From assembly GCA_001314865.1 (NCBI GenBank), contig LJZR01000009.1:1-64000 (forward strand): DNA of 64,000 nucleotides, read 5' to 3'. Source of the DNA: Phormidesmis priestleyi Ana. Lineage in GTDB: Bacteria; Cyanobacteriota; Cyanobacteriia; Phormidesmidales; Phormidesmidaceae. How positions within the stretch are numbered: the first letter of the stretch is position 1; every line of letters begins with the position of its first letter. The position numbers and the translations under genes were made by a program. Of this stretch, positions 1-64,000 are shown piece by piece. Below the pieces are notes generated by a model, which was not told the origin of the DNA, did no database searches, and saw nothing but the letters and a program-made list of their open reading frames with translations.

Positions 1-90
1 GTAATTGGTACCTACGAAGGCGATTTGTTGGCAGTTGTTTTGAACACTTCTGCGGATCAATTTACAGAGAGTACATTTATTGCTGTGTAA
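1..90 (+). CDS. C-terminal end of a protein cut by the window edge
   Basis: An open frame with no stop runs from the first base to TAA at 88-90 and gives 29 residues starting VIGTYEGDLLAVV and ending FIAV. The ending, an EGDLLAVV strand followed by a short final strand, resembles the tail of cyanobacterial hemolysin-type or Calx-beta calcium-binding surface proteins. That is a memory-level resemblance over very few residues. A long perfect hairpin follows at 131-178 and would end transcription from both sides. The rest of the gene lies upstream of the window. Confidence 0.45.
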   Translation, partial: VIGTYEGDLLAVVLNTSADQFTESTFIAV

Positions 91-130
91 CTCTATCGCG
101 GTCTAAATCACGGTCTAAGACGCTGAATTC

Positions 131-178
131 TCATGAAAGATGCGGGGCGATCGCGCGATCACCCCGCATCTTTCATGA
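131..178. terminator. Long bidirectional hairpin terminator with HIP1 in its stem
   Basis: Arms TCATGAAAGATGCGGGG (131-147) and CCCCGCATCTTTCATGA (162-178) are perfectly complementary, and the inner GATC/GATC bases extend the stem. A GCGATCGC octamer lies at 147-154. It sits between the end of the first plus-strand gene and the end of the minus-strand glycosyltransferase, so it can serve both. There is no clear T-run. Confidence 0.7.
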
Positions 179-229
179 AATAAACCGCGAACAAAAAAGA
201 CATAGCAAACCCAACGCGGAGCCTCGATC

Positions 230-1903
230 TTATTTTGAAAGATCTCGCAGGCTCACCACGACTGTTGGATAGCGGGTCATTTCCAAGGGCTCGCTGAGCT
301 GATCGAGCCCTTGCATAATGGCTTCTGCGGCATCGTCATTTTTGCGAGCCATTAAAAACCACACCCGCTTTTCTCCCTTTAGCGGCCCTGCTTTGAGTTC
401 GGTAATCTCTTTAGAGAGTCGCTCGATGTCGTTGTCTTTTAAATGGCTCAGGCCAAAGTCTTCTATTCCACTTAAGAACACATCGTCGGAGTCAAATTCA
501 TAGCGGGTGCGGTAGTACTGAAACTGTAGCTGCGACCAGCGGAACACAAAGATTTTGTCGCCGGGTTGCCAGTTTTGATGGATGTAGGCGATCGCAGGTC
601 GCATTTCATCAAAATGCGTTCGGCTCGGTTGAATCAACTGCGGCAGCGTTTGTTGGAGGGGAAGTACCAACAGCGATACGGCCAATAGTAAGCCCAAGAT
701 GCCGACTAGCCGGGGCCGCTTTTGCCAGCGCCGAATTGCGACCGCTATGCCTTCAGCGAGAATGGCTAAGCCATAGGGCACCAAAAACAAAATCAGCCGG
801 TCTCTAAACGGATAGACATGCAGATAGGAGGCCAGCATGGTGACGATAAAAGGACTGCTGAGGTAGGCCAAGTGCCATTTGCGCGTGCGATAAAGAGAGA
901 TAATTCCGACCAGAAAAAGCGCGATCGCAATGCCATCTGCCGGAGATAAAAAGCCCAAAGGCCGATAAAAGAATTGCCCCATCGCGTCAACCATCCAGAA
1001 CAGATCCAACCAGCCACTGGGATAGCGATTGGCCCAACTCTCGGATAAATCAGTCTCGGTGAGCGTTTTGCTCACAACGCCCACATACAGCCCAACCAGA
1101 CTAATGAGCCAGGCTGCGTATAGCGGCAATCGTCGTGCCAGTAAGGCTTGCCAGTCGGACTTGCGCAGCTGCCATACTTTTAGCCTGATTAAATTCGTGG
1201 CTTCTATCGCTGCCATCATTAAAATGCTGGGAAACGATAGCCAAATGCTAACAACGCCTAATGCGCCCACCCCCCAAAGTCGCTTGGCACTTGGTCGCAG
1301 GCTCGCGAGAGACCCCACCGCCATAAACAACAACAATCCAACACACACATCTGAACTGTAGGGCTTTAGCTCTGCTGAAAAGTAAATAAAATAGCTCTGT
1401 ACCGAAAAAATGAAAATGGCTATGGGCCGAGCCCAGCGAGCGGTAAACAGTTTTGTAAAGTGGTAAAACACAAACAGCGACAGTAACCCCGCGAGCAGCG
1501 GATAAAGCCGCAGTGAAAACTCATTGTTGCCAAAGGTATTGAGCGCAAATTCTTCAATCCACAGGAACAGCGGCGGCGCGGCCTGGTCGTAGCTGAGCGC
1601 GCCGAGCAGTTCACTGTAGTTGCGCTCTTGCAGGTTCAGCGCCACCGCAACTTCGTCAAACCACAGGGATCGATTGCTGAAATACTGGACGAGTCTGACC
1701 AAAATGCCCAGTGCTAACGCTAACTGCGAGCAGGTTTCGATAAGCCGGTTGGCAGACTGCGCGTTTTTTTTGGGTGGCGAAGATCCTAACCCACTGCCTG
1801 GCGGATTCCCTGGCGGATTCCCTGGGGGATCTCCCGGCGGATTCCCTGGCTGACGGGTGGGCTCATGGGGTGGCCGGGCAGAATTTGGCTGACTAGAGAA
1901 CAT
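230..1903 (-). CDS. GT39/PMT-like membrane glycosyltransferase
   Basis: A multi-spanning GT-C glycosyltransferase of the dolichyl-phosphate-mannose mannosyltransferase type. These enzymes move a sugar from a polyprenyl-phosphate donor to an acceptor on the outer face of the membrane. The sequence shows a WFDE motif just after the first hydrophobic segment (about residues 81-84 from this start), which places the catalytic acid in the first external loop. About ten hydrophobic segments and a soluble tail of about 120 residues follow. The N-terminus is proline-rich (GNPPGDPPG repeats), coded by a 12-bp tandem repeat at 1800-1850. The start at 1903 leaves 52 bp to the divergent GT2 gene; an in-frame ATG at 1969 would overlap that gene's start. 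The sugar and acceptor are unknown. Confidence 0.8.
   Translation of the reverse strand: MFSSQPNSARPPHEPTRQPGNPPGDPPGNPPGNPPGSGLGSSPPKKNAQSANRLIETCSQLALALGILVRLVQYFSNRSLWFDEVAVALNLQERNYSELLGALSYDQAAPPLFLWIEEFALNTFGNNEFSLRLYPLLAGLLSLFVFYHFTKLFTARWARPIAIFIFSVQSYFIYFSAELKPYSSDVCVGLLLFMAVGSLASLRPSAKRLWGVGALGVVSIWLSFPSILMMAAIEATNLIRLKVWQLRKSDWQALLARRLPLYAAWLISLVGLYVGVVSKTLTETDLSESWANRYPSGWLDLFWMVDAMGQFFYRPLGFLSPADGIAIALFLVGIISLYRTRKWHLAYLSSPFIVTMLASYLHVYPFRDRLILFLVPYGLAILAEGIAVAIRRWQKRPRLVGILGLLLAVSLLVLPLQQTLPQLIQPSRTHFDEMRPAIAYIHQNWQPGDKIFVFRWSQLQFQYYRTRYEFDSDDVFLSGIEDFGLSHLKDNDIERLSKEITELKAGPLKGEKRVWFLMARKNDDAAEAIMQGLDQLSEPLEMTRYPTVVVSLRDLSK
1800..1850. repeat. 12-bp tandem array in the GT39 coding region
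   Basis: Four units of GGCGGATTCCCT, the third degenerate (GGGGGATCTCCC). On the minus strand they encode the N-terminal Gly-Asn/Asp-Pro-Pro repeats. Confidence 0.85.
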
Positions 1904-1955
1904 GAGAGGGTGGGTTTTAAGGATATGTTTTAGTTGTTCACTGTATCGCGCTATC

Positions 1956-3134
1956 ATGCCTGAGACCAATCAAACTGGCCTCCAAACTGGTCGCCAAGCT
2001 GGCTGTCAAACTGGTCGCGAAAGTCGTTGTCCTCAGCTTCTTACTCATGGCAGCGGCTCTATTCTCCCAGACATTTACGCTGAGTTTACTCATCCTCACC
2101 CTACTCGCTTGCTTCCCCCCATTAAGCTGATCATTCAAATTCCTTGCTACAACGAAGAAAATACGCTGGCAATTACGCTGTCGGAGCTGCCGAGAGAAGT
2201 GCCCGGCGTAGATGTCGTGGAATGGCTAATTATTGATGATGGAAGCCGCGATCGCACGGTAAAGGTCGCCCAAGAATGGGGCGTAGACCATATTGTGCGC
2301 TTTGCCCAAAACCGAGGACTGGCAAAGGGCTTTATGGCGGGGCTAGAGGCGAGCTTAAGAGCCGGGGCCGACATTATTGTCAACACCGATGCAGACAACC
2401 AATACTGCGCGGCAGATATTCCTAAGCTGGTGGCACCGATATTGTCAGGGCAGGCGCAAATTGTGATTGGGGCGCGGCCTATCCAACAAATCGAGCATTT
2501 TTCTCCGGCCAAAAAACTGTTGCAGCGGTTGGGCAGCTGGGCGGTGCGAGTGGCCAGCCGCACCACCGTGGCCGATGCGCCGAGCGGTTTTCGGGCGATT
2601 AGCCGAGAAGCGGCGCTAGAGCTAAATGTGTTTAATGAGTACACCTATACGCTAGAGACGATTATTCAGGCAGGGCAAAAAGGAATGGCGGTGATGTCGG
2701 TGCCAATTCGCACGAATGGCTATTTGCGGCCTTCGCGTTTGGTGAAGAGCATTTTTTCTTATGTGCAGCGATCGCTCGTTACCATTCTGCGAATTTTTAT
2801 TACCTACAAGCCGTTTTCCTTTTTTATGTGGCTGGGCAGCGTGCCCTTTAGTCTGGGCTTTTTGCTGGGTGTGCGCTGGCTAGTGCTGTACTTTGGCGGC
2901 ACTTCTCGCAGCCATGTGCCCAGCCTTATTTTATCGGCAATATTGATTTTGATTGGCTCGCAGCTGTGGGTTGTGGGCTTGCTGGCCGATTTGCTGGCCG
3001 TCAATAGAAAATTGTTGGAAGAGGTGCAGCTGAGAGTTCGCCGCAGAGAGATTGAATCTGGATATAGCGCGAGCCAATCTAGCGCGAGCCAGTCTAGGGA
3101 GAGCCAGTCTAAAAAGAACCCCGAACAACCATGA
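1956..3134 (+). CDS. DPM1/GtrB-like family 2 glycosyltransferase
   Basis: A polyprenyl-phosphate sugar synthase type GT2. The core begins at LIIQIPCYNEE with the Rossmann-like entry, then IIDDGSRD and a DADNQY metal/nucleotide site. Two C-terminal membrane segments (FFMWLGSVPFSLGFLLG and SLILSAILILIGSQLW) match the GtrB/ArnC layout. The family loads a sugar from a nucleotide donor onto a lipid phosphate on the inner face. The roughly 50-residue N-terminus is Gln-Thr-Gly-Arg rich and the C-terminus is Ala-Ser-Gln-Ser rich; both are coded by short tandem repeats and look acquired. ATG at 1956 is preferred over the in-frame ATG at 1902, which would overlap the divergent gene. The stop overlaps the next start as ATGA (3131-3134), suggesting translational coupling. 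Confidence 0.85.
   Translation: MPETNQTGLQTGRQAGCQTGRESRCPQLLTHGSGSILPDIYAEFTHPHPTRLLPPIKLIIQIPCYNEENTLAITLSELPREVPGVDVVEWLIIDDGSRDRTVKVAQEWGVDHIVRFAQNRGLAKGFMAGLEASLRAGADIIVNTDADNQYCAADIPKLVAPILSGQAQIVIGARPIQQIEHFSPAKKLLQRLGSWAVRVASRTTVADAPSGFRAISREAALELNVFNEYTYTLETIIQAGQKGMAVMSVPIRTNGYLRPSRLVKSIFSYVQRSLVTILRIFITYKPFSFFMWLGSVPFSLGFLLGVRWLVLYFGGTSRSHVPSLILSAILILIGSQLWVVGLLADLLAVNRKLLEEVQLRVRRREIESGYSASQSSASQSRESQSKKNPEQP
1971..2018. repeat. 12-bp tandem array in the GT2 N-terminus
   Basis: Four degenerate units related to CAAACTGGTCGC in the first 63 bp of the coding region. Confidence 0.75.
3066..3110. repeat. 15-bp tandem array in the GT2 C-terminus
   Basis: Three units: AGCGCGAGCCAATCT, AGCGCGAGCCAGTCT and AGGGAGAGCCAGTCT, just before the stop codon. 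They keep the frame and encode Ser-Ala-Ser-Gln repeats. Confidence 0.85.
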
Positions 3135-4810
3135 ACCGAGACCTCTTTGCCCAAGAAGCCCTGCGCCAAATCCCCAAGATCCTCACCCTGCAAGATCGCA
3201 ATCCGCACAGCCCTACCTACGGCTGCTTTGACCGTAACTTTTGGCAGTACAAAATCATTGACTTTCCCAGCGGCATGTCTCAAGAATTTGTGTGGCCGCT
3301 AGCGCTGGTGTATGACTTGCCTTTGCCCAACAACCCTTACTATCAGCAGCCCGCGATTAAAGCCTGGGCCGAAGCAGGCATTTTATATGCCGCCCGATCA
3401 GCCCATCCAGATGGCTCCTGCGACGACTACTTTCCGTTTGAACGCGCAGGCGGCGCAGCGGCTTTTTCACTATTGGCCTGTTTGGAAGCCTATCGCAGAC
3501 TCCAGCTCAACGAGAGTGTACATCAAGCTGAGATGCTGAGATTTTTTGAGCGGCGATCAGACTGGCTCGCCCATCATCATGAGAGCGGGCGGCTAACGAA
3601 CCATCAGGCCTTGATTGTGCTGTGTTTGCTGCGAGCGGCGGCGCTGTTGCAGACTCAAAAATGGCAGGGAGCCGTTGCCCAGCGACTAGAGCGGGTGTTT
3701 TCCTGGCAAAATTCGGAGGGCTGGTTTCAGGAATATGAGGGTTGCGATCCGGGCTATCACACGCTGACGGTGTCTTGCCTAGCGCAAATTTATCAGCTGA
3801 CGCCAGCGCTCATGCAAAGCGGAGATTTGGAGAAAGGGGTGGTAGATTTGCCCCGACTTAAGAGCGCGATCGCTAATGCTGTTGAGTTGGCCGCTCACTT
3901 TGTTCATCCTGACGGCTCCTACGGCGGCGAATACACCAGTCGCAATACCTACAACTTTTTCCCTCATGGCTTTGAGCTAGCCGGGCGTTGGTTACCCGCT
4001 GCCCTCAGCGTCAATGACCGTTTTGCCAAAGGCCTCGAAAAGGGGTTGGGCGCTTGCTACGCAGACGATCATATCGTGGGCCACCACACCTGGAACTACC
4101 TGCTCACCTGGGAAGATGCCATCAAAGACAGACCCCCCACGCAATGGCCGAAACCAGGGCGAACATGGCTGCAAAATGCGCAGGTGTTGATTGATCAGCG
4201 AGAGAATACAAAGCTGTACTTGGCACTCAATAAAGGCGGCGCGTTTAAGTTTTTTCAAGGCAATCAGCTAGTCGTTTCAGACACTCAGTTTTCGCTTCAG
4301 GTGCGACAAGGGAAGCGGCTTAAAAATGCCGTGGGCCATTTGGTGGGGCCTTGCCAGGTGCAGGTGAGCGACCATGAAATCACCCTTCAAGGTTCGCTGG
4401 GTTGGGCCAAGCAAAAGCAAATGACGACGCTGAATTTGTTAATTCTCAGAGCGGTGATGTTTACCGTGGGGCGATTTTTCCCTGATCTCATTCGCAAGCT
4501 GCTGCAAAAGGTGCTAATTACGGGGAAAAAGCCAGCTCCTTTTCAATTTAAGCGGCAGTTTTGTTGGCGAGAAGGCACCTGGCAAGTTACCGATGAGCTG
4601 ACCGCCGCCGACTGGTCGCAGGTGGTTTCTGCTGGGATTGCGGCTGATCAAACCTCGATTTACGTGGTGATGAGCCGAACGTTTCAGGTTGGGCAGCTTC
4701 AGCCTTGGCTCGATTTAACGGATCAGGTGCGAGCCTGTAAGCCTACAGAACCGCTACGCTATGTTCGGCTCCTTCCGTTTACCCAGTGTTTTACCCAAGA
4801 TAATTATTGA
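3131..4810 (+). CDS. Uncharacterised protein, probable alpha/alpha-toroid fold
   Basis: A 559-residue soluble protein that I do not recognise by name. The first 330 residues have recurring helical pairs with aromatic and Gly-Gly turns (PDGSCDDYFPFERAGGAAA near 95-113, HPDGSYGGEYTSRNTYNFFP near 258-277), as in alpha/alpha-toroid enzymes such as polysaccharide lyases and terpenoid-cyclase-like proteins. The C-terminal third is beta-rich, again like a heparinase/lyase layout. It has no signal peptide or membrane segment that I can see. It starts inside the GT2 stop codon (ATGA) and is followed 7 bp later by a YbhN-like membrane protein, so it belongs to a three-gene glycan operon. A role in making or trimming the glycan is inference only. 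Confidence 0.7.
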   Translation: MNRDLFAQEALRQIPKILTLQDRNPHSPTYGCFDRNFWQYKIIDFPSGMSQEFVWPLALVYDLPLPNNPYYQQPAIKAWAEAGILYAARSAHPDGSCDDYFPFERAGGAAAFSLLACLEAYRRLQLNESVHQAEMLRFFERRSDWLAHHHESGRLTNHQALIVLCLLRAAALLQTQKWQGAVAQRLERVFSWQNSEGWFQEYEGCDPGYHTLTVSCLAQIYQLTPALMQSGDLEKGVVDLPRLKSAIANAVELAAHFVHPDGSYGGEYTSRNTYNFFPHGFELAGRWLPAALSVNDRFAKGLEKGLGACYADDHIVGHHTWNYLLTWEDAIKDRPPTQWPKPGRTWLQNAQVLIDQRENTKLYLALNKGGAFKFFQGNQLVVSDTQFSLQVRQGKRLKNAVGHLVGPCQVQVSDHEITLQGSLGWAKQKQMTTLNLLILRAVMFTVGRFFPDLIRKLLQKVLITGKKPAPFQFKRQFCWREGTWQVTDELTAADWSQVVSAGIAADQTSIYVVMSRTFQVGQLQPWLDLTDQVRACKPTEPLRYVRLLPFTQCFTQDNY

Positions 4811-4817
4811 TAGCTGC

Positions 4818-5774
4818 ATGAAACGTCTTATTTCTCTGGCTGTTAGCACCCTAATTTTAATCATCATTTACACCCAAATTGATGTTGCAGGGTTGATTGC
4901 AGTGTTTCGTGACTGCAACTTAGGGTGGATGGCGATTAGCCTGGGCATGGTGGTGCCGATTACGTTTTTTTCGAGCTGGCGATTGCAGCAGGTAGTGCCG
5001 CCCCAGGTTACGTTGGGTCTATGGGAGGCGCACAAGCTCATTTTGGCCGCTAGCGTGCTGAATATGGTGCTACCCTCCAAAATGGGCGATATTGCTAAGG
5101 CGTATTTTATGCGCGATCGCAGCAATATTAGCGGTTCTCTGGCGCTTTCAATTGTTGTTTTTGAAAAAGCCTGTGACTTTCTCTCTCTTTTGCTGTGGTG
5201 TGGCGTTGGCTTAATTCTGTTTCCTGTAAAAGATACTTTCTTTGTTTCTATGTCAATTGTTGTCACCGTTGGTTTTTTCAGCGGTGTGCTTATTTTAGGG
5301 TCGCGAAGCGTTGCCAAATTGTTTTTTGGCCTATTGCAGCGCATAGCGCCTAAAAAAATCAGCGGCAAACTTCGACAGCTAGAAACCTCTTGGCAGGAGA
5401 TGCAAGACTATATTTGGCGCGATCGCTCTCAGCTATTGATTGTCGCTACCACCTCTATTTTTATTTGGCTATTACACCTACTTCAAATTTGGTTCTTCAT
5501 CCTTGCTCTCAACGCCTGGGTCGCTCCCATTACAAATCTGGCACTATCACCGCTAGCCATCCTCGCCGGACTGCTTCCCCTGACCTTTGCAGGCGTTGGC
5601 ACGCGCGATGCCGCCCTCATTTTTCTGTATCAGCCGTACTTAGGGTCGGCGGCGGCGGCGGCTTTGGGGCTATTATGTACCTCCCGCTATCTGCTGCCCG
5701 CTATTGGCGGACTGCCTTTTTTGAACCAGTATCTGAGCCGCCTGAATCAGTCTCGCTCACAGTCTCACTCATAA
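4818..5774 (+). CDS. YbhN/AglD-type flippase-like membrane protein
   Basis: A 318-residue integral membrane protein of the lysylphosphatidylglycerol synthase transmembrane region/UPF0104 family. It has about eight hydrophobic segments, a conserved early stretch ANMVLPSKMGD-like (here SVLNMVLPSKMGD) and LPLTFAGVGTRDAA near residue 255, both typical of the family. Members occur beside glycosyltransferases and are suspected of handling lipid-linked sugars; none is proven here. ATG at 4818 lies 7 bp after the previous stop; an in-frame ATG at 4761 lies within the upstream gene and is less likely. The stop codon lies inside a 12-bp repeat array. Confidence 0.8.
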   Translation: MKRLISLAVSTLILIIIYTQIDVAGLIAVFRDCNLGWMAISLGMVVPITFFSSWRLQQVVPPQVTLGLWEAHKLILAASVLNMVLPSKMGDIAKAYFMRDRSNISGSLALSIVVFEKACDFLSLLLWCGVGLILFPVKDTFFVSMSIVVTVGFFSGVLILGSRSVAKLFFGLLQRIAPKKISGKLRQLETSWQEMQDYIWRDRSQLLIVATTSIFIWLLHLLQIWFFILALNAWVAPITNLALSPLAILAGLLPLTFAGVGTRDAALIFLYQPYLGSAAAAALGLLCTSRYLLPAIGGLPFLNQYLSRLNQSRSQSHS

Positions 5775-5796
5775 TCTCACTCATAATCTTGCTCAC
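5749..5796. repeat. 12-bp tandem array across a stop codon
   Basis: Units AGTCTCGCTCAC, AGTCTCACTCAT, AATCTCACTCAT and AATCTTGCTCAC. The TAA stop of the YbhN-like gene is at 5772-5774, at the junction of units two and three. Confidence 0.85.
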
Positions 5797-5928
5797 GCTT
5801 TTCACTGGCGGTTTCACTCATAGTTCTCCCTCATAATTCGCGCTCACAATCTCGCAATATGCGAGAATAGGGCCTGCTGTAATTGCAGGTTTCTATGGCT
5901 ATAGTTGTTTATCAATTGACTGGTTGAT

Positions 5929-6477
5929 ATGAATGCTTCCGAGCGACCCCATCTGCCATTGATTGGATGGCGAGAGCGATTGGCACTACCCGATTTACAG
6001 GTCGTGAGTGTCAAGGCCAAAATCGACACCGGTGCCCGATCATCTGCCCTCCATGCTTTTGATATTGAGCGGTTCAGTCAAAACGGTGAGGACTTTGTAC
6101 GATTTAGGGTTCATGCTTCTCAGGGCAGTCATAAAAAAACGGATTCAATCGAAGTCAAGTTATTAGACATGCGCAGCGTGCGCAACTCTGGCGGTAAGGT
6201 TGAGCTGCGGCCAGTGATTCAAACGCTGGTGCAACTGGGCGATCAGCAGTGGCCGATTGAACTGACCCTCACTAACCGCAATGTCATGGGCTTTAGGATG
6301 TTGCTGGGCCGACAGGCCGTGCGCGATCGCTTCCTGGTCGATTCGGGCCAATCATATCTTCAAAGCTCAGGCCCCAAACGCAAGCGCAAAGGTCTCAAGA
6401 AACCCAAAAATAAGCAAAAAAATGAAAATAGCAATTTTGTCGAGAAGTTTATCGCTCTATTCGACCCGTCGGCTTAA
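5929..6477 (+). CDS. Retropepsin-like protein (RimB/pfam05618 family)
   Basis: A 182-residue protein of the ATP-dependent zinc protease/RimB-like family, which are retropepsin-like aspartic peptidase homologues usually coded next to RimK-type ligases. The DTGA triad lies at residues 33-36 in the context [15 protein letters not shown], the family's hallmark. [14 protein letters not shown] follows near 124-137. The C-terminus is a Lys/Asn-rich basic tail, and the last 56 bp overlap the next gene in another frame. The pairing suggests that this protein trims or processes what RimK elongates; that is inference. A role as a zinc protease has not been shown for most members. Confidence 0.8.
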
Positions 6478-7324
6478 GGAGGCTGGCGAGGCGCGTGGGC
6501 ACACCATGAAGGTGATCGACTATTTGCGCTGCTATATGAACATTACCTCACGCAATCCTCAGGTAATTTACCAAGGTGAGCCGCTAGAAGGCGTCGATGC
6601 TGTGATACCCCGCATTGGCGCGTCTAATACCTTTTATGGTACGGCGGTGGTGCGTCAGTTTGAAATGATGGAAGTATTTGTCGCAAACGAATCCCAAGCC
6701 ATTTCTCGATCTAGAGACAAGCTACGCTGCTTGCAAATTCTCTCAAAGCGGGGCATTGGGCTGCCGGTTACCGGCTTTGCCCATTCCACCAAAGACATTG
6801 AGGGGCTCATTGACATTGTTGGCGGTGCGCCCCTGGTGATCAAGCTATTAGAGGGTACGCAAGGGATTGGGGTTGTGCTCACCGAGACCAATCAGGCGGC
6901 GACTTCTGTCATTGAGGCCTTTAGGGGGCTCAATGCCAACATTTTGGTACAGGAGTTTATCGCTGAGGCCAAAGGCGCTGACCTACGCTGCTTTGTGATT
7001 GATGGCAAGGTGGTTACCGCCATGAAGCGACAGGGCGCACCGGGAGAGTTTCGCTCTAATCTGCATCGGGGGGGCAATGCTGACAAGGTTAAGCTCACTG
7101 CTGAGGAGCGCAGCACGGCTCTCAAGGCGGCTAAGGCGATGGGCCTTAGAGTTGCAGGTGTAGATTTGCTGCGATCTAAACATGGGCCGGTCATTATGGA
7201 AGTGAACTCTTCTCCGGGTTTAGAAGGCATTGAGCGAGCGACAGGGATAGATGTCGCGGGTAAGGTGATTGAGTATCTTGAAAAGAATGCAGGCGGTAAA
7301 AACAAAGATCGAATCAAATACTGA
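6422..7324 (+). CDS. rimK: RimK-type ATP-grasp glutamate ligase
   Basis: A 300-residue ATP-grasp ligase. RimK adds glutamates to the C-terminus of ribosomal protein S6 and can make poly-glutamate. Visible features are the ligase entry MKIAILSRS, the glycine-rich [12 protein letters not shown] loop near 142-153, the [12 protein letters not shown] strand and the metal-binding [12 protein letters not shown] motif near 261-272. ATG at 6422 gives the family's usual length and starts 56 bp inside the retropepsin-like gene. Longer in-frame starts exist upstream but would read far into that gene. The overlap implies coupled translation. Confidence 0.88.
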
Positions 7325-7490
7325 ACCGAATTCCTGAACCGAATATTAAATCACTCACCAAGACAGAGAGTTAATAGAAGGGCGTTGCCAGAAGGGATTT
7401 GCCAGAAGGCGTTCCCAGACTTTTAAGTGCTGATGACGTTTCAAGATTTAGGCAAGATTGAGCCAAGATTTAGATCGATGATATCTGTTG

Positions 7491-7527
7491 CTTTTATGCC
7501 CGTACTTTTATGCCCGTACTTTTATGC
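7491..7527. repeat. 14-bp tandem repeat, intergenic
   Basis: CTTTTATGCCCGTA occurs twice without change (7491-7504 and 7505-7518) and is followed by a partial third unit. Confidence 0.85.
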
Positions 7528-7616
7528 TAATTATTTTTTCAGGTCAGTTTGTTGCATCGCTAAAGCCACGGTAGAGGCATTTTGTATCTCTTTTACATCT
7601 CTACCGGGGCCAATGT

Positions 7617-7651
7617 GCAACATTATTTATTTGCAGGGTAAATAATGTTGC
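7617..7651. promoter_or_regulatory. 13-bp perfect inverted repeat
   Basis: GCAACATTATTTA (7617-7629) and TAAATAATGTTGC (7639-7651) are exact complements around a 9-base loop. The AT-rich stem has no T-run, so it could be an operator or leader structure for the antiporter gene 190 bp downstream, or an end structure for rimK. A weaker CGGTAGAG/CTCTACCG pair lies just upstream (7569-7606). Apart from tandem repeats, I see nothing else in 7325-7842. Confidence 0.5.
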
Positions 7652-7695
7652 CACTCATCAGCGTGAATAAACGACTTTACCATAAGCCCATTTAA

Positions 7696-7758
7696 GCTGA
7701 TTTTAACTACAGGCTGATTTTTAACTACAGGTTGATTTTTAACTATAGGCTGATTCTC
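7696..7758. repeat. 18-bp tandem array upstream of the antiporter gene
   Basis: Three full units close to GCTGATTTTTAACTACAG and a partial fourth, about 85 bp before the antiporter start. Confidence 0.85.
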
Positions 7759-7842
7759 AAAAGATTTATTAGGCTTAAGCTGGGTTGTTTATGCAGCGGC
7801 TTATAGCAAAATAATACAGGCTACAGCTGTTTAACGACCTCA

Positions 7843-9960
7843 ATGGGCGGCAGGTATATGGTGGTTTTCTTAGTTGAACCTGTTTCGGAAGTACTGAACT
7901 CGCCGATCGTGGTTTTCGTTTTGCTGCTGGCGATCGCGCTCATCATTCCCCCCATATTTGAGCGGCTCAAACTGCCGGGGCTAGTTGGCCTATTGGCAGC
8001 AGGCGTGTTATTTGGTGGCAGTGCCTTAGGCTGGCTCGATCCAGATTCAGAGACGATGAAGCTACTCTCTGAAATCGGCAAAATTTATCTGATGTTTGCC
8101 GCTGGGTTAGAAATTGACCTAGCGTTGTTTCAAAAAACCCGAAACCGATCGCTGACTTTTGGGGCGCTGACGTTTGCTATTCCATTTATTAGCGGCGTGG
8201 CGATTGGGCTAGTGTTTGGGTTTGGCTGGCTGGCGGCGGTGCTTATTGGTTCGCTGTTGGCTTCTCATACGCTGCTGGCCTACCCCATTGTGCAGCGCTT
8301 AGGCGTGGTCAGTGACGAGGCTGTAACGGTGACGGTGGGCGCAACCATTTTTACCGATATTGCTTCGCTGGTAGTGCTAGCGATTTGCTTGGGGGTGAGC
8401 AGAGGCGACTTTACCACCGGTAAGCTGGTGATTTTGCTCGCTTCGCTGGGGGCCTATGCGATCGCGGTTCTCTTTGGACTCAAGCAGCTCGCCGCCGCCT
8501 TCTTTCGCGCCACGGGTAAAGACGAGGGCAACCAGTTTCTATTCGTCATGCTTTCTGTTTTTTTGGCGGCGGTCGGGGCTCAGCTGGTTGGGGTTGAAGG
8601 CATTATCGGCGCATTTTTGGCCGGTTTGGCTATCAACAGTGTGATTGGCAATGGCGCGGTTAAAGAAAAAACAGAATTTTTGGGCAGCGTTCTGTTCATT
8701 CCTATGTTTTTTGTCCATATGGGGCTGCTGCTAGATCTTGATGCGCTCAGAGGACTGATCCAGTTCGTGGTTTTGCCGCTGACAATTGTGGGCGCTCTGC
8801 TGGGCTCTAAGCTGCTCGCTGCGCTGACGACCCAGCGGCTGTTTGGCTACAGCTGGCCGCAAACCTGGACGATGTGGTCGCTCTCGATTCCTCAGGTAGC
8901 GGCAACGCTGGCAGCCGCTTTGGTGGGTTATCAGGCAGATATTATCAACACTCAGGTGTTTAACAGTGTGATTTTGCTAATGCTGGTGACCTCAATTATG
9001 GGACCGCTGATCACAGCACGTACCGCGCGTCAGGTGGCGCTGTTGAATGCTGCCGATGATGTTGAACCGCTCAGCTGGCTGCCGTTGCCCGCCGAAAATT
9101 CTCAAATTGCGAAAAGTCAGCGATTTGCAATCGTGGTGCCCATTTACAATCCTAAAACAGAGATTTGGCTGCTAGAGCTTGCGGCCATCATTGCTCAGTA
9201 TGAGCATGGGCAGGTGGTGCCGTTGGCAGTAGCGCTAGCTTCTAACCAAATGGATTCACCTCAGCTGAAGCGAGCCGTTAGCCACAGCTATCGACGCTTA
9301 GATTTGGCTAAAACAATGGGTGAGCAATGGTCAGTGCCCATGGAGCCGGTCATGAGAATTGAGTACAGTGTGCCGCAGGCCATTTGCCATGTTAGCCGCG
9401 AGCAGGAAGCCAATTTAATTCTGTTAGGCATGGGGCGACCGCTCAAGTTTGACGCGCCGCTTCTCAGCAGCGTACATGATGATGTTTTATGGTCGGCGCA
9501 TTGTCCGGTGGTGGTGGCTAGGCTGCTAAGGGCACCCGCTGAGTTCAAAAATATTTTGCTGCCCATTGAAAATCCTTCATCCCTGACGATTCGGGTCATG
9601 CGGTTTGCCCAAGTGTTAGCAGCGGCGAATCAGGGGCGCGTTACGCTGCTGCATGTCTGTGGTTCGTTAACTTCTCAAGACCATCGAGAGCAGCTGCGAT
9701 CGCAGCTCAAAAGTCTGATTGATCAGCTGCCCGCAGCAAATTGCAAAATTAAGGTGGAACTCGTCGTTAAAGACAGTATTGTGGGCGCGATCGCTCAGCT
9801 AGAGAGTCAGTATGACTTGGTTATTGTGCGATCGCAGCGGCGTCAAATGGCGGGCGGCTTGCGCATGGCGACCACTGCTCAGCCGTTATTCAAGCGACTG
9901 ACCGGCTCGGTGGTGCTGGTGGGTGAGCCGTATCCTTCTCGTCCGGTTCGTAAGCGCTAA
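7843..9960 (+). CDS. CPA2 cation:proton antiporter with C-terminal universal-stress domains
   Basis: A 705-residue membrane antiporter of the monovalent cation:proton antiporter-2 (NapA/KefB-like) family, which exchanges Na+ or K+ for protons. About twelve hydrophobic segments fill residues 15-400, beginning with LALIIPPIFERLKLPGLVGLL. Two universal-stress-protein-like domains follow (about 440-570 and 575-700), with ANLILLGMGRP and VTLLHVCGS as recognisable strands. This fusion is common in cyanobacteria and suggests cytosolic nucleotide or stress sensing. An alternative ATG at 7858 would remove five residues. A hairpin at 9964-9999 follows. A decayed relative lies at 60657-60932. The ion specificity cannot be read from sequence alone. 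Confidence 0.88.
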   Translation: MGGRYMVVFLVEPVSEVLNSPIVVFVLLLAIALIIPPIFERLKLPGLVGLLAAGVLFGGSALGWLDPDSETMKLLSEIGKIYLMFAAGLEIDLALFQKTRNRSLTFGALTFAIPFISGVAIGLVFGFGWLAAVLIGSLLASHTLLAYPIVQRLGVVSDEAVTVTVGATIFTDIASLVVLAICLGVSRGDFTTGKLVILLASLGAYAIAVLFGLKQLAAAFFRATGKDEGNQFLFVMLSVFLAAVGAQLVGVEGIIGAFLAGLAINSVIGNGAVKEKTEFLGSVLFIPMFFVHMGLLLDLDALRGLIQFVVLPLTIVGALLGSKLLAALTTQRLFGYSWPQTWTMWSLSIPQVAATLAAALVGYQADIINTQVFNSVILLMLVTSIMGPLITARTARQVALLNAADDVEPLSWLPLPAENSQIAKSQRFAIVVPIYNPKTEIWLLELAAIIAQYEHGQVVPLAVALASNQMDSPQLKRAVSHSYRRLDLAKTMGEQWSVPMEPVMRIEYSVPQAICHVSREQEANLILLGMGRPLKFDAPLLSSVHDDVLWSAHCPVVVARLLRAPAEFKNILLPIENPSSLTIRVMRFAQVLAAANQGRVTLLHVCGSLTSQDHREQLRSQLKSLIDQLPAANCKIKVELVVKDSIVGAIAQLESQYDLVIVRSQRRQMAGGLRMATTAQPLFKRLTGSVVLVGEPYPSRPVRKR

Positions 9961-9963
9961 GTC

Positions 9964-9999
9964 GTCGCGTCAAGGGTCATGGTTGATCCTTGACGCGAC
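9964..9999. terminator. Hairpin between convergent genes
   Basis: GTCGCGTCAAGG (9964-9975) pairs with CCTTGACGCGAC (9988-9999), and the stem can extend to a four-base loop. It begins 4 bp after the antiporter stop and faces the end of the convergent WD40 gene. There is no T-run. Confidence 0.65.
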
Positions 10000-10033
10000 C
10001 TTGTAGTGACGATGCTGACTGGCTCATGACAGG

Positions 10034-10075
10034 ATGCGAGAGATATGCGAGAGATATGCGAGAGATATGCGAAAG
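10034..10075. repeat. 11-bp tandem array
   Basis: ATGCGAGAGAT occurs three times without change from 10034 to 10066, then a partial copy follows. It ends about 20 bp before the convergent gene's stop. Confidence 0.9.
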
Positions 10076-10092
10076 CACCTGAAAAATACAAG

Positions 10093-11562
10093 CTATCGCT
10101 CAATTTTCCAGGTCAATAGTTCGCCGCTCTCATCACCGCTGTATAGGTAGGTGCCATCGTTGGAGAATGCGATCGCGCTTACAGCTTCCGTATGCCGATC
10201 CAGCACATAGACCGGCACAAACAGATCAACCTCTTGGAAGGCATTTCCAGCGCGTAGGTCAATAATCCAAATGCTGTTGTCACCGCGCGCGATCGCCAAG
10301 TAACGACTACAGGGGCTAAAGGCCACATCATTGAGGGCAATGCCATAGTCAGCAGCGGCCAAGAATCCACCCAAACTGCTGAAAATTCTGAGTCGAGGGC
10401 CTGCAACAACGGCAATTTCATAGCCATCGTTGCTAATGGCAACCGATGTTTTGGCCACGCCCGTACTCTGGCCTGCCAAAACAGTCGCCTGCAAATTCTC
10501 AGGGCTGCCAGTATCCAACGCACCTTCCCACAAAATCACCTGCTGCGTGATATCGGCACTCACAAACTGGCCTTCAAATAGCTCTGGACGCGGATTGAAC
10601 ACCACATCAGTCACTTCGCCGCTGTGCAGATATCGCTCTGCGAGCAGGTCGCCGTTAGGGTTAAACAGTCTAAGGCTAGTATCGGTGTTGCCTGCGGCAA
10701 TGAGCTGGCCACCGGGGGAAATGTCAATGGCGCGCACAGATCCACCGCGACCCGGAAAGACCTGGCGAGTGCGATCGCTTTGCCGAAAGTCGGTGGTGCG
10801 AATGGTGCCGCCAAAGGTACTGCTCACCACTTCTAAGGTTGCCGGGTTAATCGCCACATCGCTTACTGCGCCTTTATCTCCGGGGTCAGCCGCCTGAGCG
10901 CGAATACCGGTTTCTTCCCATCGCTGTACTAGGGTATCAACGCTGCCGGTAAACATGAACCGAACGAACGGCGTCGTTGCGATCGCACTCACCGTTCTCC
11001 TGTGTCTTCTCTCCCGGTGGAAAAAATTCACTGCTGTGAATGGATGGTTGATTGCGCTGTAGCGATCGCCCGCTAGCGCCTGCCAGGTATCTGGGCCAAC
11101 AATCCCATCGACCGTCAAAAAGCGACGATCGGTTTGATATTGCATCACCGCACCACGAGTCGCCACGCCAAAAACGCCATCGGCCTGCCCAAAGCGCCCA
11201 GTCGCGCCGGATAGGCCCAGCCGGATCAATATCTCTTGTACCCACACGACTTCTTCGCCCTGACTTCCCATTTGCAATATCGGCAAGGCTGGCGGACGAC
11301 CTGAAATCAGGACTTCCCAGGTTTGGCGACCAACAATGCCATCTTCGGTTAAAAAGAACTTGTACTGGAAAGTGCGAACGGCGTGGAGGACAAGCGGGCC
11401 AAATTCGCCGTCTAAGCTTACCGGATTGACGTATCTGCCGAGCAGTTGTTGAAGTTGAACAACGCTAGAGCCACTATCGCCCAAGCGTAAGACAGGCTGT
11501 GTCACTGCTGAGAGTGTCAAAACATTACTAGGCGATAGTTGAGTAAAGTGTGCCATTTTCAT
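10093..11562 (-). CDS. Peptidoglycan-binding domain pair fused to a WD40 propeller
   Basis: A 489-residue protein. Two PG_binding_1 domains come first: about 24-82 (LRLGDSGSSVVQLQQLLG, DGEFGPLVLHAVRTFQ, DGIVGRQTW) and about 95-165 (LQMGSQGEEVVWVQEIL, DGVFGVATRGAVMQYQ, DGIVGPDTW). From about 185 to the end there are WD40-like blades, for example ISPGGQLIAAGNTDTSLRLF and FSNDGTYLYSGDESGELLTW. No signal peptide or membrane segment is visible, so export to the wall is not evident. The first domain pair suggests binding to peptidoglycan or another glycan and the propeller suggests a protein platform. The gene stands alone between a convergent antiporter and a divergent deacetylase. The function is unknown. 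Confidence 0.85.
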   Translation of the reverse strand: MKMAHFTQLSPSNVLTLSAVTQPVLRLGDSGSSVVQLQQLLGRYVNPVSLDGEFGPLVLHAVRTFQYKFFLTEDGIVGRQTWEVLISGRPPALPILQMGSQGEEVVWVQEILIRLGLSGATGRFGQADGVFGVATRGAVMQYQTDRRFLTVDGIVGPDTWQALAGDRYSAINHPFTAVNFFHRERRHRRTVSAIATTPFVRFMFTGSVDTLVQRWEETGIRAQAADPGDKGAVSDVAINPATLEVVSSTFGGTIRTTDFRQSDRTRQVFPGRGGSVRAIDISPGGQLIAAGNTDTSLRLFNPNGDLLAERYLHSGEVTDVVFNPRPELFEGQFVSADITQQVILWEGALDTGSPENLQATVLAGQSTGVAKTSVAISNDGYEIAVVAGPRLRIFSSLGGFLAAADYGIALNDVAFSPCSRYLAIARGDNSIWIIDLRAGNAFQEVDLFVPVYVLDRHTEAVSAIAFSNDGTYLYSGDESGELLTWKIER

Positions 11563-11616
11563 AAATCCTTAAATCGTCAAATAAATTGTCAAAACCGTTA
11601 CAAATACTACGAACGC

Positions 11617-11682
11617 AGATGAAGTTACACCGATGAAGTTATACCGATGAAGCTACACAGATGAAGCTACACAGATGAAGCG
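11617..11682. repeat. 14-bp tandem array, intergenic
   Basis: Four units close to AGATGAAGCTACAC and a partial fifth, between the divergent WD40-fusion and deacetylase genes. Confidence 0.9.
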
Positions 11683-11884
11683 TCTCATCCCTCACTCGTC
11701 CCGTTACCTCACTCGGCCCTTATTAGGCCCTTATTATGCAGGCTTTGTCTGCGCTTGTTGACCTATCAGCAACCCTCAGGGATTTTATGCAGATTCTTTT
11801 TTGAAAACACGACAATGCTGCAAAAGGCAGCTAGCTAATAACGGCTGTAGCATGATGAATGAGTTTGTTGTTGGCTCATATTCG

Positions 11885-11988
11885 TTTTGACTGGCGTTTT
11901 AGCGGGTGTTTTGACTGGCGTTTGGCCGACGTTTTGACTGGCGTTTCATTAACCTTTTGACTGGCGTTTCATTAACCTTTTGACTAAG
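11885..11988. repeat. 23-24-bp tandem array running up to a TTG start codon
   Basis: The core TTTTGACTGGCG recurs at 11885, 11909, 11932 and 11955, and as TTTTGACTAAG at 11978: five units at 23-24-bp spacing. A related TTTGACTAA at 11996-12004 contains the start codon of the deacetylase gene. With the 14-bp array, this accounts for most of the 11563-11996 gap. Confidence 0.88.
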
Positions 11989-11996
11989 CAGATACT

Positions 11997-12908
11997 TTGA
12001 CTAAATTTCCGGTCGTTTATCATCCTGACTATGTGACGCCGCTGCCAGCGGGACATCGTTTCCCCATGCCCAAGTTCCAGCTTTTACGAGACTTACTGGT
12101 GCGCGATCGCGTCATTGACGAATGCCAAATTTATCAACCTGGGCCACCGCCTCGTGAGTGGCTACAGCTGGTTCACGAGGCCGACTATGTGCAGGCCTAT
12201 TGCGAAGGCACCCTAGCGGCCAAGGCCCAACGGCGGATTGGCTTGCCCTGGAGTGAAGGCTTGGTGAGACGAACCTGCACAGCGGTAGGCGGCACCATTT
12301 TAACGGCCAAGCTCGCCTTGCAGCATGGTGTGGCCTGCAATACCGCTGGCGGTACTCACCACGCATTTCCCAGCTACGGCTCGGGCTTTTGCATTTTCAA
12401 CGACATGGCGATCGCCCTTAAAGTGCTTCAGCTTCAAAGCCTCATTCGCACAGCGCTGATTGTTGATTTAGATGTGCATCAGGGCGATGGAACAGCGTTT
12501 ATTTTCCGAGATGACCCCAGCGTATTTACGTTTTCGATGCACTGCGGCATTAATTTTCCTGCTCGCAAACAGCAGAGCGATTTGGATGTGCCCTTAGCTG
12601 AGAATACGGGAGATGAAGAATATTTGGCTGTGCTGCGATCGCACCTTAACGCCCTGCTCACTCGTCTCCAGCCAGATTTAGTGCTCTACGATGCGGGGGT
12701 CGATGTGCATCAGGCCGATCGGCTAGGAAAGCTGGCTTTGAGTGATAAGGGGATTTTTGCGCGCGATCGCACCGTGCTCAAAACCTGTGTGGCCACAGGC
12801 ATTCCTGTCGCCTGCGTCATCGGCGGCGGCTATGGAGAAAACATGAACGCACTCATTTACCGTCATTCATTGCTGCACAGAGCCGCTAAAACGGTGCTCA
12901 CTCAATAA
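11997..12908 (+). CDS. Histone-deacetylase family protein
   Basis: A 303-residue zinc-dependent deacetylase of the AcuC/AphA/HDAC superfamily. The catalytic elements are in place: GGTHHAFPSYGSGFC with the His pair at 121-122, the zinc ligands in DLDVHQGDGT (157-166) and YDAGVDVH (about 230-237), and GGGYGENM near the end. The substrate could be acetyl-lysine, acetylpolyamine or another amide. The only start that fits is TTG at 11997: an in-frame TAA lies 12 bp upstream and no ATG precedes the conserved YHPDYVTPLP stretch. No good ribosome binding site is seen. The start codon is embedded in a tandem repeat. Confidence 0.85.
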   Translation: MTKFPVVYHPDYVTPLPAGHRFPMPKFQLLRDLLVRDRVIDECQIYQPGPPPREWLQLVHEADYVQAYCEGTLAAKAQRRIGLPWSEGLVRRTCTAVGGTILTAKLALQHGVACNTAGGTHHAFPSYGSGFCIFNDMAIALKVLQLQSLIRTALIVDLDVHQGDGTAFIFRDDPSVFTFSMHCGINFPARKQQSDLDVPLAENTGDEEYLAVLRSHLNALLTRLQPDLVLYDAGVDVHQADRLGKLALSDKGIFARDRTVLKTCVATGIPVACVIGGGYGENMNALIYRHSLLHRAAKTVLTQ

Positions 12909-12971
12909 GGCGACTCTAATGGCAAAATAAGAACTGCCCTGATTTTTTCATCCCTTTTTTACCGTTTTTTT

Positions 12972-13009
12972 ATTGCTTTTTTCCATTGCTTTTTTCCATT
13001 GCCTTTTTC
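12972..13009. repeat. 13-bp tandem array
   Basis: ATTGCTTTTTTCC occurs twice without change and then as ATTGCCTTTTTC. It precedes a second array at 13047. Confidence 0.8.
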
Positions 13010-13046
13010 ATCGCTGGAAAAAGCCCTGCCGTCGCTATCTTTAGCC

Positions 13047-13106
13047 GCCATGCCTTTAGCTGCCACACCTTCAGTCGCCACACCTTCAGTCGCTATGCCT
13101 TTAACT
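13047..13106. repeat. 15-bp tandem array across the trhO start codon
   Basis: Units GCCATGCCTTTAGCT, GCCACACCTTCAGTC (twice) and GCTATGCCTTTAACT. The last unit contains the trhO ATG at 13095; the first unit contains an out-dated copy of the same ATG context. Confidence 0.88.
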
Positions 13107-13979
13107 GTTGTAACCTTCTACAAATTTGTAGCACTGCCCGACTACCCAGCCTTGCAGCAACCCCTACAAGCCAGCTGCCAGCAGCATGGTGTAAAAGGAA
13201 CAATCCTCCTCGCTAAAGAAGGCATTAACGGCACGATTGCAGGCACCCCAGCAGGCGTACAGGCTATCCTTGAGCATCTTCAATCCGACGCGCGGCTCAG
13301 CGATATTGAGATTAAAACTTCTTTGGCCAGCGAGCCCCCTTTTGAAAAGCTCAAAGTCCGACTTAAAAAAGAAATTGTCACCCTAGGTTTACCCGAAGTC
13401 AGCCCAACTCAACAAGTGGGGACCTACGTGCCGCCTCAGCAGTGGAACAAAATTATCTCCGATCCCGAGGTCACCGTCATTGACACTCGGAACCACTACG
13501 AAGTAGGCATGGGCACTTTTCAAAGAGCCCAGAACCCGCACACAGATACTTTTAACGAATTTCCTAACTATGCAAAAGAAAATTTAAATCCCAACAAGCA
13601 TAAAAAGATTGCCATGTTTTGTACAGGCGGCATTCGCTGTGAAAAAGCCTCCTCTTATCTCCTGTCTCAAGGGTTTGAAGCGGTCTACCATCTCAAAGGC
13701 GGCATTCTTAAGTATTTAGAAGAAGTGCCCCAACAAGAGAGCTTATGGGAAGGTGAATGTTTTGTTTTTGATGAAAGAGTGGCAATTAAACATGGCTTAG
13801 AAACAGGTTCATACAGCCTATGCTATGCCTGCGGCCATCCGGTTTCTGTTGAAGATCAATCCAGCGAACACTATGAGAGCGAGGTATCATGTCCGCATTG
13901 CTTTAGCGAACTTACCCCAGAGAGACAAGCAAAACTGCGAGAGCGGAAGCGTCAAAGACAAATGAATAAGCAACAATAG
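13095..13979 (+). CDS. trhO: tRNA uridine(34) hydroxylase TrhO (rhodanese family)
   Basis: A 294-residue protein of the TrhO/YceA family, which makes 5-hydroxyuridine at the wobble position of tRNA with oxygen. It has the N-terminal acylphosphatase-like half (FYKFVALPDYPAL, GTILLAKEGINGTIAGT) and then a rhodanese domain with the active-site loop CTGGIRC (Cys at about 176 and 182). The C-terminal tail holds CYACGHP and CPHC, a likely zinc knuckle. ATG at 13095 puts the start at the usual place (MPLTVVTFYK); an in-frame ATG at 12999 would add 32 residues made of repeat-coded sequence. Confidence 0.9.
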   Translation: MPLTVVTFYKFVALPDYPALQQPLQASCQQHGVKGTILLAKEGINGTIAGTPAGVQAILEHLQSDARLSDIEIKTSLASEPPFEKLKVRLKKEIVTLGLPEVSPTQQVGTYVPPQQWNKIISDPEVTVIDTRNHYEVGMGTFQRAQNPHTDTFNEFPNYAKENLNPNKHKKIAMFCTGGIRCEKASSYLLSQGFEAVYHLKGGILKYLEEVPQQESLWEGECFVFDERVAIKHGLETGSYSLCYACGHPVSVEDQSSEHYESEVSCPHCFSELTPERQAKLRERKRQRQMNKQQ

Positions 13980-14009
13980 CCGTCATCATGGCGGGTGACA
14001 TCGGTAACT

Positions 14010-14035
14010 GGCTAGTGATCTCGGCTAGCGATCTC
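14010..14035. repeat. 13-bp duplication across a stop codon
   Basis: GGCTAGTGATCTC (14010-14022) is followed by GGCTAGCGATCTC (14023-14035). The stop of the minus-strand O-methyltransferase (14025-14027) lies in the second copy. Confidence 0.8.
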
Positions 14036-14693
14036 GTTTTACAGCTAGCAGTAGCCCATCGCCTATCGGCACCAAGCTCATGGTCACGCGCTCATCGTCT
14101 CGTACTTTTTCATTCAGGGCGCGGATGCGCTGGGTGCGATTGTCCTGCACTTGGGGATCAGCGACTCGGCCGTACCATAGCGTGTTGTCTACTGCGATTA
14201 GGCCGCCGGGGCGGATGAGCTGTAATGACTTTTCGTAGTAGCTATCGTAGTTGCTTTTGTCTGCATCAATAAAGGCAAAGTCAAAAGTGCCGCTTTCTCC
14301 AGCTGCGATCAAATTATTTAGCGTATCTAAGGCCGGGGCGATGCGTAGATCTATTTTGTGGGCGACGCCCGCTTTTTCCCAGTAGGGGCGAGCAATATCG
14401 GTATATTCAGTGCTGGTGTCGCAGGCAATAATTTGGCCGTTAGGCGGCAGTGCGATCGCCACTGCCAAAGCGCTATAGCCTGTAAAAACGCCAATCTCCA
14501 GTGTTTTTTGGGCATTCATTAGCTGCACTAGCAGCGCCATAAACTGGCCCTGTTCTGGTGAAATTTGCATCCTAGCCTGAGAATGCTCAGCGGTCACCTG
14601 TCGGAGCTCAGAAAGTACCGCCGTCTCTCGCAGCGTAGCAGACAGCAAGTAGCTATACAGCTGATCGTTAAGACCAATCGTTTGATTAGACAT
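14025..14693 (-). CDS. Class I SAM-dependent O-methyltransferase (CCoAOMT-like)
   Basis: A 222-residue methyltransferase of the caffeoyl-CoA O-methyltransferase-like family (pfam01596). The SAM-binding motif LEIGVFTGYSALAVA lies near 65-79, the second acidic strand is IIACDTS, and FAFIDADKSNY with VDNTLWYGRV forms the metal-dependent catalytic region. Members methylate catechol-type or other hydroxyl groups with Mg2+ or a related ion. The substrate here is not known. It lies 66 bp downstream of the SRPBCC gene on the same strand, so the two may be co-transcribed. Confidence 0.88.
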   Translation of the reverse strand: MSNQTIGLNDQLYSYLLSATLRETAVLSELRQVTAEHSQARMQISPEQGQFMALLVQLMNAQKTLEIGVFTGYSALAVAIALPPNGQIIACDTSTEYTDIARPYWEKAGVAHKIDLRIAPALDTLNNLIAAGESGTFDFAFIDADKSNYDSYYEKSLQLIRPGGLIAVDNTLWYGRVADPQVQDNRTQRIRALNEKVRDDERVTMSLVPIGDGLLLAVKRDR

Positions 14694-14759
14694 TTACTGA
14701 TTAGACCTTTATAGCCGAGCCTATCATTGAGCCGGCCTAGACTCTCCAGATAAAAGACC

Positions 14760-15332
14760 CTACGCCGCACACATGACTTGGCGCATTGTTTTCATATTAC
14801 CGGGCAAGTCGTACCGAATGGCCTGCTCAATCAAAAAGCTAGGAACCGGGATCAGCGGTGTTGCTTTTACTGAATAGGTGATGAGGGTGCCTGCGCCATA
14901 GTCTTCTAAGGTAAGATCAGCCGCAAAATCTGAAAAGGTGCCGCGCTCAAAGCGAAACTGAATTTTTTGATTAAGCGTTTCAATCACCTGAAGGTAAATT
15001 TCTACCTGGGCTGAAAACATCAAAAAGGCTTTGCGCGCAACTTGATACAGGCGACGAGTCATCGGATGCGTTTTAGACTGTCTTTTTACTTCTAATACCT
15101 GGCTTTGTACAATGTCGGGAAAGTATTGAACCCATTGGCTATAGTCGGTAAGCTTTTGCCAGGTCAGCTGTCTTACCATTGGTACATACATCGTTGCTGT
15201 GACTGATGCCCCTTGGGCCACTGCCGTGGTTGAAATTAAAACCTCACCTCGCAAAAGGGATTGTTCTTGCTCGAGCGTTACAGTAGAACATGTCGGTAAC
15301 TCGGAAGAAGCTGTCATAGACATAAAGCTCAA
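14760..15332 (-). CDS. SRPBCC (START-like) cyclase/dehydrase family protein
   Basis: A 190-residue single-domain protein of the polyketide cyclase/COQ10-like SRPBCC superfamily. The helix-grip pattern is visible: VRQLTWQKLTDYSQWVQYFP near 53-72, central strands including FSAQVEIYLQV, RGTFSDFAADLTLEDYG near 127-143, then a long C-terminal helix. Such proteins bind hydrophobic ligands. The first residues contain three nearby Met codons, so the exact start is open. It is probably co-transcribed with the downstream O-methyltransferase. Confidence 0.78.
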   Translation of the reverse strand: MSFMSMTASSELPTCSTVTLEQEQSLLRGEVLISTTAVAQGASVTATMYVPMVRQLTWQKLTDYSQWVQYFPDIVQSQVLEVKRQSKTHPMTRRLYQVARKAFLMFSAQVEIYLQVIETLNQKIQFRFERGTFSDFAADLTLEDYGAGTLITYSVKATPLIPVPSFLIEQAIRYDLPGNMKTMRQVMCAA

Positions 15333-15653
15333 AATAGGATGATTCGAGTATTGGAATTAAGTCTTAGAGGGTTAAGTCTTAGATACTTAAGGCTGAGAAA
15401 GGCTTAGATAGTTGCGTTCCAGCTATTCAAGGCTTATATATTCAACGCTTGTGCTTTTTCTAGATAGTTTTGCTAAAAGCAATGCCATTATTGCTTAATC
15501 CTACGGAGACTACGTTAAGTCCTTGTCAGAAACCGATAAACTTTTAGTGAAATTGCTGAATTTGTTAGAAACTGCCCCTATGAGAATGCCCATTCCGCTC
15601 TGAAGGCGTCCTGACATTTATCTGTGTTCCTACGGAAATTATTTGAATCACCT

Positions 15654-15839
15654 ATGGCTAATCGCTTTCGCTTAAAACCAGGCTCTCAGCTGCTGTTTTT
15701 TTTAATTTGCTTTACGTTTGGCGTGTGGGTGCTTCGTGGCTTAACGCTGCTGTCATTTTTGCCGGGAATCGTGCTGTACTTACTCATACTGGCCTGCTTG
15801 GCGGTGTTCGTCGTAAATAGCATTCGATCTATGCGCTAG
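15654..15839 (+). CDS. Small two-helix membrane protein
   Basis: A 61-residue protein beginning MANRFRLKPGSQ, with two hydrophobic segments (LLFFLICFTFGVWVL and LPGIVLYLLILACLAVFVV) joined by LRGLTLLSF. I believe similar small proteins occur across cyanobacteria, but no function is known to me. ATG at 15654 is chosen over an upstream GTG at 15624. The stop codon (15837-15839) lies inside an 11-bp tandem array. The 15333-15653 gap upstream holds the divergent promoter region and degenerate TTAAG-containing repeats. Confidence 0.65.
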   Translation: MANRFRLKPGSQLLFFLICFTFGVWVLRGLTLLSFLPGIVLYLLILACLAVFVVNSIRSMR

Positions 15840-15876
15840 TAAGGCGCTAGTAAGGCGCTAGTAAGGCGCTAGTGAT
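15833..15876. repeat. 11-bp tandem array across a stop codon
   Basis: GCGCTAGTAAG occurs three times without change and then as GCGCTAGTGAT. The first unit contains the TAG stop of the small membrane protein. Confidence 0.92.
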
Positions 15877-15904
15877 AGGCCAGGGCTATGCCAGTACTGG
15901 TGCG

Positions 15905-16888
15905 CTAATGCATTTTCCTTTTCTCAACCATGGCTTTGCCTACTGTTAAATTGAGCAAATCGCCAATGAGCATGACTAATGAGGTAATCCATAGCCATAG
16001 CAGTAGCACAATGACCGTGGCCACCGCGCTATAGACGAAGTTGCCGAAGTGAATGACATACAGCCGAAACAGGCTAGAGATAATTGCCCATGATAGGGCC
16101 GCAAGGATAGCGCCTGGCATCAGTGGTTTGCCTGGATTCCAGCGGCTAGGGCCAAACCGGTAGATAAAGGCGAAGGCGGCTGACATTACACCCAATGCCA
16201 GAGGCCACCGAAACAGCTCCCATACCCGCAAAATCCAGCTGCTAATTTCATCACCGCGAATCACGGGCTGCTCTACAGCGAGGTCTGCCACAAAATTGAC
16301 TGCGCGCCCGCTGATAAATATTAGGCTAGAGGCAGTAATTAACAGGGCAATCGTGCCTAGTGTGAGGGTGATTGAAACCAGCCTTGCTTTCCAAAACGGG
16401 CGTCGGCGTCGCAGGGGCGTTTGATGCATTTGGTCGAGGGCCCGCATGGCAGCGCTCATGGCGCCCGAAGAGGCCCACAGCGCAAAGGCAAAGCTGACTG
16501 AAAACAGGCCACGGCTTTGATTTTCGAGCACGACTTTTTCAAAGCCGTAAATGAGTTCAGGAACACCAGCAGGTGCAACTTCGCTAAGGCTACCGGCTAG
16601 GTTAGCAAAGGTGGCGGTGAGTGGACTAAATAGTCCAATGGCGGTCAAAAAGGCCAATATGGCCGGAAACAGCCCTAGCATCGCGTTGTAGGCCATTTCG
16701 GAAGCTAGGCTAGGCAGTCGCTGGCGAAAGGTGCTGCCGATCACCTGCCTCACAACGCTGAGGTCAATATGCCGAATAAACTTGGCAAATTCTACCGGTG
16801 AAAGCGTTAACCAAATACGTTCCAGCGGCTTCTGCTGGCGATAGGTCGCATATATTCGTTTGGAAACATTGCGATGAGAAGGAGGCAA
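15905..16888 (-). CDS. YihY/BrkB family inner-membrane protein
   Basis: A 327-residue membrane protein of the YihY/virulence factor BrkB family, once mislabelled ribonuclease BN. Six hydrophobic segments are visible. The family signature LPSLASEMAYNAMLGLFPAILAFLTA starts near residue 54 and GAILAALSWAIISSLFRLYV lies near 257. The molecular function is not established; transport or envelope integrity is suspected. The gene stands alone with about 220 bp to the next minus-strand gene upstream. Confidence 0.88.
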   Translation of the reverse strand: MPPSHRNVSKRIYATYRQQKPLERIWLTLSPVEFAKFIRHIDLSVVRQVIGSTFRQRLPSLASEMAYNAMLGLFPAILAFLTAIGLFSPLTATFANLAGSLSEVAPAGVPELIYGFEKVVLENQSRGLFSVSFAFALWASSGAMSAAMRALDQMHQTPLRRRRPFWKARLVSITLTLGTIALLITASSLIFISGRAVNFVADLAVEQPVIRGDEISSWILRVWELFRWPLALGVMSAAFAFIYRFGPSRWNPGKPLMPGAILAALSWAIISSLFRLYVIHFGNFVYSAVATVIVLLLWLWITSLVMLIGDLLNLTVGKAMVEKRKMH

Positions 16889-17032
16889 AGCGTTTTTTTA
16901 CCACAGCTAACTTATTTGGTATAGCTTAATTTGGACGGGTGTCGCTGATTGGGAACCTGATTTTGGCTTTAGTTTGGCCTTGAGATCCCCTGTGGTATTT
17001 TCCGTGGCGTCTAATCGGTTTTACTAAGCGTG

Positions 17033-17080
17033 CTATCTGACGGTTGTATCTGAGTAATATCTGATGGTTGTATCTGAGTT
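17033..17080. repeat. Degenerate repeat of about 21 bp downstream of the MBOAT gene
   Basis: TCTGACGGTTGTATCTGAGT is followed by TCTGATGGTTGTATCTGAGT at about 21-22-bp spacing, ending about 25 bp before the MBOAT stop. Confidence 0.75.
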
Positions 17081-17106
17081 TTCGTAAAGGTCGTTAGCAC
17101 TGAGCG

Positions 17107-18516
17107 CTAGAACTGAAAGTAAATAAAAGCGGTGTAGCCAACGGGTACTAGGGTCAAAATGGCGGCGGCAGCAAATCCATAGCCAACGGCAAATAGCTGA
17201 TTGGGGAGTTTTGCGATCGCCCCCGTCCAAACCTGCTTTGCCGTCAGCCAATGCAGCAGCGCAACGACTGCCAAAAAGCCTAAAATGCCGAGGCTCAGCT
17301 GCTGTGTACCGGGCGACTTTAGCAATACAAAAGACTTGATCACCATCATTGCAGTGGCAAAGCTATTGGCTCTAAAAAATACCCAGGTAATGCAAACCCA
17401 GTAAAAGGTCAGCAGTATTGGCCAAAGGCTGTTTTTAGGCTTGGTTGCAGCAGCGCGTGACGTCATCAGCTTTTTCCATTCCTTGTGTGCAATCAGCGCA
17501 CCGCCATGCAGCGCGCCCCATACCACAAAGGTCCAAGCTGCACCATGCCACAGACCGCCCAATACCATTGTCAGCATCAGGTTGCGATAGGTAAAGAGCT
17601 GTCCGCCTCGATTGCCGCCCAGCGGAATGTACAAATAGTCTTTAAGCCAGGTAGAAAGGCTGATGTGCCAGCGCCGCCAAAAGTCAGTGATACTGCTAGC
17701 CAAGTAGGGAAAGTCAAAGTTGACGCACAATTCGTAGCCGAGGAGGCCCGCACAGGCGATCGCCATGTCTGAATAGCCTGAAAAATCACAGTAAATCTGC
17801 ACGGTATAGCTCAAAACCCCAATCCAGCTGCTGAGCGCATTGTAGGTTTCCGGCGCAGAAAAGTAGCGATCCACAATAGGTGCAAGGTTGTCGGACACAC
17901 AAGCTTTTTTGAAGAACCCCACCATAAATAAAATCAGACAGGCCCGCACATTGACTTGGCTAAAGCTTCTGGCGATCGCTAGCTGTGGCAAAAAGTCGGC
18001 CGCGCGGACAATCGGCCCAGCAACCAGCTGAGGAAAAAAGGCAACAAACGTCGCTAAATCTAGCAGGCTTTTTTGGGGCTGCAATCGTCCTGCGTAAATA
18101 TCGATTGAATAGCTCAGCGTTTGAAAGGTGTAAAAGCTAATACCTACGGGCAGCACAATGCTCAGCGTCACCGAGTTTGCCGGTAGCCCAATCCAGCCAA
18201 AGAACCCAACGGCTGAGGCAGCAAAAAAGTTGGCATATTTGAAAAAAGCCAGCGCACCCAAGTTGACTAGTAGGCTGACCATTAGCCAACCGCGCCGCGC
18301 CTTGGGGCTCTCTGTTTTCCCCAAATTGAGCCCGACTACATAGTCCACTAGCGTAGAACCAATAATGAGCGACAAAAACCGCCAGTCCCAAGCGCCATAA
18401 AAAGCATAGCTACAGGCCAAAATCCATGCCTTACGCCAGCTGTTGCTGCGCAGCGCCCAGTAGATGGCGAAGACAATGGCAAAGAAGATGAAGAAACGAA
18501 ATTCGGTGAAAATCAT
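17107..18516 (-). CDS. MBOAT family O-acyltransferase (AlgI-like)
   Basis: A 469-residue polytopic acyltransferase of the AlgI/DltB type, which passes acyl groups across the membrane for O-acylation of an exported polymer. The start MIFTEFRFFIFF is typical. The key motifs are SYSIDIYAG, FFPQLVAGPI, the active-site block RRWHISLSTWLKDYLYIPLGG near 270-290 and the second His in GGLWHGAAW. It lies 205 bp downstream of an SGNH-like membrane protein on the same strand, the usual two-component arrangement. The acceptor is probably an exopolysaccharide, which is inference. Confidence 0.92.
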   Translation of the reverse strand: MIFTEFRFFIFFAIVFAIYWALRSNSWRKAWILACSYAFYGAWDWRFLSLIIGSTLVDYVVGLNLGKTESPKARRGWLMVSLLVNLGALAFFKYANFFAASAVGFFGWIGLPANSVTLSIVLPVGISFYTFQTLSYSIDIYAGRLQPQKSLLDLATFVAFFPQLVAGPIVRAADFLPQLAIARSFSQVNVRACLILFMVGFFKKACVSDNLAPIVDRYFSAPETYNALSSWIGVLSYTVQIYCDFSGYSDMAIACAGLLGYELCVNFDFPYLASSITDFWRRWHISLSTWLKDYLYIPLGGNRGGQLFTYRNLMLTMVLGGLWHGAAWTFVVWGALHGGALIAHKEWKKLMTSRAAATKPKNSLWPILLTFYWVCITWVFFRANSFATAMMVIKSFVLLKSPGTQQLSLGILGFLAVVALLHWLTAKQVWTGAIAKLPNQLFAVGYGFAAAAILTLVPVGYTAFIYFQF

Positions 18517-18676
18517 GGAACGGGATAGGAGAGGGTGAATTAAAGTCCTACAGAAAGCTGCGCAGACAGAAAGCCATACAGTCAGAGGGCTACGCTTTGT
18601 GAGTTGCCTGTCAATGCTGTCAGTCGCGAGAGTTCTGTTTTCTGCTTTTGTTTTCTGTTTTGTTTTTGATTAAGCC

Positions 18677-18724
18677 GAGCTTTTGTTCTCTTGAGCTTTT
18701 GTTCTCTTGAGCTTTTGTTCTCTA
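18677..18724. repeat. 16-bp tandem array across a stop codon
   Basis: GAGCTTTTGTTCTCTT occurs twice without change, then GAGCTTTTGTTCTCTA, whose last three bases are the stop codon of the minus-strand SGNH-like gene. Confidence 0.92.
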
Positions 18725-19897
18725 TTGAGCCGAGCCGCTAATTTTTTTTGCGAAGTCAGCTGCTAAAAGCTTGGTAAATTTCCGTGAGCCTGAGTCATTC
18801 AAATGGGCGGCATCGTAGCGCTGGACAGGATCGTAGAGCTGTGGAAACTGAGCAGGGTCTTTATAGGAGAGCAGTGTGTTGATAATGCCTAGCTGCTGGG
18901 CGGCCTGAAAGTCATTGACCATATGCAGAGAAGGGGGCTCGACGAAGATGGGCTCTGCGCCTGCTGCGCGAACAATTTGAGTGATGCGCTCTAGGAGCTG
19001 CTGCTTGTTTTTGCTCAGGTAAGGTTCACCGACAGACTGAGCCTGCATTGCTTTTAGCGTATCTACTTGTTCTTGATAGGCAGCTTGATTTTGCAGAAAA
19101 TCTTGTCTTTCAGGGTTGGCTGCATCGCCCGGTCGGTCTTTTAGGGCGTAGTAGCCCTTGGTTGCAGTGAACTCAGCGGCGACCTTTTGCTCTTCTGCTG
19201 AAAACTCGCTGGGTAAAACCTGGTTAAACAGGCGACCGACGTTGAGCTGCTGATATACGAAAGGCAGCAGGTGGCTAGAGAGTAAGACGGCTTTGCTTGG
19301 AAGGGACTCGTCTGAGGTGAGGATGTATTGGGCGGCTAGGCGTGTATTTTCCCAGGTGTGCCAGTACATGGCTCTTTGTGTACGAGCGTTAGAAATCGGT
19401 TCGTAGCCTTTGTCTAAAATGGACTCAAAAAAGACCCACTTTAAGTTTTTTGGGGGAGTTGCTAAAACCTCTTGAAGCAACACGACGCTGTCAATCGCTC
19501 GCATGGCGGGGATGCCAAAGTTGTAGCTGTTAATGGTCGGGTTATTAATTGGGTTATTAATGGGTTGGCTATTGGCTGGTTCGACCGTTTGCACGGTGCT
19601 GTCAAACACTTCGGGGATGATGTGGCTGTATATTCGGCTAGAGCCAAAGAATAGCGTGTTGTACTCGTCTTTATGAGCCTGATAGTAGTCGTATTTGGGG
19701 CCGATAAAGACGACGTTTGAAGGGATGGTGGGGCTTGGAATAATTTGATTGAGCAGACAGGCAGCGACGAGAAAGGCGATGAGCGCGATCGCGCTTTGCT
19801 TAACATAGCCTGCTAAAACGCCTGCTTTGCGATAGCGTCGTCTGCGAGGGTGTGAAGAATTCAATATTGGGGTATTGAGTACCTTGCCTAACACCAT
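18722..19897 (-). CDS. SGNH-hydrolase-like membrane-anchored protein, MBOAT partner
   Basis: A 391-residue protein with one N-terminal membrane segment (SAIALIAFLVAACLLNQII) and an extracytoplasmic SGNH-like domain. Block I is FFGSSRIYSHI with the candidate nucleophile Ser, block II is the Gly/Asn stretch YNFGIPAM, and block V is YDAAHLNDSGS with the Asp-x-x-His pair. It resembles AlgJ/AlgX/DltD-type partners that complete O-acylation of a polymer outside the membrane. A short QPINNPINNPTINS stretch is another tandem-repeat product. The downstream MBOAT gene is on the same strand, and the divergent clpB gene lies upstream. Confidence 0.8.
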   Translation of the reverse strand: MVLGKVLNTPILNSSHPRRRRYRKAGVLAGYVKQSAIALIAFLVAACLLNQIIPSPTIPSNVVFIGPKYDYYQAHKDEYNTLFFGSSRIYSHIIPEVFDSTVQTVEPANSQPINNPINNPTINSYNFGIPAMRAIDSVVLLQEVLATPPKNLKWVFFESILDKGYEPISNARTQRAMYWHTWENTRLAAQYILTSDESLPSKAVLLSSHLLPFVYQQLNVGRLFNQVLPSEFSAEEQKVAAEFTATKGYYALKDRPGDAANPERQDFLQNQAAYQEQVDTLKAMQAQSVGEPYLSKNKQQLLERITQIVRAAGAEPIFVEPPSLHMVNDFQAAQQLGIINTLLSYKDPAQFPQLYDPVQRYDAAHLNDSGSRKFTKLLAADFAKKISGSAQ

Positions 19898-20076
19898 ATG
19901 TACCGCCTTTTCCCCTGAGATTTAATGGACTACTGCATTGTCAGGACTGTGTTGTACAGGACTGCTGCTTTGTAGGACGAACCCCAAAGATAGGGGGTTC
20001 CTGGTTTTCGCCAGTTAACCTGCTGAGTTTGTCAAGCAGATTCTGGGAATAGGGCGGCTATACCTACCTGTTTGAG

Positions 20077-20107
20077 GCGTAGACACCGAATCGGGAAATG
20101 TCTACGC
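20077..20107. promoter_or_regulatory. Inverted repeat in the clpB leader
   Basis: GCGTAGACA (20077-20085) and TGTCTACGC (20099-20107) are perfect complements; a smaller CCGA/TCGG hairpin sits between them. It ends 51 bp before the clpB ATG. It is not the CIRCE sequence (TTAGCACTC-N9-GAGTGCTAA). It could be an operator or an RNA hairpin in the leader. Confidence 0.5.
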
Positions 20108-20143
20108 TTTCTTACAATGCATACATACGATGAAGCGTCGCTG

Positions 20144-20149
20144 AGGAGG
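20144..20149 (+). promoter_or_regulatory. clpB ribosome binding site
   Basis: AGGAGG lies 9 bases before ATG 20159. Strong Shine-Dalgarno sequences are rare in this window, and this one fixes the clpB start against longer in-frame starts at 20072 and 20117. Confidence 0.8.
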
Positions 20150-20158
20150 CGGGATCTG

Positions 20159-22774
20159 ATGCAGCCAAATGATCCAAATAAATTTACTGAGAAAGCCTGG
20201 AGCGCGATCGCCCGAACTCCAGACCTTGTCAAACAGGCTAGTCAGCAGCAGCTAGAGCCTGAGCACTTAATGCAGGCGCTGCTAGAGCAGGAAGGACTCG
20301 CTGCAAATATTTTTCAAAAGGTGGGCGTGCCCGTTCGCGATCTCAGTACTCGCACCACAGACTTTATCAATAAGCAGCCTAAGATTAGCAACAGCGACTC
20401 GGTGTATTTAGGCAGTAATCTCAGCACCTTGCTAGATCGAGCCGATAGCTATCGTCAAAGCTTCGAAGACGACTATATTTCTATTGAGCACCTGGTACTG
20501 GGCTATGTCCAAGACAAACGCTTTGGTCGAGATTTATTCAAGCATTTTGGCATCACTGAAAAAGATTTAAAGCAAGCAATCGAGCAGATAAGAGGCAGTC
20601 AAAAAGTGACCGATCAAAATCCAGAAGGCAAATACGAATCCCTTGAAAAATATGGTCGTGACCTCACTGCCTATGCTCGTGAAGGTCGGTTAGATCCGGT
20701 CATTGGTCGCGATGATGAGATTCGTCGCACCATTCAAATTTTGTCACGGCGCACTAAAAATAATCCGGTGCTGATTGGTGAACCAGGTGTGGGTAAAACG
20801 GCGATCGCCGAAGGCCTCGCCCAGCGGATTGTCCGGGGTGACGTTCCAGCCTCCCTTCAAGATCGCACCCTTATCTCTTTAGATATGGGCGCATTGATTG
20901 CGGGCGCAAAATATCGCGGTGAATTTGAAGAGCGGCTCAAAGCGGTGCTTAAAGAAGTGACCGACTCAGCGGGGCAAGTTGTTCTGTTCATTGACGAAAT
21001 TCATACCGTTGTGGGTGCAGGTGCAAGCCAAGGCGCGATGGATGCTGGCAACTTGCTCAAGCCCATGCTGGCTCGGGGCGAGCTGCGCTGCATTGGCGCT
21101 ACCACTTTGGACGAGTACCGCCAGCATATTGAAAAAGACGCCGCCCTAGAGCGCAGATTTCAGCAGGTGTATGTTGATCAGCCCTCTGTGGCCGATACAG
21201 TTTCGATTTTGCGAGGGCTCAAGGAGCGCTACGAAGTGCATCACGGCGTACAGATTTCGGACAGTGCGCTGGTGGCGGCGGCTACCCTTTCTACTCGCTA
21301 TATTAGCGACCGATTTTTGCCTGACAAGGCGATTGACTTGGTTGATGAAGCGGCCGCTAAGCTCAAAATGGAGATTACTTCTAAGCCTGAAGAACTAGAT
21401 GAGATTGATCGCAAAATTTTGCAGATGGAGATGGAGCGGCTGTCTTTGCAAAAAGAGAGTGATGCGGCGTCGCGCGATCGCCTAGACAAAATCGAAAAAG
21501 AACTGGCTGATCTCAAAGAAGAGCAAGGCGAACTCAGTGCCCAGTGGCAATCTGAAAAAGACACCATTGGTAACATTCAGTCCATCAAAGAAGAAATTGA
21601 CCGCGTCAATGTCGAAATTCAACAGGCCGAGCGCGATGTCGATCTCAACACGGCTGCTGAGCTGAAGTATGGCAAACTACCCAACTTACAGACTCGGCTT
21701 GTTGAAGCAGAGAAGGCCCTAAATGAAACGCAAGACAGTGGCAAAACGCTGCTGCGCGAAGAAGTAACGGAAGCCGATATTGCTGAAATTATCTCTAAGT
21801 GGACGGGTATTCCGCTCAGCAAGCTCGTGGCCTCCGAAATGGAGAAGCTGCTAAATCTTGAAGATGAATTGCACCGTCGGGTGATTGGTCAAGATGAAGC
21901 AGTGACTGCCGTGGCCGACTCTATTCAGCGATCGCGCGCAGGCCTTGCCGATCCCGATCGCCCCATGGCCAGCTTCATCTTTTTAGGGCCTACGGGCGTC
22001 GGTAAAACCGAACTCGGCAAAGCCCTGGCCAGCTATCTGTTTGACACCGAAGACTCGATCGTCCGCATCGACATGTCTGAATATATGGAGAAGCACTCCG
22101 TCTCTCGCTTAGTTGGTGCCCCTCCCGGCTATGTCGGTTACGACGAAGGCGGCCAGCTCACCGAAGCCGTTCGTCGCCGTCCCTTCTCCGTCATTTTGTT
22201 TGATGAAATTGAAAAAGCCCACCCCGATGTTTTCAACATCCTTTTGCAGGTACTCGACGATGGCCGCATTACCGACTCCCAGGGCCGCACGGTGGACTTC
22301 ACCAATACCATCATCATCATGACCAGCAACATCGGCTCCCAGTACATCCTCGATATCGCGGGCGACGATACCCAATACGACGAAATGAACGCCCGTGTCA
22401 CCGAGGCCCTGCGTTCCACCTTTCGCCCTGAGTTCTTGAACCGCATTGATGAAATCATCATCTTCCATGCTCTCCAAAAATCTCAGCTCCGCGACATCGT
22501 TAAAATTCAAACCAAGCGGTTAGAGCGCCGTCTCGAAGAGCGCAAAATGGCCCTCAAGCTCTCCGACGACGCCCTCGACTTCCTCGCTGACATTGGTTAC
22601 GACCCCACCTACGGCGCTCGTCCTCTCAAGCGAGCCATCCAACGCGAGGTCGAAACCCAAATCGCCAAGTCAATTCTGCGCGGCGAATTCACCGATGGTG
22701 ACACCATCTTCGTTGATGTTGAAAACGAACGCCTAGCGTTCAAACGCCTCCCCGCCGAGCTCGTAACCGCATAG
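20159..22774 (+). CDS. clpB: ATP-dependent disaggregase ClpB
   Basis: A complete 871-residue Hsp104/ClpB chaperone that rescues aggregated proteins with DnaK. The N-domain (about 1-150) has the paired Clp repeats. NBD1 has Walker [14 protein letters not shown] and Walker [16 protein letters not shown]. The coiled-coil M domain (about 400-525) separates ClpB from ClpC. NBD2 has [13 protein letters not shown] and [16 protein letters not shown]. No LGF-type ClpP-binding loop is evident, as expected. Leader features are a strong RBS and an inverted repeat. A good rho-independent terminator follows at 22833-22871. The start [14 protein letters not shown] is canonical. Confidence 0.97.
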
Positions 22775-22828
22775 TCAGCGAACAGTCAGCGCGCCGATCA
22801 ACAGGCCGATCAACAGGCCCATTAATAG
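22773..22828. repeat. Two short tandem arrays at the clpB stop
   Basis: AGTCAGCGAAC/AGTCAGCGCGC (22773-22794) starts within the TAG stop codon (22772-22774). It is followed by 12-bp units GCCGATCAACAG (twice) and GCCCATTAATAG. Confidence 0.82.
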
Positions 22829-22832
22829 GCCC

Positions 22833-22871
22833 AGCACCCCAGCCAGACATTTTCTCGCTGGGGTGCTTTTT
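22833..22871 (+). terminator. clpB rho-independent terminator
   Basis: AGCACCCCAGC (22833-22843) pairs with GCTGGGGTGCT (22857-22867) and is followed by TTTT. Confidence 0.88.
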
Positions 22872-23053
22872 GATTCCAAAAAGAAGGAGTGAATCTTTTT
22901 GGAGAGATATCGTAGGCCCAAAAGCTGTGGCTTTTGGCTGTGAGTTTTGGCTGTGAGTTTTGATTGGATTGACTAACCATCTCACTTCTGTTGGGCAAAC
23001 CAAACCTCCTGGGTAAATTAAATCTAAGAGATCGTCACCAGGTTTTGCAGCAC

Positions 23054-23662
23054 ATGAGCGCACCTTCCCCCCAAGCAGAAAGAGCCTATACCAACGTAAT
23101 GGAAAGGCTAGTCGCTGAAGAAGTGGAGCGCCAAAAAGCTAAACTCCCGCCCAAACTTCGCGAATACATCAAAACTGCCGAAGTCGAAACCTACGCCCTT
23201 AACCGGCTACCTGCCTTATACGCCTCCAGCGAAAAAGGCTGGCAGCTCCAATACGAAAAAGCCAGTAAAATCCATGCCGAAACCGTCTCTAAATCTGTTC
23301 GTCAGGGTATTGCTGCTGTCCAGGTAGACCCTCTTCGGGCTTCTCAACCTCTTTCTGTCCATCAAAACGATGAATCGGAAGCCATCCTGACCACCTTCCG
23401 CAACATGCTCAACCAGCCCGAGCTTAGCTGGGACGACATCTTATACAAATGCAAGCGTATCTTGCTTCCTCGGAACCACCCCGATCGCCCCCCGCTCAAA
23501 GACGAATCTCAGCACAAAGCTTACTGGCAGCCGGGTACTTATGGGGGTAGCGACTCTTGGGCAGAATCCGCCAAACGCCGTACTCTTTCCAGAGGTAGCG
23601 CGCTGAGTTCACAAAAATCGTCAGAAAGCGGCGCTTGGGCAGATCCTCGCTATCAGCAGTAG
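23054..23662 (+). CDS. comFB: ComFB family protein
   Basis: A 202-residue protein with a late-competence ComFB-type domain (pfam10719): AYTNVMERLVAEEVERQ near 11-27 and EVETYALNRLPALYASSEKGW near 45-65, the family's best-conserved stretch. Cyanobacterial ComFB proteins have been reported as cyclic-dinucleotide receptors linked to competence, motility or cell size; whether this copy binds a nucleotide is not shown by sequence. The C-terminal 80 residues are Ser-rich and probably disordered. ATG at 23054 is preferred to an in-frame start at 22991. It follows clpB by 280 bp, which hold the clpB terminator and degenerate TTTTGGCTGTGAG repeats. Confidence 0.82.
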   Translation: MSAPSPQAERAYTNVMERLVAEEVERQKAKLPPKLREYIKTAEVETYALNRLPALYASSEKGWQLQYEKASKIHAETVSKSVRQGIAAVQVDPLRASQPLSVHQNDESEAILTTFRNMLNQPELSWDDILYKCKRILLPRNHPDRPPLKDESQHKAYWQPGTYGGSDSWAESAKRRTLSRGSALSSQKSSESGAWADPRYQQ

Positions 23663-23753
23663 GCATCGTTTTGGCTCCGATTAGTCTAGAGATCTCCTGT
23701 GATTGGAGACTTGCTGTGATTACAAATCTACTCACGACTACAGATCTATCCTG

Positions 23754-23793
23754 TCTACAGGTCTACAGCTCTACAGCTCTACAGCTCTACAGG
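23754..23793. repeat. 8-bp tandem array, intergenic
   Basis: Five units of TCTACAGC or TCTACAGG in a row, with two more related copies up to about 23812, ending close to the stop of the minus-strand GT2-TPR gene. Confidence 0.88.
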
Positions 23794-23816
23794 TCAGGTC
23801 TACAGGTCTATTGTGA

Positions 23817-25070
23817 TTAGCTAGCGATTTTGTTCAGGCCTAGATCCTTCATTACTTGGCGAATATGATCGCCTTTCTCCGGTTCAGTGCCAGCGATGAG
23901 CGTGATTGCTTGCTCAAATGCCCGCTTGCTTTCCGGCAGTTTACCTAGCTTAAATAGCACTACGCCTAAGTTCTGGTAAGCCGCCCCGTAGTTTGGATCT
24001 AGCGCGATCGCATATTCATAGGCTCGCAGGGCTGGTTCTAAATAGCCCTTTGCCCGATGAACCACACCCAAATTGAAATAGATCATTGGCTGCGTGGGAT
24101 CAATTCGAGCCGCTGCCTCATACTGAGCGATCGCACCGTCCAAATCTCCCTTTTTCTTCAGCAGCGCCCCTAGATTCAAATACGCGCCCAGTTTCAGGAG
24201 CCCGGCAATGGGCAGTGCGATCGCATCCCTGTAGCACTGCTCAGCTACTTCTAGCTCAGCTGTTTGCAACTCACCGGCTCGCGGTGCCAAATGCCGATGG
24301 GTAATCCCCAAGTGATATAGCAGCTCATACTGTGTTGCCGGATCAAAATTGCCTGAGCGTAGCGCCATTTTTAGCGTGATCAAGGCTTGTTCCCACTCAT
24401 CGCTTTGGGTGTACAGTGCCCCTAGCTTATTGGCCATGTAAGCGTCCTGAGGGTGCTCCGTCAGGTGCGCCTCCATAATGCGCTTGGCCCGGTTGAACTT
24501 GTCTTTTGCGGCGATCGCATCTACCCCATACCCTGTATGGTCAATTCCCACATTGCCAAACTTTGCCACCTGCCAGTGCGACTCTGCTGCCATGAGCGCT
24601 TCTACACTGTCATCTACGCCCTCGTGATAAGGCCGAATAAACTCTATCTTTTCGTGATTGCGAAACAGGCGCGACACCTGTGTATAGGGAGATTGATTAG
24701 CACCAATCTCCCGGCGCGTCATTACAATCATTAGCAGATCCGACAGATCGACTTGGCCCAGCGGTTTGTCCGCTTTGAGCGATCGAATCAACCCTCGGCC
24801 AGATGGCGTTAATGTCTCATCCGCATCCAGCACCAAAATCCAATCTTTCGTCGCTTGATCGAGTGACACATTACGAGCATGGGCAAAGTTATCGCCCCAC
24901 ATTAAAAAATGCACCTTTGCGCCCGCCTTTTGCGCAATCATCGGCGTATCGTCACTAGAACCTGTGTCAACCACGACAATCTCGTCAACCAGATCCTTCA
25001 CACTAGACAGGCAGCGAGGCAAATTGGCTGCTTCGTCTTTGACAATCATGCAGAGGCTAATAGTGGCCAT
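23817..25070 (-). CDS. Family 2 glycosyltransferase with TPR repeats
   Basis: A 417-residue cytosolic protein. Residues 1-190 are a GT2 domain of the WaaE/KdtX-like subgroup: ISLCMIVKDEAANLPRCL, VVVDTGSSDDT and the DADETL metal-binding triplet. From about 200 on there are five or six tetratricopeptide repeats (for example YMANKLGALYTQSDEWEQAL, YFNLGVVHRAKGYLEPALRAYEYAIALDPNY). Such fusions occur widely in cyanobacteria and are presumed to glycosylate lipids, polysaccharide or protein; the substrate is unknown. It lies 79 bp downstream of argH on the same strand, but there is no functional link that I know of. Confidence 0.88.
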   Translation of the reverse strand: MATISLCMIVKDEAANLPRCLSSVKDLVDEIVVVDTGSSDDTPMIAQKAGAKVHFLMWGDNFAHARNVSLDQATKDWILVLDADETLTPSGRGLIRSLKADKPLGQVDLSDLLMIVMTRREIGANQSPYTQVSRLFRNHEKIEFIRPYHEGVDDSVEALMAAESHWQVAKFGNVGIDHTGYGVDAIAAKDKFNRAKRIMEAHLTEHPQDAYMANKLGALYTQSDEWEQALITLKMALRSGNFDPATQYELLYHLGITHRHLAPRAGELQTAELEVAEQCYRDAIALPIAGLLKLGAYLNLGALLKKKGDLDGAIAQYEAAARIDPTQPMIYFNLGVVHRAKGYLEPALRAYEYAIALDPNYGAAYQNLGVVLFKLGKLPESKRAFEQAITLIAGTEPEKGDHIRQVMKDLGLNKIAS

Positions 25071-25149
25071 GTTGAAAGGATTCTCTCCTATGTGACGTCG
25101 CTACGAGGTAAGCACTCACGCGAGTGAGCGCGATTGAGTGGGCTGACCT

Positions 25150-26715
25150 TCAAGCTTCGGTTTTCAATAAGGTTTGGGCGCGGTTTAGAGCAGCGCGGAC
25201 TTGCTTAAATCCTGTGCCGCCTGCGCTGTTGCGAGCAGACACGACTTGAGCAGGGGCGATCGCCTCATAAATATCCCGATCAAACGCTGGATGCAGTTCT
25301 TGCCATTCATCTAAGCTCAAGTCTTTTAGCAGCTTGCCAGCCGCCAAAGAGGTTTTTACCACTTTGCCCACCAAGTTATAAGCCTCACGAAATGGGACGC
25401 CTTTGGCCGCCAAGTAATCCGCGACATCGGTAGCATTAGAAAAGTCTTCAGACACCGCCTGATTAAGCCTTTCTGGGCGAAACGTGAGCCCCTCTTGCAG
25501 CAAAATGGTCATGGCTTCTAAACAGCCCGATACCGTTTTTACCGTGTCAAAAATGGCTTCTTTGTCTTCCTGCAAGTCTTTGTTATAGGCCAAAGGAAGC
25601 CCCTTCATCATCACGAGCAGGCCCTGCAGGTGACCAAATACTCGCCCAGTTTTACCCCGTACCAACTCAGGCACATCAGGGTTTTTTTTCTGGGGCATGA
25701 TGCTCGACCCGGTAGAGCAGGTGTCGCTTAGGGTCACAAAGCGAAACTCCTCTGAAGCCCAAAAAATAATTTCTTCCGAGAGGCGGGATAGATGAACCAT
25801 AATCAAGCTAGCTGCCGCAGAGAACTCAATGGCAAAATCTCGGTCGCTGACCCCGTCTAAACTGTTGTGATAAATGTCATCGAATCCCAACAGTTCAGCC
25901 GAATAATGTCGGTCAATGGGGAATGTAGTGCCTGCTAGCGCACCGCTTCCCAATGGTGAAATGTTGACTCGCTTGAGTACGTCGCCTAGCCGATCCCAGT
26001 CTCGCTGGGTCATTTCAAAATAGGCTAGCAAATGGTGCGCTAAGCTCAGTGGCTGCGCCCGTTGCAGGTGTGTGTAACCTGGAATGAGCGTTTCTATGTT
26101 TTGCTCGGCGAGGCTAATGATGGCTTGCTGAAACGCTTTGATTTGACTGCGAATATGCTCAATTTGGCCGCGCAAGTACAGGCGCAAGTCGGTCCCTACC
26201 TGATCGTTGCGTGATCTGGCCGTGTGCAGCTTTTTGCCGCCATCGCCAATGAGCTCAATTAGCCGGTGCTCAACGGCAAAGTGAACATCTTCTTCATCTA
26301 CACCCGGATTAAACTGGCCGTTTCGATACTCTTGACGAATCGTTTCTAGGCCAGAGACGATTTGGCTGCATTCTTCGTCGGAGAGAATTCCCACTTTATT
26401 CAGCATTTTGGCATGGGCCGCTGAGCCTGTGAGGTCGCATTCTAATAGCTGAATGTCGAAGCCGATGCTGGCATTGAACTGGGCGATCGCAGGATGCAGT
26501 GCCGACTCAAATCGCTGGCTCCAGGTTTGTTTCTGAGCCTGCTTCTGGGCCTGTTGATTGACTGACTGATTGACTGACTGATTGACTGACTGATTGTCTG
26601 ACTGACTGTCTGACTGATTGGCTGTGTCTGACTGATTGGCTGGCTGCTGTTCTGGCTGATTGGCTGGCTGCTGTTCTGGCTGACTGTCTGAGGGGGCCGT
26701 TGATTGACTCGCCAC
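25150..26715 (-). CDS. argH: Argininosuccinate lyase with a Q/N/S-rich N-terminal extension
   Basis: ArgH splits argininosuccinate to arginine and fumarate in the last step of arginine synthesis. The core begins near residue 63 with [24 protein letters not shown]; the fumarase-superfamily signature [12 protein letters not shown] is near 348-359. The first 62 residues are unusual for the family: they consist of Ser/Gln/Asn/Pro repeats (NQSV and QPEQQPAN units) coded by 12- and 24-bp tandem repeats. No ATG, GTG or TTG lies between the extension and the core, so it must be translated unless a non-canonical start is used. A GCTTAAG/CTTAAGC inverted repeat (26758-26779) lies 43 bp upstream. Confidence 0.95.
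26557..26697. repeat. 12-bp and 24-bp tandem arrays coding the ArgH extension
   Basis: ATTGACTGACTG occurs three times without change (26557-26592) and continues as degenerate copies. A 24-bp unit containing GCTGGCTGCTGTTCTGG follows, present twice. All units keep the minus-strand frame. Confidence 0.92.
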
Positions 26716-26757
26716 TATTTCGCGCTTGCTCCTGCAAATACTCTTACTCTAGACGGG

Positions 26758-26779
26758 CTTAAGTCTAAGTACTTAAGCT
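26758..26779. promoter_or_regulatory. Inverted repeat upstream of argH
   Basis: GCTTAAG (26758-26764) and CTTAAGC (26773-26779) flank an 8-bp spacer. It is a possible operator; the regulator is unknown. Confidence 0.35.
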
Positions 26780-26822
26780 CACCATACAGTAGCAGTTCGT
26801 GAGAATTTTGTGAGCGCTCTCA

Positions 26823-26858
26823 AATTAGCAATTAGCAATCAGCCATTAGCAATTAGCC
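26823..26858. repeat. 7-8-bp tandem array across a stop codon
   Basis: Five degenerate units of AATTAGC(C). The stop of the minus-strand small membrane protein (26853-26855) lies in the last unit. Confidence 0.78.
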
Positions 26859-27056
26859 GTACGACGAAAATGATCTAAAGCCATAGCCAATCACGATGCC
26901 AATGAGCATGGCCCACAGCTGACCCGACTCGTAAAATCCGCCGAGCATCTCGCCAGTAGATCCAATCAAATCTTGATCAAAATACTGGCCAATAACCGGT
27001 GTGCCTATTGTTACGGAGGCTTCAATTTGGCCAGGGTAAAACTCAAATGTTTCCAT
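26853..27056 (-). CDS. Small conserved-looking membrane protein
   Basis: A 67-residue protein beginning METFEFYPGQIE. The N-terminal half is polar (VTIGTPVIGQYFDQDLIGSTGE) and one C-terminal membrane helix follows (LWAMLIGIVIGYGFRSF). I think relatives of this short protein exist in cyanobacteria, but no role is known to me. ATG at 27056 is preferred over a TTG four codons upstream. Its stop lies inside a tandem repeat. It sits between argH and the SpoIIE-type phosphatase on the same strand. Confidence 0.58.
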   Translation of the reverse strand: METFEFYPGQIEASVTIGTPVIGQYFDQDLIGSTGEMLGGFYESGQLWAMLIGIVIGYGFRSFSSYG

Positions 27057-27199
27057 GAATTTGCTCAAGATAACGTGGGTTAGAGTTTTTTTAGCAAATA
27101 CCTGTTTCAGTACCTGTCTCAGGCTTGGTTCAAGCTACTCTCACAACGTACCCATAGCGATATTCATAAATACAGGTTGTGTTAATTTGTCACGTTTTT

Positions 27200-28774
27200 T
27201 TAGCGCAAGCTGCAAGAGAGCTGCTGGAATTCAGCGGGCTGAGTCACCCGCATGACGACCAAGGTGGTGTCGTCTTCTGCACTGCGATCGCTCCCTACAA
27301 AACGTTGCAACATGCCAAACAAATAGTCCAAAATTTCCTCAGAGCTGGGCAGATTGCGGCAGGCCCAGCTAAACGATTCAATCAGGTTGTCTTCGTCGAA
27401 CCGCTGGCCGCTGCGATCGGCAGCTTCTGTAAAGCCATCGGTGTAGTAAATGACGGTATCGCCGGGCTGTAACTGAACCTGATTTTCCTGATAGTGGGTG
27501 TCCATATCTAGCCCTAGCAGCATGCCGTCAGCATCTAGGCGGACGACCTGACCGGTTGCCGCCTGCCACAGCAAAGGCGGATTGTGAGCCGCGTTGCCAT
27601 AGGAAAGCACCTGTGTGCGCGGATCGTACTGGGCACAAAAGAGAGTCACAAAACGGTTTGAGCTTTCTAAATCGGTACGCATCACGCAGTTTAGGTGCTG
27701 TAGCAAATGCCCAGGCGAATGGCTGTTGAGTACCTCGGCTCGGAGCATTCCTCGCAGCATTGTCATCATGAGGCCTGCGGGCACACCCTTGCCCATTACA
27801 TCGCCAATCGCGAAGTTCCAGGGCTGTTCTCTAGAGGACGGGTCGTTGGGTCTACGCAGCTGATCGTAAGTGGTGGGAATAAAGTCGTAGTAATCCCCGC
27901 CTACTTTGTTTGCCGTATTGCACCTAGCGGCCAAATCGACCCCTTCAATATTGGGGCATTGGCGAGGCAGCAGCTGCGCCTGAATTTCGGCGCCTAGCTC
28001 TAGCTCTCTATCAAGCCTTTCTTTGTGACGTAGCTCACGAGTGAGTTCGTTATTTTCAATTGCAACAGCCGTTTGGTCAGCAACTAGGCGTACCAGTTTT
28101 TGACGGGTTTCGCTCCAGGTGTAGTCGCCCTCGTAGCTAAATACGTACAGTCTGCCGCGTTCTACGTTTTGGACAATAATGGCTGTCCCAAAAATTTGAC
28201 AGTCTGCACCTAGGTAGCGGCCGGCCTGGCGGTCTAGGGCCAGCATGGTGGCATGGGTGATTGCCATGGCTTCATCTGCCGTATTGCTAGCGGCTGCCAA
28301 AGAAGCGGTCATTTGGCGGGTGGCCATTTCTAGTGCCATGCGGACATTTTGACATTGGCCTTCGGCGTCCCCTGCATTGTCTCCTGTGCAATGAAGCTGT
28401 TCTAGCCGCAGCTGTCCGTCGGGTTGAAACATGACCAGCGCGCCGCCCGAAGCGTCGGTAACGCGGCTGGCAATCATTGGGATGAGTTCTAAAAACTGAG
28501 TGAGATTGTTAAGGCTGCGGAGGGCAAAGCCCAAAGAACTTAAAAGGTCTTGAATTTTGGCCTGTTCTCTTTGTAGCCGAGCTACCAGCTCTCGCAGTGC
28601 ATATACCGATCCGCTATTGGGCAGGATGCCTGCTCCGCCGCCAGGAACCGCGCCAGGAACCGTGCCAGACAGCGAGTTAGACGCGCTGCGATGACTGCCC
28701 TCTGGCGACGAATTAAGGGGTGGGGTCGGCCTAGACTGCATAGGAAAATGGGAGGGCATTAGAAAAGGGGGCAA
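27200..28774 (-). CDS. GAF-domain PP2C/SpoIIE-type serine phosphatase
   Basis: A 524-residue RsbU/IcfG-like phosphatase that would dephosphorylate an anti-sigma-factor antagonist. The N-terminus (1-60) is Pro/Gly/Ser-rich, then a coiled segment (LRELVARLQREQAKIQDLL), a GAF-like sensor domain (about 85-245), a linker helix (RELRHKERLDRELELGAEIQAQLLP) and the PP2C core. The core has metal-binding NKVGGDYYDFIP and AIGDVMGKGVPAGLMM, then YYTDGFTEA and DDTTLVVMRV. The probable partner is the STAS protein at 34446-34769, 5.7 kb away on the same strand. A 14-bp palindrome, TAGCGTATACGCTA, lies 52 bp upstream of the start. Confidence 0.9.
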   Translation of the reverse strand: MPPFLMPSHFPMQSRPTPPLNSSPEGSHRSASNSLSGTVPGAVPGGGAGILPNSGSVYALRELVARLQREQAKIQDLLSSLGFALRSLNNLTQFLELIPMIASRVTDASGGALVMFQPDGQLRLEQLHCTGDNAGDAEGQCQNVRMALEMATRQMTASLAAASNTADEAMAITHATMLALDRQAGRYLGADCQIFGTAIIVQNVERGRLYVFSYEGDYTWSETRQKLVRLVADQTAVAIENNELTRELRHKERLDRELELGAEIQAQLLPRQCPNIEGVDLAARCNTANKVGGDYYDFIPTTYDQLRRPNDPSSREQPWNFAIGDVMGKGVPAGLMMTMLRGMLRAEVLNSHSPGHLLQHLNCVMRTDLESSNRFVTLFCAQYDPRTQVLSYGNAAHNPPLLWQAATGQVVRLDADGMLLGLDMDTHYQENQVQLQPGDTVIYYTDGFTEAADRSGQRFDEDNLIESFSWACRNLPSSEEILDYLFGMLQRFVGSDRSAEDDTTLVVMRVTQPAEFQQLSCSLR

Positions 28775-28826
28775 AGGAAGGCAGTATCAGCCACAAACCT
28801 AAAAAATTAGGTTGTTGGATGCAGGT

Positions 28827-28840
28827 TAGCGTATACGCTA
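28827..28840. promoter_or_regulatory. Perfect 14-bp palindrome upstream of the SpoIIE-type gene
   Basis: TAGCGTATACGCTA reads identically on both strands, 53-66 bp before the phosphatase start. It is a candidate operator for an unknown regulator. Confidence 0.4.
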
Positions 28841-29004
28841 GCGCTTTGGTCGGATTAAGTAAACCCAGCTTTCGCCCATAGCGATCAAAAATTAGCCCTC
28901 ACGATAGCATCTATAAGCCCATATTTAAGGACATTTAGGTTCAAATGGGTTCAAACTGTATCTTTGGGCCTACGGTTGAGGATGAGTAGCGCCTGAGAGT
29001 GTCT

Positions 29005-29814
29005 TTAGAGTGCCTCTATGGTTTGTCTGCAAAACTTGATAGCTTCGTGCTCAGAGCTGGTTTGCTGGGGGTAGTTAACAGGCGGTCGGCGCAGCAGAAT
29101 TAATTCTACGCCTAGCTCAGCAGCGACTTGTCGCTTGACCGTTTCACCGCCGGGATGCCCGGAGGATTTGGCGACGACTTGTGAAATGCTCCACTGTTGC
29201 CAAAGCGCTTTTTCTAGTGCAGCTGAAATGGGTGGTTTTAGGGCAACTATTTCATCAGGTGTAAATCCAGCTGCGCGAGCTTGCGCGATCGCCTCAATAG
29301 AGGGCAGTATCCTAGCAAATAGCTGAGTGGTTTGCCGAAGTGTGGAAAACCGATACAAATCTCTACATCCTAGGGTCAGCAGAACTCGCTGATGGTGCAG
29401 CCGTGGGCTGGCGAGCAGGGCTTCAATTGAATCGACAACGGTGACTTTTGCCTGAGCAGATTCTAGAACCTGCGGTTGTACGGCAGCGCGTTCGTAGCGA
29501 AGATATGGAACGGTTTGAAGTGCGATCGCCTGTTGCGATATCTCACAGGCAAACGGATGCGACGCATCTAAAATACCGGCAATCCGCTGGGCCTGAATAA
29601 ATGCCGACATTTGCTCAGGGGACATTTTACCCACCTGAACATTGGCCGACGGTGGATACAGGCGACGGGCCGACTCGGTGGTGACGGTGACGAGATAGGG
29701 GATTTTCTGCTCAAGCAAGGCGATCGCCAGCTGCGCACTTTCGCTAGTGCCGCCAATTAGCCAAATCTGAGTGCCCGCCGCCGAATCTAATGCCACTGCG
29801 CCGACTCTCCACAA
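29005..29814 (-). CDS. cobK: Precorrin-6A/cobalt-precorrin-6A reductase
   Basis: A 269-residue CobK/CbiJ-type reductase of cobamide (B12) ring synthesis, which reduces precorrin-6A with NADPH. Recognisable parts are IWLIGGTSESAQLAIAL near 17-33, LDASHPFACEISQQAI near 82-97, LTLGCRDLYRF near 146-156 and VVAKSSGHPGGETVKR near 213-228. There is no ATG near the start; TTG at 29814 or GTG at 29796 are the options. No other cob gene lies in the window, so the pathway genes are scattered. A 15-bp tandem array separates it from the upstream methyltransferase. Confidence 0.88.
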   Translation of the reverse strand: MWRVGAVALDSAAGTQIWLIGGTSESAQLAIALLEQKIPYLVTVTTESARRLYPPSANVQVGKMSPEQMSAFIQAQRIAGILDASHPFACEISQQAIALQTVPYLRYERAAVQPQVLESAQAKVTVVDSIEALLASPRLHHQRVLLTLGCRDLYRFSTLRQTTQLFARILPSIEAIAQARAAGFTPDEIVALKPPISAALEKALWQQWSISQVVAKSSGHPGGETVKRQVAAELGVELILLRRPPVNYPQQTSSEHEAIKFCRQTIEAL

Positions 29815-29838
29815 CCCGACTCTCCACCACTCGGTTCA

Positions 29839-29913
29839 CGAATCGACTACCAACGAATCGACTCCCAACGAATCGATTCCCAACGAATCGACTCCCAACG
29901 AATTGACTACCAA
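29839..29913. repeat. 15-bp tandem array across a stop codon
   Basis: Five units of CGAATCGACTCCCAA with 0-2 changes each. The stop of the minus-strand methyltransferase (29907-29909) lies in the fifth unit. The array fills the gap to cobK. Confidence 0.93.
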
Positions 29914-30662
29914 CGAACCTTATACAAATGAAAAAGCTCGCCTTCTTGTTGCTTGACGACCTTGGCACCGACAGTTTTAATGAGCGATCGCCATTCGCTC
30001 AACGGCTCTAAAAACACCTCCGCGCCCAAATAAGTTTCTAAAATCGCCCAGTTTTCCGCCAGTGCCTGCTCAGGGTCTACAACATCAAAGACAAAAAAGC
30101 CCCCTGGCTTAAGCAACGGCCTCACCGACTCCATCACAGTCTGCCAGTAGTCCACCGGGTAATAGCAGCTAAAACCTGTGGCGATAACCAAGTCAAAGCT
30201 TTCAGGTGCGTAGTCTAGTTGATGAGCTGGCCCTTTTTTGACTCCTTTAAAGAGCTTAGAATCGAGCTGAGGGCCTCTTTGGTGAAGTGTTTTAACCGCA
30301 AACTCGCTGACATCTTGCCCATGAAACAGCGCCTGCCAGCTTTTCCACGCGTATATTAAAAAGCTAAACCCACAGCCTAAGTCCAAACAATGCTGATTCT
30401 TTTTGGGCTGAGCAACCTGCCAAAAAGGAGAAGAAATTCGAGCTTGCAAAGAGCCCGCAGCCCAATCGCGAAACACCGACATCGCCTCGACTTCTTCAGG
30501 CAAGTCAAACGCTTTACCCTCATATTCTGCATTGAACCGCTGCTCAACCGCTGCAATCATAGATGGCCAAGGTGTAGACTTCTGCTTTAGCACTTCTCCT
30601 AAAGCAGAAGTAGACGCAATGCTCGACGACGACCCGGCTGAAGATTTGGGCGACTTACTCAT
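29907..30662 (-). CDS. Class I SAM-dependent methyltransferase
   Basis: A 251-residue methyltransferase. The SAM-binding loop is HCLDLGCGFSFLIYAW near 91-106. QDVSEFAVKTL is the second strand and LVIATGFSCYYPVDYW resembles motif IV. LLKPGGFFVFDVVD near 189-202 is the post-core strand. The first 30 residues are Ser/Ala-rich. The substrate is unknown; neighbourhood to cobK may be chance, since the corrin-ring methylases are of another fold (tetrapyrrole methylase). Confidence 0.85.
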   Translation of the reverse strand: MSKSPKSSAGSSSSIASTSALGEVLKQKSTPWPSMIAAVEQRFNAEYEGKAFDLPEEVEAMSVFRDWAAGSLQARISSPFWQVAQPKKNQHCLDLGCGFSFLIYAWKSWQALFHGQDVSEFAVKTLHQRGPQLDSKLFKGVKKGPAHQLDYAPESFDLVIATGFSCYYPVDYWQTVMESVRPLLKPGGFFVFDVVDPEQALAENWAILETYLGAEVFLEPLSEWRSLIKTVGAKVVKQQEGELFHLYKVRW

Positions 30663-30676
30663 AGCGATTGACTCAT

Positions 30677-30712
30677 AGCTGTTTTTTTAGCTGTTTTTTT
30701 AGCTGTTTTTTG
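30677..30712. repeat. 12-bp tandem array
   Basis: AGCTGTTTTTTT twice, then AGCTGTTTTTTG, beginning 15 bp upstream of the methyltransferase start. Confidence 0.85.
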
Positions 30713-30781
30713 AGTTGATGATAGGACTCTTTGCGTTACAGGGCAGTCAAAGGAATCATTAAAAGCGATACCTAAGACTGA

Positions 30782-30967
30782 TTAAGAGCCCTTTAGGGCC
30801 TTGGTAAAATTTCGTCTGTAAGCCTTATTGCTAGCCAAAAGCACAGGCCACAGCAAGGTGAGATACACCTTATTAGAGCTAAAGTCAGTCCGATTAAACC
30901 CATTCCAAAACTTAAATGCACCGCCGCTGTAAACCGCTAGCAAAATAATTGTAATTAGACTACTCAT
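30782..30967 (-). CDS. Small cyanobacterial membrane protein
   Basis: A 61-residue protein: MSSLITIILLAVYSGGAFKFW, then NGFNRTDFSSNKVYLTLLWPVLLASN and a basic tail (KAYRRNFTKALKG). Two hydrophobic stretches and the order Arg-Thr-Asp-Phe then Leu-Trp-Pro match a short protein that I recall from other cyanobacteria; its role is unknown. ATG at 30967 fits that pattern; a longer in-frame reading to 31033 adds a basic, unconserved-looking stretch. Confidence 0.68.
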   Translation of the reverse strand: MSSLITIILLAVYSGGAFKFWNGFNRTDFSSNKVYLTLLWPVLLASNKAYRRNFTKALKGS

Positions 30968-31218
30968 TGACCTGCTTCCAAAGTAAAGAACACAGAATTT
31001 GGATTTTCTTATTCTATTTATTTTTGACGCCACTGTTTTTTCTCGCCTGCAACTGTCTGGAAATGTAACAAGCCGAAGGAAGCGCCTCAGCTGAGCTTAA
31101 GTCAGAACGCTATGATTTCAGCAGAGATTTCAGCAGAAACCCCTTTTTCTATTTACATAAATCTATTAAAAGCCGACTTAATCTAACCAGCCCTTAATAA
31201 ATACTTGGGAGAGCAAAA

Positions 31219-33882
31219 ATGCGCGCAGTCCTTATGGCAGGTGGTTCAGGAACAAGGCTAAGGCCGCTGACCTGCGATTTGCCTAAGCCAATGGTCCCAA
31301 TCCTCAATAGGCCGATTGCCGAGCATATCGTTCACTTGCTCAAGCGCCACGGCATCACCGAAATCATCGCCACCTTATTTTATTTGCCCGATGTCATGCG
31401 TGACTACTTTCAAGATGGCAGAGACTTTGGTGTGCAAATGACCTACGCCGTTGAAGAAGATCAGCCACTAGGGACAGCTGGCTGCGTAAAAAGTGTTCGT
31501 GAGCTGCTCAATAAAACCTTTTTGGTGATTAGCGGCGACAGCATTACCGACTTTGACCTGCAACAGGCTATTCGCTTTCATCAAGCCAACCGGGCCAAAG
31601 CAACAATCGTCCTAACGCGCGTGCCTAACCCGATTGACTTTGGCGTGGTGATTACCGACGAGTCGGATCGGATTGTGCGCTTTTTAGAGAAGCCTTCGAC
31701 CAGCGAAGTATTTTCCGATACGGTCAATACGGGTATCTATATCTTGGAGCCAGAAGTACTCGACTACTTGCCAGCAGGCTGCGAGCAGGATTTTTCTAAA
31801 GATCTGTTTCCAACGTTGCTCGCTAAAGGCGAGCCTATATACGGATATGTGGCCGAAGGCTACTGGTGTGATGTGGGGCATTTAGAAGCCTACCGGGAGG
31901 CTCAGTATGATGCGCTTGCAGGTAAGGTTCAACTCGACCCATATCCCTATCCTGAAAAAACGACCGGGGTGTGGGTTGGTGCTAACTCCTTTGTGCATCC
32001 GTCGGCTGAGCTACAGGCTCCGGTGATGGTGGGCGATAACTGCCGGATTGGCGCGCGAGCTGTCTTGGAAGCTGGCACGGTAGTGGGCGATAACGTCACA
32101 ATTGGCAGCGATGCAGACCTCAAAAGACCCATTGTTTGGAGTGGGGCGGTTATTGGTGAGGATGTGCATTTGCGGGCCTGCGTGTTGGCCAGGGGAACGC
32201 ATGTAGCCAGAAGAGCACAGGTGCTGGAAGGGGCGGTGATTGGGGCGCTTTCTACAGTGGGTGAGGAGGCGAAAATTAGTACGGGCGTCAAGGTGTGGCC
32301 AAGTAAGCTAATTGAGTCAGGGGCAACGCTCAATATCAACCTAATTTGGGGTCACACGGCTCAGCGCAACCTATTTGGCCAGCGCGGCGTTGCTGGACTA
32401 GCCAATGTCGATATCACGCCGGAGTTTGCGGTCAAGCTAGGAGCGGCCTATGGCTCTACGCTCAAGCCAGGAGCGGCGGTGTCGATCTCGCGCGATCAGC
32501 GCAGCGTTTCCCGCATGGTTTCAAGGTCGCTGGTGGCGGGTCTGATGTCAGTGGGGATAGACATTCAAAACTTAGAAGCGATTTCGATTCCGGTGGCTCG
32601 CAACGCGCTGCCTACACTACAGGTCGCTGGAGGGATTCATGTGCGGTTGCATCCTATTCGGTCTGACCATCTTTTAATTGAGTTTTTTGACAGCAACGGC
32701 ATTGATATTCCTAAGAGTAAAGAAAAGAAGATAGAAAGTGCCTACTTTAAGGAAGATTTTCGTCGTGCTCAGATTCATGAAATTGGCTCGGTGTCCTATC
32801 CTAGTAGCCCGGTTGATATCTATATCAAGGCGTTTGAAAAGAACCTGAATGCCGAATCTATTCGTAGCAGTAAGTCTAAGATAGTGATTGACTATGCTTA
32901 CGCGCTCTCGGGAGCGGTGCTGCCACAGATTTTAGGTAAGTTTGGCTGCGATGCGGTTGTGCTCAATGCGAGCTTGAGCCATACTGCTCCTTCGCTGTCG
33001 GAGCGGGAAGTGTTGTTGGCTCAACTGGGTCAGGTGGTTCATGCACTGCAGGCTACCTTTGGCGTACAGGTATCGGCCAATGGCGAGCAGCTGATGTTGG
33101 TGGATGAAGTGGGTACGCCGATTAGGGGTGAAACGCTCACAGCGCTGATGGTGCATATGATTTTGACGGCGCATCCTCGCGGTACGGTAGTGGTGCCCGT
33201 GCATGCGTCAGGATCAGTAGAAGAAATTGCGCGCCGACATGGTGGCCGGGTGATTAGGACTAAGGCGAATCCAACCGCGCTGATGGAGGCTTGCCAAAGT
33301 CACCGCCGGGTGGTGCTTGGGGGCAGTGGTGATATGGGCTTTATTTTTCCGCAGCTGCATCCAGGCTTTGATGCGATGTTTTGCATTGCTAAGCTGATTG
33401 AGATGCTGCTGATTCAAGAGCGATCGCTTGGTCAGATATGGGAGGAGCTACCGCGAATTTCTCATCGTTGGCAAACGATACGCTGTCCTTGGACGATAAA
33501 GGGCGCACTCATGCGCTATCTTGTAGAGACCCATCCAGTCGAGAGTCTGGAGTTGGTAGATGGCGTGAAAGTTATTGATCCTGGCCAGGTTTGTAACGAG
33601 TCCTTTGGCAAGTCCTGGAAGGAGTCTGTTTACGGTCGAAACGGCGGTCAAAACGGCGGGCGAAATGGCGGTCATAGTGACAGTTATAGTCGCAGACAAG
33701 ACCTCAGCCAATGCAACCGGCAGAATTGGATTTTGGTTTTACCCGATGCCAGCGAGCCGCTGGTTCATATCTTTGCTAGTGGCGAAGATCGCGATTGGGT
33801 TGATCATCAGCTTCAGGCCTACCAGCAGCGGGTACAGCAATTTATAGCATCCGAGCAGGAAATTAAGGAACAGACCGTATGA
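31219..33882 (+). CDS. Sugar nucleotidyltransferase / phosphohexomutase-like fusion
   Basis: An 887-residue three-part protein. Residues 1-230 are a sugar-1-phosphate nucleotidyltransferase (MRAVLMAGGSGTRLRPLT, NRPIAEHIV, GDSITDFDL, FLEKP). Residues 250-370 are a left-handed beta-helix of hexapeptides. Residues 385-870 resemble phosphoglucomutase/phosphomannomutase, but the usual TASHNP phosphoserine loop is replaced (GGIHVRLHPIRSD), so mutase activity is doubtful. The family is usually called mannose-1-phosphate guanylyltransferase; the sugar is not proven. A Gly/Asn-rich insert coded by 12-bp repeats lies near 806-820. A GGGAGAG sequence precedes the ATG. The stop overlaps the ssb start (ATGA). 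Confidence 0.88.
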   Translation: MRAVLMAGGSGTRLRPLTCDLPKPMVPILNRPIAEHIVHLLKRHGITEIIATLFYLPDVMRDYFQDGRDFGVQMTYAVEEDQPLGTAGCVKSVRELLNKTFLVISGDSITDFDLQQAIRFHQANRAKATIVLTRVPNPIDFGVVITDESDRIVRFLEKPSTSEVFSDTVNTGIYILEPEVLDYLPAGCEQDFSKDLFPTLLAKGEPIYGYVAEGYWCDVGHLEAYREAQYDALAGKVQLDPYPYPEKTTGVWVGANSFVHPSAELQAPVMVGDNCRIGARAVLEAGTVVGDNVTIGSDADLKRPIVWSGAVIGEDVHLRACVLARGTHVARRAQVLEGAVIGALSTVGEEAKISTGVKVWPSKLIESGATLNINLIWGHTAQRNLFGQRGVAGLANVDITPEFAVKLGAAYGSTLKPGAAVSISRDQRSVSRMVSRSLVAGLMSVGIDIQNLEAISIPVARNALPTLQVAGGIHVRLHPIRSDHLLIEFFDSNGIDIPKSKEKKIESAYFKEDFRRAQIHEIGSVSYPSSPVDIYIKAFEKNLNAESIRSSKSKIVIDYAYALSGAVLPQILGKFGCDAVVLNASLSHTAPSLSEREVLLAQLGQVVHALQATFGVQVSANGEQLMLVDEVGTPIRGETLTALMVHMILTAHPRGTVVVPVHASGSVEEIARRHGGRVIRTKANPTALMEACQSHRRVVLGGSGDMGFIFPQLHPGFDAMFCIAKLIEMLLIQERSLGQIWEELPRISHRWQTIRCPWTIKGALMRYLVETHPVESLELVDGVKVIDPGQVCNESFGKSWKESVYGRNGGQNGGRNGGHSDSYSRRQDLSQCNRQNWILVLPDASEPLVHIFASGEDRDWVDHQLQAYQQRVQQFIASEQEIKEQTV
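33634..33681. repeat. 12-bp tandem array in the nucleotidyltransferase fusion gene
   Basis: GGTCGAAACGGC, GGTCAAAACGGC, GGGCGAAATGGC and GGTCATAGTGAC, in frame, encoding an Asn-Gly-Gly repeat. Confidence 0.88.
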
Positions 33883-34361
33883 ATAACTGTATCTTGATGG
33901 CAGAGATTGTAGAAGCGCCTCAGCTGCGGTACACAGCCGATAATCAAACCCCGATTGCTGAGTTTGTAGTTAAGTTTCCGGGCTTACGCGAGGGCGATAC
34001 TCCAGGCCAAATGAAGGTGTTTGGCTGGGGCAATCTGGCTCAAGAAATTCAAGAAAAATATCAGGCGGGCGATCGCATCCTGCTGGAAGGTCGCCTAGGT
34101 ATGAGTACCGTAGAGCGGCCAGAGGGATTTAAAGAAAAGCGGGCTGAAATGACCGTCCAGCGAGTGAGCCCGATCACCGAGCTACAGTCCATGTCTATTT
34201 CTGATCCGGCCCCTGTGGCTGAGGGCCGATTTGTCAGTAGTGGCGCTTCAAGCGCTGCGGTGGCTTCTGCCTCTACCCCTTCAGCGGCTGTGCCTGCGGC
34301 GACAGCTTCACCTGCTGCGTCAACTGCTGAGACAGCTGACTATGACGACATTCCTTTTTAA
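33879..34361 (+). CDS. ssb: Single-stranded DNA-binding protein
   Basis: A 160-residue SSB. The OB-fold (1-105) has the start MNNCILMAEIVEAPQLRYT and DRILLEGRLGM. An Ala/Ser/Pro linker leads to the acidic tip DDIPF at the very end, which recruits SSB partner proteins. Cyanobacteria often have two SSB-like proteins; this one keeps the functional tip. It is coupled to the upstream gene by a four-base overlap, an odd partner for a replication protein. The stop runs straight into a 16-bp tandem array. Confidence 0.9.
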   Translation: MNNCILMAEIVEAPQLRYTADNQTPIAEFVVKFPGLREGDTPGQMKVFGWGNLAQEIQEKYQAGDRILLEGRLGMSTVERPEGFKEKRAEMTVQRVSPITELQSMSISDPAPVAEGRFVSSGASSAAVASASTPSAAVPAATASPAASTAETADYDDIPF

Positions 34362-34404
34362 TCCCTTTTGCTTTTAATCCCTTTTGCTTTTAATCTCTTC
34401 TGCC
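34360..34404. repeat. 16-bp tandem array at the ssb stop
   Basis: AATCCCTTTTGCTTTT occurs twice without change, then AATCTCTTCTGCC. The last two bases of the TAA stop begin the first unit. Confidence 0.9.
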
Positions 34405-34445
34405 CTACTGGGGGTTTAGTTTGTTAAGGGTGAGATGCCTATCTC

Positions 34446-34769
34446 TTACTGTGAGATCTCAAAGGCTTCGCGGTCTTTAAATATTTGGAAGACCTGATCC
34501 ATACTGGTGAGTTCAAAAAGCATCTTCACCTGCGGATTAATAGAGCACACAAACATATCACCCCCTTGGGCACGCAGCTTTTTAAGCACTGAAACCAGGG
34601 TGCCTAAGCCAGAGCTATCTACAAACGTTGTGTCTTTAAGATCCATTAGCAGCGTAGTTGCGCCTGCTGATAGTGCATGGTCTACTTGACTGCGTATTTC
34701 TTCTGCTTGGGTACCATCCAAAATACCGGAAGGAGTTAGCACTTGAACGGTCGTATTTGCACTCACCAT
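34446..34769 (-). CDS. STAS-domain anti-sigma factor antagonist
   Basis: A 107-residue single STAS domain of SpoIIAA/RsbV type. The phosphorylation site is intact: FVDSSGLGTLV near 49-59, with Ser at 52 or 53 as the switch residue. In partner switching a kinase phosphorylates this site and a SpoIIE-type phosphatase resets it; the phosphatase at 27200-28774 is a good candidate. No RsbW-like kinase is in the window, so the third partner is elsewhere. About 190 bp downstream of its promoter side lies the glycerate kinase gene. Confidence 0.9.
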   Translation of the reverse strand: MVSANTTVQVLTPSGILDGTQAEEIRSQVDHALSAGATTLLMDLKDTTFVDSSGLGTLVSVLKKLRAQGGDMFVCSINPQVKMLFELTSMDQVFQIFKDREAFEISQ

Positions 34770-34956
34770 ATCTACCTAATAAAGCTTGTCGCTTGTTTCT
34801 ATACTTGTAGCTATTTATAGCTGCTGTCTTCAGTTAGCTGGCTTTGGTCAGCTGTCTTCGGTTAGCGGTTGATCCAACCGACTCTATTCTTTTATTTTCG
34901 TGGAGTTTTTATGGAGTCTTAAGTCTTTGTTTTATATGGTTGATATTGACTTCCTT

Positions 34957-36225
34957 TTATAGTGCCCCTAGTTGAGCTGAATAAACGCGCTCTATTGTAT
35001 GGTCTGTGTTGATGTTAGCAACCAAAGGGGTGGCTGAACCATATGTTGGACGATGCCCTGAACTATGTATAAGCGGGGGGATGAATAATTTAGGATGTAG
35101 TGCTTTCCAAAAATACGATACAAAATCGGCAATTTCCGGATCAGACAGGCCCGGTTTTCCGTTAGCTTTCATGGTGTGTTCGGCTTGCTGTCGCCACTGT
35201 AAAGACAGCCGATGGTCTTGCGGCTGAAGCACCAGTAGGCTGTCTAAAAACTGCCATAGGGGCAAATATTTTTGTAGCCGACGGTTGCTATCGCGTGCGA
35301 ACGCTCGGTCGGCGGGGGTGTCAATAGGGCTAGGCAATTGAACGCGATCATCAGTAAAGTACTCATCTGCTAGAGGGCGCATGCTGACTAGCCAGCCCTC
35401 AAACAGCACAATCGTAGGGGCCAGACAGATTTTAGGTTGGGTGCGATCGCCCTGTCCGCCAATCAAAGATTTATCAAACTGCGGCACGCTAACTTTATCC
35501 TCTATTGAGGATGTCTTTAGCTGGGCTAGTGTAGTGAGCCCCAGATTCACATCATGCGTGCCTGGTGGTCCTCGCCAAATCAACCGAGGATCTTCCTGCC
35601 GCAGCTGTTGTCTCTCAGCATAGGTTAGGTACAAATCATCAATTGAAAGGGCCACGGTCTCATGCTGCAACTGTTTCAAGATGAGCTGTAGCACATGAGT
35701 GAGGGTTGTTTTCCCAGTGCCCTGCCCCCCTAAAATGCCCTGAATAAAAGTAGTTTTATGGGCCGTTTTATGGGCCATTTTATGGGTCGTTTTATGGGTC
35801 GCCTGATGGGCCTTGTGATTGGTAGACTGGTTAGCCTGTTGTGCCTTGTATTTATTGTCGATTTGCTGCGCAAAAGGTAGCCAAAATCGCCATAGCGGAT
35901 CGATCCAGTCTGTCCAGTTGCCAGCTAGCGGCAACGTTTGGCCTTGTGTGCTTAGGCACAGCGATCGCATCAGATGGGCTCGGCTTTCGACGACTTTGGC
36001 AACATATGGGAGTAAGGCTGTAGGTAAGTATTCAAGCTGCGATTCATCGTCTTGCAAATACTGCCAATGGGTGTCGGGCCAGTTTGCTATTTCCCAGTCT
36101 ATAAGCTGCTGTAGCTGTTTGGCGGAGGGCGCGTGGCCCTGTGCGGTGTCAGTTAGAATGCGGTGGATGTGCGCAACCGACTCAGAAAAAGGGGGGTGAG
36201 TCGGATGAATAAATGGTTGATTCAT
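34957..36225 (-). CDS. glyK: D-glycerate 3-kinase with a repeat-coded insert
   Basis: A 422-residue GLYK-type kinase, the last step of the photorespiratory cycle, which returns glycerate to 3-phosphoglycerate. The P-loop GGQGTGKTT is at 166-174 and IDDLYLTYAER follows near 193. RGPPGTHD near 219-226, LFEGW and the C-terminal KANGKPGLSD near 353-362 are family landmarks. A His/Lys/Thr-rich insert (about 130-158) sits directly before the P-loop and is coded by a 12-bp tandem array at 35754-35813. It probably forms a disordered loop; whether it affects catalysis is unknown. Confidence 0.9.
   Translation of the reverse strand: MNQPFIHPTHPPFSESVAHIHRILTDTAQGHAPSAKQLQQLIDWEIANWPDTHWQYLQDDESQLEYLPTALLPYVAKVVESRAHLMRSLCLSTQGQTLPLAGNWTDWIDPLWRFWLPFAQQIDNKYKAQQANQSTNHKAHQATHKTTHKMAHKTAHKTTFIQGILGGQGTGKTTLTHVLQLILKQLQHETVALSIDDLYLTYAERQQLRQEDPRLIWRGPPGTHDVNLGLTTLAQLKTSSIEDKVSVPQFDKSLIGGQGDRTQPKICLAPTIVLFEGWLVSMRPLADEYFTDDRVQLPSPIDTPADRAFARDSNRRLQKYLPLWQFLDSLLVLQPQDHRLSLQWRQQAEHTMKANGKPGLSDPEIADFVSYFWKALHPKLFIPPLIHSSGHRPTYGSATPLVANINTDHTIERVYSAQLGAL
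35754..35813. repeat. 12-bp tandem array in glyK
   Basis: Five units related to TTTTATGGGCCG, in frame, encoding (on the minus strand) repeated His-Lys-Thr/Ala-Ala/Thr residues. Confidence 0.9.
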
Positions 36226-36258
36226 CTGCTGATTATTGGCTGACTCGCCTATTGATTC

Positions 36259-36294
36259 ATCTGCTAACTCATTTACTGACTTATCTACTGAGCA
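36259..36294. repeat. 12-bp degenerate array across a stop codon
   Basis: ATCTGCTAACTC, ATTTACTGACTT and ATCTACTGAGCA. The stop of the minus-strand DUF3352 gene (36285-36287) lies in the third unit. Related TTGATTCATCTGCT copies extend back to the glyK start. Confidence 0.7.
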
Positions 36295-38090
36295 ACTTGA
36301 ACCAATAGGCTGGTTGTACCATCGTCTTGTTGGGTGGCGGCTAAGGTTTCTATATCAGAAAGGAGGGGGCGTGCGATCGCTTCAATTGCACTAATGGCAG
36401 GAAAGGTTGGTCTGAGAGCGGCCTTGAGGGCAGGCCAACTAGCATAAAGATAGTTGCGATCGCCCGGCGGTAGCGCCTCAATCGCTTGGGTAAAGCCCTC
36501 GGTTGCAGGCAGTGTGTTGTCAGATGCCGCGAGTGCGCCCTCCAATGCGGGAAAGGAGCTGGCAAAAATCTCGTATTCTGTCTCGTATTCTGTCTCGTAT
36601 TCTGTTTGTGGCTCTACTTGTTGTTGTAAATGCAACCCTAAAATTTCAGTTTCTAGGCTGTTAGCTACGGTCGAGCGCTGGCTGCGGCCGCCCAATGAAT
36701 CCTGAGATCGAGCTTTGAAGCGAGTCCAGGCAATGGCCTTGCTATCCCCAATCGCGACGGGTACGAGGCTATAGCCCTTTGCTTGGGCGACCTCATCTAG
36801 TGCCCTGACACCCTCTGCACTGCGGCTCACAGCTAAAATCCAATCATTACCTTCAGCAATTCCGGTTTGGCCGATTGCGTAATTTCCCGTTGCCCAGCTC
36901 CAGGATTCTGCGAGTTCAAGCTGAAGAAACTCAGGCAGTTTTGTCCTGGGCAGGCCTGCGGTGTCAAGCGTCGCGATGAACTTTGGCAGGTTTTGTCCTG
37001 CGATCGCAATAGCCGTATTCGCCGGTAGAAACTTTAAGGCTGTGACTGGCTGCTGATTTTCAGAGGAACTAACGACTGTTTTGTCGCTCGCCTCACGGCT
37101 TAATCGTACCGAATTTGCGTTATCAGAGAGGGCTGAAATCGTTGGCCGAATATCTGCGGTGAGCCCGGCTGCTGTTAGGCCCAGACTAATGGCAGCAAAA
37201 GAGTGCTTTGAGTCGTTAGTCTTGAAATTGGTTTTGAGGTCGGCTAAATCCCAGTATGCGAGCCCGACGCGCTGTTCAGGTAGCTGAGCGACCGTCTGCC
37301 GATAGGCTCTGTTTTGGGCGAGGTTAGTGGCTGTTTGGCGGACGCGAATGCTCTGTCGCAAAACACGAACGTCATTGGCCAGTAGAATAAATCGATCTCC
37401 AACCAGCGCCGTTGCCGCCAAATTATTTTTACTAGCGTTGTTGCGATCATAGTAAAGTATCGGAATGCCGCTTCTGTGCTCGCTACTGGGCGTGTTTCCG
37501 AGTATGCTTTGCTGCTGCCAATAGAGCTGTAAAAATTCGCGCGCACGCGGCTGTTGACCCGCCGCAATTTCGACAACTAGCAAGTAGCCTGCCTGCTGGC
37601 CATTTGACTTATCTCTATCTAAGTCGCGCTCGGTCAAGGCAAAAGTAGCCTCGTTTCCTAACCATGGCTGAATGTCTTGGTCGTAGTCTATGCCTGTGCT
37701 AGCTAGTAAATTTTGCTTGGCCTGCTCAAGTTCGCGACTGTTTTGATCAGAAGACTGAGGTGTCGGCTGTGGTGATGGATTAGACGGTATCTGTCGCAGC
37801 GCAAGAAGCTTTTCGGGACTGGTTAACAGTGACAGGCTAAAGGGCGAAGTCGCGGGTACAAAGGCCGTAGAGACCGCAATCGGACGGCTATTTTTCTGCA
37901 ATGAGGTGATTGGGCCGCTAGCCATGAGGTACCCAAAGCCCCCAATGCCGATTGCCAAGAGCGTTAGAGACACAGCTAGCAACCCTACCCAGAACTTACC
38001 AACCCTTGTCGTATTATTTAAGGGCGATTTCGAAGACTGTTCTTGAAGATTTTCATCAGGTTCTGGGGGCCTTTGTGCAGCAGCAGTCAT
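36285..38090 (-). CDS. DUF3352 domain-containing membrane-anchored protein
   Basis: A 601-residue protein of the cyanobacterial DUF3352 family. One N-terminal membrane helix (FWVGLLAVSLTLLAIGIGGFGYL, about 32-54) anchors a large extracytoplasmic or lumenal part. Family traits are TGIDYDQDIQPWLGNEATFAL near 131-151 and LVVEIAAGQQPRAREFLQ near 172-189. No enzymatic motif is evident and the function is unknown. A TEYETEYETEYE stretch near 496-507 is coded by three identical 12-bp units. The stop codon lies in another array. Confidence 0.82.
   Translation of the reverse strand: MTAAAQRPPEPDENLQEQSSKSPLNNTTRVGKFWVGLLAVSLTLLAIGIGGFGYLMASGPITSLQKNSRPIAVSTAFVPATSPFSLSLLTSPEKLLALRQIPSNPSPQPTPQSSDQNSRELEQAKQNLLASTGIDYDQDIQPWLGNEATFALTERDLDRDKSNGQQAGYLLVVEIAAGQQPRAREFLQLYWQQQSILGNTPSSEHRSGIPILYYDRNNASKNNLAATALVGDRFILLANDVRVLRQSIRVRQTATNLAQNRAYRQTVAQLPEQRVGLAYWDLADLKTNFKTNDSKHSFAAISLGLTAAGLTADIRPTISALSDNANSVRLSREASDKTVVSSSENQQPVTALKFLPANTAIAIAGQNLPKFIATLDTAGLPRTKLPEFLQLELAESWSWATGNYAIGQTGIAEGNDWILAVSRSAEGVRALDEVAQAKGYSLVPVAIGDSKAIAWTRFKARSQDSLGGRSQRSTVANSLETEILGLHLQQQVEPQTEYETEYETEYEIFASSFPALEGALAASDNTLPATEGFTQAIEALPPGDRNYLYASWPALKAALRPTFPAISAIEAIARPLLSDIETLAATQQDDGTTSLLVQVAQ
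36569..36604. repeat. 12-bp perfect tandem array in the DUF3352 gene
   Basis: TCTCGTATTCTG occurs three times without change and encodes Thr-Glu-Tyr-Glu repeats. Confidence 0.92.
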
Positions 38091-38264
38091 CCGTTTGCGC
38101 TCTCGTCAGCTGACTTCGATCCCTAGTGTATATCGCCGTTGTATCACCGTGGTTATTGCCGTACCATGATTGCCTACAGCCCGCTGTAGACCGCTGCCTA
38201 GCCTATTACGCCTAGCCTATTCCTAAGACAGCGGGCCTAGCCAGTGAAGTTTATCCCCTTGGGT

Positions 38265-38873
38265 TTACGACTCTAGGTCTTGACTGCGCCATACTGCGAC
38301 CAAACGCCCGTCAATATGAACATCTTCTGCGGGGTAGCGCATGGGTTCGTAGTTGGGGTTCGCTGGCTTGAGTACTACGGTATCTTTTTCTAGGTGGTAG
38401 TACTTTAGCGTCGTTGTAGACTCTACCCGAGCGGCGACAATGGTGCCGTTGCGAATGCGAGAAGGCTCCATCACTTTTCTCATGATGACGATATCGCCGC
38501 TATCGATCAGAGCTTCTATCATCGAGTCGCCGCTCACCTTAAGCGCAAAGTCTCCCCGTTTAAAGGGCAGTGTTGTTGGATCGAAGTGCTCAACGGTGTC
38601 GGTAAAGGCTTCTACCATTGCGCCAGCTGCGATCGCGCCAAAAATAGGCACACCCTGCGACTCCTGTAAAATCCGAATCGTCCGCGCTTTACCTTCGGTC
38701 CAGTCGATATAGCCCTTATTGCGTAGATGTTCCAATCTACTTTGAATCGGCGCTGGTGATTTAAGCTTCATCGCCGTCATCATTTGGCGAATAGAGGGAG
38801 AGTGGCGATTGTCTCGGATATATCTCACCAGCCAGTCGTAAAGTTCCTGCTGGGCGGTTGTTAAAGATTCCAT
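38265..38873 (-). CDS. lexA: LexA-type repressor
   Basis: A 202-residue LexA with an N-terminal winged helix-turn-helix (RHSPSIRQMMTAMKLKSPAPIQSRLEHLRNKGYI) and a C-terminal S24 peptidase domain. Cleavage site Ala-Gly is at 83-84 (FGAIAAGAM), the nucleophile Ser at 117 (SGDSM) and the general base Lys at 157 (TTTLKYY), so self-cleavage looks possible. This contrasts with Synechocystis LexA, which is known to lack key residues and not to run a classical SOS response. I found no convincing cyanobacterial LexA box before the gene. It lies downstream of sigA, separated by a strong terminator. Confidence 0.93.
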   Translation of the reverse strand: MESLTTAQQELYDWLVRYIRDNRHSPSIRQMMTAMKLKSPAPIQSRLEHLRNKGYIDWTEGKARTIRILQESQGVPIFGAIAAGAMVEAFTDTVEHFDPTTLPFKRGDFALKVSGDSMIEALIDSGDIVIMRKVMEPSRIRNGTIVAARVESTTTLKYYHLEKDTVVLKPANPNYEPMRYPAEDVHIDGRLVAVWRSQDLES

Positions 38874-38980
38874 CGCAATTTGCTGGTTAGCAGCTACATA
38901 CTAATAAGAACAAGCGTACCAACTTATGCAAAGCTTGTCCATAGCAGCGGCAAATAAAAAGCAGCTAAAAAAGCAGCGAT

Positions 38981-39031
38981 CAATAAAAAAGAAGGCACCC
39001 TCATTTTATAGAGATGCCTTCTTTTTTATTG
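38981..39031 (-). terminator. sigA terminator
   Basis: CAATAAAAAAGAAGGCA (38981-38997) and TGCCTTCTTTTTTATTG (39015-39031) are perfect 17-base complements. On the minus strand, the stem is followed by a U-rich run. It lies between sigA and lexA. Confidence 0.9.
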
Positions 39032-39091
39032 AGTCACTGATGATTGAGTGATGATTCAGTGACTGAGCTTTAACGTTTTTTTGTAGGTCGT

Positions 39092-40294
39092 TTAGCGAAT
39101 GTACTCTTTGAGTACACTGTTGCGATTGGGGTGACGTAGTTTGCGTAATGCTTTTGCTTCAATTTGGCGAATACGCTCGCGAGTCACATTGAAGATTTGG
39201 CCGATTTCTTCAAGCGTTTTCATTCGGCCATCATCTAAGCCATAACGTAGGCGCAGCACGTCGCGCTCACGGGGGCTCAATGTGCTTAGCACGCTCTCTA
39301 GGTCTTCGCGCAGCAGGCTTTTAGAAACCTCGTCTTCAGGTGTTTCACCATCGGACTCAATGAAGTCGCCTAGACGAGAATCTTCTTCTTTACCGATGGG
39401 CGTTTCGAGGGAAATGGGCAGTTGTGCAGACTTGGCGATAAAGCGAAGCTTCTCAATGGTCATTTCCATCCGAGTTGCGATTTCTTCTTCGGTGGGCTTG
39501 CGGCCTAGCTCCTGAGAGAGTAGCTTGGTCGTTTTTTTGATCCGCGAGATAGTCTCGTACAGATGCACCGGCAGGCGGATGGTGCGCGACTGATCCGCGA
39601 TCGCCCGAGTAATTGCCTGACGAATCCACCAAGTTGCATAGGTCGAGAACTTATAGCCTTTCTCGTGGTCAAATTTCTCAGCAGCGCGGATTAAGCCTAG
39701 GCTCCCTTCTTGAATCAAATCTTGAAAAGATAGCCCTCGGTTCATGTACTTTTTAGCGATAGAGACCACCAGTCGCAGGTTAGACTGCACCATTTTGTCC
39801 TTCGCACGGCGACCCAAGTGCAATCGACGACGGAAAGCAGGCAGCGGCATATCGACCGCATTGGCCCAGTCTGCATCGGTGGGCTCGTCGTCTAGCTGAT
39901 CATCAATCTCGTCGCGAATTCTTTCTAGCTCTAGCAGGTCGGCAATTTTACGAGCTAGCTCGATTTCTTCTTCAGCGCGCAGCAGCCGAATGCGGCCAAT
40001 TTCCTGAAGGTATAGCCGAATAGAGTCTTCGGTATAGTGCTTTTTCTTGGTCTGAGCAGTGCGACGGCGAGTGGTCTTTTTCGCAGCGCCTTTCGATGCT
40101 TTGGCCTCTGCTGCTGCGGCATCTGCTTCAGCATCGCTTTCTTTCGCCGATCCCTTTTTGGCCTTAGTCGTAGCAGACAAACCCTTGTCTACTAAGTCTA
40201 TAGTCGATGCTTTTCTGGATTTTGACTTCCCGGTAGCTGTAGCGATTTCACTACTGGGTTCTAGAATTTCAACCATTGTTTTAGCCTGGGTCAT
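39092..40294 (-). CDS. sigA: Primary RNA polymerase sigma factor SigA (RpoD)
   Basis: A 400-residue group 1 sigma factor. A Lys/Ala-rich N-terminus (about 20-80) precedes region 1.2 ([16 protein letters not shown]). Region 2 has [25 protein letters not shown] and the -10 reading helix [19 protein letters not shown]. Region 3 follows, and region 4 ends in [20 protein letters not shown]. Group 1 status is inferred from length and near-identity to cyanobacterial SigA at memory level. The upstream gap of about 1.07 kb contains a CRP-type site and a 21-bp palindrome and carries no gene that I can support, so a long regulatory leader is likely. Confidence 0.95.
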
Positions 40295-40632
40295 GGCGAT
40301 GTTTCTTGCTCCTTAGCGGTAAGTGCGATAAGTCAGGTTCAAAAGTAGATTCGAGATTGAGCTTATCTATGGACATGTGATGTGTATAAATCTATTCAGC
40401 GTTTGGCTGCCAGATTATTTTTTGACTATTCACTTGATTTCTTATTCAGTGCTGACAATCGCGATGACATACCGGCGGTTTTCTACCTAAAGGTACATGA
40501 GCCAAAGGGCAGGTTCGATTCAGACTGAGAACGCAAGAAATAATGCAAAAAATTGCAAAAAAACTAGATGGTGAAGTTTGTATGATGTTTTTGTGACATG
40601 AAGCTTTATGCGGCCTTTCTGTCCGGCTTTTT

Positions 40633-40653
40633 GGTACATAAAATTTATGTACC
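40633..40653. promoter_or_regulatory. 21-bp palindrome upstream of sigA
   Basis: GGTACATAAA (40633-40642) and TTTATGTACC (40644-40653) are perfect arms around one base. It lies about 340 bp upstream of sigA. An AAGGTACATGA sequence at about 40490 repeats part of an arm. The spacing does not fit the cyanobacterial LexA box; the regulator is unknown. Confidence 0.5.
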
Positions 40654-41001
40654 TAGAACATACGCCTCGGGGAACTTACCGAACGTAACTATTTAGTCTG
40701 TCAGTTGACCAATTAGTCAATGTGCTCATGTCGAACCCAAATATTTTGCAGTTTTGCTTTCGAAAGTGAGGCTACCCACTAATTTAAGTAATCTTTAACC
40801 ACTCCAGATCTGTTTGTAATAGCCCCGTAGATTGTAGCTTTTTAGACAAAAATTCACCACCTCTGGTTCCATCCTGTTGGATCATGCTCCGCTAGGCTCG
40901 GCAACATCACACCTTTATTAAGGCTGCTGTTAAGACCGCTGCGCTTATACAGTGTTAACACGGACGCCTCAAAAACAACCAGTTTTGATTAACTGAATTA
41001 T

Positions 41002-41017
41002 TGTGATCTTCGTCACA
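41002..41017. promoter_or_regulatory. CRP-type binding site
   Basis: TGTGATCTTCGTCACA matches the TGTGA-N6-TCACA consensus of CRP-family regulators exactly, including cyanobacterial SyCRP1. It lies about 710 bp upstream of sigA and 340 bp past the thyX stop. No other coding region lies close by, so sigA or an unseen transcript would be its target. Confidence 0.6.
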
Positions 41018-41360
41018 GCCTACGTGGATATGCGGGCTGTGTAACCAGTTGAAAGTAAAGCTGAAAAACGGCGAAAAAGTTCCTTATTCTATGGTTTGAT
41101 AAGCATTTTCTCTATAACTTACTGCCTCGTCGGTAGGCGACTTCAGATAGCCTGATAGTATCCATCATCTGTTTCCCTAAAGGCTGATTAGGACCGATTT
41201 GGAGTTGATTTACCTTTTTGTTCTGCGGAAAAATAAGCTCACTGTTCGAGATGCTTTGCGTGGGTTATCAGATGAATTTATAGGTCTTATTAGTTTTTTA
41301 ATTTTTGTTAGTTTTTTAACTTGATTGAAAAGAATTGTATCGATTGCGCAAATTGAATAG

Positions 41361-42083
41361 TTAAGGGGACAGCCGAGCTTTTTTGAGTCGATTGGTTTCA
41401 TACCATTGGGCGATCGCTGGTACCCATTCCTGAAAATGCGGCCAAATTGCCTCACACAGCTTTTGCGCCTCTAGTTGAGCATCTGCTTTCCACCGCAGAT
41501 CTAATAGGTGCATCAGTGACCGAGCATTTGCTGAAAGCACCCAATGCTGCCGCACATCAAATGGAATCAGGCCCCGAGCGTGCTCTTCTGAAAAGCCTTG
41601 GTCAATCCGAGCTTTGTAGCGGTGGCAGCCCTGCACACACCACTCTAGATCTTGCTGCCGCAGGTCTTCTGTGTACTCATACTTCTTTCCCTGTCGGTCT
41701 GTATAAGCGCCTACAGGCCGTAAATAGAACACATCTTCCACATCGATTTTACCTTTGGCAACATCCAGAATTCGAGAGCCGGTATATCGAAAAGATTGGA
41801 CATCGAAGCTTAATCCAACACGATGAGTGCGGATTTGCTGCATGGTGGAATGAGGGAAAAACCCGCAGTTCAGCACAATTTGAGGATGTTCCAACGGGCC
41901 GAAGTGGCCGCGTCCGCCTTTGAGCAGGTTGCGGATAATAAGCTCGCCTGCTTTTTCTTCACTGGGCCACTCGGCGCGCTGATCCCATACAAACTCTTCA
42001 GCATAGTCTTGATGCATGCCTGCATAAATTGTTTGCTGAGGGTTCGGTGTTTTGGAAATGACTTCGACTCTGAAACGATCCAT
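41361..42083 (-). CDS. thyX: FAD-dependent thymidylate synthase ThyX
   Basis: A 240-residue flavin-dependent thymidylate synthase that makes dTMP from dUMP with methylene-tetrahydrofolate and NADPH. The ThyX motif is present as QIRTHRVGLSFDVQSFRY near 83-100, the longer cyanobacterial version of RHR-x7-S. GHFGPLEHPQIVLNCGFFP lies before it and SLMHLLDLRWKADAQLEAQ near 189-207 closes the substrate pocket. No ThyA is seen in the window. The gene is divergent from msrA. Confidence 0.95.
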   Translation of the reverse strand: MDRFRVEVISKTPNPQQTIYAGMHQDYAEEFVWDQRAEWPSEEKAGELIIRNLLKGGRGHFGPLEHPQIVLNCGFFPHSTMQQIRTHRVGLSFDVQSFRYTGSRILDVAKGKIDVEDVFYLRPVGAYTDRQGKKYEYTEDLRQQDLEWCVQGCHRYKARIDQGFSEEHARGLIPFDVRQHWVLSANARSLMHLLDLRWKADAQLEAQKLCEAIWPHFQEWVPAIAQWYETNRLKKARLSP

Positions 42084-42398
42084 ATGAGCAGCGTAGAAAA
42101 ACTAACAGGTCTGTGGCTTTTGATTTTCCTCTATCTTCTGATGCAATAGCAAATGCAATGCCAAACACCCAGCAAACCCGAGTCTGTCTGATGTCGTGAC
42201 GATGAGATGTCGTAACGATGAACGATGCTTTTGATCAAATCGTGCTCTTGGTCGCTCTATTTGTTTTTTGTTTTTGTCGATTCCCCTGTCGGTTTTCGTC
42301 GATTCTAGTGGCGGTTCTTCGCCCCTGCAATACTATCTATAGCCGCTAAAATGACAGCAGTTGACAGGTTCAGCGCGCTGAATCAAACGGAGAAAAAT

Positions 42399-43064
42399 AT
42401 GGCATTTTTTGGAATGGGAATTGGTAAAAAGGACGCTATGCCGAGTGCGAAGGACGCGCTACCTGGGCGTGACAAAGCCATTGCTGTGCCGGATAAGCAC
42501 TATGTGAACGGTAACCCGCTAGCAGCGCCGTTTCCTGAAGGTATGGAGCTGGCGGTGTTTGGTTTGGGATGCTTTTGGGGGGCTGAACGTAAGTTTTGGC
42601 AAACCGAGGGCGTTTACAGCACGGCAGTTGGCTATGCAGCTGGTTTTACGCCAAACCCAACATATCGAGAAGTTTGCTCGGGCATGACTGGCCACAATGA
42701 GGTGGTTCTGGTGGTGTTTGATCCTAAAGTGGTGAGTTACGAGGCGTTGCTTAAAGTATTTTGGGAGAGTCATAACCCAACTCAGGGAATGCAGCAAGGA
42801 AACGACCGAGGTACGCAGTACCGTTCTGGCATTTATACTTATTCTGATGCGCAGATGGAAGCGGCAAAAAGGTCTCAAGCAATGTATCAGGCTGCGCTGA
42901 GCGAAAAAGGCTATGGTCAAATTACAACTGAGATTTTACCTGCACCTGAGTTTTACTATGCTGAAGAGTACCATCAGCAGTATCTGGCTAAAAATCCGGG
43001 CGGTTATTGTGGCTTAGGCGGTACTAATGTGTCTTGTCCGATTGGGGTCGTTGCTGTGTCTTAA
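42399..43064 (+). CDS. msrA: Peptide methionine-S-oxide reductase MsrA
   Basis: A 221-residue MsrA that repairs methionine-S-sulfoxide. The catalytic motif GCFWGAE is near 66-72, with [25 protein letters not shown] and the C-terminal Cys-containing [14 protein letters not shown] available as resolving cysteines. The first 45 residues ([15 protein letters not shown]) are a cyanobacterial-type extension. ATG at 42399 follows a GGAG sequence at the right distance; an in-frame start at 42351 lacks one. Its stop codon overlaps the convergent proB stop by four bases. The 42084-42398 gap holds the divergent promoters and GATGTCGT repeats, with no gene. Confidence 0.95.
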
Positions 43065-44197
43065 ACATCAGGCATGCTTAGGACTAAGTTGTCTCTGTGG
43101 ATGACGGTTTCAGCGCCAGCTTGTCCGAGTAGCTGCTCAATATCAGCAGAGCGGTGACCGCAAATTTTACGTAGGTCTTCGTCGCTGTAGTTGACTAAGC
43201 CTCGGGCGATTTCTTGGCCGTTAGGACCACATAGCAGGACAGCGTCTTGAGGCGAAAATTCGCCTTCTACTTCAGTAACGCCAGCTGGCAGTAGTGATTT
43301 CCCGCCGGTTCGGATGGCAGTTTCTGCCCCTGAGTCTAAATACAGCCGTCCGGCGGGTATTAGGTTGCCGGCGATCCAGCGTTTGCGGGCGGTGGGTTGC
43401 TTGGATTGTGCTTCAAATAGGGTGCCGATGGCTTCACCCTGGACGATTTTAAGAATATTCTCGGGCGTTTGCCCTTGTGTGATGACGGTGTGTGTGCCGG
43501 CAGTGGTGGCGATGCGAGCGGCTTCTATTTTGGTGGCCATGCCGCCCGTTCCCCAGCGTGATCCGGCGGCACCGATGTTGGCTTCTATTTGATTGATGTT
43601 GGAGACTCGACTGATGGGATAGGCTGTGGGGTCTTGCCGAGGATCGGCGGAGTAGAGTTGGTCTACATCGGTCAGTAAAAATAAATAGTCGGCGCTAATT
43701 AGGCTGGCTACCATGGCTGAGAGCGTGTCGTTATCGCCAAATTTGAGTTCATCTACGGCGACGGTGTCGTTTTCGTTAACGATGGGGATAACGCCGAGCT
43801 GTATGAGTTGGCGAAAGGTTCGGTAGCTGTTGATGTAGCGCGATCGCTGTGCTAAGTCGCTGCGAGTTAGCAGCACTTGGGCAATGGGCTGAGATAGTTC
43901 GCTAAAAAAATCGTCGTATACGCGAATGAGTCGTCCTTGCCCAACGGCAGCAACTGCCTGCTTTAGCGCTATTGTCTTAGGCCGCTCAGCGATGCCTAGC
44001 CGCGCACAGCCGACTCCTACTGCCCCTGAAGAGACGAGCACAATGTGGTGTCCAAGCCGCTGGAGCTGACAAATTGTTTCTACCAGCCTGGCAATGGTTG
44101 AAAGTGCTAGATGCCCGGTGTCGGGGCTCGTCAGGCTAGATGTGCCAATTTTGATAACGAGGGTGTAGGACTTGGGTTTGGCAATAGGAGGGGACAT
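43061..44197 (-). CDS. proB: Glutamate 5-kinase with PUA domain
   Basis: A 378-residue ProB, the first enzyme of proline synthesis, which phosphorylates glutamate. The amino-acid-kinase domain (about 10-255) has [40 protein letters not shown] and [19 protein letters not shown] domain fills the C-terminal 100 residues ([14 protein letters not shown] onwards). It is last in the minus-strand run that begins with ruvX. The TTAA at its 3' end is shared with the convergent msrA stop. Confidence 0.95.
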
Positions 44198-44324
44198 GTA
44201 GGATGTCAGGGGCTTTGTGTGAGTGGATATGGCGGGGCAGACGGTTGTTTGATAGCCGGTAATAGGCTAGCAGGCTTGCTAAAAAAATATTCAAAACAAG
44301 CGGTTAAAAACAAGCCATTAAAAA

Positions 44325-44352
44325 TGGGGTCAGAGATGTTCTCCGAACCCCA
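44325..44352. terminator. Possible imperfect hairpin between yqeG and proB
   Basis: TGGGGTCAGAGA and TCTCCGAACCCCA pair with one bulge and a mismatch. A-rich and T-rich bases flank it. Together with the 44486 array, it is all that I see in the 44198-44526 gap. Confidence 0.35.
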
Positions 44353-44485
44353 ATTTATTAAATGGATATGGTTTAACTATTTTTATTAAATGTGGCTTCT
44401 ATCGCAGGTCGTGAATTAATTTAACCTTGTAAATATATTCTCTAAAAACTTTGTATTTCTACGTATTCATTATTTTCTTTTAATG

Positions 44486-44526
44486 TTCTGTATGACATTC
44501 TGTATGACCTGAAATTCTGTATGACC
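44486..44526. repeat. Tandem repeat abutting the yqeG stop
   Basis: TTCTGTATGAC occurs at 44486, 44498 and 44515, and the last copy ends directly at the stop codon (44527-44529) of the minus-strand HAD gene. Confidence 0.85.
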
Positions 44527-45048
44527 TTAGGAAAGGTCGCTCAATGTGATGCCTAGCTGCCGTGAAATCCAGAATTCGGCGTTACGTAACAGGTTTTTAG
44601 GGTCTCTACTATTGGGCTCTAACATGGGCTGCACTAAAACGGTAAATAGGCCCAGACGGTTGCCTGCTAAGATGTCGGTGAAGAGGCGATCGCCTACCAT
44701 GGCGATATGCTCATAGGGCAAGTTCATGGCTTCGGCGGCTTTGCGCAGCTTACGGCGTGAGGGCTTGCCAGCGCTGGCAATAAACGGCACTCCCATGCCT
44801 TCTGCAATCAGCCGAATGCGTTCGTAGCCGACGTTGTTGCTCACTAACGACAGCGGCACGATGCTTTTAATTTCTGTGGCCCAGTCGGCGACTTCTGGAT
44901 CGAGCTGTTTTCTCCCAACTGGAATAATGGTTTCGTCAACATCGAGAATAAGCCCTTTGATTTGGCGATCGCGAATCACCTGTGGGGTGATGCCTAAGAC
45001 CGACTTGCCCAGGACTAAATCGGGCTGTAGAGAGGTGATCCAGCTCAT
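44527..45048 (-). CDS. YqeG-type HAD IIIA phosphatase
   Basis: A 173-residue HAD-superfamily phosphatase. The nucleophile motif is LILDVDETII near 33-42, motif II Ser/Asn is SLVSNN near 67-72, a conserved Lys lies in SAGKPSRRKL, and motif III is MVGDRLFTDIL near 117-127. It matches the YqeG/phosphatidylglycerophosphatase-like group; a role in PG lipid synthesis is possible but not shown for this copy. It follows mltG by 48 bp and precedes proB on the same strand. Confidence 0.88.
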   Translation of the reverse strand: MSWITSLQPDLVLGKSVLGITPQVIRDRQIKGLILDVDETIIPVGRKQLDPEVADWATEIKSIVPLSLVSNNVGYERIRLIAEGMGVPFIASAGKPSRRKLRKAAEAMNLPYEHIAMVGDRLFTDILAGNRLGLFTVLVQPMLEPNSRDPKNLLRNAEFWISRQLGITLSDLS

Positions 45049-45096
45049 AATGTTGGTTGGGTTAGTTGGCGATGGTTGTGTCTGAGGTGGCTTCGC

Positions 45097-46203
45097 TTAG
45101 TCGGCTGTTCTAGGCTGAGTGGTTTCGGTGGTTTCGGCGGTTTCCCTATCAATGCGATCGCGAATTTTACCCTGAGCCGACTCATGTTCTGCCAATGTGC
45201 GGCTAAAGACATGCGTGCCATCGTAACGCGCTACAAAGTAAAGGTACTCGGTTGGTGCTGGATCAACCGAGGCTTTTAAGCTGGCAATACCGGGGCTAGC
45301 AATGGGCGTTGGTGTTAGCCCTGGGTTGATGTAAGTATTGTAAGGATTGGGTGTTTCGACTTGGGCGTATGTGAGCGGATTTTCGGGTGTTTGCACAATG
45401 CCCAGGCCGTACTCTACGGTTGGGTCAGAGCCCATGGTCATGCCTTCTTCTAACCGTCGGGCGAAAACGCTGGCGATTTGATCGCGCTCTTCAGCGACGA
45501 CGGCTTCTTTTTCAACCAAGCTCGCTAAAGTAACCCAGTCTAACAGGCTGTATCGGTCGGGTTGGCTCTGATAAATTGGGAGTGCGACCTGCTCAAAGCG
45601 ACTGAGCATAATATCAACGAGGTCTGCGGCGGTGATTAAACCGCTGTCGATTTGATAGGTGTCGGGGTACAAGAACCCTTCTAAATGAGGAATTCCCTCG
45701 GGTAGCCAAGGATAGCGATCGTAGGGAATATCTTCGGTGGCAGCGAGGAATTCTTCAGCGCTTGTTAGGCCCTCGGCCTCGAATCTTTCAGCCATTTGGG
45801 TGCGATTCCAGCCCTCGGGCACGGTAAAGCTTTGTTGAATGACATCGCCCTCCCAAATGATACGGGCGATCTCACTTAGGCTTTGATTAGGTGAAATGAC
45901 GTAGCTACCGGCCTGTACGCCTACGCCCTCGTTGCGAAATGACTTCCATTTGTTCAGTATCTTCCAAGCCGTTGTCGAGCGAATGAGGCCAGCGGCTTCT
46001 AAATCTTCCCCGATTTGGTTGGTGGCGGTGCCTTCTGGAATTTGCACCTGTACGAGATTTTCTTCGGCGATCGCACTCTCACCCACTTCATCGCTGGCCA
46101 TCACAGGCGATTTTGCCCAGCTCCACCAGGCCCAACTTTGCCCTGCTACCATTCCGGCTAGGGCAAGTAACACAATAGTGAACAGACGTTTTGAGCGACG
46201 CAT
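45097..46203 (-). CDS. mltG: Endolytic murein transglycosylase MltG
   Basis: A 368-residue MltG (YceG-like) that cuts nascent glycan strands and sets their length. One N-terminal membrane helix (LFTIVLLALAGMVAGQSWAWW) precedes a LysM-like subdomain (VQIPEGTATNQIGEDLEAAGLI) and the catalytic domain with LASLVEKEAVVAEERDQIASVF near 238-259, in which the ExE glutamates act. QTPENPLTYAQVETPNPYNTYIN near 282 and GLTPTPIASPGIASL near 306-320 are conserved. It lies between the DUF3727 gene and yqeG. Confidence 0.93.
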   Translation of the reverse strand: MRRSKRLFTIVLLALAGMVAGQSWAWWSWAKSPVMASDEVGESAIAEENLVQVQIPEGTATNQIGEDLEAAGLIRSTTAWKILNKWKSFRNEGVGVQAGSYVISPNQSLSEIARIIWEGDVIQQSFTVPEGWNRTQMAERFEAEGLTSAEEFLAATEDIPYDRYPWLPEGIPHLEGFLYPDTYQIDSGLITAADLVDIMLSRFEQVALPIYQSQPDRYSLLDWVTLASLVEKEAVVAEERDQIASVFARRLEEGMTMGSDPTVEYGLGIVQTPENPLTYAQVETPNPYNTYINPGLTPTPIASPGIASLKASVDPAPTEYLYFVARYDGTHVFSRTLAEHESAQGKIRDRIDRETAETTETTQPRTAD

Positions 46204-46426
46204 AGTTAAAGATCGGCGGAAGAGAAGGATGGCTAAGGCTCACTGTAAATACTCACAGTTTCCTTTGCAAACTCTAGCAAAAATAGTCAAACCTGAAGAA
46301 GCGCTGTGCTGTAAACGGCTAGCTCAAATGGCTGCCTTAAGCTCCAGTGAATGTTACCAGCGAATGCTACCAGTGAATGCCACTAATGCATGGCATGCTA
46401 CCAGCGAATGTAACGATGAATCCCGG

Positions 46427-47008
46427 CTAGTCGAGGACGTCAAATAGTTTGTCTTCTAGCTGCGATCGCATCTTTTGAAAGTCTTCAGGGTCAACCAGTT
46501 CTACCGTGCCGTCGGCTTCACGGGTTGCAAAAAACAGCAGCGGCTCTAGCGGCGTACACAGCGTGTACTGCGACTCATTGTGAAAGAACGTCGCGAGCAT
46601 CTGAAAGTCTTCAGTCATGGGCTCGCCATCATCTTCACTAATTTCCAGCGAGAAGCAGTCCTCTTCGTCGGCTTCTGGCAGATCGCCAGCGGCGGTGAGG
46701 GTATGTGCTGAGCGCTCTAAGGTGAGGTTTAGCTCAGCGAGAACTGCTCTTGCTGATGGGAACAGATCATCAATGTCATCATCTTCGACATCAACCAAGA
46801 TTTCTTCATCGCCCTCTTCAGCGTCTTCGTCGCTTTGCCAAACAAATATTTCAATCGGTAAATCGACTGGCAGCAGTAGCAAAAATTCTGCACCATCGAC
46901 ATCTAGCGATTTTTCTACGTAGCAAGCAAGCTTGCGCCCCTCTTCGTCGGTTAGGGTTACGACGGGATACTCGGCGGGCTCATCAACTAAGTTAGGGTCA
47001 AACGCCAT
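46427..47008 (-). CDS. DUF3727 domain-containing protein
   Basis: A 193-residue acidic protein typical of cyanobacteria. The N-terminal part (VVTLTDEEGRKLACYVEKSLDVDG) resembles DUF1292, an acidic linker (DEDAEEGDEEILVDVEDDDIDD) follows, and the DUF3727 part (LLFFATREADGTVELVDPEDFQKM) ends the protein. No catalytic motif is seen and the role is unknown. The conserved order ruvX, DUF3727, mltG, yqeG, proB in cyanobacteria (as I recall it) argues for a shared function or regulation. ATG at 47008 is preferred over one at 47062. Confidence 0.85.
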   Translation of the reverse strand: MAFDPNLVDEPAEYPVVTLTDEEGRKLACYVEKSLDVDGAEFLLLLPVDLPIEIFVWQSDEDAEEGDEEILVDVEDDDIDDLFPSARAVLAELNLTLERSAHTLTAAGDLPEADEEDCFSLEISEDDGEPMTEDFQMLATFFHNESQYTLCTPLEPLLFFATREADGTVELVDPEDFQKMRSQLEDKLFDVLD

Positions 47009-47131
47009 AGCTAGTGTTTCCCTAGGGGAAAAAGGTAAGGGGCAAAGGAAGCTAAAGGCCATTGTGATAGGCCATTTATTAGATTAGAGCATCAATGCCG
47101 ATCTCTCATCAGAGATCTCGGAGATCTCTAA

Positions 47132-47695
47132 TCAGGAAGGATGCGCAAAATTGTCGCCTTCGGCTATTTTTCGCTCATCTAGCCACTGCTGCAAAATGAT
47201 AGCGGCGGCTTTGCGGTCAATTAACGCCTTTTCTTTTGTAAGCGACTGACGATTTTCTATCATCATTTGCTCAGCGGCAAATGAGGTTAAGCGTTCGTCT
47301 ACAAATTCTATGGGTAGGTTCAGCGCTTGCGATAGCTTGCGAGCCTGCTTCTGAATTTTTTTGGCTTGTTTGCCAACCTCTCCGTCTAGGGTGTAGGGCA
47401 ATCCCACGACTAATAGGTCTACGTCCCTTTCAGCCACTAGCTGACGCAGGGAATCTATAACGCTCTCAAAGCTTTTACAGTTTTTACAGTGCAGCGTTGT
47501 CAGGCCAGATGCGATGAGGCCAGTGCGATCGCACCCGGCTACCCCAATCCTTTTCGCACCTAAGTCCAACCCCAGCGCACTGACATGCTTGGGATTAATA
47601 CGCTTTGGATCAGTAGACTTTGGATCAACAGGCTTTGGATCAACAGGCTTTGGATCAGTTAGCACGCGGGCTGTCGTCGTCTGGTACTTTGCCAT
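47132..47695 (-). CDS. ruvX: RuvX/YqgF family nuclease with a repeat-coded N-terminus
   Basis: A 187-residue RuvX-type RNase H-fold protein (pre-16S rRNA processing nuclease/putative Holliday junction resolvase). The core starts near residue 40 with ALGLDLGAKRIGVA, followed by LLVVGLPYTLDGEVG, FVDERLTSFAA and the closing DRKAAAIILQQWLD. The acidic residues in DLG, DER and DRKA give the metal site. The first 38 residues (DPKPVDPKPVDPK) come from a 15-bp tandem array. ATG at 47695 lies 41 bp inside the GNAT gene; GTG at 47665 is an alternative. No standard start codon occurs after the array. Confidence 0.9.
   Translation of the reverse strand: MAKYQTTTARVLTDPKPVDPKPVDPKSTDPKRINPKHVSALGLDLGAKRIGVAGCDRTGLIASGLTTLHCKNCKSFESVIDSLRQLVAERDVDLLVVGLPYTLDGEVGKQAKKIQKQARKLSQALNLPIEFVDERLTSFAAEQMMIENRQSLTKEKALIDRKAAAIILQQWLDERKIAEGDNFAHPS
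47586..47660. repeat. 15-bp tandem array joining the GNAT and ruvX genes
   Basis: Five units related to GGCTTTGGATCAACA (47586-47660). They encode the RuvX N-terminus on the minus strand, and the GNAT stop codon (47655-47657) lies in the last unit. Confidence 0.93.
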
Positions 47696-49079
47696 CTTTG
47701 CTCCGTCCCTCTAACGGTAGCTTTGTCATATTCTCCAAAGAGAATCTATCCCAGGCCAGTCGATCCCAGGTGAGCCCGTCGCGCGATGGACTTTCGAGGA
47801 TGAGGCCATCCCAGGAAATGCGCCCCGGCAGCGGTGTGCCAGTGGGCTGAAGCCCCGGAATGCCGCTTGGCAGCTTCAGGCCGTCTAACGCGCCCGATTT
47901 AGACTCACTCACCTTATGCCATACCGATCGCGACATCATCAGCGTGTGCTCAATTTCGAGCGCCCCGATTTGCCTGAGATACTCTTCTCGCTCCGCCTGA
48001 TAGTCCAGTGACATAATGTGCATAGGCTGGTTAGGAAATTTCTGCACAATGCCTGCCATTTGTGCCATTAGCTCCGGGTACAGCCAAGTGTAGGCCGGAT
48101 GCACTGTCAGCTTGGCGCTATGAGCCGCGCTGCCGTCCCGACAAATCTTAATTTCAAAAAAACCGATTGCCGTTTTGCGCTGAGGCTCAAAAACATAGGC
48201 CGACACGGTTTCTTCGCGATTGATTAGGCGACTCAGGCGCAGCTTGAGTTTACCGGCAAGTGAGGTTTTGAAGTCTTGAATTTGGTAGTCCAGCACTTGG
48301 CGTACCAAGGGCGGAATAGAGACCGTCTCTAGCTGATAGATCAGCTGGGCGTCAGCGTTGCTCACGGGTAGCAAGTTAGGCAGGTCAGGGTCGTGCTCGG
48401 AGAGCGTTTCTAGCTGCTCTGGCTGGATAGACCAGTAGGTCGCACGAGCCAAGGGCTGAAAGCCATTGTGCCGATACAAGGAGAGCCCAAAGGTGTCGTT
48501 GACATCGGTTTCGCTAATCCAGTATTGGGCCTCGCGAATATGCTCAAAGCAGTGGCGCAATAGATGTGAGCCCACATCTATTCCCAGATGTAATTTCGGT
48601 GTGTTGGGACTGTTTGTAGGGCTGTTTGTAGGGCTGTTTGTAGGGCTGTTTGAGCTATCTTTTGATCCGTTTGGCTGGTTCTTAAGGCTGGCTTCAGCGA
48701 TGTCTTTATTTTCAGAGGTGGCTTTAGCCGACTGTCGATTTTTTTTGGCTGCTTTTTGGGCCAGGTTCACCAGCATCCGGTCAATTTTCCAGGTGCTCAG
48801 GGTGTGGTTAAACGGCGAAACCTGAATCATGCCGTGTAGATTTCCTTCCGCTTCGGCCACAAAGGCCGAAAAGAGGTGCTGAAGCGGATTGGGAAATAGC
48901 GTGAGCGCCTTCATGGGCCCATACCAACGGCGCAGCTGCTGAATGTACTCTGCAATCTCAGGCGCTTCGGTGGCGTGAGAGGCAATCTCGGTCGCGCCTG
49001 CGACTCTGACATTGTCTAGATCGCGCAGGTGAATGGAGCGGATGACGAGAGCCGAATCTGGCGAAGTACTTTTAGTCAT
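47655..49079 (-). CDS. GNAT family N-acetyltransferase-like protein
   Basis: A 474-residue protein with a GNAT-like domain (about 10-225: LVIRSIHLRDLDNV, HLFSAFVAEAEGNLHGMIQVSP, LLRHCFEHIREAQYWISETDVND, LSLYRHNGFQPLARATYW) and a second related half (about 240-400). The acceptor is unknown. A Ser-Pro-Thr-Asn repeat splits the first domain near 137-155 and is coded by a 12-bp array. The C-terminal 70 residues (ISWDGLILESPSRDGLTWDRL) are also repetitive. It overlaps ruvX by 41 bp. It is in the same minus-strand run as the CofE-like gene, 19 bp upstream. Confidence 0.8.
   Translation of the reverse strand: MTKSTSPDSALVIRSIHLRDLDNVRVAGATEIASHATEAPEIAEYIQQLRRWYGPMKALTLFPNPLQHLFSAFVAEAEGNLHGMIQVSPFNHTLSTWKIDRMLVNLAQKAAKKNRQSAKATSENKDIAEASLKNQPNGSKDSSNSPTNSPTNSPTNSPNTPKLHLGIDVGSHLLRHCFEHIREAQYWISETDVNDTFGLSLYRHNGFQPLARATYWSIQPEQLETLSEHDPDLPNLLPVSNADAQLIYQLETVSIPPLVRQVLDYQIQDFKTSLAGKLKLRLSRLINREETVSAYVFEPQRKTAIGFFEIKICRDGSAAHSAKLTVHPAYTWLYPELMAQMAGIVQKFPNQPMHIMSLDYQAEREEYLRQIGALEIEHTLMMSRSVWHKVSESKSGALDGLKLPSGIPGLQPTGTPLPGRISWDGLILESPSRDGLTWDRLAWDRFSLENMTKLPLEGRSKDGKVPDDDSPRAN
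48611..48655. repeat. 12-bp tandem array in the GNAT gene
   Basis: TGTTTGTAGGGC occurs three times without change (48611-48646) and then partially. It encodes Asn-Ser-Pro-Thr repeats. Confidence 0.92.
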
Positions 49080-49098
49080 GGGAACCTTTTGCTAGGTT

Positions 49099-50277
49099 TT
49101 AGGCTGCTGAGCGTTTGGGCCGAATGAGAACTACGGGGGTTTGTTCGTCGGCGTTGCCTGCTGGGTTATCAATGAGCGCCTGAGTGAGTAGCTGCTGATC
49201 GGTGTTAGCCGTCGCTGCTAATATCTTAACTGCTTTTAAATCGTTGACATCGACAATGGCGGCCTGGAGCCCTGTTTCCTGAAAAATTTGGTCTACTAGG
49301 CGTTGGGAATGTTCGGGGCCTAGCACAATGAACTGGTCAAACGGGGGTAGGGTGCCGGTGACATCGTCAATGAGGCGGGCTTGCTCACCTGCAAGCTGGT
49401 AAAACATGCCGGGCTTGCCAAATATTTTGGCGATCGCACCTGCTACAAATGCGATCGCGACCTGCCAAGAGCCAGAAACATCAATCAGCGTTTGCATTCC
49501 GCAGGCAGTGGCCAAGCTAGAGGTCGGCATAAAGTAGTAGCACAGCCGCTTAGCCAACCAACCCGGTTTCACCGTATTGGGATGACGCAGGCGGCCCTGC
49601 ATAATTGCCACAGGCGTTTCGCCAATCGTGACAATGTCTCCCGGCTGAGCACAAGGCTTGACATAGTGCTTCACAATCTCAACAGTGCTATCGAGGTTGG
49701 TGAGCAAATGGGTGGGCACTGGTAAAACATGAGCAACGCTGTTTTCGCGCCAGTTTGTGGCCGCCTCAGGCTTAGGAAACTTGAGCGGAAATACAAAATG
49801 CCCGGTTTTGGGAATGCGACCCTCGGGGCCATAGGTGGTGTAATGCACCTGCACCCACAGCGACTTAAGCTGGCTTAGGTCAGGGCCAGTGATGTCGATA
49901 TTGAGCTGTGCTTTAGTCGCTTTGCCCAGCTTGACGATGTAAGCAAACCAATAGTTGTCGGCCCGTGCGGGAAAGTCGTCATGCTGAGGAATAATCTCTG
50001 TTTTAACCGTAATGCCGTCTAGCTTGCCGCTAGAGAGCAGCTGATGCTCAACCGTTACATCTGAGATGAAAATCTCTAGGGTGCGAGTGCGGTTGGTAAA
50101 AACAGTGTCTAGAGAGATGGCATAGTGATTGGGCTCATAGGTACCTAGCTTCCACTCCTGGGCCGTTAGCTCTAGATCATTTCCAGGGCGCTGCCGATAT
50201 TGCCACTCTATGAATAAATAGACGGCGATGCCGATGAGTATCAGCAGTACAAATAACGTTCCAATAGTGGCCACCAT
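49099..50277 (-). CDS. F420-0:gamma-glutamyl ligase-like protein (CofE-like)
   Basis: A 392-residue protein with one N-terminal membrane helix (IGTLFVLLILIGIAVYLFIEW), a beta-rich part (about 30-165) and a C-terminal CofE-like domain (about 180-385: GDIVTIGETPVAIMQGR, LATACGMQTLIDVSG, FDQFIVLGPEHSQRLVDQ, VDVNDLKAVKILAATANTD). In cyanobacteria this family is annotated F420-0:gamma-glutamyl ligase, but most species have no F420, so another substrate is likely. It precedes the GNAT gene by 19 bp. Confidence 0.8.
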   Translation of the reverse strand: MVATIGTLFVLLILIGIAVYLFIEWQYRQRPGNDLELTAQEWKLGTYEPNHYAISLDTVFTNRTRTLEIFISDVTVEHQLLSSGKLDGITVKTEIIPQHDDFPARADNYWFAYIVKLGKATKAQLNIDITGPDLSQLKSLWVQVHYTTYGPEGRIPKTGHFVFPLKFPKPEAATNWRENSVAHVLPVPTHLLTNLDSTVEIVKHYVKPCAQPGDIVTIGETPVAIMQGRLRHPNTVKPGWLAKRLCYYFMPTSSLATACGMQTLIDVSGSWQVAIAFVAGAIAKIFGKPGMFYQLAGEQARLIDDVTGTLPPFDQFIVLGPEHSQRLVDQIFQETGLQAAIVDVNDLKAVKILAATANTDQQLLTQALIDNPAGNADEQTPVVLIRPKRSAA

Positions 50278-50410
50278 GCCTAAAACCTGTTCCTACGGTT
50301 AATTAACTACGCACCAGATTGTAGGTGATTGTAGGCATACGGCGATGCACCCAGAAAAGTTTGGAGATGAAAGTTTGGAGATGAAGGTTTGAAAAAACTA
50401 GCTTGATAGA

Positions 50411-50905
50411 CTAGCTCAATAAACTAAAGAGCGCGTCGTCTAGCTCGTAACCCAGCATTTGGGTCATAAACTTTAGCCTTGCGCGGCCATCAATGCCTTG
50501 TGATTTGAGCCAGGTATCTAGGACAAATACCTTACTCATGACAAATATTTCGAGGGCTTCAGGGTTGTAGCGAATGCCGTCTACTGTGCTGAACTGATGG
50601 GGAACCAGCATCGCTGTATAGCGGCTAAGTTCGCCCGATTCCCAGTCTAAATATAGGGGTAGCCAAGGATACTGGGCATTGAGCCGGATGAACCACAGCC
50701 GGACTTCTGGAATCTCAGATAGCTCGCGGGGGTCGCTTTCTTGTCGCGGAAAATTAATTTCAAAGCTAAAAATAAGTTTTGGATCGCTTAGAGATTGGGC
50801 TGCTTTGGCGTTGGTCAAAATGGGGTCTATGACCTGTTGAGCTGGGGAAAGGTCTAGCGATTCAAAGTGGGGAGTGGTGAGGGCGATCGCATGTTTCATA
50901 GGCAC
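50411..50905 (-). CDS. crr6: CRR6 family NdhI maturation factor
   Basis: A 164-residue protein of the DUF1817/CRR6 family. CRR6 is needed in plants and cyanobacteria for assembling the NdhI-containing arm of the photosynthetic NDH-1 complex. Family stretches are VRLWFIRLNAQYPWLPLYLDWESGELSRYTAMLVPHQF (88 onwards), NPEALEIFVMSKVFVLDTWL and the C-terminal MLGYELDDALFSLL. It is soluble, with no cofactor motif visible. It heads the minus-strand run, 133 bp before the CofE-like gene. Its presence supports a photosynthetic host. Confidence 0.85.
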   Translation of the reverse strand: MPMKHAIALTTPHFESLDLSPAQQVIDPILTNAKAAQSLSDPKLIFSFEINFPRQESDPRELSEIPEVRLWFIRLNAQYPWLPLYLDWESGELSRYTAMLVPHQFSTVDGIRYNPEALEIFVMSKVFVLDTWLKSQGIDGRARLKFMTQMLGYELDDALFSLLS

Positions 50906-51035
50906 TTTGTAATGAACAGTCTTTGGAAAAAATCACTTGCGCTATTGGGCCGGTTCGTTTGTATTCTTTTCCTTAGTATTTATTTGTCTAGCGTTTTTAG
51001 GCGAGTGCTGTAGTCAATTTCGACGGTAAATTCAG

Positions 51036-52307
51036 ATGGTCATTTCGGTCAACACTTCTCAAAATCGGGCCAATACTGGGGCAAATGCTAGGGCCAGCAC
51101 CAAGGCCAGCACTAGGGTCAACACTAGGGTCAATAACATTGGTGCCGACGCTAAGGCCAACAGTGATGCCAAAATCCGAGTCTGCATTACCTTAGGCACT
51201 CGCCCGGAAGCCATCAAGCTCGCACCTGTGATTCAAACCTTTCAGCAGCTGCCTCAGTTTGAGACCACCGTGGTACTTACCGGGCAGCATCGCGAAATGG
51301 TCGCTCAGGTAATGTCGCTGTTTGACCTGCAAGCCGACTACAACTTGGATATTATGCAGCCCAACCAGTCGCTAAGTGACATTACCTGCCGCAGTTTAAA
51401 GGGATTAGAGACGCTGTTTGGTGAAATAAAGCCCGATATTGTGATCTCTCAAGGGGATACCACCACGGCCTTTGCCGCCGCGCTCGCAGCCTTTTATCAG
51501 CAGATTCCGGTCGGCCATGTAGAAGCGGGCCTACGCACCGACAATATTTTAAATCCGTTTCCAGAAGAAGCCAATCGGCGGCTCGTGTCGCAAATCGCAA
51601 CCCTGCACTTTGCGCCGACTGCCACCTCAGTGGTTAACTTAACCGCTTCTGGGGTGCGTCATGGCATTCACCAAACGGGCAATACTGTGATCGATGCATT
51701 GCTGACGGTGGCCGATAAGTCGCCTATTTGCGATGTGCCTGGCCTAGATTGGGATCAGCACCGAGTGATTTTATCAACGGTGCATCGCCGCGAAAACTGG
51801 GGTGCGCCGCTGCTAGATATCGCTCAGAGTTGTTTGGAAATTTTAGAAAAATTCCCCGATACGGCGCTACTGCTGCCGTTGCATCGAAACCCTACTGTGC
51901 GAGAGCCGCTTAAGGCCCAGCTCGATAGCCATCCTAGAGCCTTTTTGGTGGAGCCTTTAGACTATGGCCAGCTCGTCGGCGCAATGAAACGCGCTACGCT
52001 GCTGCTGACTGACTCGGGCGGATTGCAGGAGGAGGCGCCTGGATTAGGGAAGCCAGTACTGGTGCTTCGAGAAACCACCGAACGACCCGAGGCCATTGAG
52101 GCCGGTACGGCGAAGCTAGTGGGCACTGATCCGGCAACGGTGGTTGCGGCAGCGGCTGAACTGCTCAGCAACCCAGCGGCCTATACAGCGATGGCTAAGG
52201 CTGTGAATCCCTTTGGCGATGGTCATGCTGCTGAGCGCATTGCTCAAATTGTGACTGACTACTTCGCAGATCATTTTGCAGAACTTAGCTCAGACCAGTT
52301 TAAATAG
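51036..52307 (+). CDS. wecB: UDP-N-acetylglucosamine 2-epimerase (non-hydrolysing)
   Basis: A 423-residue epimerase that interconverts UDP-GlcNAc and UDP-ManNAc for envelope polysaccharides. The core begins near residue 48 with RVCITLGTRPEAIKLAPVI; VVLTGQHREMV, GDTTTAFAAALAAFY, VGHVEAGLRT and PFPEEANRRL follow, then STVHRRENWG and LTDSGGLQEEAPGLGKPVLVLRETTERPE. The first 46 residues are Asn/Ala/Ser/Thr/Arg repeats from a 12-bp array and are not part of the enzyme as known. No other envelope gene is directly adjacent. Confidence 0.95.
   Translation: MVISVNTSQNRANTGANARASTKASTRVNTRVNNIGADAKANSDAKIRVCITLGTRPEAIKLAPVIQTFQQLPQFETTVVLTGQHREMVAQVMSLFDLQADYNLDIMQPNQSLSDITCRSLKGLETLFGEIKPDIVISQGDTTTAFAAALAAFYQQIPVGHVEAGLRTDNILNPFPEEANRRLVSQIATLHFAPTATSVVNLTASGVRHGIHQTGNTVIDALLTVADKSPICDVPGLDWDQHRVILSTVHRRENWGAPLLDIAQSCLEILEKFPDTALLLPLHRNPTVREPLKAQLDSHPRAFLVEPLDYGQLVGAMKRATLLLTDSGGLQEEAPGLGKPVLVLRETTERPEAIEAGTAKLVGTDPATVVAAAAELLSNPAAYTAMAKAVNPFGDGHAAERIAQIVTDYFADHFAELSSDQFK
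51068..51139. repeat. 12-bp tandem array in the wecB N-terminus
   Basis: Six degenerate units related to GGGCCAGCACTA, in frame from codon 11 on. Confidence 0.85.
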
Positions 52308-52318
52308 AGGGCGGCTCA

Positions 52319-52382
52319 GAGCCTGGTTAATTCCAGAGCCTGGTTAATTCAAAGCCTGGTTAATTCAAAGCATGGTTAATTA
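52319..52382. repeat. 16-18-bp tandem array across a stop codon
   Basis: Four units sharing GCCTGGTTAATTC. The array fills the gap between wecB and the convergent DUF7219 gene, and the stop of the latter (52380-52382) lies in the last unit. Confidence 0.92.
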
Positions 52383-52625
52383 GTCTTCGTCTAGCAAACT
52401 CTTTTTAGAAGCCTTGAGTTCTTTCCATATTTTTTTGATGTCTTTGTAGGCTTCGACTGAGCTGAGTTTGCCACCCGTTTCTAGGGCGCAAATCAGCGCT
52501 ACTCGCTGGGCAAATTCTTGTAGGTTGGCGTTGAAGGTCAAGTTCTGAGGCGTGAAATCGCCTTGGTACTTGTTGCGAGGCAGAATGAACTCGTCTCTAA
52601 TTTGTTTGCTATCTTTTTCGGCCAT
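52380..52625 (-). CDS. DUF7219-like small protein
   Basis: An 81-residue soluble protein: FILPRNKYQGDFTPQNLTFNANLQEFAQRVALICALETGGKLSSVEAY is the conserved heart (given here in overlapping parts: FILPRNKYQGDF, NLTFNANLQEFAQRV, ICALETGGKLS), followed by a helix (KDIKKIWKELKASKKSL). It matches, from memory, a short cyanobacterial family without known function. It is convergent with wecB, and its stop lies in a tandem array. The 52626-53198 gap upstream is AT-rich with small repeats (AAGGTCTAAT at 52730, CTCTTTTGCCC at 52970) and no supported gene. Confidence 0.78.
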   Translation of the reverse strand: MAEKDSKQIRDEFILPRNKYQGDFTPQNLTFNANLQEFAQRVALICALETGGKLSSVEAYKDIKKIWKELKASKKSLLDED

Positions 52626-53198
52626 TTTTAAATACGCCTGCCTATTTGTTTCTAAGGTTAAGTTACCGATTATTTATTTTCTTGTAAGGATTAAAAAGAT
52701 CAGACTTTGGGCTGAACTTGGGGCACTGCTAAGGTCTAATAAGGTCTAATTATGCATCTTTTTCTTAATATTTATTTGTATTGTAACTTTGCTTTCTATT
52801 TGCGTTGCCTACTGCCTATTTCCTGCACTTGATTCTAGTTACTTCACCTATTTGTTTGTGCCGCCTACAGTGCTTTTACTGATATACAGGTTGCAGTATA
52901 CGGGGCTTTGTTCTTTTGCTTGGTTTCTGCCTAAAGTTGCATGAGGCTTCTTTTTTTTCAGGCTCTTTTGCCCGCTCTTTTGCCCAAGTGCTTTCTTGGA
53001 CAAGCGGATAAATTGACCCATAGGTTGCCCCCGCTCAGAAAATGAATGGGTAAGATATTAGTATCAAGTATTTTCAGTGTTTTGAATGCTATGTCGAAGC
53101 GATATCGAAACGATGTCACAACTGAGCCTGCATTAGCCGATGAGCCACGCTTTTTTGACTAGCGCCCTTTTTCTAGCTCTTTTCTACCTTTTGTGTTT

Positions 53199-55070
53199 AT
53201 GAGTCAAAGTCCAGCGTCCGGCGTGCTAAGCGTTACTTATCGTCTGCTGTCTTTTATAAGTTGTAAGGTTGAGCGAGAAATTAGCCTAAAAGTGGGGCTT
53301 TTAAGTTTGGGGCTAGCGGCTCTATCGGCATTGCCGAGTGAGGCGGCTGAGCGCGTAATTATTCGGGTGGGGCCGCTACGGCAGTCGATTGAGTTGACTG
53401 ATTTGGAGTTGTTTGCTCAAACGGGTGAGGTGCCGGATACGCTGCGTTTGTATGAGCGATTTTTGTCGCCTCAGGTTCAGCGTAGCTTGAATCAAACGCT
53501 GGATTTGGATCCGAGTATGAGCGATCGCATCATTACTGATGTGATTGACTCGCCTAACGGTGAACTGTTGTTAGATGCGCTTGCTCGGATTGCGCCTAAC
53601 TTGACCATGCCGCAGCTTCAGGCTGCGGTTCGCTTGGCTGCGATTCAGAGTGAGGGCCTCAGTGTGCTGGGCATTTTACGGGCGATTCCGCAAGATACGC
53701 TAGAAGTGGATTTGAGCGCAGCGATCGCACTCGCTAGCCAACTCAATATCTCTAACTTGGAGAGTCGTTCGCTTAGCGGTGTGCTAGAGAAGGAACTCAA
53801 GATGGACTTGAGCGCACCCTTGTCCGTACCATTGCCTACCGATATAGACCCGGCGGCGAAAGGTTCGGTTGATTTTTTTATGCGATCTGTTTCCTTTTAT
53901 GATGATGATCGCGATCGCGTAATCGCCGCCAACATCTACCGCAGTGCCGATCCGCAAGGCCCCTTGGTGGTGTTTTCTCATGGCTTTGGTGCAGATCGCT
54001 ACTTTTTGAACTATCTGGCGGAGCATTTGGCAACCCACGGCCTAACGGTGGTATCTATTGAGCACCCCGGTAGCAATGTACAGGCCCTGATGGAAATGCC
54101 GCTGGACCCGGAGATTGCTAAGACGCCGAGCCGCTTACTGCCGGCATCAGAGTTTTTGGATCGACCTCAGGACGTGAGCTTTGTGCTAGATCGGCTGGCA
54201 GAAACGAGTCGGAGTGTGCCGGGTTATAAGGATGTATTTAATACCGAAGATGTGACGATTATTGGTCATTCTTTGGGCGGCTACACGGGGCTAGCACTGG
54301 CTGGGGCCAAGTTGGATTTGCGATCGCTCGAAAGCTTTTGCCAAGATATTCAGCCTCTAGGCGTCTCTCCGGCTGACTGGCTACAATGTGCCGCGGTGAG
54401 TTTAGACGATAAACAGGCGGACTTAAGTGACCCCCGCATTAAGCAAGTCATTGCCATGAACACGCTCACAGGCCAGCTATTTGGTGAAGCGGGTCTATCA
54501 GAAGTCCGTGTTCCAACGCTGCTGCTTACGGGCACCCAAGATGGCGTTACACCAACTCTCGACCATCAGCTTTTGCCCTTTGAGCAGTTAGCAGGGCCGA
54601 AGTATTTGCTGGCGGTCATTGGGGGCACGCACTTAAGCACGGGCGATCCAGATAATGTGAACCCGGCGCTTACCCAGCTGCCGTTTATGCCCGAACTGCA
54701 ACCCAAGCTGACTGAGAATCTGCGGCAGATGCTGCGGGGCGTTGCTTTGAGCTTTGTAGCGCAGCGATCGCCCGTTGCCGCTCAGTATAAACCGTTCTTG
54801 AGTTCTGCCTATGTGCAGTCTTTTTCGACCACTGAGTTGCCTTTGCGCCTGGTCGAAACCTTGCCCGATAGCGTCCGCAGCTGGATTATGCTGACCGAAC
54901 GACTCTCAGCGAGTCAAAAGCCCAATTTAGCCGACCGGCTAACTTCTTTGAGCTACCTTAAAACGCTGGAGAATAAGACTCAAATTCAAAAGTCAATCGC
55001 GGTTCATCTTCAGGCTTCTCAAGTGGCGACCGTTTTGCGATCGCCCCTGCCATTCATGATTGGCCGATAA
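53199..55070 (+). CDS. Exported alpha/beta hydrolase with DUF1400-type N-terminus
   Basis: A 623-residue protein. A signal peptide-like segment (ISLKVGLLSLGLAALSALPSEAAE) leads into a DUF1400-like region (about 45-190: RVIIRVGPLRQSIELTDLELFAQTG) that cyanobacteria couple to a C-terminal alpha/beta hydrolase. The hydrolase has VVFSHGFGADRY near 248, the nucleophile elbow GHSLGGYTG near 348-356 and LLTGTQDGVTP near 445-455 with an acid; GGTHLS holds the likely His. It is related to PAF-acetylhydrolase/lipase-like enzymes; the substrate is unknown. ATG at 53199 is chosen over GTG at 53193. Confidence 0.82.
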   Translation: MSQSPASGVLSVTYRLLSFISCKVEREISLKVGLLSLGLAALSALPSEAAERVIIRVGPLRQSIELTDLELFAQTGEVPDTLRLYERFLSPQVQRSLNQTLDLDPSMSDRIITDVIDSPNGELLLDALARIAPNLTMPQLQAAVRLAAIQSEGLSVLGILRAIPQDTLEVDLSAAIALASQLNISNLESRSLSGVLEKELKMDLSAPLSVPLPTDIDPAAKGSVDFFMRSVSFYDDDRDRVIAANIYRSADPQGPLVVFSHGFGADRYFLNYLAEHLATHGLTVVSIEHPGSNVQALMEMPLDPEIAKTPSRLLPASEFLDRPQDVSFVLDRLAETSRSVPGYKDVFNTEDVTIIGHSLGGYTGLALAGAKLDLRSLESFCQDIQPLGVSPADWLQCAAVSLDDKQADLSDPRIKQVIAMNTLTGQLFGEAGLSEVRVPTLLLTGTQDGVTPTLDHQLLPFEQLAGPKYLLAVIGGTHLSTGDPDNVNPALTQLPFMPELQPKLTENLRQMLRGVALSFVAQRSPVAAQYKPFLSSAYVQSFSTTELPLRLVETLPDSVRSWIMLTERLSASQKPNLADRLTSLSYLKTLENKTQIQKSIAVHLQASQVATVLRSPLPFMIGR

Positions 55071-55113
55071 ATTGACCTAATTAACCCAAAAAAGTTATTG
55101 ATCCAGTTGTTTC

Positions 55114-55144
55114 CCGCCTATAGTTACTAGTTGTTACTAGGCGG
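55114..55144 (+). terminator. Probable hairpin terminator after the alpha/beta hydrolase
   Basis: CCGCCTA (55114-55120) pairs with TAGGCGG (55138-55144), with partial pairing of the TAGTTAC/GTTACTA bases inside. There is no strong T-run. Confidence 0.5.
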
Positions 55145-55276
55145 CATCAGACTTCTCAAAGAATTTTGATTTTTTATGCCGCTGATTGGCGAGAGTTCTG
55201 TAAGAATGAAAGATCAGCAGGCGGTTGTAATAGCCCGACTGACCCTTTCTTAATTCCACAGCTGGAGAAGATTTCA

Positions 55277-56962
55277 ATGCCGGATAATCGCAAAAGTCAG
55301 GTAGTTACCCAAGGCGTGCAGCGGGCTCCTAACCGAGCGATGCTAAGGGCTGTGGGCTTTGAAGATGGTGACTTTGAGAAACCCATCGTTGGAATTGCCA
55401 ACGGCTATAGCACCATTACGCCCTGCAACATGGGGATCAATGCTTTGACGCTTCGAGGCGAATCGGCACTGCGTGAAGCAGGCGCAATGCCGCAAATATT
55501 CGGCACGATTACCATTAGCGATGGTATTTCGATGGGCACCGAAGGGATGAAGTATTCTTTGGTTTCTCGCGAGGTGATTGCAGACTCGATTGAAACGGCC
55601 TGCGTGGGGCAGAGTATGGATGGGGTGATGGCGATTGGCGGCTGCGATAAAAATATGCCGGGGGCGGTGATTGCGATCGCTCGCATCAATATTCCTGCGG
55701 TGTTCGTATATGGCGGCACCATCAAACCCGGCCATTTAGACGGGGAAGATCTCACGGTGGTCAGCGCTTTTGAAGCTGTTGGTCAATACAGCGCTGGTAA
55801 AATTAGCAAAGAGCGGCTCGATGCGGTTGAGCGTCATGCCTGTCCTGGCGCTGGCTCATGTGGCGGCATGTTTACCGCTAATACAATGTCTTCTGCGATT
55901 GAAGCGATGGGCTTAAGCCTGCCGGGATCTTCAACCATGGCTGCTGAGGATGAAGAAAAAGCGGAGAGCACTGAAAAGTCTGCTTTTGCCCTAGTTGAAG
56001 CGATTCGCAAGCAAATTTTGCCGAAGGATATTCTCACACGCAAGGCGTTTGAGAATGCGATGGCGGTCATTATGGCGGTGGGCGGATCAACCAATTCGGT
56101 GCTGCATTTGTTGGCGATCGCACATACCGTAGGCGTCGATCTCACCATTGAGGACTTCGAAACCATCCGTCTCAAAGTCCCTGTCTTTTGCGACCTAAAG
56201 CCCTCAGGCCGCTATGTTGCCACCGATTTGCACAAAGTCGGCGGCATTCCTCAGGTGATGAAAATGCTCCTGAATGAAGGACTCCTGCATGGCGACGCCC
56301 TCACCATCAGCGGCGAAACCGTAGCCGAAGTCTTGGCTGATATCCCCGATCAACCGGCTGCTGACCAAGATGTCATTCGTCCGTTCTCCCAACCCATGTA
56401 TCCGCAAGGCCATCTCGGCATTCTCAAAGGCAATCTTGCCCTCGAAGGCGCTGTTTCTAAGCTCACTGGCATCAAAAACCGTTCTATCACTGGCCCTGCT
56501 CGCGTCTTCGAGTCTGAAGAAGACTGCCTAGATGCCATTTTGGCGAACAAAATAAAGGCAGGCGATGTGATTGTCGTCCGCTACGAAGGCCCCAAAGGCG
56601 GCCCCGGAATGCGTGAAATGCTCGCACCTACCTCGGCAATTATTGGCGCTGGCTTAGGCGATTCGGTGGGTTTAATTACCGATGGCCGTTTTTCTGGTGG
56701 CACCTATGGCATGGTTGTGGGCCATGTCGCGCCCGAAGCAGCGGTCGGCGGTACGATTGGCCTAGTAAAAGAAGGCGACTCTATCACCATTGACGCCGAT
56801 AAGCTGCTGCTACAGGTCAATGTTTCCGATGACGAGCTAGCGGAACGCAAAACGCATTGGAGTCCGCCGAAGCCTCGCTATGAGCGTGGCGTGCTAGCGA
56901 AATATGCCAAGCTGGTTTCTTCGAGCAGCAAAGGCGCAGTGACTGATCGAAACCTATTCTAA
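55277..56962 (+). CDS. ilvD: Dihydroxy-acid dehydratase
   Basis: A complete 561-residue IlvD, the iron-sulfur dehydratase that makes the 2-oxo acids for valine and isoleucine. The cysteines expected to bind the cluster are seen in TPCNMG (Cys at about 50), GGCDKNMPG and [26 protein letters not shown] and [12 protein letters not shown] are further signature stretches. ATG at 55277 follows GGAGAAG (55264-55270) and gives the standard start; an in-frame reading from 55166 is too long. A strong hairpin follows at 57015. It works in the same pathway as cimA at 61146. Confidence 0.96.
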
Positions 56963-56970
56963 AGAACCCT

Positions 56971-57013
56971 AAGGATTCAAAAGGGATTCAAAAGGGGTTC
57001 AAAAGGGGTTTAA
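56971..57013. repeat. 10-11-bp tandem array after ilvD
   Basis: Four units: AAGGATTCAA, AAGGGATTCAA, AAGGGGTTCAA and AAGGGGTTTAA. It begins 8 bp after the stop codon. Confidence 0.88.
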
Positions 57014-57014
57014 A

Positions 57015-57054
57015 TAGCCAGCTAGGAACATCAGCTAATGTTCCTAGCTGGCTA
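57015..57054. terminator. Bidirectional hairpin between ilvD and the histidine kinase
   Basis: TAGCCAGCTAGGAACAT (57015-57031) and ATGTTCCTAGCTGGCTA (57038-57054) are perfect 17-base complements with a six-base loop, between convergent genes. Confidence 0.88.
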
Positions 57055-57099
57055 CTTTAAATATCTCTCAATGCTCGGAACAATCAGGCACTTGCTCAG

Positions 57100-60000
57100 T
57101 TATGGGGTGTTATGACGGGCTAGGTGGGCCACAATTTTAACCACTTCAATGATGTCTATAGGCTTGGTGAGATGAACCTGAAATCCTTGCCTCAGGGCTT
57201 CGTCGCGATCTTCGTCGCGGGCGTAGGCAGTGAGGGCGATCGCAGGCGTGTGCCGATGCCGATCTAAATTGCGAATTTGCTTGAGCAGCGTATAGCCATC
57301 AACCTCTGGCAAACCAATATCGAGCACCAACACATCTGGCTGATAAGTTTCTAACAAACTCATGGCCGCTGCCGCCCCGTTTGCCATCGTCAAGGTTGCT
57401 CCATAAGCTTCTAGCGCCACTGTTACAATTTCACGAGAGTCCGCATCATCATCCACACTCAGTACCTGAATGCCGGTTAAATCCATATCTATTTCGGATT
57501 CTGGTGGTGGCTGATAGCTCTCCTCAACGGCCATTAGCGGCAGACTGACCGTAAAGATTGCCCCTTTGTCTTCGCCCAAGCTTTCAGCCATAATCATGCC
57601 CCCATGCATTTCAACCAAATAGTGAACAATGGCTAGCCCGAGCCCTAAACCGCCGTAGCTGCGAGTAATGGTGGCGTCTTCCTGTCGAAACGATTCAAAC
57701 AAATGGGGCAAAAACTCAGCTTTAATGCCTTTGCCGGTATCACGAACCGTAATGGTTGCCTGATCGTCTATTTGCTCTAGACGAATGCTCACCTGACCCC
57801 GATTGGGTGTGAACTTTACTGCATTGGAGAGTAAATTCCAAACAATCTGTTGTAGCCGAGTACTGTCACCCAAAACCATCGCAGGCTGAACAATGTCATA
57901 GGTGAGAGAAAGCGACTTTGCCGTGGCTGAGACTTTTACCGTTTCTATTGCTGAGGTGATGACTGAACCCAGTGAAACGGGCTCGGGGTTAAAGGCCAGC
58001 TTGCCACGTAAGATTTTTGCAATATCCAACAAATCGTCAATGAGTTGGGTTTGCAGCTTGGCGTTACGCTCGATTGTTCTAAGGGCCTGAGTGGTTTTCT
58101 CTTCGTTCATCTGGCGCATTTGCAACAGCTTGACCCAACCCAAAATCGGATTTAGCGGCGATCTGAGCTCATGAGAAAGCACCGCCAAAAACTCGTCTTT
58201 AATCCGATTGGCTCGCTCGGCCTCGGTTCTGGCTAGGGTTTCTCTGGTCAAAGCCCGATCTAGCTCTTCAGAGGTTTGTTTTTGTTCGTGAATATCTATG
58301 GCCGTTCCATACCATTTCACAATCTCACCCGACTCTAAGCGATCGGGCATGGCTCTGTTCAAGTACCAGCGATACTCACCATCGGCGCGTCTGAGCCGGT
58401 GCTCACATTGATAGAAACAGCCGCGATCAACCGATAGCTGCCATAGGCGCGTCATTTTTTCAACATCATCAGGATGGACACAGTCTTGCCATGCCCATTT
58501 ATCCGCCGCTGCAGTGGGTACACCCGCATAGTCATGCCAATGAGCGCTGTAGTAGTCTAATTCTCCATTGGGAGTGGCTGTCCAAAAGATTTGAGGGAGC
58601 AGCTCAGTAATCAGCCGAAATCGAGTCTCGCTCTCTTTAAGTGCCAGATCATGTTTTCGGCGCTCTGTAATTTCCTGGCAAACAATACTAATACCGGCGG
58701 GCTGACCATCTTGTCCGGGGAAGGGGTAGAAGCTTTCTATCCAGCTACGCTGAACGCCCGGTTGCGCCGGGGTTTCCCCATTGATTTCTGTGTTTAAAAC
58801 AGGCTCTCCTGTTTGCAGTATGTGCCGGAGTTGCGGTTCGGCTTCGTCGGCTAACGCCGGCAAAATCTCTCTTACCGACCGACCGATGTGGTCTTCTACG
58901 CTCACTCCGTTTATTTCTGCTAAGTTTTGATTGATTCGTACAAACCGCAGATTGGTGTCTAAAACAGCCAGCCCAATTGGGGCCGTTTGATAGATGGTTT
59001 CAATCTCTGAGAGTTGAGATTCTATAATGCTTTGTCGATCTCTGAGGCCCTGCTCAGTCTGTTGGCGGTAGGTAATATCTAGTCCTGAAGGGACTAAATA
59101 CTCAACCTTTCCACTTTCATCTAGCAGTGGAACCAAAGAAAAATCAATCGTGACGAACTGGTTTTCACCGACCTTGACAGGAACATCGTAGCGAACCGTT
59201 TCGCCTGTCGCTGCTCGATGAATGGCTTCCCATAGCTGCGCCTGAATCTCTGGAGAGTAAGACCACCAGTAGGCATCTGGGAAGGGGCGTTCTAAAACGT
59301 CATCGCTTTTTAGGTTGGCAGCGTCTAATGCGAGCTGATTAGCCTCTAGTAAAATGCCGTCTGGCGTCAGTAGTCCTACAAAGCTATAGAGCCCATCTAA
59401 AACCTTGCGCAGGCGCAGGCGACTTTGTTGCTCTTTATGTTCGGCCTGCTTCAGCTCGGTTAAATCATGACAAATCCCCATAATGCCTAACAGCTGCCCT
59501 TGCGAGTCTTGCCAGGGGACTTTAGTGGTCATCAGTGTTTTGGGTATGCCTTGAGAAACAATTTGTTCTTCAAAGGTCACAGATATGCCCGTTCCCATGA
59601 CTTGGGCATCTGCTCTCTGGATGGCCTCGAAATCCTCTGGCAAAAATAAGTCACGGTCTGTTTTGCCAATAATGTTGGCAGTCGCGATACCTAGCCAGGC
59701 AGAGGCTGCTTCACTTATCGTGACATAGCGACCCTCGGTGTCTTTGAAATAGATAAGGTCGGGGGTGTTTTGTAGCAGTGTTTGAAAGGCCGTTTCTAAG
59801 GTACTAAAAGGCTGGGAAGCTAGAGTCTCTAACTCTGATGGGCTGGTTGGTAGGGTGCTTTGGGGCGATCGCACTTCAAAAAAGGTCGTCATCACTGGGC
59901 CCGAAAACCCCTCAAGGCCCCCCTCAATGACATCGTGTTCCTCACTGGCTTCTAGATGGCTCTTACCTGGCTCCCTCTTATTATTAGTATTATTAGTATG

Positions 60001-60339
60001 AGAGAGGGGCTGCGTTTCGATAGCCAGCCATATCAGCTCACCATTCGGTCGATAGAACCCCATTGCCGCATCTCCCTGACAAGCTTGGCCTGTACGCAGC
60101 GTCCGCATCACGGGATAATCGTCTAATGGCCAAACCGAACCATCTGGATATATGGTTTGCCAAGGGATATTATTGGAACTCTCTAGCTGCGCTTGCGTCA
60201 GGCCCAAAATGTTTTGGGCCGCTTCGTTATAGGCCGTAATAGATCCATCAGCGCCATGAATAATCACCCCCTGCTGGCATCGTAGTGGGTTGCCAATCGG
60301 AGTACCCATAGGTTGTTGCTCAGATTTGGCGCTTGACAT
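57100..60339 (-). CDS. Multi-PAS hybrid sensor histidine kinase
   Basis: A 1079-residue soluble hybrid kinase. Five PAS-type sensor domains fill about 20-700: GADGSITAYNEAAQNILGL, TPDLIYFKDTEGRYVTIS, VGLLTPDGILLEANQLAL, APIGLAVLDTNLRFVRINQNL and QIFWTATPNGELDYYSAHW, several with PAC tails. HisKA has FLAVLSHELRSPLNPILGW near 720-738 with the phospho-acceptor His. The HATPase has WNLLSNAVKFTPNRG, DTGKGIKAEFLPHLFESF and GGLGLGLAIV. The C-terminal receiver (about 950-1070) has VDDDADSRE, the phospho-acceptor Asp in LVLDIGLPEVDGY and the Lys in LTKPID. No membrane segment is visible, so the signal is internal. The cognate regulator is not adjacent. Confidence 0.93.
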   Translation of the reverse strand: MSSAKSEQQPMGTPIGNPLRCQQGVIIHGADGSITAYNEAAQNILGLTQAQLESSNNIPWQTIYPDGSVWPLDDYPVMRTLRTGQACQGDAAMGFYRPNGELIWLAIETQPLSHTNNTNNKREPGKSHLEASEEHDVIEGGLEGFSGPVMTTFFEVRSPQSTLPTSPSELETLASQPFSTLETAFQTLLQNTPDLIYFKDTEGRYVTISEAASAWLGIATANIIGKTDRDLFLPEDFEAIQRADAQVMGTGISVTFEEQIVSQGIPKTLMTTKVPWQDSQGQLLGIMGICHDLTELKQAEHKEQQSRLRLRKVLDGLYSFVGLLTPDGILLEANQLALDAANLKSDDVLERPFPDAYWWSYSPEIQAQLWEAIHRAATGETVRYDVPVKVGENQFVTIDFSLVPLLDESGKVEYLVPSGLDITYRQQTEQGLRDRQSIIESQLSEIETIYQTAPIGLAVLDTNLRFVRINQNLAEINGVSVEDHIGRSVREILPALADEAEPQLRHILQTGEPVLNTEINGETPAQPGVQRSWIESFYPFPGQDGQPAGISIVCQEITERRKHDLALKESETRFRLITELLPQIFWTATPNGELDYYSAHWHDYAGVPTAAADKWAWQDCVHPDDVEKMTRLWQLSVDRGCFYQCEHRLRRADGEYRWYLNRAMPDRLESGEIVKWYGTAIDIHEQKQTSEELDRALTRETLARTEAERANRIKDEFLAVLSHELRSPLNPILGWVKLLQMRQMNEEKTTQALRTIERNAKLQTQLIDDLLDIAKILRGKLAFNPEPVSLGSVITSAIETVKVSATAKSLSLTYDIVQPAMVLGDSTRLQQIVWNLLSNAVKFTPNRGQVSIRLEQIDDQATITVRDTGKGIKAEFLPHLFESFRQEDATITRSYGGLGLGLAIVHYLVEMHGGMIMAESLGEDKGAIFTVSLPLMAVEESYQPPPESEIDMDLTGIQVLSVDDDADSREIVTVALEAYGATLTMANGAAAAMSLLETYQPDVLVLDIGLPEVDGYTLLKQIRNLDRHRHTPAIALTAYARDEDRDEALRQGFQVHLTKPIDIIEVVKIVAHLARHNTP

Positions 60340-60588
60340 ATACCAATAACCTGGTAATTAGATAAGCTGAATCACAGCTATGTAAAAACGGGATAAAGCG
60401 CGGGGTTAAAGCGATAGATCTGTCACCAAGCTGCTGTCCTTGAGCTATGTCACGAGAGGTAATTGAATTAGCTTTTAATTCTACTAAAGGTATGTACCTA
60501 AAATATACAATACGATTATGTAGAAAGTTAACAAGGGAATAAAGGGTAGAAAATCTGCCTAAGGGCCAGAAAAATTGCAAAATATGCT

Positions 60589-60649
60589 GCAAAAGTGAGC
60601 CAAAGAAAGAATGTCAAAGGATTTTGACTTTATGGTTGCTCACTTTTGC
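60589..60649 (-). terminator. Hairpin after the antiporter relic
   Basis: GCAAAAGTGAGC (60589-60600) and GCTCACTTTTGC (60638-60649) are perfect arms; an inner GTCAAA/TTTGAC pair strengthens it. It lies 8 bp past the relic's stop and is probably the parent gene's terminator. The rest of 60340-60656 holds the histidine-kinase promoter region only. Confidence 0.6.
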
Positions 60650-60656
60650 TGGCAAA

Positions 60657-60932
60657 TTAGTTGCGCCCTAACCCAAATGTGATTCGCCGAGCACCAACGT
60701 GGTCTGCACGGCTCAAAATATGCAGGAGGGTTATCTTGGCGTGGATGGCCTCTGCAAGGCGATGCACAAGCTTGAGCCGCTCAAAAATAGGCGGCACAAT
60801 TAAGGTGACTGCTAGGAGCACTGCGATCGCGCCAATCGGTTCTTCCTGAAAAAAATGAAAGACTTTAGACTGGCCAACAAGTAAAGAAAAATTCAGCAGC
60901 AAACTGTGCAAAGGTGCCATAACCCAGACCAT
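60657..60932 (-). pseudogene. Internally deleted relic of a CPA2 antiporter with universal-stress domain
   Basis: A 91-residue reading frame joins two ends of one gene type. Residues 38-55 (VLLAVTLIVPPIFERLKL) match the first membrane helix of the antiporter at 7843-9960 (LALIIPPIFERLKL). The next residues, VHRLAEAIHAKITLLHILSRAD, match a universal-stress domain strand (compare VTLLHVCGS in that gene). Everything between, some 500-600 residues, is missing. The frame is open, so a short hydrophobic peptide could still be made, but it cannot transport ions. It is divergent from cimA. Confidence 0.75.
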
Positions 60933-61048
60933 AAGAAAGTTGTTGGAGCGCTAAAGTTTAGATAAAACTTTCAGGACTGAGCCTTATCGCCAGAGTAGGA
61001 TCAGGGTTTCTAAAAAACAATGAGCTTGAGCATCGTAGCCCGTTTTTT

Positions 61049-61097
61049 GATCCTGTTTTTCGATCCTGTTTTTCGATCCTGTTTTTCGATCCTAGAG
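61049..61097. repeat. 13-bp tandem array upstream of cimA
   Basis: GATCCTGTTTTTC occurs three times without change (61049-61087), then GATCCTAGAG follows. It lies 50 bp before the cimA start. Confidence 0.93.
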
Positions 61098-61145
61098 GGT
61101 AACGGCTACGGTAGGGTAAGTTTGGCTCACAGGAAACCGTTGCAA

Positions 61146-62783
61146 ATGACACTTGCCCGCAAAGTTCTGATTTACGACACAACGCTTCGAGACGGCATTC
61201 AGCGGCATGGCATCGCCTGCTCGCTCGAAGACAAAATTAAAATTGCCCGAAAGCTCGATCAAATAGGCGTGCCGTTTATTGAGGGCGGCTGGCCCGGAGC
61301 AAATGCAGTAGATACTCAACTGTTTGAGTATTTTCAGCAGGAGCCATTGGCCCATTCACAGCTAGTGGCGTTTGGTTCTACGCGGCGACCTCATCAGCGG
61401 GCATCCGAAAACAATATGTTGAAAGCCCTGCTGGAGGCCAATACGCAGTGGCTGACAATTTTTGGTAAGTCGTGGGATTTGCATGTAACAGATGCGCTAA
61501 AGGTAAGCCTAGATGAAAATTTGGCGATGATTCAAGATTCGGTGGCGTTCTTGCGTTTGCACGATCGCCGCGTGATTTATGACGCAGAGCATTGGTTTGA
61601 TGGGTATAAAGCAAACCCAGAGTATGCGCTCAAGACGTTGGGTGCAGCGGTGCAAAGCGGAGCTGAGTGGTTAGTGCTGTGCGATACGAACGGGGGGACG
61701 CTGCCGAGGGAGGTTGCTGCGATCGCCCAACAAGTCCAAACCTGGCTAGGCAGATATCACGAAATCTCTCCCCTTCCCCGCTTAGGCATTCATACTCATA
61801 ATGACAGCGGTACAGCCGTCGCCGCTACGCTCGCTGCGGTAGAAGCTGGCGCTGACATGGTTCATGGCACCATGAATGGCTACGGCGAGCGCTGTGGAAA
61901 TGCCGACTTGTGCAGCGTCATTCCAAATTTACAGTTAAAGATGGGACATGATTGCTTATCACCTCATCAGCTAACGAACCTAACTCAAACTAGCCGGTTC
62001 GTTAGTGAAATTGTCAACCTTGCGCCCGATGACCATGCGCCTTATGTCGGCCGCTCAGCCTTTGCTCATAAGGGCGGCATCCATATCAGCGCCGTTGCCC
62101 GAAACCCCAAAACCTACGAGCATATATGCCCCGAAGCGATTGGCAACCGTCGCCATATTGTGGTCTCTAGCTCTTCTGGGGCTAGTACTGTGTTGGCTAA
62201 GGCCAAAAGCTACAATCTTGAGCTTAAAAAAGACGACCCGGTGATGCGCCAAATCATCAACGAAGTCAAGGAATTAGAGAGTAAAGGCTATCAGTTTGAA
62301 GCGGCTGAGGCCAGCTTTGAACTGTTGATGCTCAAAGCGCTGGGTAAACATCAGCCGCTGTTTCAGCTCAGAGGATTTGAGGTTAGCTACGATGTTTTAC
62401 AGTCAGATGTGCAGTGCAACATCGGGGCGCGGGCGACCGTTAAGGTGTCAGTGCAGGGCAAAGACATCCTAGAAGTGGCTGAGTGTATGGGGCCGGTTTC
62501 TGCTTTAGACAAGGCTTTACGAAAAGCGCTGGTGAAGTTTTACCCGGTGATTGATCGCTTTTATCTAACGGACTATAAGGTTCGTATTCTCAATAGTGAG
62601 GCTGGGACAGCGGCCAATATTCGGGTGCTAGTAGAGTCGAGCAATGGCGATCAGCGCTGGTCAACGATTGGGGTATCAGTCAATATTTTAGAGGCGTCTT
62701 ATCAGGCGGTTGCGGCGGGTATTGTGTATGGCTTGTATCGTGATTCTCTCTCGACCCAGCGATCGCACTTAGTCGAGGTGTAG
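61146..62783 (+). CDS. cimA: (R)-citramalate synthase
   Basis: A 545-residue member of the isopropylmalate/citramalate synthase family. It condenses pyruvate with acetyl-CoA, opening the threonine-independent isoleucine pathway. The catalytic barrel starts with LIYDTTLRDGIQRHGI; metal-binding GIHTHNDSGTAVAATLAAVEAGADMVHGTMNGYGERCGNADL (position 220 onward, landmarks HTHND and NGYGERCGN) is clear. The C-terminal regulatory domain (about 430-530) would sense isoleucine. The length and the IEGGWPGAN sequence near 46 fit CimA rather than LeuA. ATG at 61146 is preferred over a start at 61020. Its stop is inside a repeat. Confidence 0.92.
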   Translation: MTLARKVLIYDTTLRDGIQRHGIACSLEDKIKIARKLDQIGVPFIEGGWPGANAVDTQLFEYFQQEPLAHSQLVAFGSTRRPHQRASENNMLKALLEANTQWLTIFGKSWDLHVTDALKVSLDENLAMIQDSVAFLRLHDRRVIYDAEHWFDGYKANPEYALKTLGAAVQSGAEWLVLCDTNGGTLPREVAAIAQQVQTWLGRYHEISPLPRLGIHTHNDSGTAVAATLAAVEAGADMVHGTMNGYGERCGNADLCSVIPNLQLKMGHDCLSPHQLTNLTQTSRFVSEIVNLAPDDHAPYVGRSAFAHKGGIHISAVARNPKTYEHICPEAIGNRRHIVVSSSSGASTVLAKAKSYNLELKKDDPVMRQIINEVKELESKGYQFEAAEASFELLMLKALGKHQPLFQLRGFEVSYDVLQSDVQCNIGARATVKVSVQGKDILEVAECMGPVSALDKALRKALVKFYPVIDRFYLTDYKVRILNSEAGTAANIRVLVESSNGDQRWSTIGVSVNILEASYQAVAAGIVYGLYRDSLSTQRSHLVEV

Positions 62784-62803
62784 AGAGGTGTAGAGAGGCG
62801 TAG
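62775..62803. repeat. 10-bp tandem array across the cimA stop
   Basis: GAGGTG then TAGAGAGGTG, TAGAGAGGCG and TAG. The first TAG (62781-62783) is the stop codon. Confidence 0.85.
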
Positions 62804-62833
62804 ATCAAAACGGGTTAGAAAGGTGTAGACCAA

Positions 62834-62855
62834 AAAAGGGGCGATCGCCCCTTTT
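62834..62855. terminator. Palindromic terminator centred on HIP1
   Basis: AAAAGGGG, then GCGATCGC without its outer bases, then CCCCTTTT: a perfect 22-bp palindrome with GCGATCGC at 62841-62848 in the middle and T-rich ends on both strands. It lies between cimA and the convergent repeat-protein gene. Confidence 0.85.
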
Positions 62856-62877
62856 CTCTGAATCTATTTTTAGATTA

Positions 62878-62913
62878 GATCTGTTTCTGGATCTGTTTCT
62901 GGATCTGTTTCCA
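62878..62913. repeat. 12-bp tandem array
   Basis: GATCTGTTTCTG twice without change, then GATCTGTTTCCA, 22 bp before the stop of the convergent gene. Confidence 0.9.
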
Positions 62914-62935
62914 GCTATTTCTGACTACAAAATAG

Positions 62936-63373
62936 TCAGTCCAGATAACCCATCAAAGTGTAGGGATCATCAATATCATTGCTAGCAATGGGGCGATGAC
63001 CGGGCAAAGTGTCCAAATCAGAAATTTCTAAGGTGCTCACGGCAACCGGACGATGACCGGGCAAAGAATCAGTCGTAGAAATTTCAAATAGGCTAGACAT
63101 AATAGGTCGCATACCCGCTGATGAAAGCGAATCGACAACGTCCATATTACTCAGGGAAATAGGCCGGTGGTTGGGCAAAGAGTCTGACTCGAATACGCGC
63201 GTATGATCGGCTAGCTCTATAATTTCGTTCTTAGAAGCTCTGACTAACCCACCTTTTTCAGCGGTGTCTTCGGTCTTCTTTTGGGCAGCCGGTGAGTCTA
63301 CAGTCGTCGTTTTTTTGCGAGTGCGGGCACTTGAGGTGCTCTTATCGGTGCCGTTTTCGTTGCTAGTGCTCAT
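62936..63373 (-). CDS. Repeat protein with HRPI motifs, function unknown
   Basis: A 145-residue soluble protein. The first 45 residues are Ser/Thr/Lys-rich and probably disordered. From about 60 on, a repeat of about 20 residues occurs four times with the shape S/T-LPGHRPI-x-S-x-(L/M)-E-(I/V): SLPNHRPISLSNMDVVD, SAGMRPIMSSLFEISTTD, SLPGHRPVAVSTLEISD and TLPGHRPIASNDIDD, ending LMGYLD. I recall similar repeated short proteins in other cyanobacteria but no function. ATG at 63373 is preferred to the in-frame ATG at 63421. It is divergent from ssrA. Confidence 0.7.
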   Translation of the reverse strand: MSTSNENGTDKSTSSARTRKKTTTVDSPAAQKKTEDTAEKGGLVRASKNEIIELADHTRVFESDSLPNHRPISLSNMDVVDSLSSAGMRPIMSSLFEISTTDSLPGHRPVAVSTLEISDLDTLPGHRPIASNDIDDPYTLMGYLD

Positions 63374-63433
63374 TATTAAGTTGACCTTCTCTCTATTAGC
63401 GGAACCCATGCCAAGCACCACTCATCACAGCTG

Positions 63434-63475
63434 CCTAAGTTCAAGTACCTAAGTTCAAGTGCTTAAGTTCAAGCA
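63434..63475. repeat. 14-bp tandem array upstream of the HRPI-repeat gene
   Basis: CCTAAGTTCAAGTA, CCTAAGTTCAAGTG and CTTAAGTTCAAGCA, one after the other. Confidence 0.9.
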
Positions 63476-63520
63476 ACCTTTAAGCGACTGACCTTTAAGC
63501 GACTGACCTTTAGGCGACTG
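63476..63520. repeat. 15-bp tandem array directly next to the 14-bp one
   Basis: ACCTTTAAGCGACTG twice without change, then ACCTTTAGGCGACTG. Its unit is unrelated to that of its neighbour. Confidence 0.92.
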
Positions 63521-63726
63521 TAGGTGATTATCTGCGTGGCTTCTAATACTATTAAGAAAATATTATAGGTTAAAATCTGTCCCATTCAGTTTACGAAAGG
63601 TGATGACAGCTATAAAAAGAGCTGCTAATTGTGGGCAGCAATACTTATCAACCGCTATAATTGGATTACCCCAAAAAGGGTACTTAGAGGTTGTTTCTTA
63701 AAGGTTCTACCGACTGAGTTCTACAG

Positions 63727-64000
63727 GGGGCTGAAACGGTTTCGACGTTTTAACGAAAGTCGTATTGTGATTCAGGTCAAGAGTGAGTCTACTCTTGTAA
63801 ATAAAGGCTCAAACTTAAAGATACATGCAAACGACATCGTACCTTTTGCTCGTAAGCGCGCTCTTGTAGCTGCCGCCTAACAACCTCTTATAGGTTCGAG
63901 CGTCTGAGCTGTGACTCCGTTAATCAGTTCGGACTAAACCCCCAACGGGTGCTCTGGCAAACTTTCTTCGGTGGGTGCGCCAGCTAAGACTTTCACTGAA
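63727..64000 (+). ncRNA. ssrA: tmRNA (5' part, cut by the window end)
   Basis: The 5' end GGGGCTGAAACGGTTTCGAC is the usual tmRNA start, with the tRNA-like acceptor strand and D-loop region. The tag frame begins at GCA 63827 and reads ANDIVPFARKRALVAAA, stopping at TAA 63878-63880; the AA-rich end is the proteolysis signal. Pseudoknot-rich sequence follows to the window edge; the 3' tRNA-like half, with the T-loop and CCA end, lies outside. tmRNA frees stalled ribosomes with SmpB. A TATAAT at 63656-63661 is a possible -10 box. The promoter region between this and the divergent gene holds the two arrays described above and no gene. Confidence 0.95.
63827..63880 (+). other. tmRNA proteolysis-tag reading frame
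   Basis: Seventeen codons plus stop: ANDIVPFARKRALVAAA. The NIVPFAR-like core and terminal AAA are typical of cyanobacterial tags. GCA is the resume codon. Confidence 0.93.

Follow-up and report, generated by a model that had tools for sequence, protein, structure and literature searches.

Genomic context of sigA

The window (the whole stretch of 64,000 nucleotides analysed here, from contig LJZR01000009.1 of Phormidesmis priestleyi Ana) carries on its minus strand, in this order, thyX, an intergenic gap, sigA, and lexA. The sigA gene (39092-40294, minus strand) encodes a group 1 (primary) sigma factor of 400 aa with the Pfam sigma-70 regions 1.2, 2, 3, and 4. Its start, MTQA, is also present in three relatives in an in-frame comparison, and the sequence before it contains an AAGGAG ribosome binding site (40309-40314, minus strand), the GGAG of which is aligned in most rows of the genus alignment. 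The upstream neighbor, thyX (41361-42083, minus strand), encodes a flavin-dependent thymidylate synthase (Pfam Thy1) and has the same position and orientation relative to sigA in G001-G006. lexA (38265-38873) follows sigA directly downstream, again on the same strand. The gap between sigA and thyX, both minus-strand genes, occupies 40295-41360 (1,066 bp), exactly as delimited in an earlier first-pass annotation of this DNA. The corresponding gap measures ~0.8-1.2 kb in G001, G002, G003, G005, and G006 and is longer in G004 than in the other genus members. Among the matches listed, the closest named sigA loci are those of Phormidesmis priestleyi ULC027bin1 and cf. Phormidesmis sp. LEGE 11477. 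The sigA match of G004 (G004:C150:2468-3574) contains three TGA and one TAA codons in frame, perhaps an assembly fault. In G006, G013, G016, G018, G019, and G027, the ThyX matches are interrupted near residues 96-99 while remaining in a single long open frame (554-706 aa), the pattern that an intein would give; the thyX gene of the window itself has no interruption.

No gene is supported in the gap, in agreement with the first-pass annotation. We compared its 37 stop-to-stop frames of at least 20 codons with the gaps of the other genus members by tblastn (E up to 0.01), and the 20 best matches all mapped to a single DNA block, which was hit in more than one frame of each strand; this conservation is therefore at the nucleotide level and not coding, and a small protein was rejected. 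The Rfam scan that had been proposed for 40295-41360 returned no family at gathering score. Three cmscan matches were weak and far below the gathering scores, two of them corresponding to eukaryotic snoRNAs, and a known RNA family was likewise rejected. We detected neither an intrinsic terminator after thyX nor a terminator-like site anywhere in the gap. Altogether, a regulatory region of sigA devoid of protein genes is supported.

A conserved block, probably a promoter, upstream of sigA

The best conserved DNA of the gap is a probable core promoter block at ~40820-40871 on the minus strand (GTGG..AATTTTTGTCTAAAAAGCTACAATC..), with its core, AATTTTTGTCTAAAAAGCTACAATC, at 40854-40830; a related element is found before sigA in many cyanobacteria. 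Its -10 hexamer, TACAAT (40836-40831), resembles TATAAT, reads on the sigA strand, and is kept in relatives. When the gap was searched against genomes, four of the six other genus members gave matches, all within window positions 40768-40871, and one family member matched elsewhere in the gap. The alignment of the genus gaps shows a strong block from 40867 to ~40820, beyond which similarity weakens but continues as far as 40768 (the row of G004 is empty there); apart from the sigA start, no segment other than 40867-40768, most of it promoter, passes the display threshold. By blastn of the gap against the six genus gaps, the block was recovered in all six, G004 included. A block profile built from six genus members also found it upstream of sigA in the family, with E values of 2.9e-6 (G011), 2.7e-4 (G012), and 1e-3 (G022), and gave weaker same-strand matches, many of them individually non-significant, in Nostoc, Microcoleus, Leptolyngbya, and others.

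We extended the comparison to named sigA loci, taking the best 80 by similarity, a set biased to Leptolyngbya and Nostoc relatives. The motif G[CAT]TACAAT occurs within 900 nt upstream in 66 of these 80 loci, apparently as a chance match in L126, and is missing from 14, two of which, L098 and L130, are preceded by just 500 and 68 nt of sequence. Seven of the 14 misses plus L126, eight loci in all (L116, L126, L127, L145, L147, L148, L155, and L157), share mutually similar sequences of the form GTACATC..G[CT]TAAAAT between -253 and -294 relative to the sigA match, in the place expected for the sigA promoter, and these may represent a diverged form of it. The consensus of 48 distinct sequences is GTGCAATTTTTGTGAGAAAGGCTACAATCGG. 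As the rows of this set were anchored on TACAAT and on the G located two positions ahead of it, the invariance of these bases is by construction; the spacer TTTTGT is conserved at 75-96% at positions that were not selected for; the information fades ~40 nt before and ~5 nt after the predicted start.

Near-restriction of the conserved motif to sigA

The longer promoter motif is nearly confined to sigA. Searched with up to three mismatches, TTTTGTNAGAAANGCTACAATC has matches in 99 of 175 class genomes; its reversed control is matched here and there as well, with a maximum of 7 matches in a genome (G057). Among the 57 listed matches with up to two mismatches, 54, each in another genome, share the strand of sigA and precede its matched part by 204-775 nt (median 367.5), and three lie elsewhere. 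A variant of the motif that fixes 15 bases, searched with one mismatch tolerated, has a single match in the genome of the window, at sigA. We also chose 20 class genomes for having no listed sigA match: nine score above the best of 20 opposite-strand profile scores (9.4), three more keep GCTACAATC, and in eight the element is absent by profile, including two small f2 genomes of 1.7 and 2.3 Mb, perhaps Prochlorococcus-like. Another 20 loci were taken from the family and the class, some of their genomes having contributed to the profile; 16 of them exceed 9.4, and three g3 genomes (same family) and G036 do not.

In the mostly open-access literature on sigA that we searched, we found no description of this conserved promoter or of its wide conservation and near-restriction. 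Retained across genomes that range from G063 (2.6 Mb) to Nostoc, nearly exclusive to sigA, and devoid of a proper -35, the putative promoter sequence offers a small, testable handle.

A second conserved block

Further upstream lies a second conserved block, CCGTGTTAACACTGTA (40963-40948, minus strand), which may be an operator or a distal promoter. A search with CCGTGYTAMYACTGTA, one mismatch being tolerated, located it ahead of sigA in 12 genomes out of 58, comprising all seven genus members together with G008, G009, G021, G028, and G032. The other 14 of the 26 listed matches are found elsewhere and the reversed control gave ~53 matches; since the control outnumbers the block, it is the shared position and not the number of matches that supports it. 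The distance from this block to TACAAT varies between 67 and 111 nt across eight genomes, and genus g3 keeps the block without a recognizable core promoter. We therefore favor an element in its own right, an operator or a distal promoter, over a constant component of the core promoter.

To look for NtcA-type sites (GTA-N8-TAC), we used 81 sigA upstream regions, defined as -300 to -35 of the predicted start in loci with a recognized promoter and drawn from overlapping collections of named and unnamed loci in which some genomes occur twice. Six regions contained the pattern (two of them from one genome counted twice), versus two for a control pattern. NtcA control of the sigA gene of the window was rejected, as GTA-N8-TAC is missing from its own -300 to -35 region. 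In two genus members only, L041 and L042 (L086 being the genome of L042), an NtcA-type GTA-N8-TAC (GTAGTCCGTGTTAC) overlaps the second block, at ~-105 from the predicted sigA start.

Predicted promoter and leader of sigA

The comparisons above establish the position, strand, conservation, and near-restriction to sigA of the block. A standard two-hexamer scan (at least 4/6 per hexamer and 9/12 in total) did not list it because its -35 is poor, a good -35 being absent at 16-18 nt from TACAAT. In the reading that we consider very probable, the gap is a control region of sigA centered on this conserved minus-strand promoter at ~40820-40871. Judging from the position of the -10 hexamer, sigA transcription would start near 40824 on the minus strand, and the sigA mRNA would carry a little conserved 5′ leader of ~530 nt (40295-40824); the second block (40948-40963) would add a clade-specific input, and the CRP-type site and palindrome described below would be lineage-specific features. 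Start site, leader, and a putative activator are all predictions from the sequence. The same derivation yields predicted leaders of 445-714 nt in five other genus members. Brahamsha and Haselkorn are said to have described, in 1991, sigA transcripts of 1.7 and 2.2 kb in Anabaena.

According to PMC2758279, group 1 holoenzyme needs a -35, and the cyanobacterial SigA holoenzyme prefers TTGACA/TATAAT. Since group 1 holoenzyme is described in this way, the conserved spacer, which reads TTTTGTCTAAAAAGC in the window and TTTTGTnAGAAAnGC in many cyanobacteria, and the GTGC-like bases at ~-34 to -31 probably carry the missing -35 information, to be bound by an activator or contacted directly by polymerase. 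The same source describes type 2 promoters, which have only a -10 and depend on an activator. The sigA promoter resembles them in its good -10 and lack of a good -35, but differs in that the promoter of the window has no GTA-N8-TAC between -300 and -35, the conserved part is the spacer, and the motif is nearly specific to one gene. We would go further only tentatively: it is possible, if rather doubtful, that the spacer (TTTTGTnAGAAAnGC before TACAATC) is targeted by a dedicated one-gene factor or polymerase contact, which would make it a single-gene promoter code that sets the sigma supply in much of the phylum, with the second block (at clade level) and the CRP-type site (at strain level) as further inputs.

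An architecture of this kind, a promoter followed by a long leader, is known in kind from Synechocystis 6803, the two being compared here by architecture. In PMC6037674, Synechocystis sigA (slr0653) is suggested to form one unit with the non-coding RNA ncr1650, whose upstream promoter combines a typical -10 with a unique -35, with two further promoters nearer to the sigA start, and SigB is needed for rapid sigA activation after light. The two loci are alike in having a promoter before a non-coding stretch, with a typical -10 and an unusual -35. They differ in the two extra proximal promoters of Synechocystis and in gene order, as sigA precedes rrn there, whereas in the window it follows thyX and precedes lexA. 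By analogy with those two nearer promoters, the conserved block need not be the main sigA promoter.

The Synechocystis unit also bears on a different explanation, namely that the gap encodes an independent small RNA and not a leader of the sigA mRNA. Besides the precedent of ncr1650 upstream of sigA, in one unit with it (PMC6037674), the stability of the predicted leader is consistent with it, as only two of 100 shuffles fold as stably (z -2.29). We nevertheless judge an independent small RNA unlikely: the sequence downstream of the promoter block is poorly conserved even inside the genus, and the gap lacks both an Rfam match at gathering score and a terminator-like site. What survives of the unseen small RNA suggested in the first-pass annotation is a long untranslated stretch, the ~530-nt sigA leader, which is probably made; it belongs to no Rfam family at gathering score. 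The durable finding is, in our view, the conserved sigA promoter with its predicted long leader, which that annotation had overlooked, and its lead is corrected here in that the conserved block takes priority over the CRP-type site and the palindrome.

A CRP-type site and its possible partners

The palindrome TGTGATCTTCGTCACA at 41002-41017 (no strand) has no mismatch to TGTGA-N6-TCACA, and so matches the CRP consensus at all ten fixed bases, as already annotated. An exact site arose in one of 3,000 dinucleotide shuffles of the gap and in none of 40 shuffles of the whole window; exact CRP-type sites, like palindromes with an arm of 10 (see below), are rare for a 1-kb gap. The complete genome (5.93 Mb) contains three, versus none for the reversed pattern and ~5.7 expected at uniform composition, and the other two are situated outside the listed surrounding ORFs of at least 70 aa. 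One of these two, at L073 1501-1516, lies just before what appears by eye to be a nucleotidyltransferase/HEPN toxin-antitoxin pair.

The site is not conserved. It is absent from the gaps of six other genus members, where the best stretches have two to three mismatches, and the only exact copy in the 81 sigA upstream regions defined above is that of the window itself, L101 having one mismatch. The reversed control gave no match in these regions at zero or one mismatch and, at two mismatches, eight versus five for the CRP pattern. The conservation in relatives by which the first-pass annotation proposed to check its two sites is accordingly lacking at sigA in those compared, for the palindrome as well as for this site, and we rejected the two as conserved operators.

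The cAMP-type control suggested in that annotation presupposes a CRP-family gene, and the genome has such genes. Seven proteins pass the HTH_Crp_2 cut-off, one of which is NtcA, and six class III cyclase domains are encoded. In another of the seven, G000:C4 (229 aa as cut), the recognition helix follows the pattern R-E-x-x-x-R (RETVTR), which we take to correspond to the DNA-contact residues of E. coli CRP. This protein has matches of at least 62% identity in 17 of 18 genomes, its own included and one being a contig-edge fragment. It matches CRP-family proteins in PDB and scores 75.6 bits, versus the NCBIfam CRP equivalog cut-off of 266. The site at 41002-41017 could be bound by such a CRP-like protein, to judge from these sequences.

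We consider it quite unlikely that a cAMP-CRP (SyCRP1-type) protein bound at 41002-41017 controls the sigA gene of this strain, perhaps via a distal promoter, TATAAG (40949-40944), at the end of the second block. The exact, intergenic site, its rarity in gap and window shuffles, the three genomic copies against none for the reversed pattern with the other two outside listed ORFs, and the presence of cyclases and of a protein with the RETVTR helix all speak for such control, but this protein falls far under the equivalog cut-off and the site is exact in only one of the 81 regions. The center of the site is 185.5 bp from the predicted start of the conserved promoter (40824), beyond the usual distances of direct CRP activation. 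If the TATAAG ending the second block were a -10, the center would instead fall at -72.5, a class I CRP position. CRP control would be most plausible in this arrangement, for which a single genome speaks. The distal promoter itself is conjectural, relatives have a poor hexamer in place of its -10 (TAGGGG in G004), and the 11 other genomes that carry the second block show, in the 110 bp before it, CRP-like stretches with three to five mismatches at best. Known cyanobacterial CRP targets carry TAN3T ~22 bp from the site (PMC2633013). Compared with the SyCRP1/AnCrpA sites of that source, the window site has all ten fixed bases of TGTGA-N6-TCACA and resembles the Synechocystis slr1667 site TGTGATCTGGGTCACA, but there is no TAN3T within 45 bp of it on either strand and it is not conserved upstream of sigA.

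The control of sigA by cAMP is thus at most a lineage-specific possibility. Of the proposal that sigA responds to a cAMP-type signal and at least one other, the regulatory nature of the gap holds, but neither of the two sites invoked for it is conserved; both the CRP-type site and the palindrome are strain-level, lineage-specific features with a putative role only.

A palindrome in the predicted leader

The second of these sites, annotated as a near-perfect operator-like palindrome, is in fact perfect: GGTACATAAAATTTATGTACC (40633-40653, no strand) spans 21 bp, odd, with an arm of 10, and lies inside the predicted leader, at +172 to +192. As RNA it forms a hairpin of -10 kcal/mol. Palindromes with an arm of at least 10 appeared in six of 3,000 shuffles of the gap and in eight of 40 shuffles of the whole window, and one of this size is not rare for 64 kb. 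Allowing up to three mismatches, we found it in three of 58 genomes, exact only in that of the window (G000) and with three mismatches, away from sigA, in the two others; a search of viral contigs gave no match. The half-site spacing presumably misfits the Anabaena LexA motif, which argues against a LexA box. That the palindrome is a repressor operator seems highly improbable in spite of its perfect arms of 10, a length reached in few gap shuffles, since none of the 57 other genomes has an exact copy, the two imperfect ones are not at sigA, it would lie well within the predicted transcript (+172 to +192), and one window shuffle in five has an equally long one. A longer perfect palindrome, AAAAGGGGCGATCGCCCCTTTT, which contains GCGATCGC, is located at window positions 62834-62855, and the window ends within a tmRNA gene, the start of which (63727-64000; Rfam RF00023) it includes.
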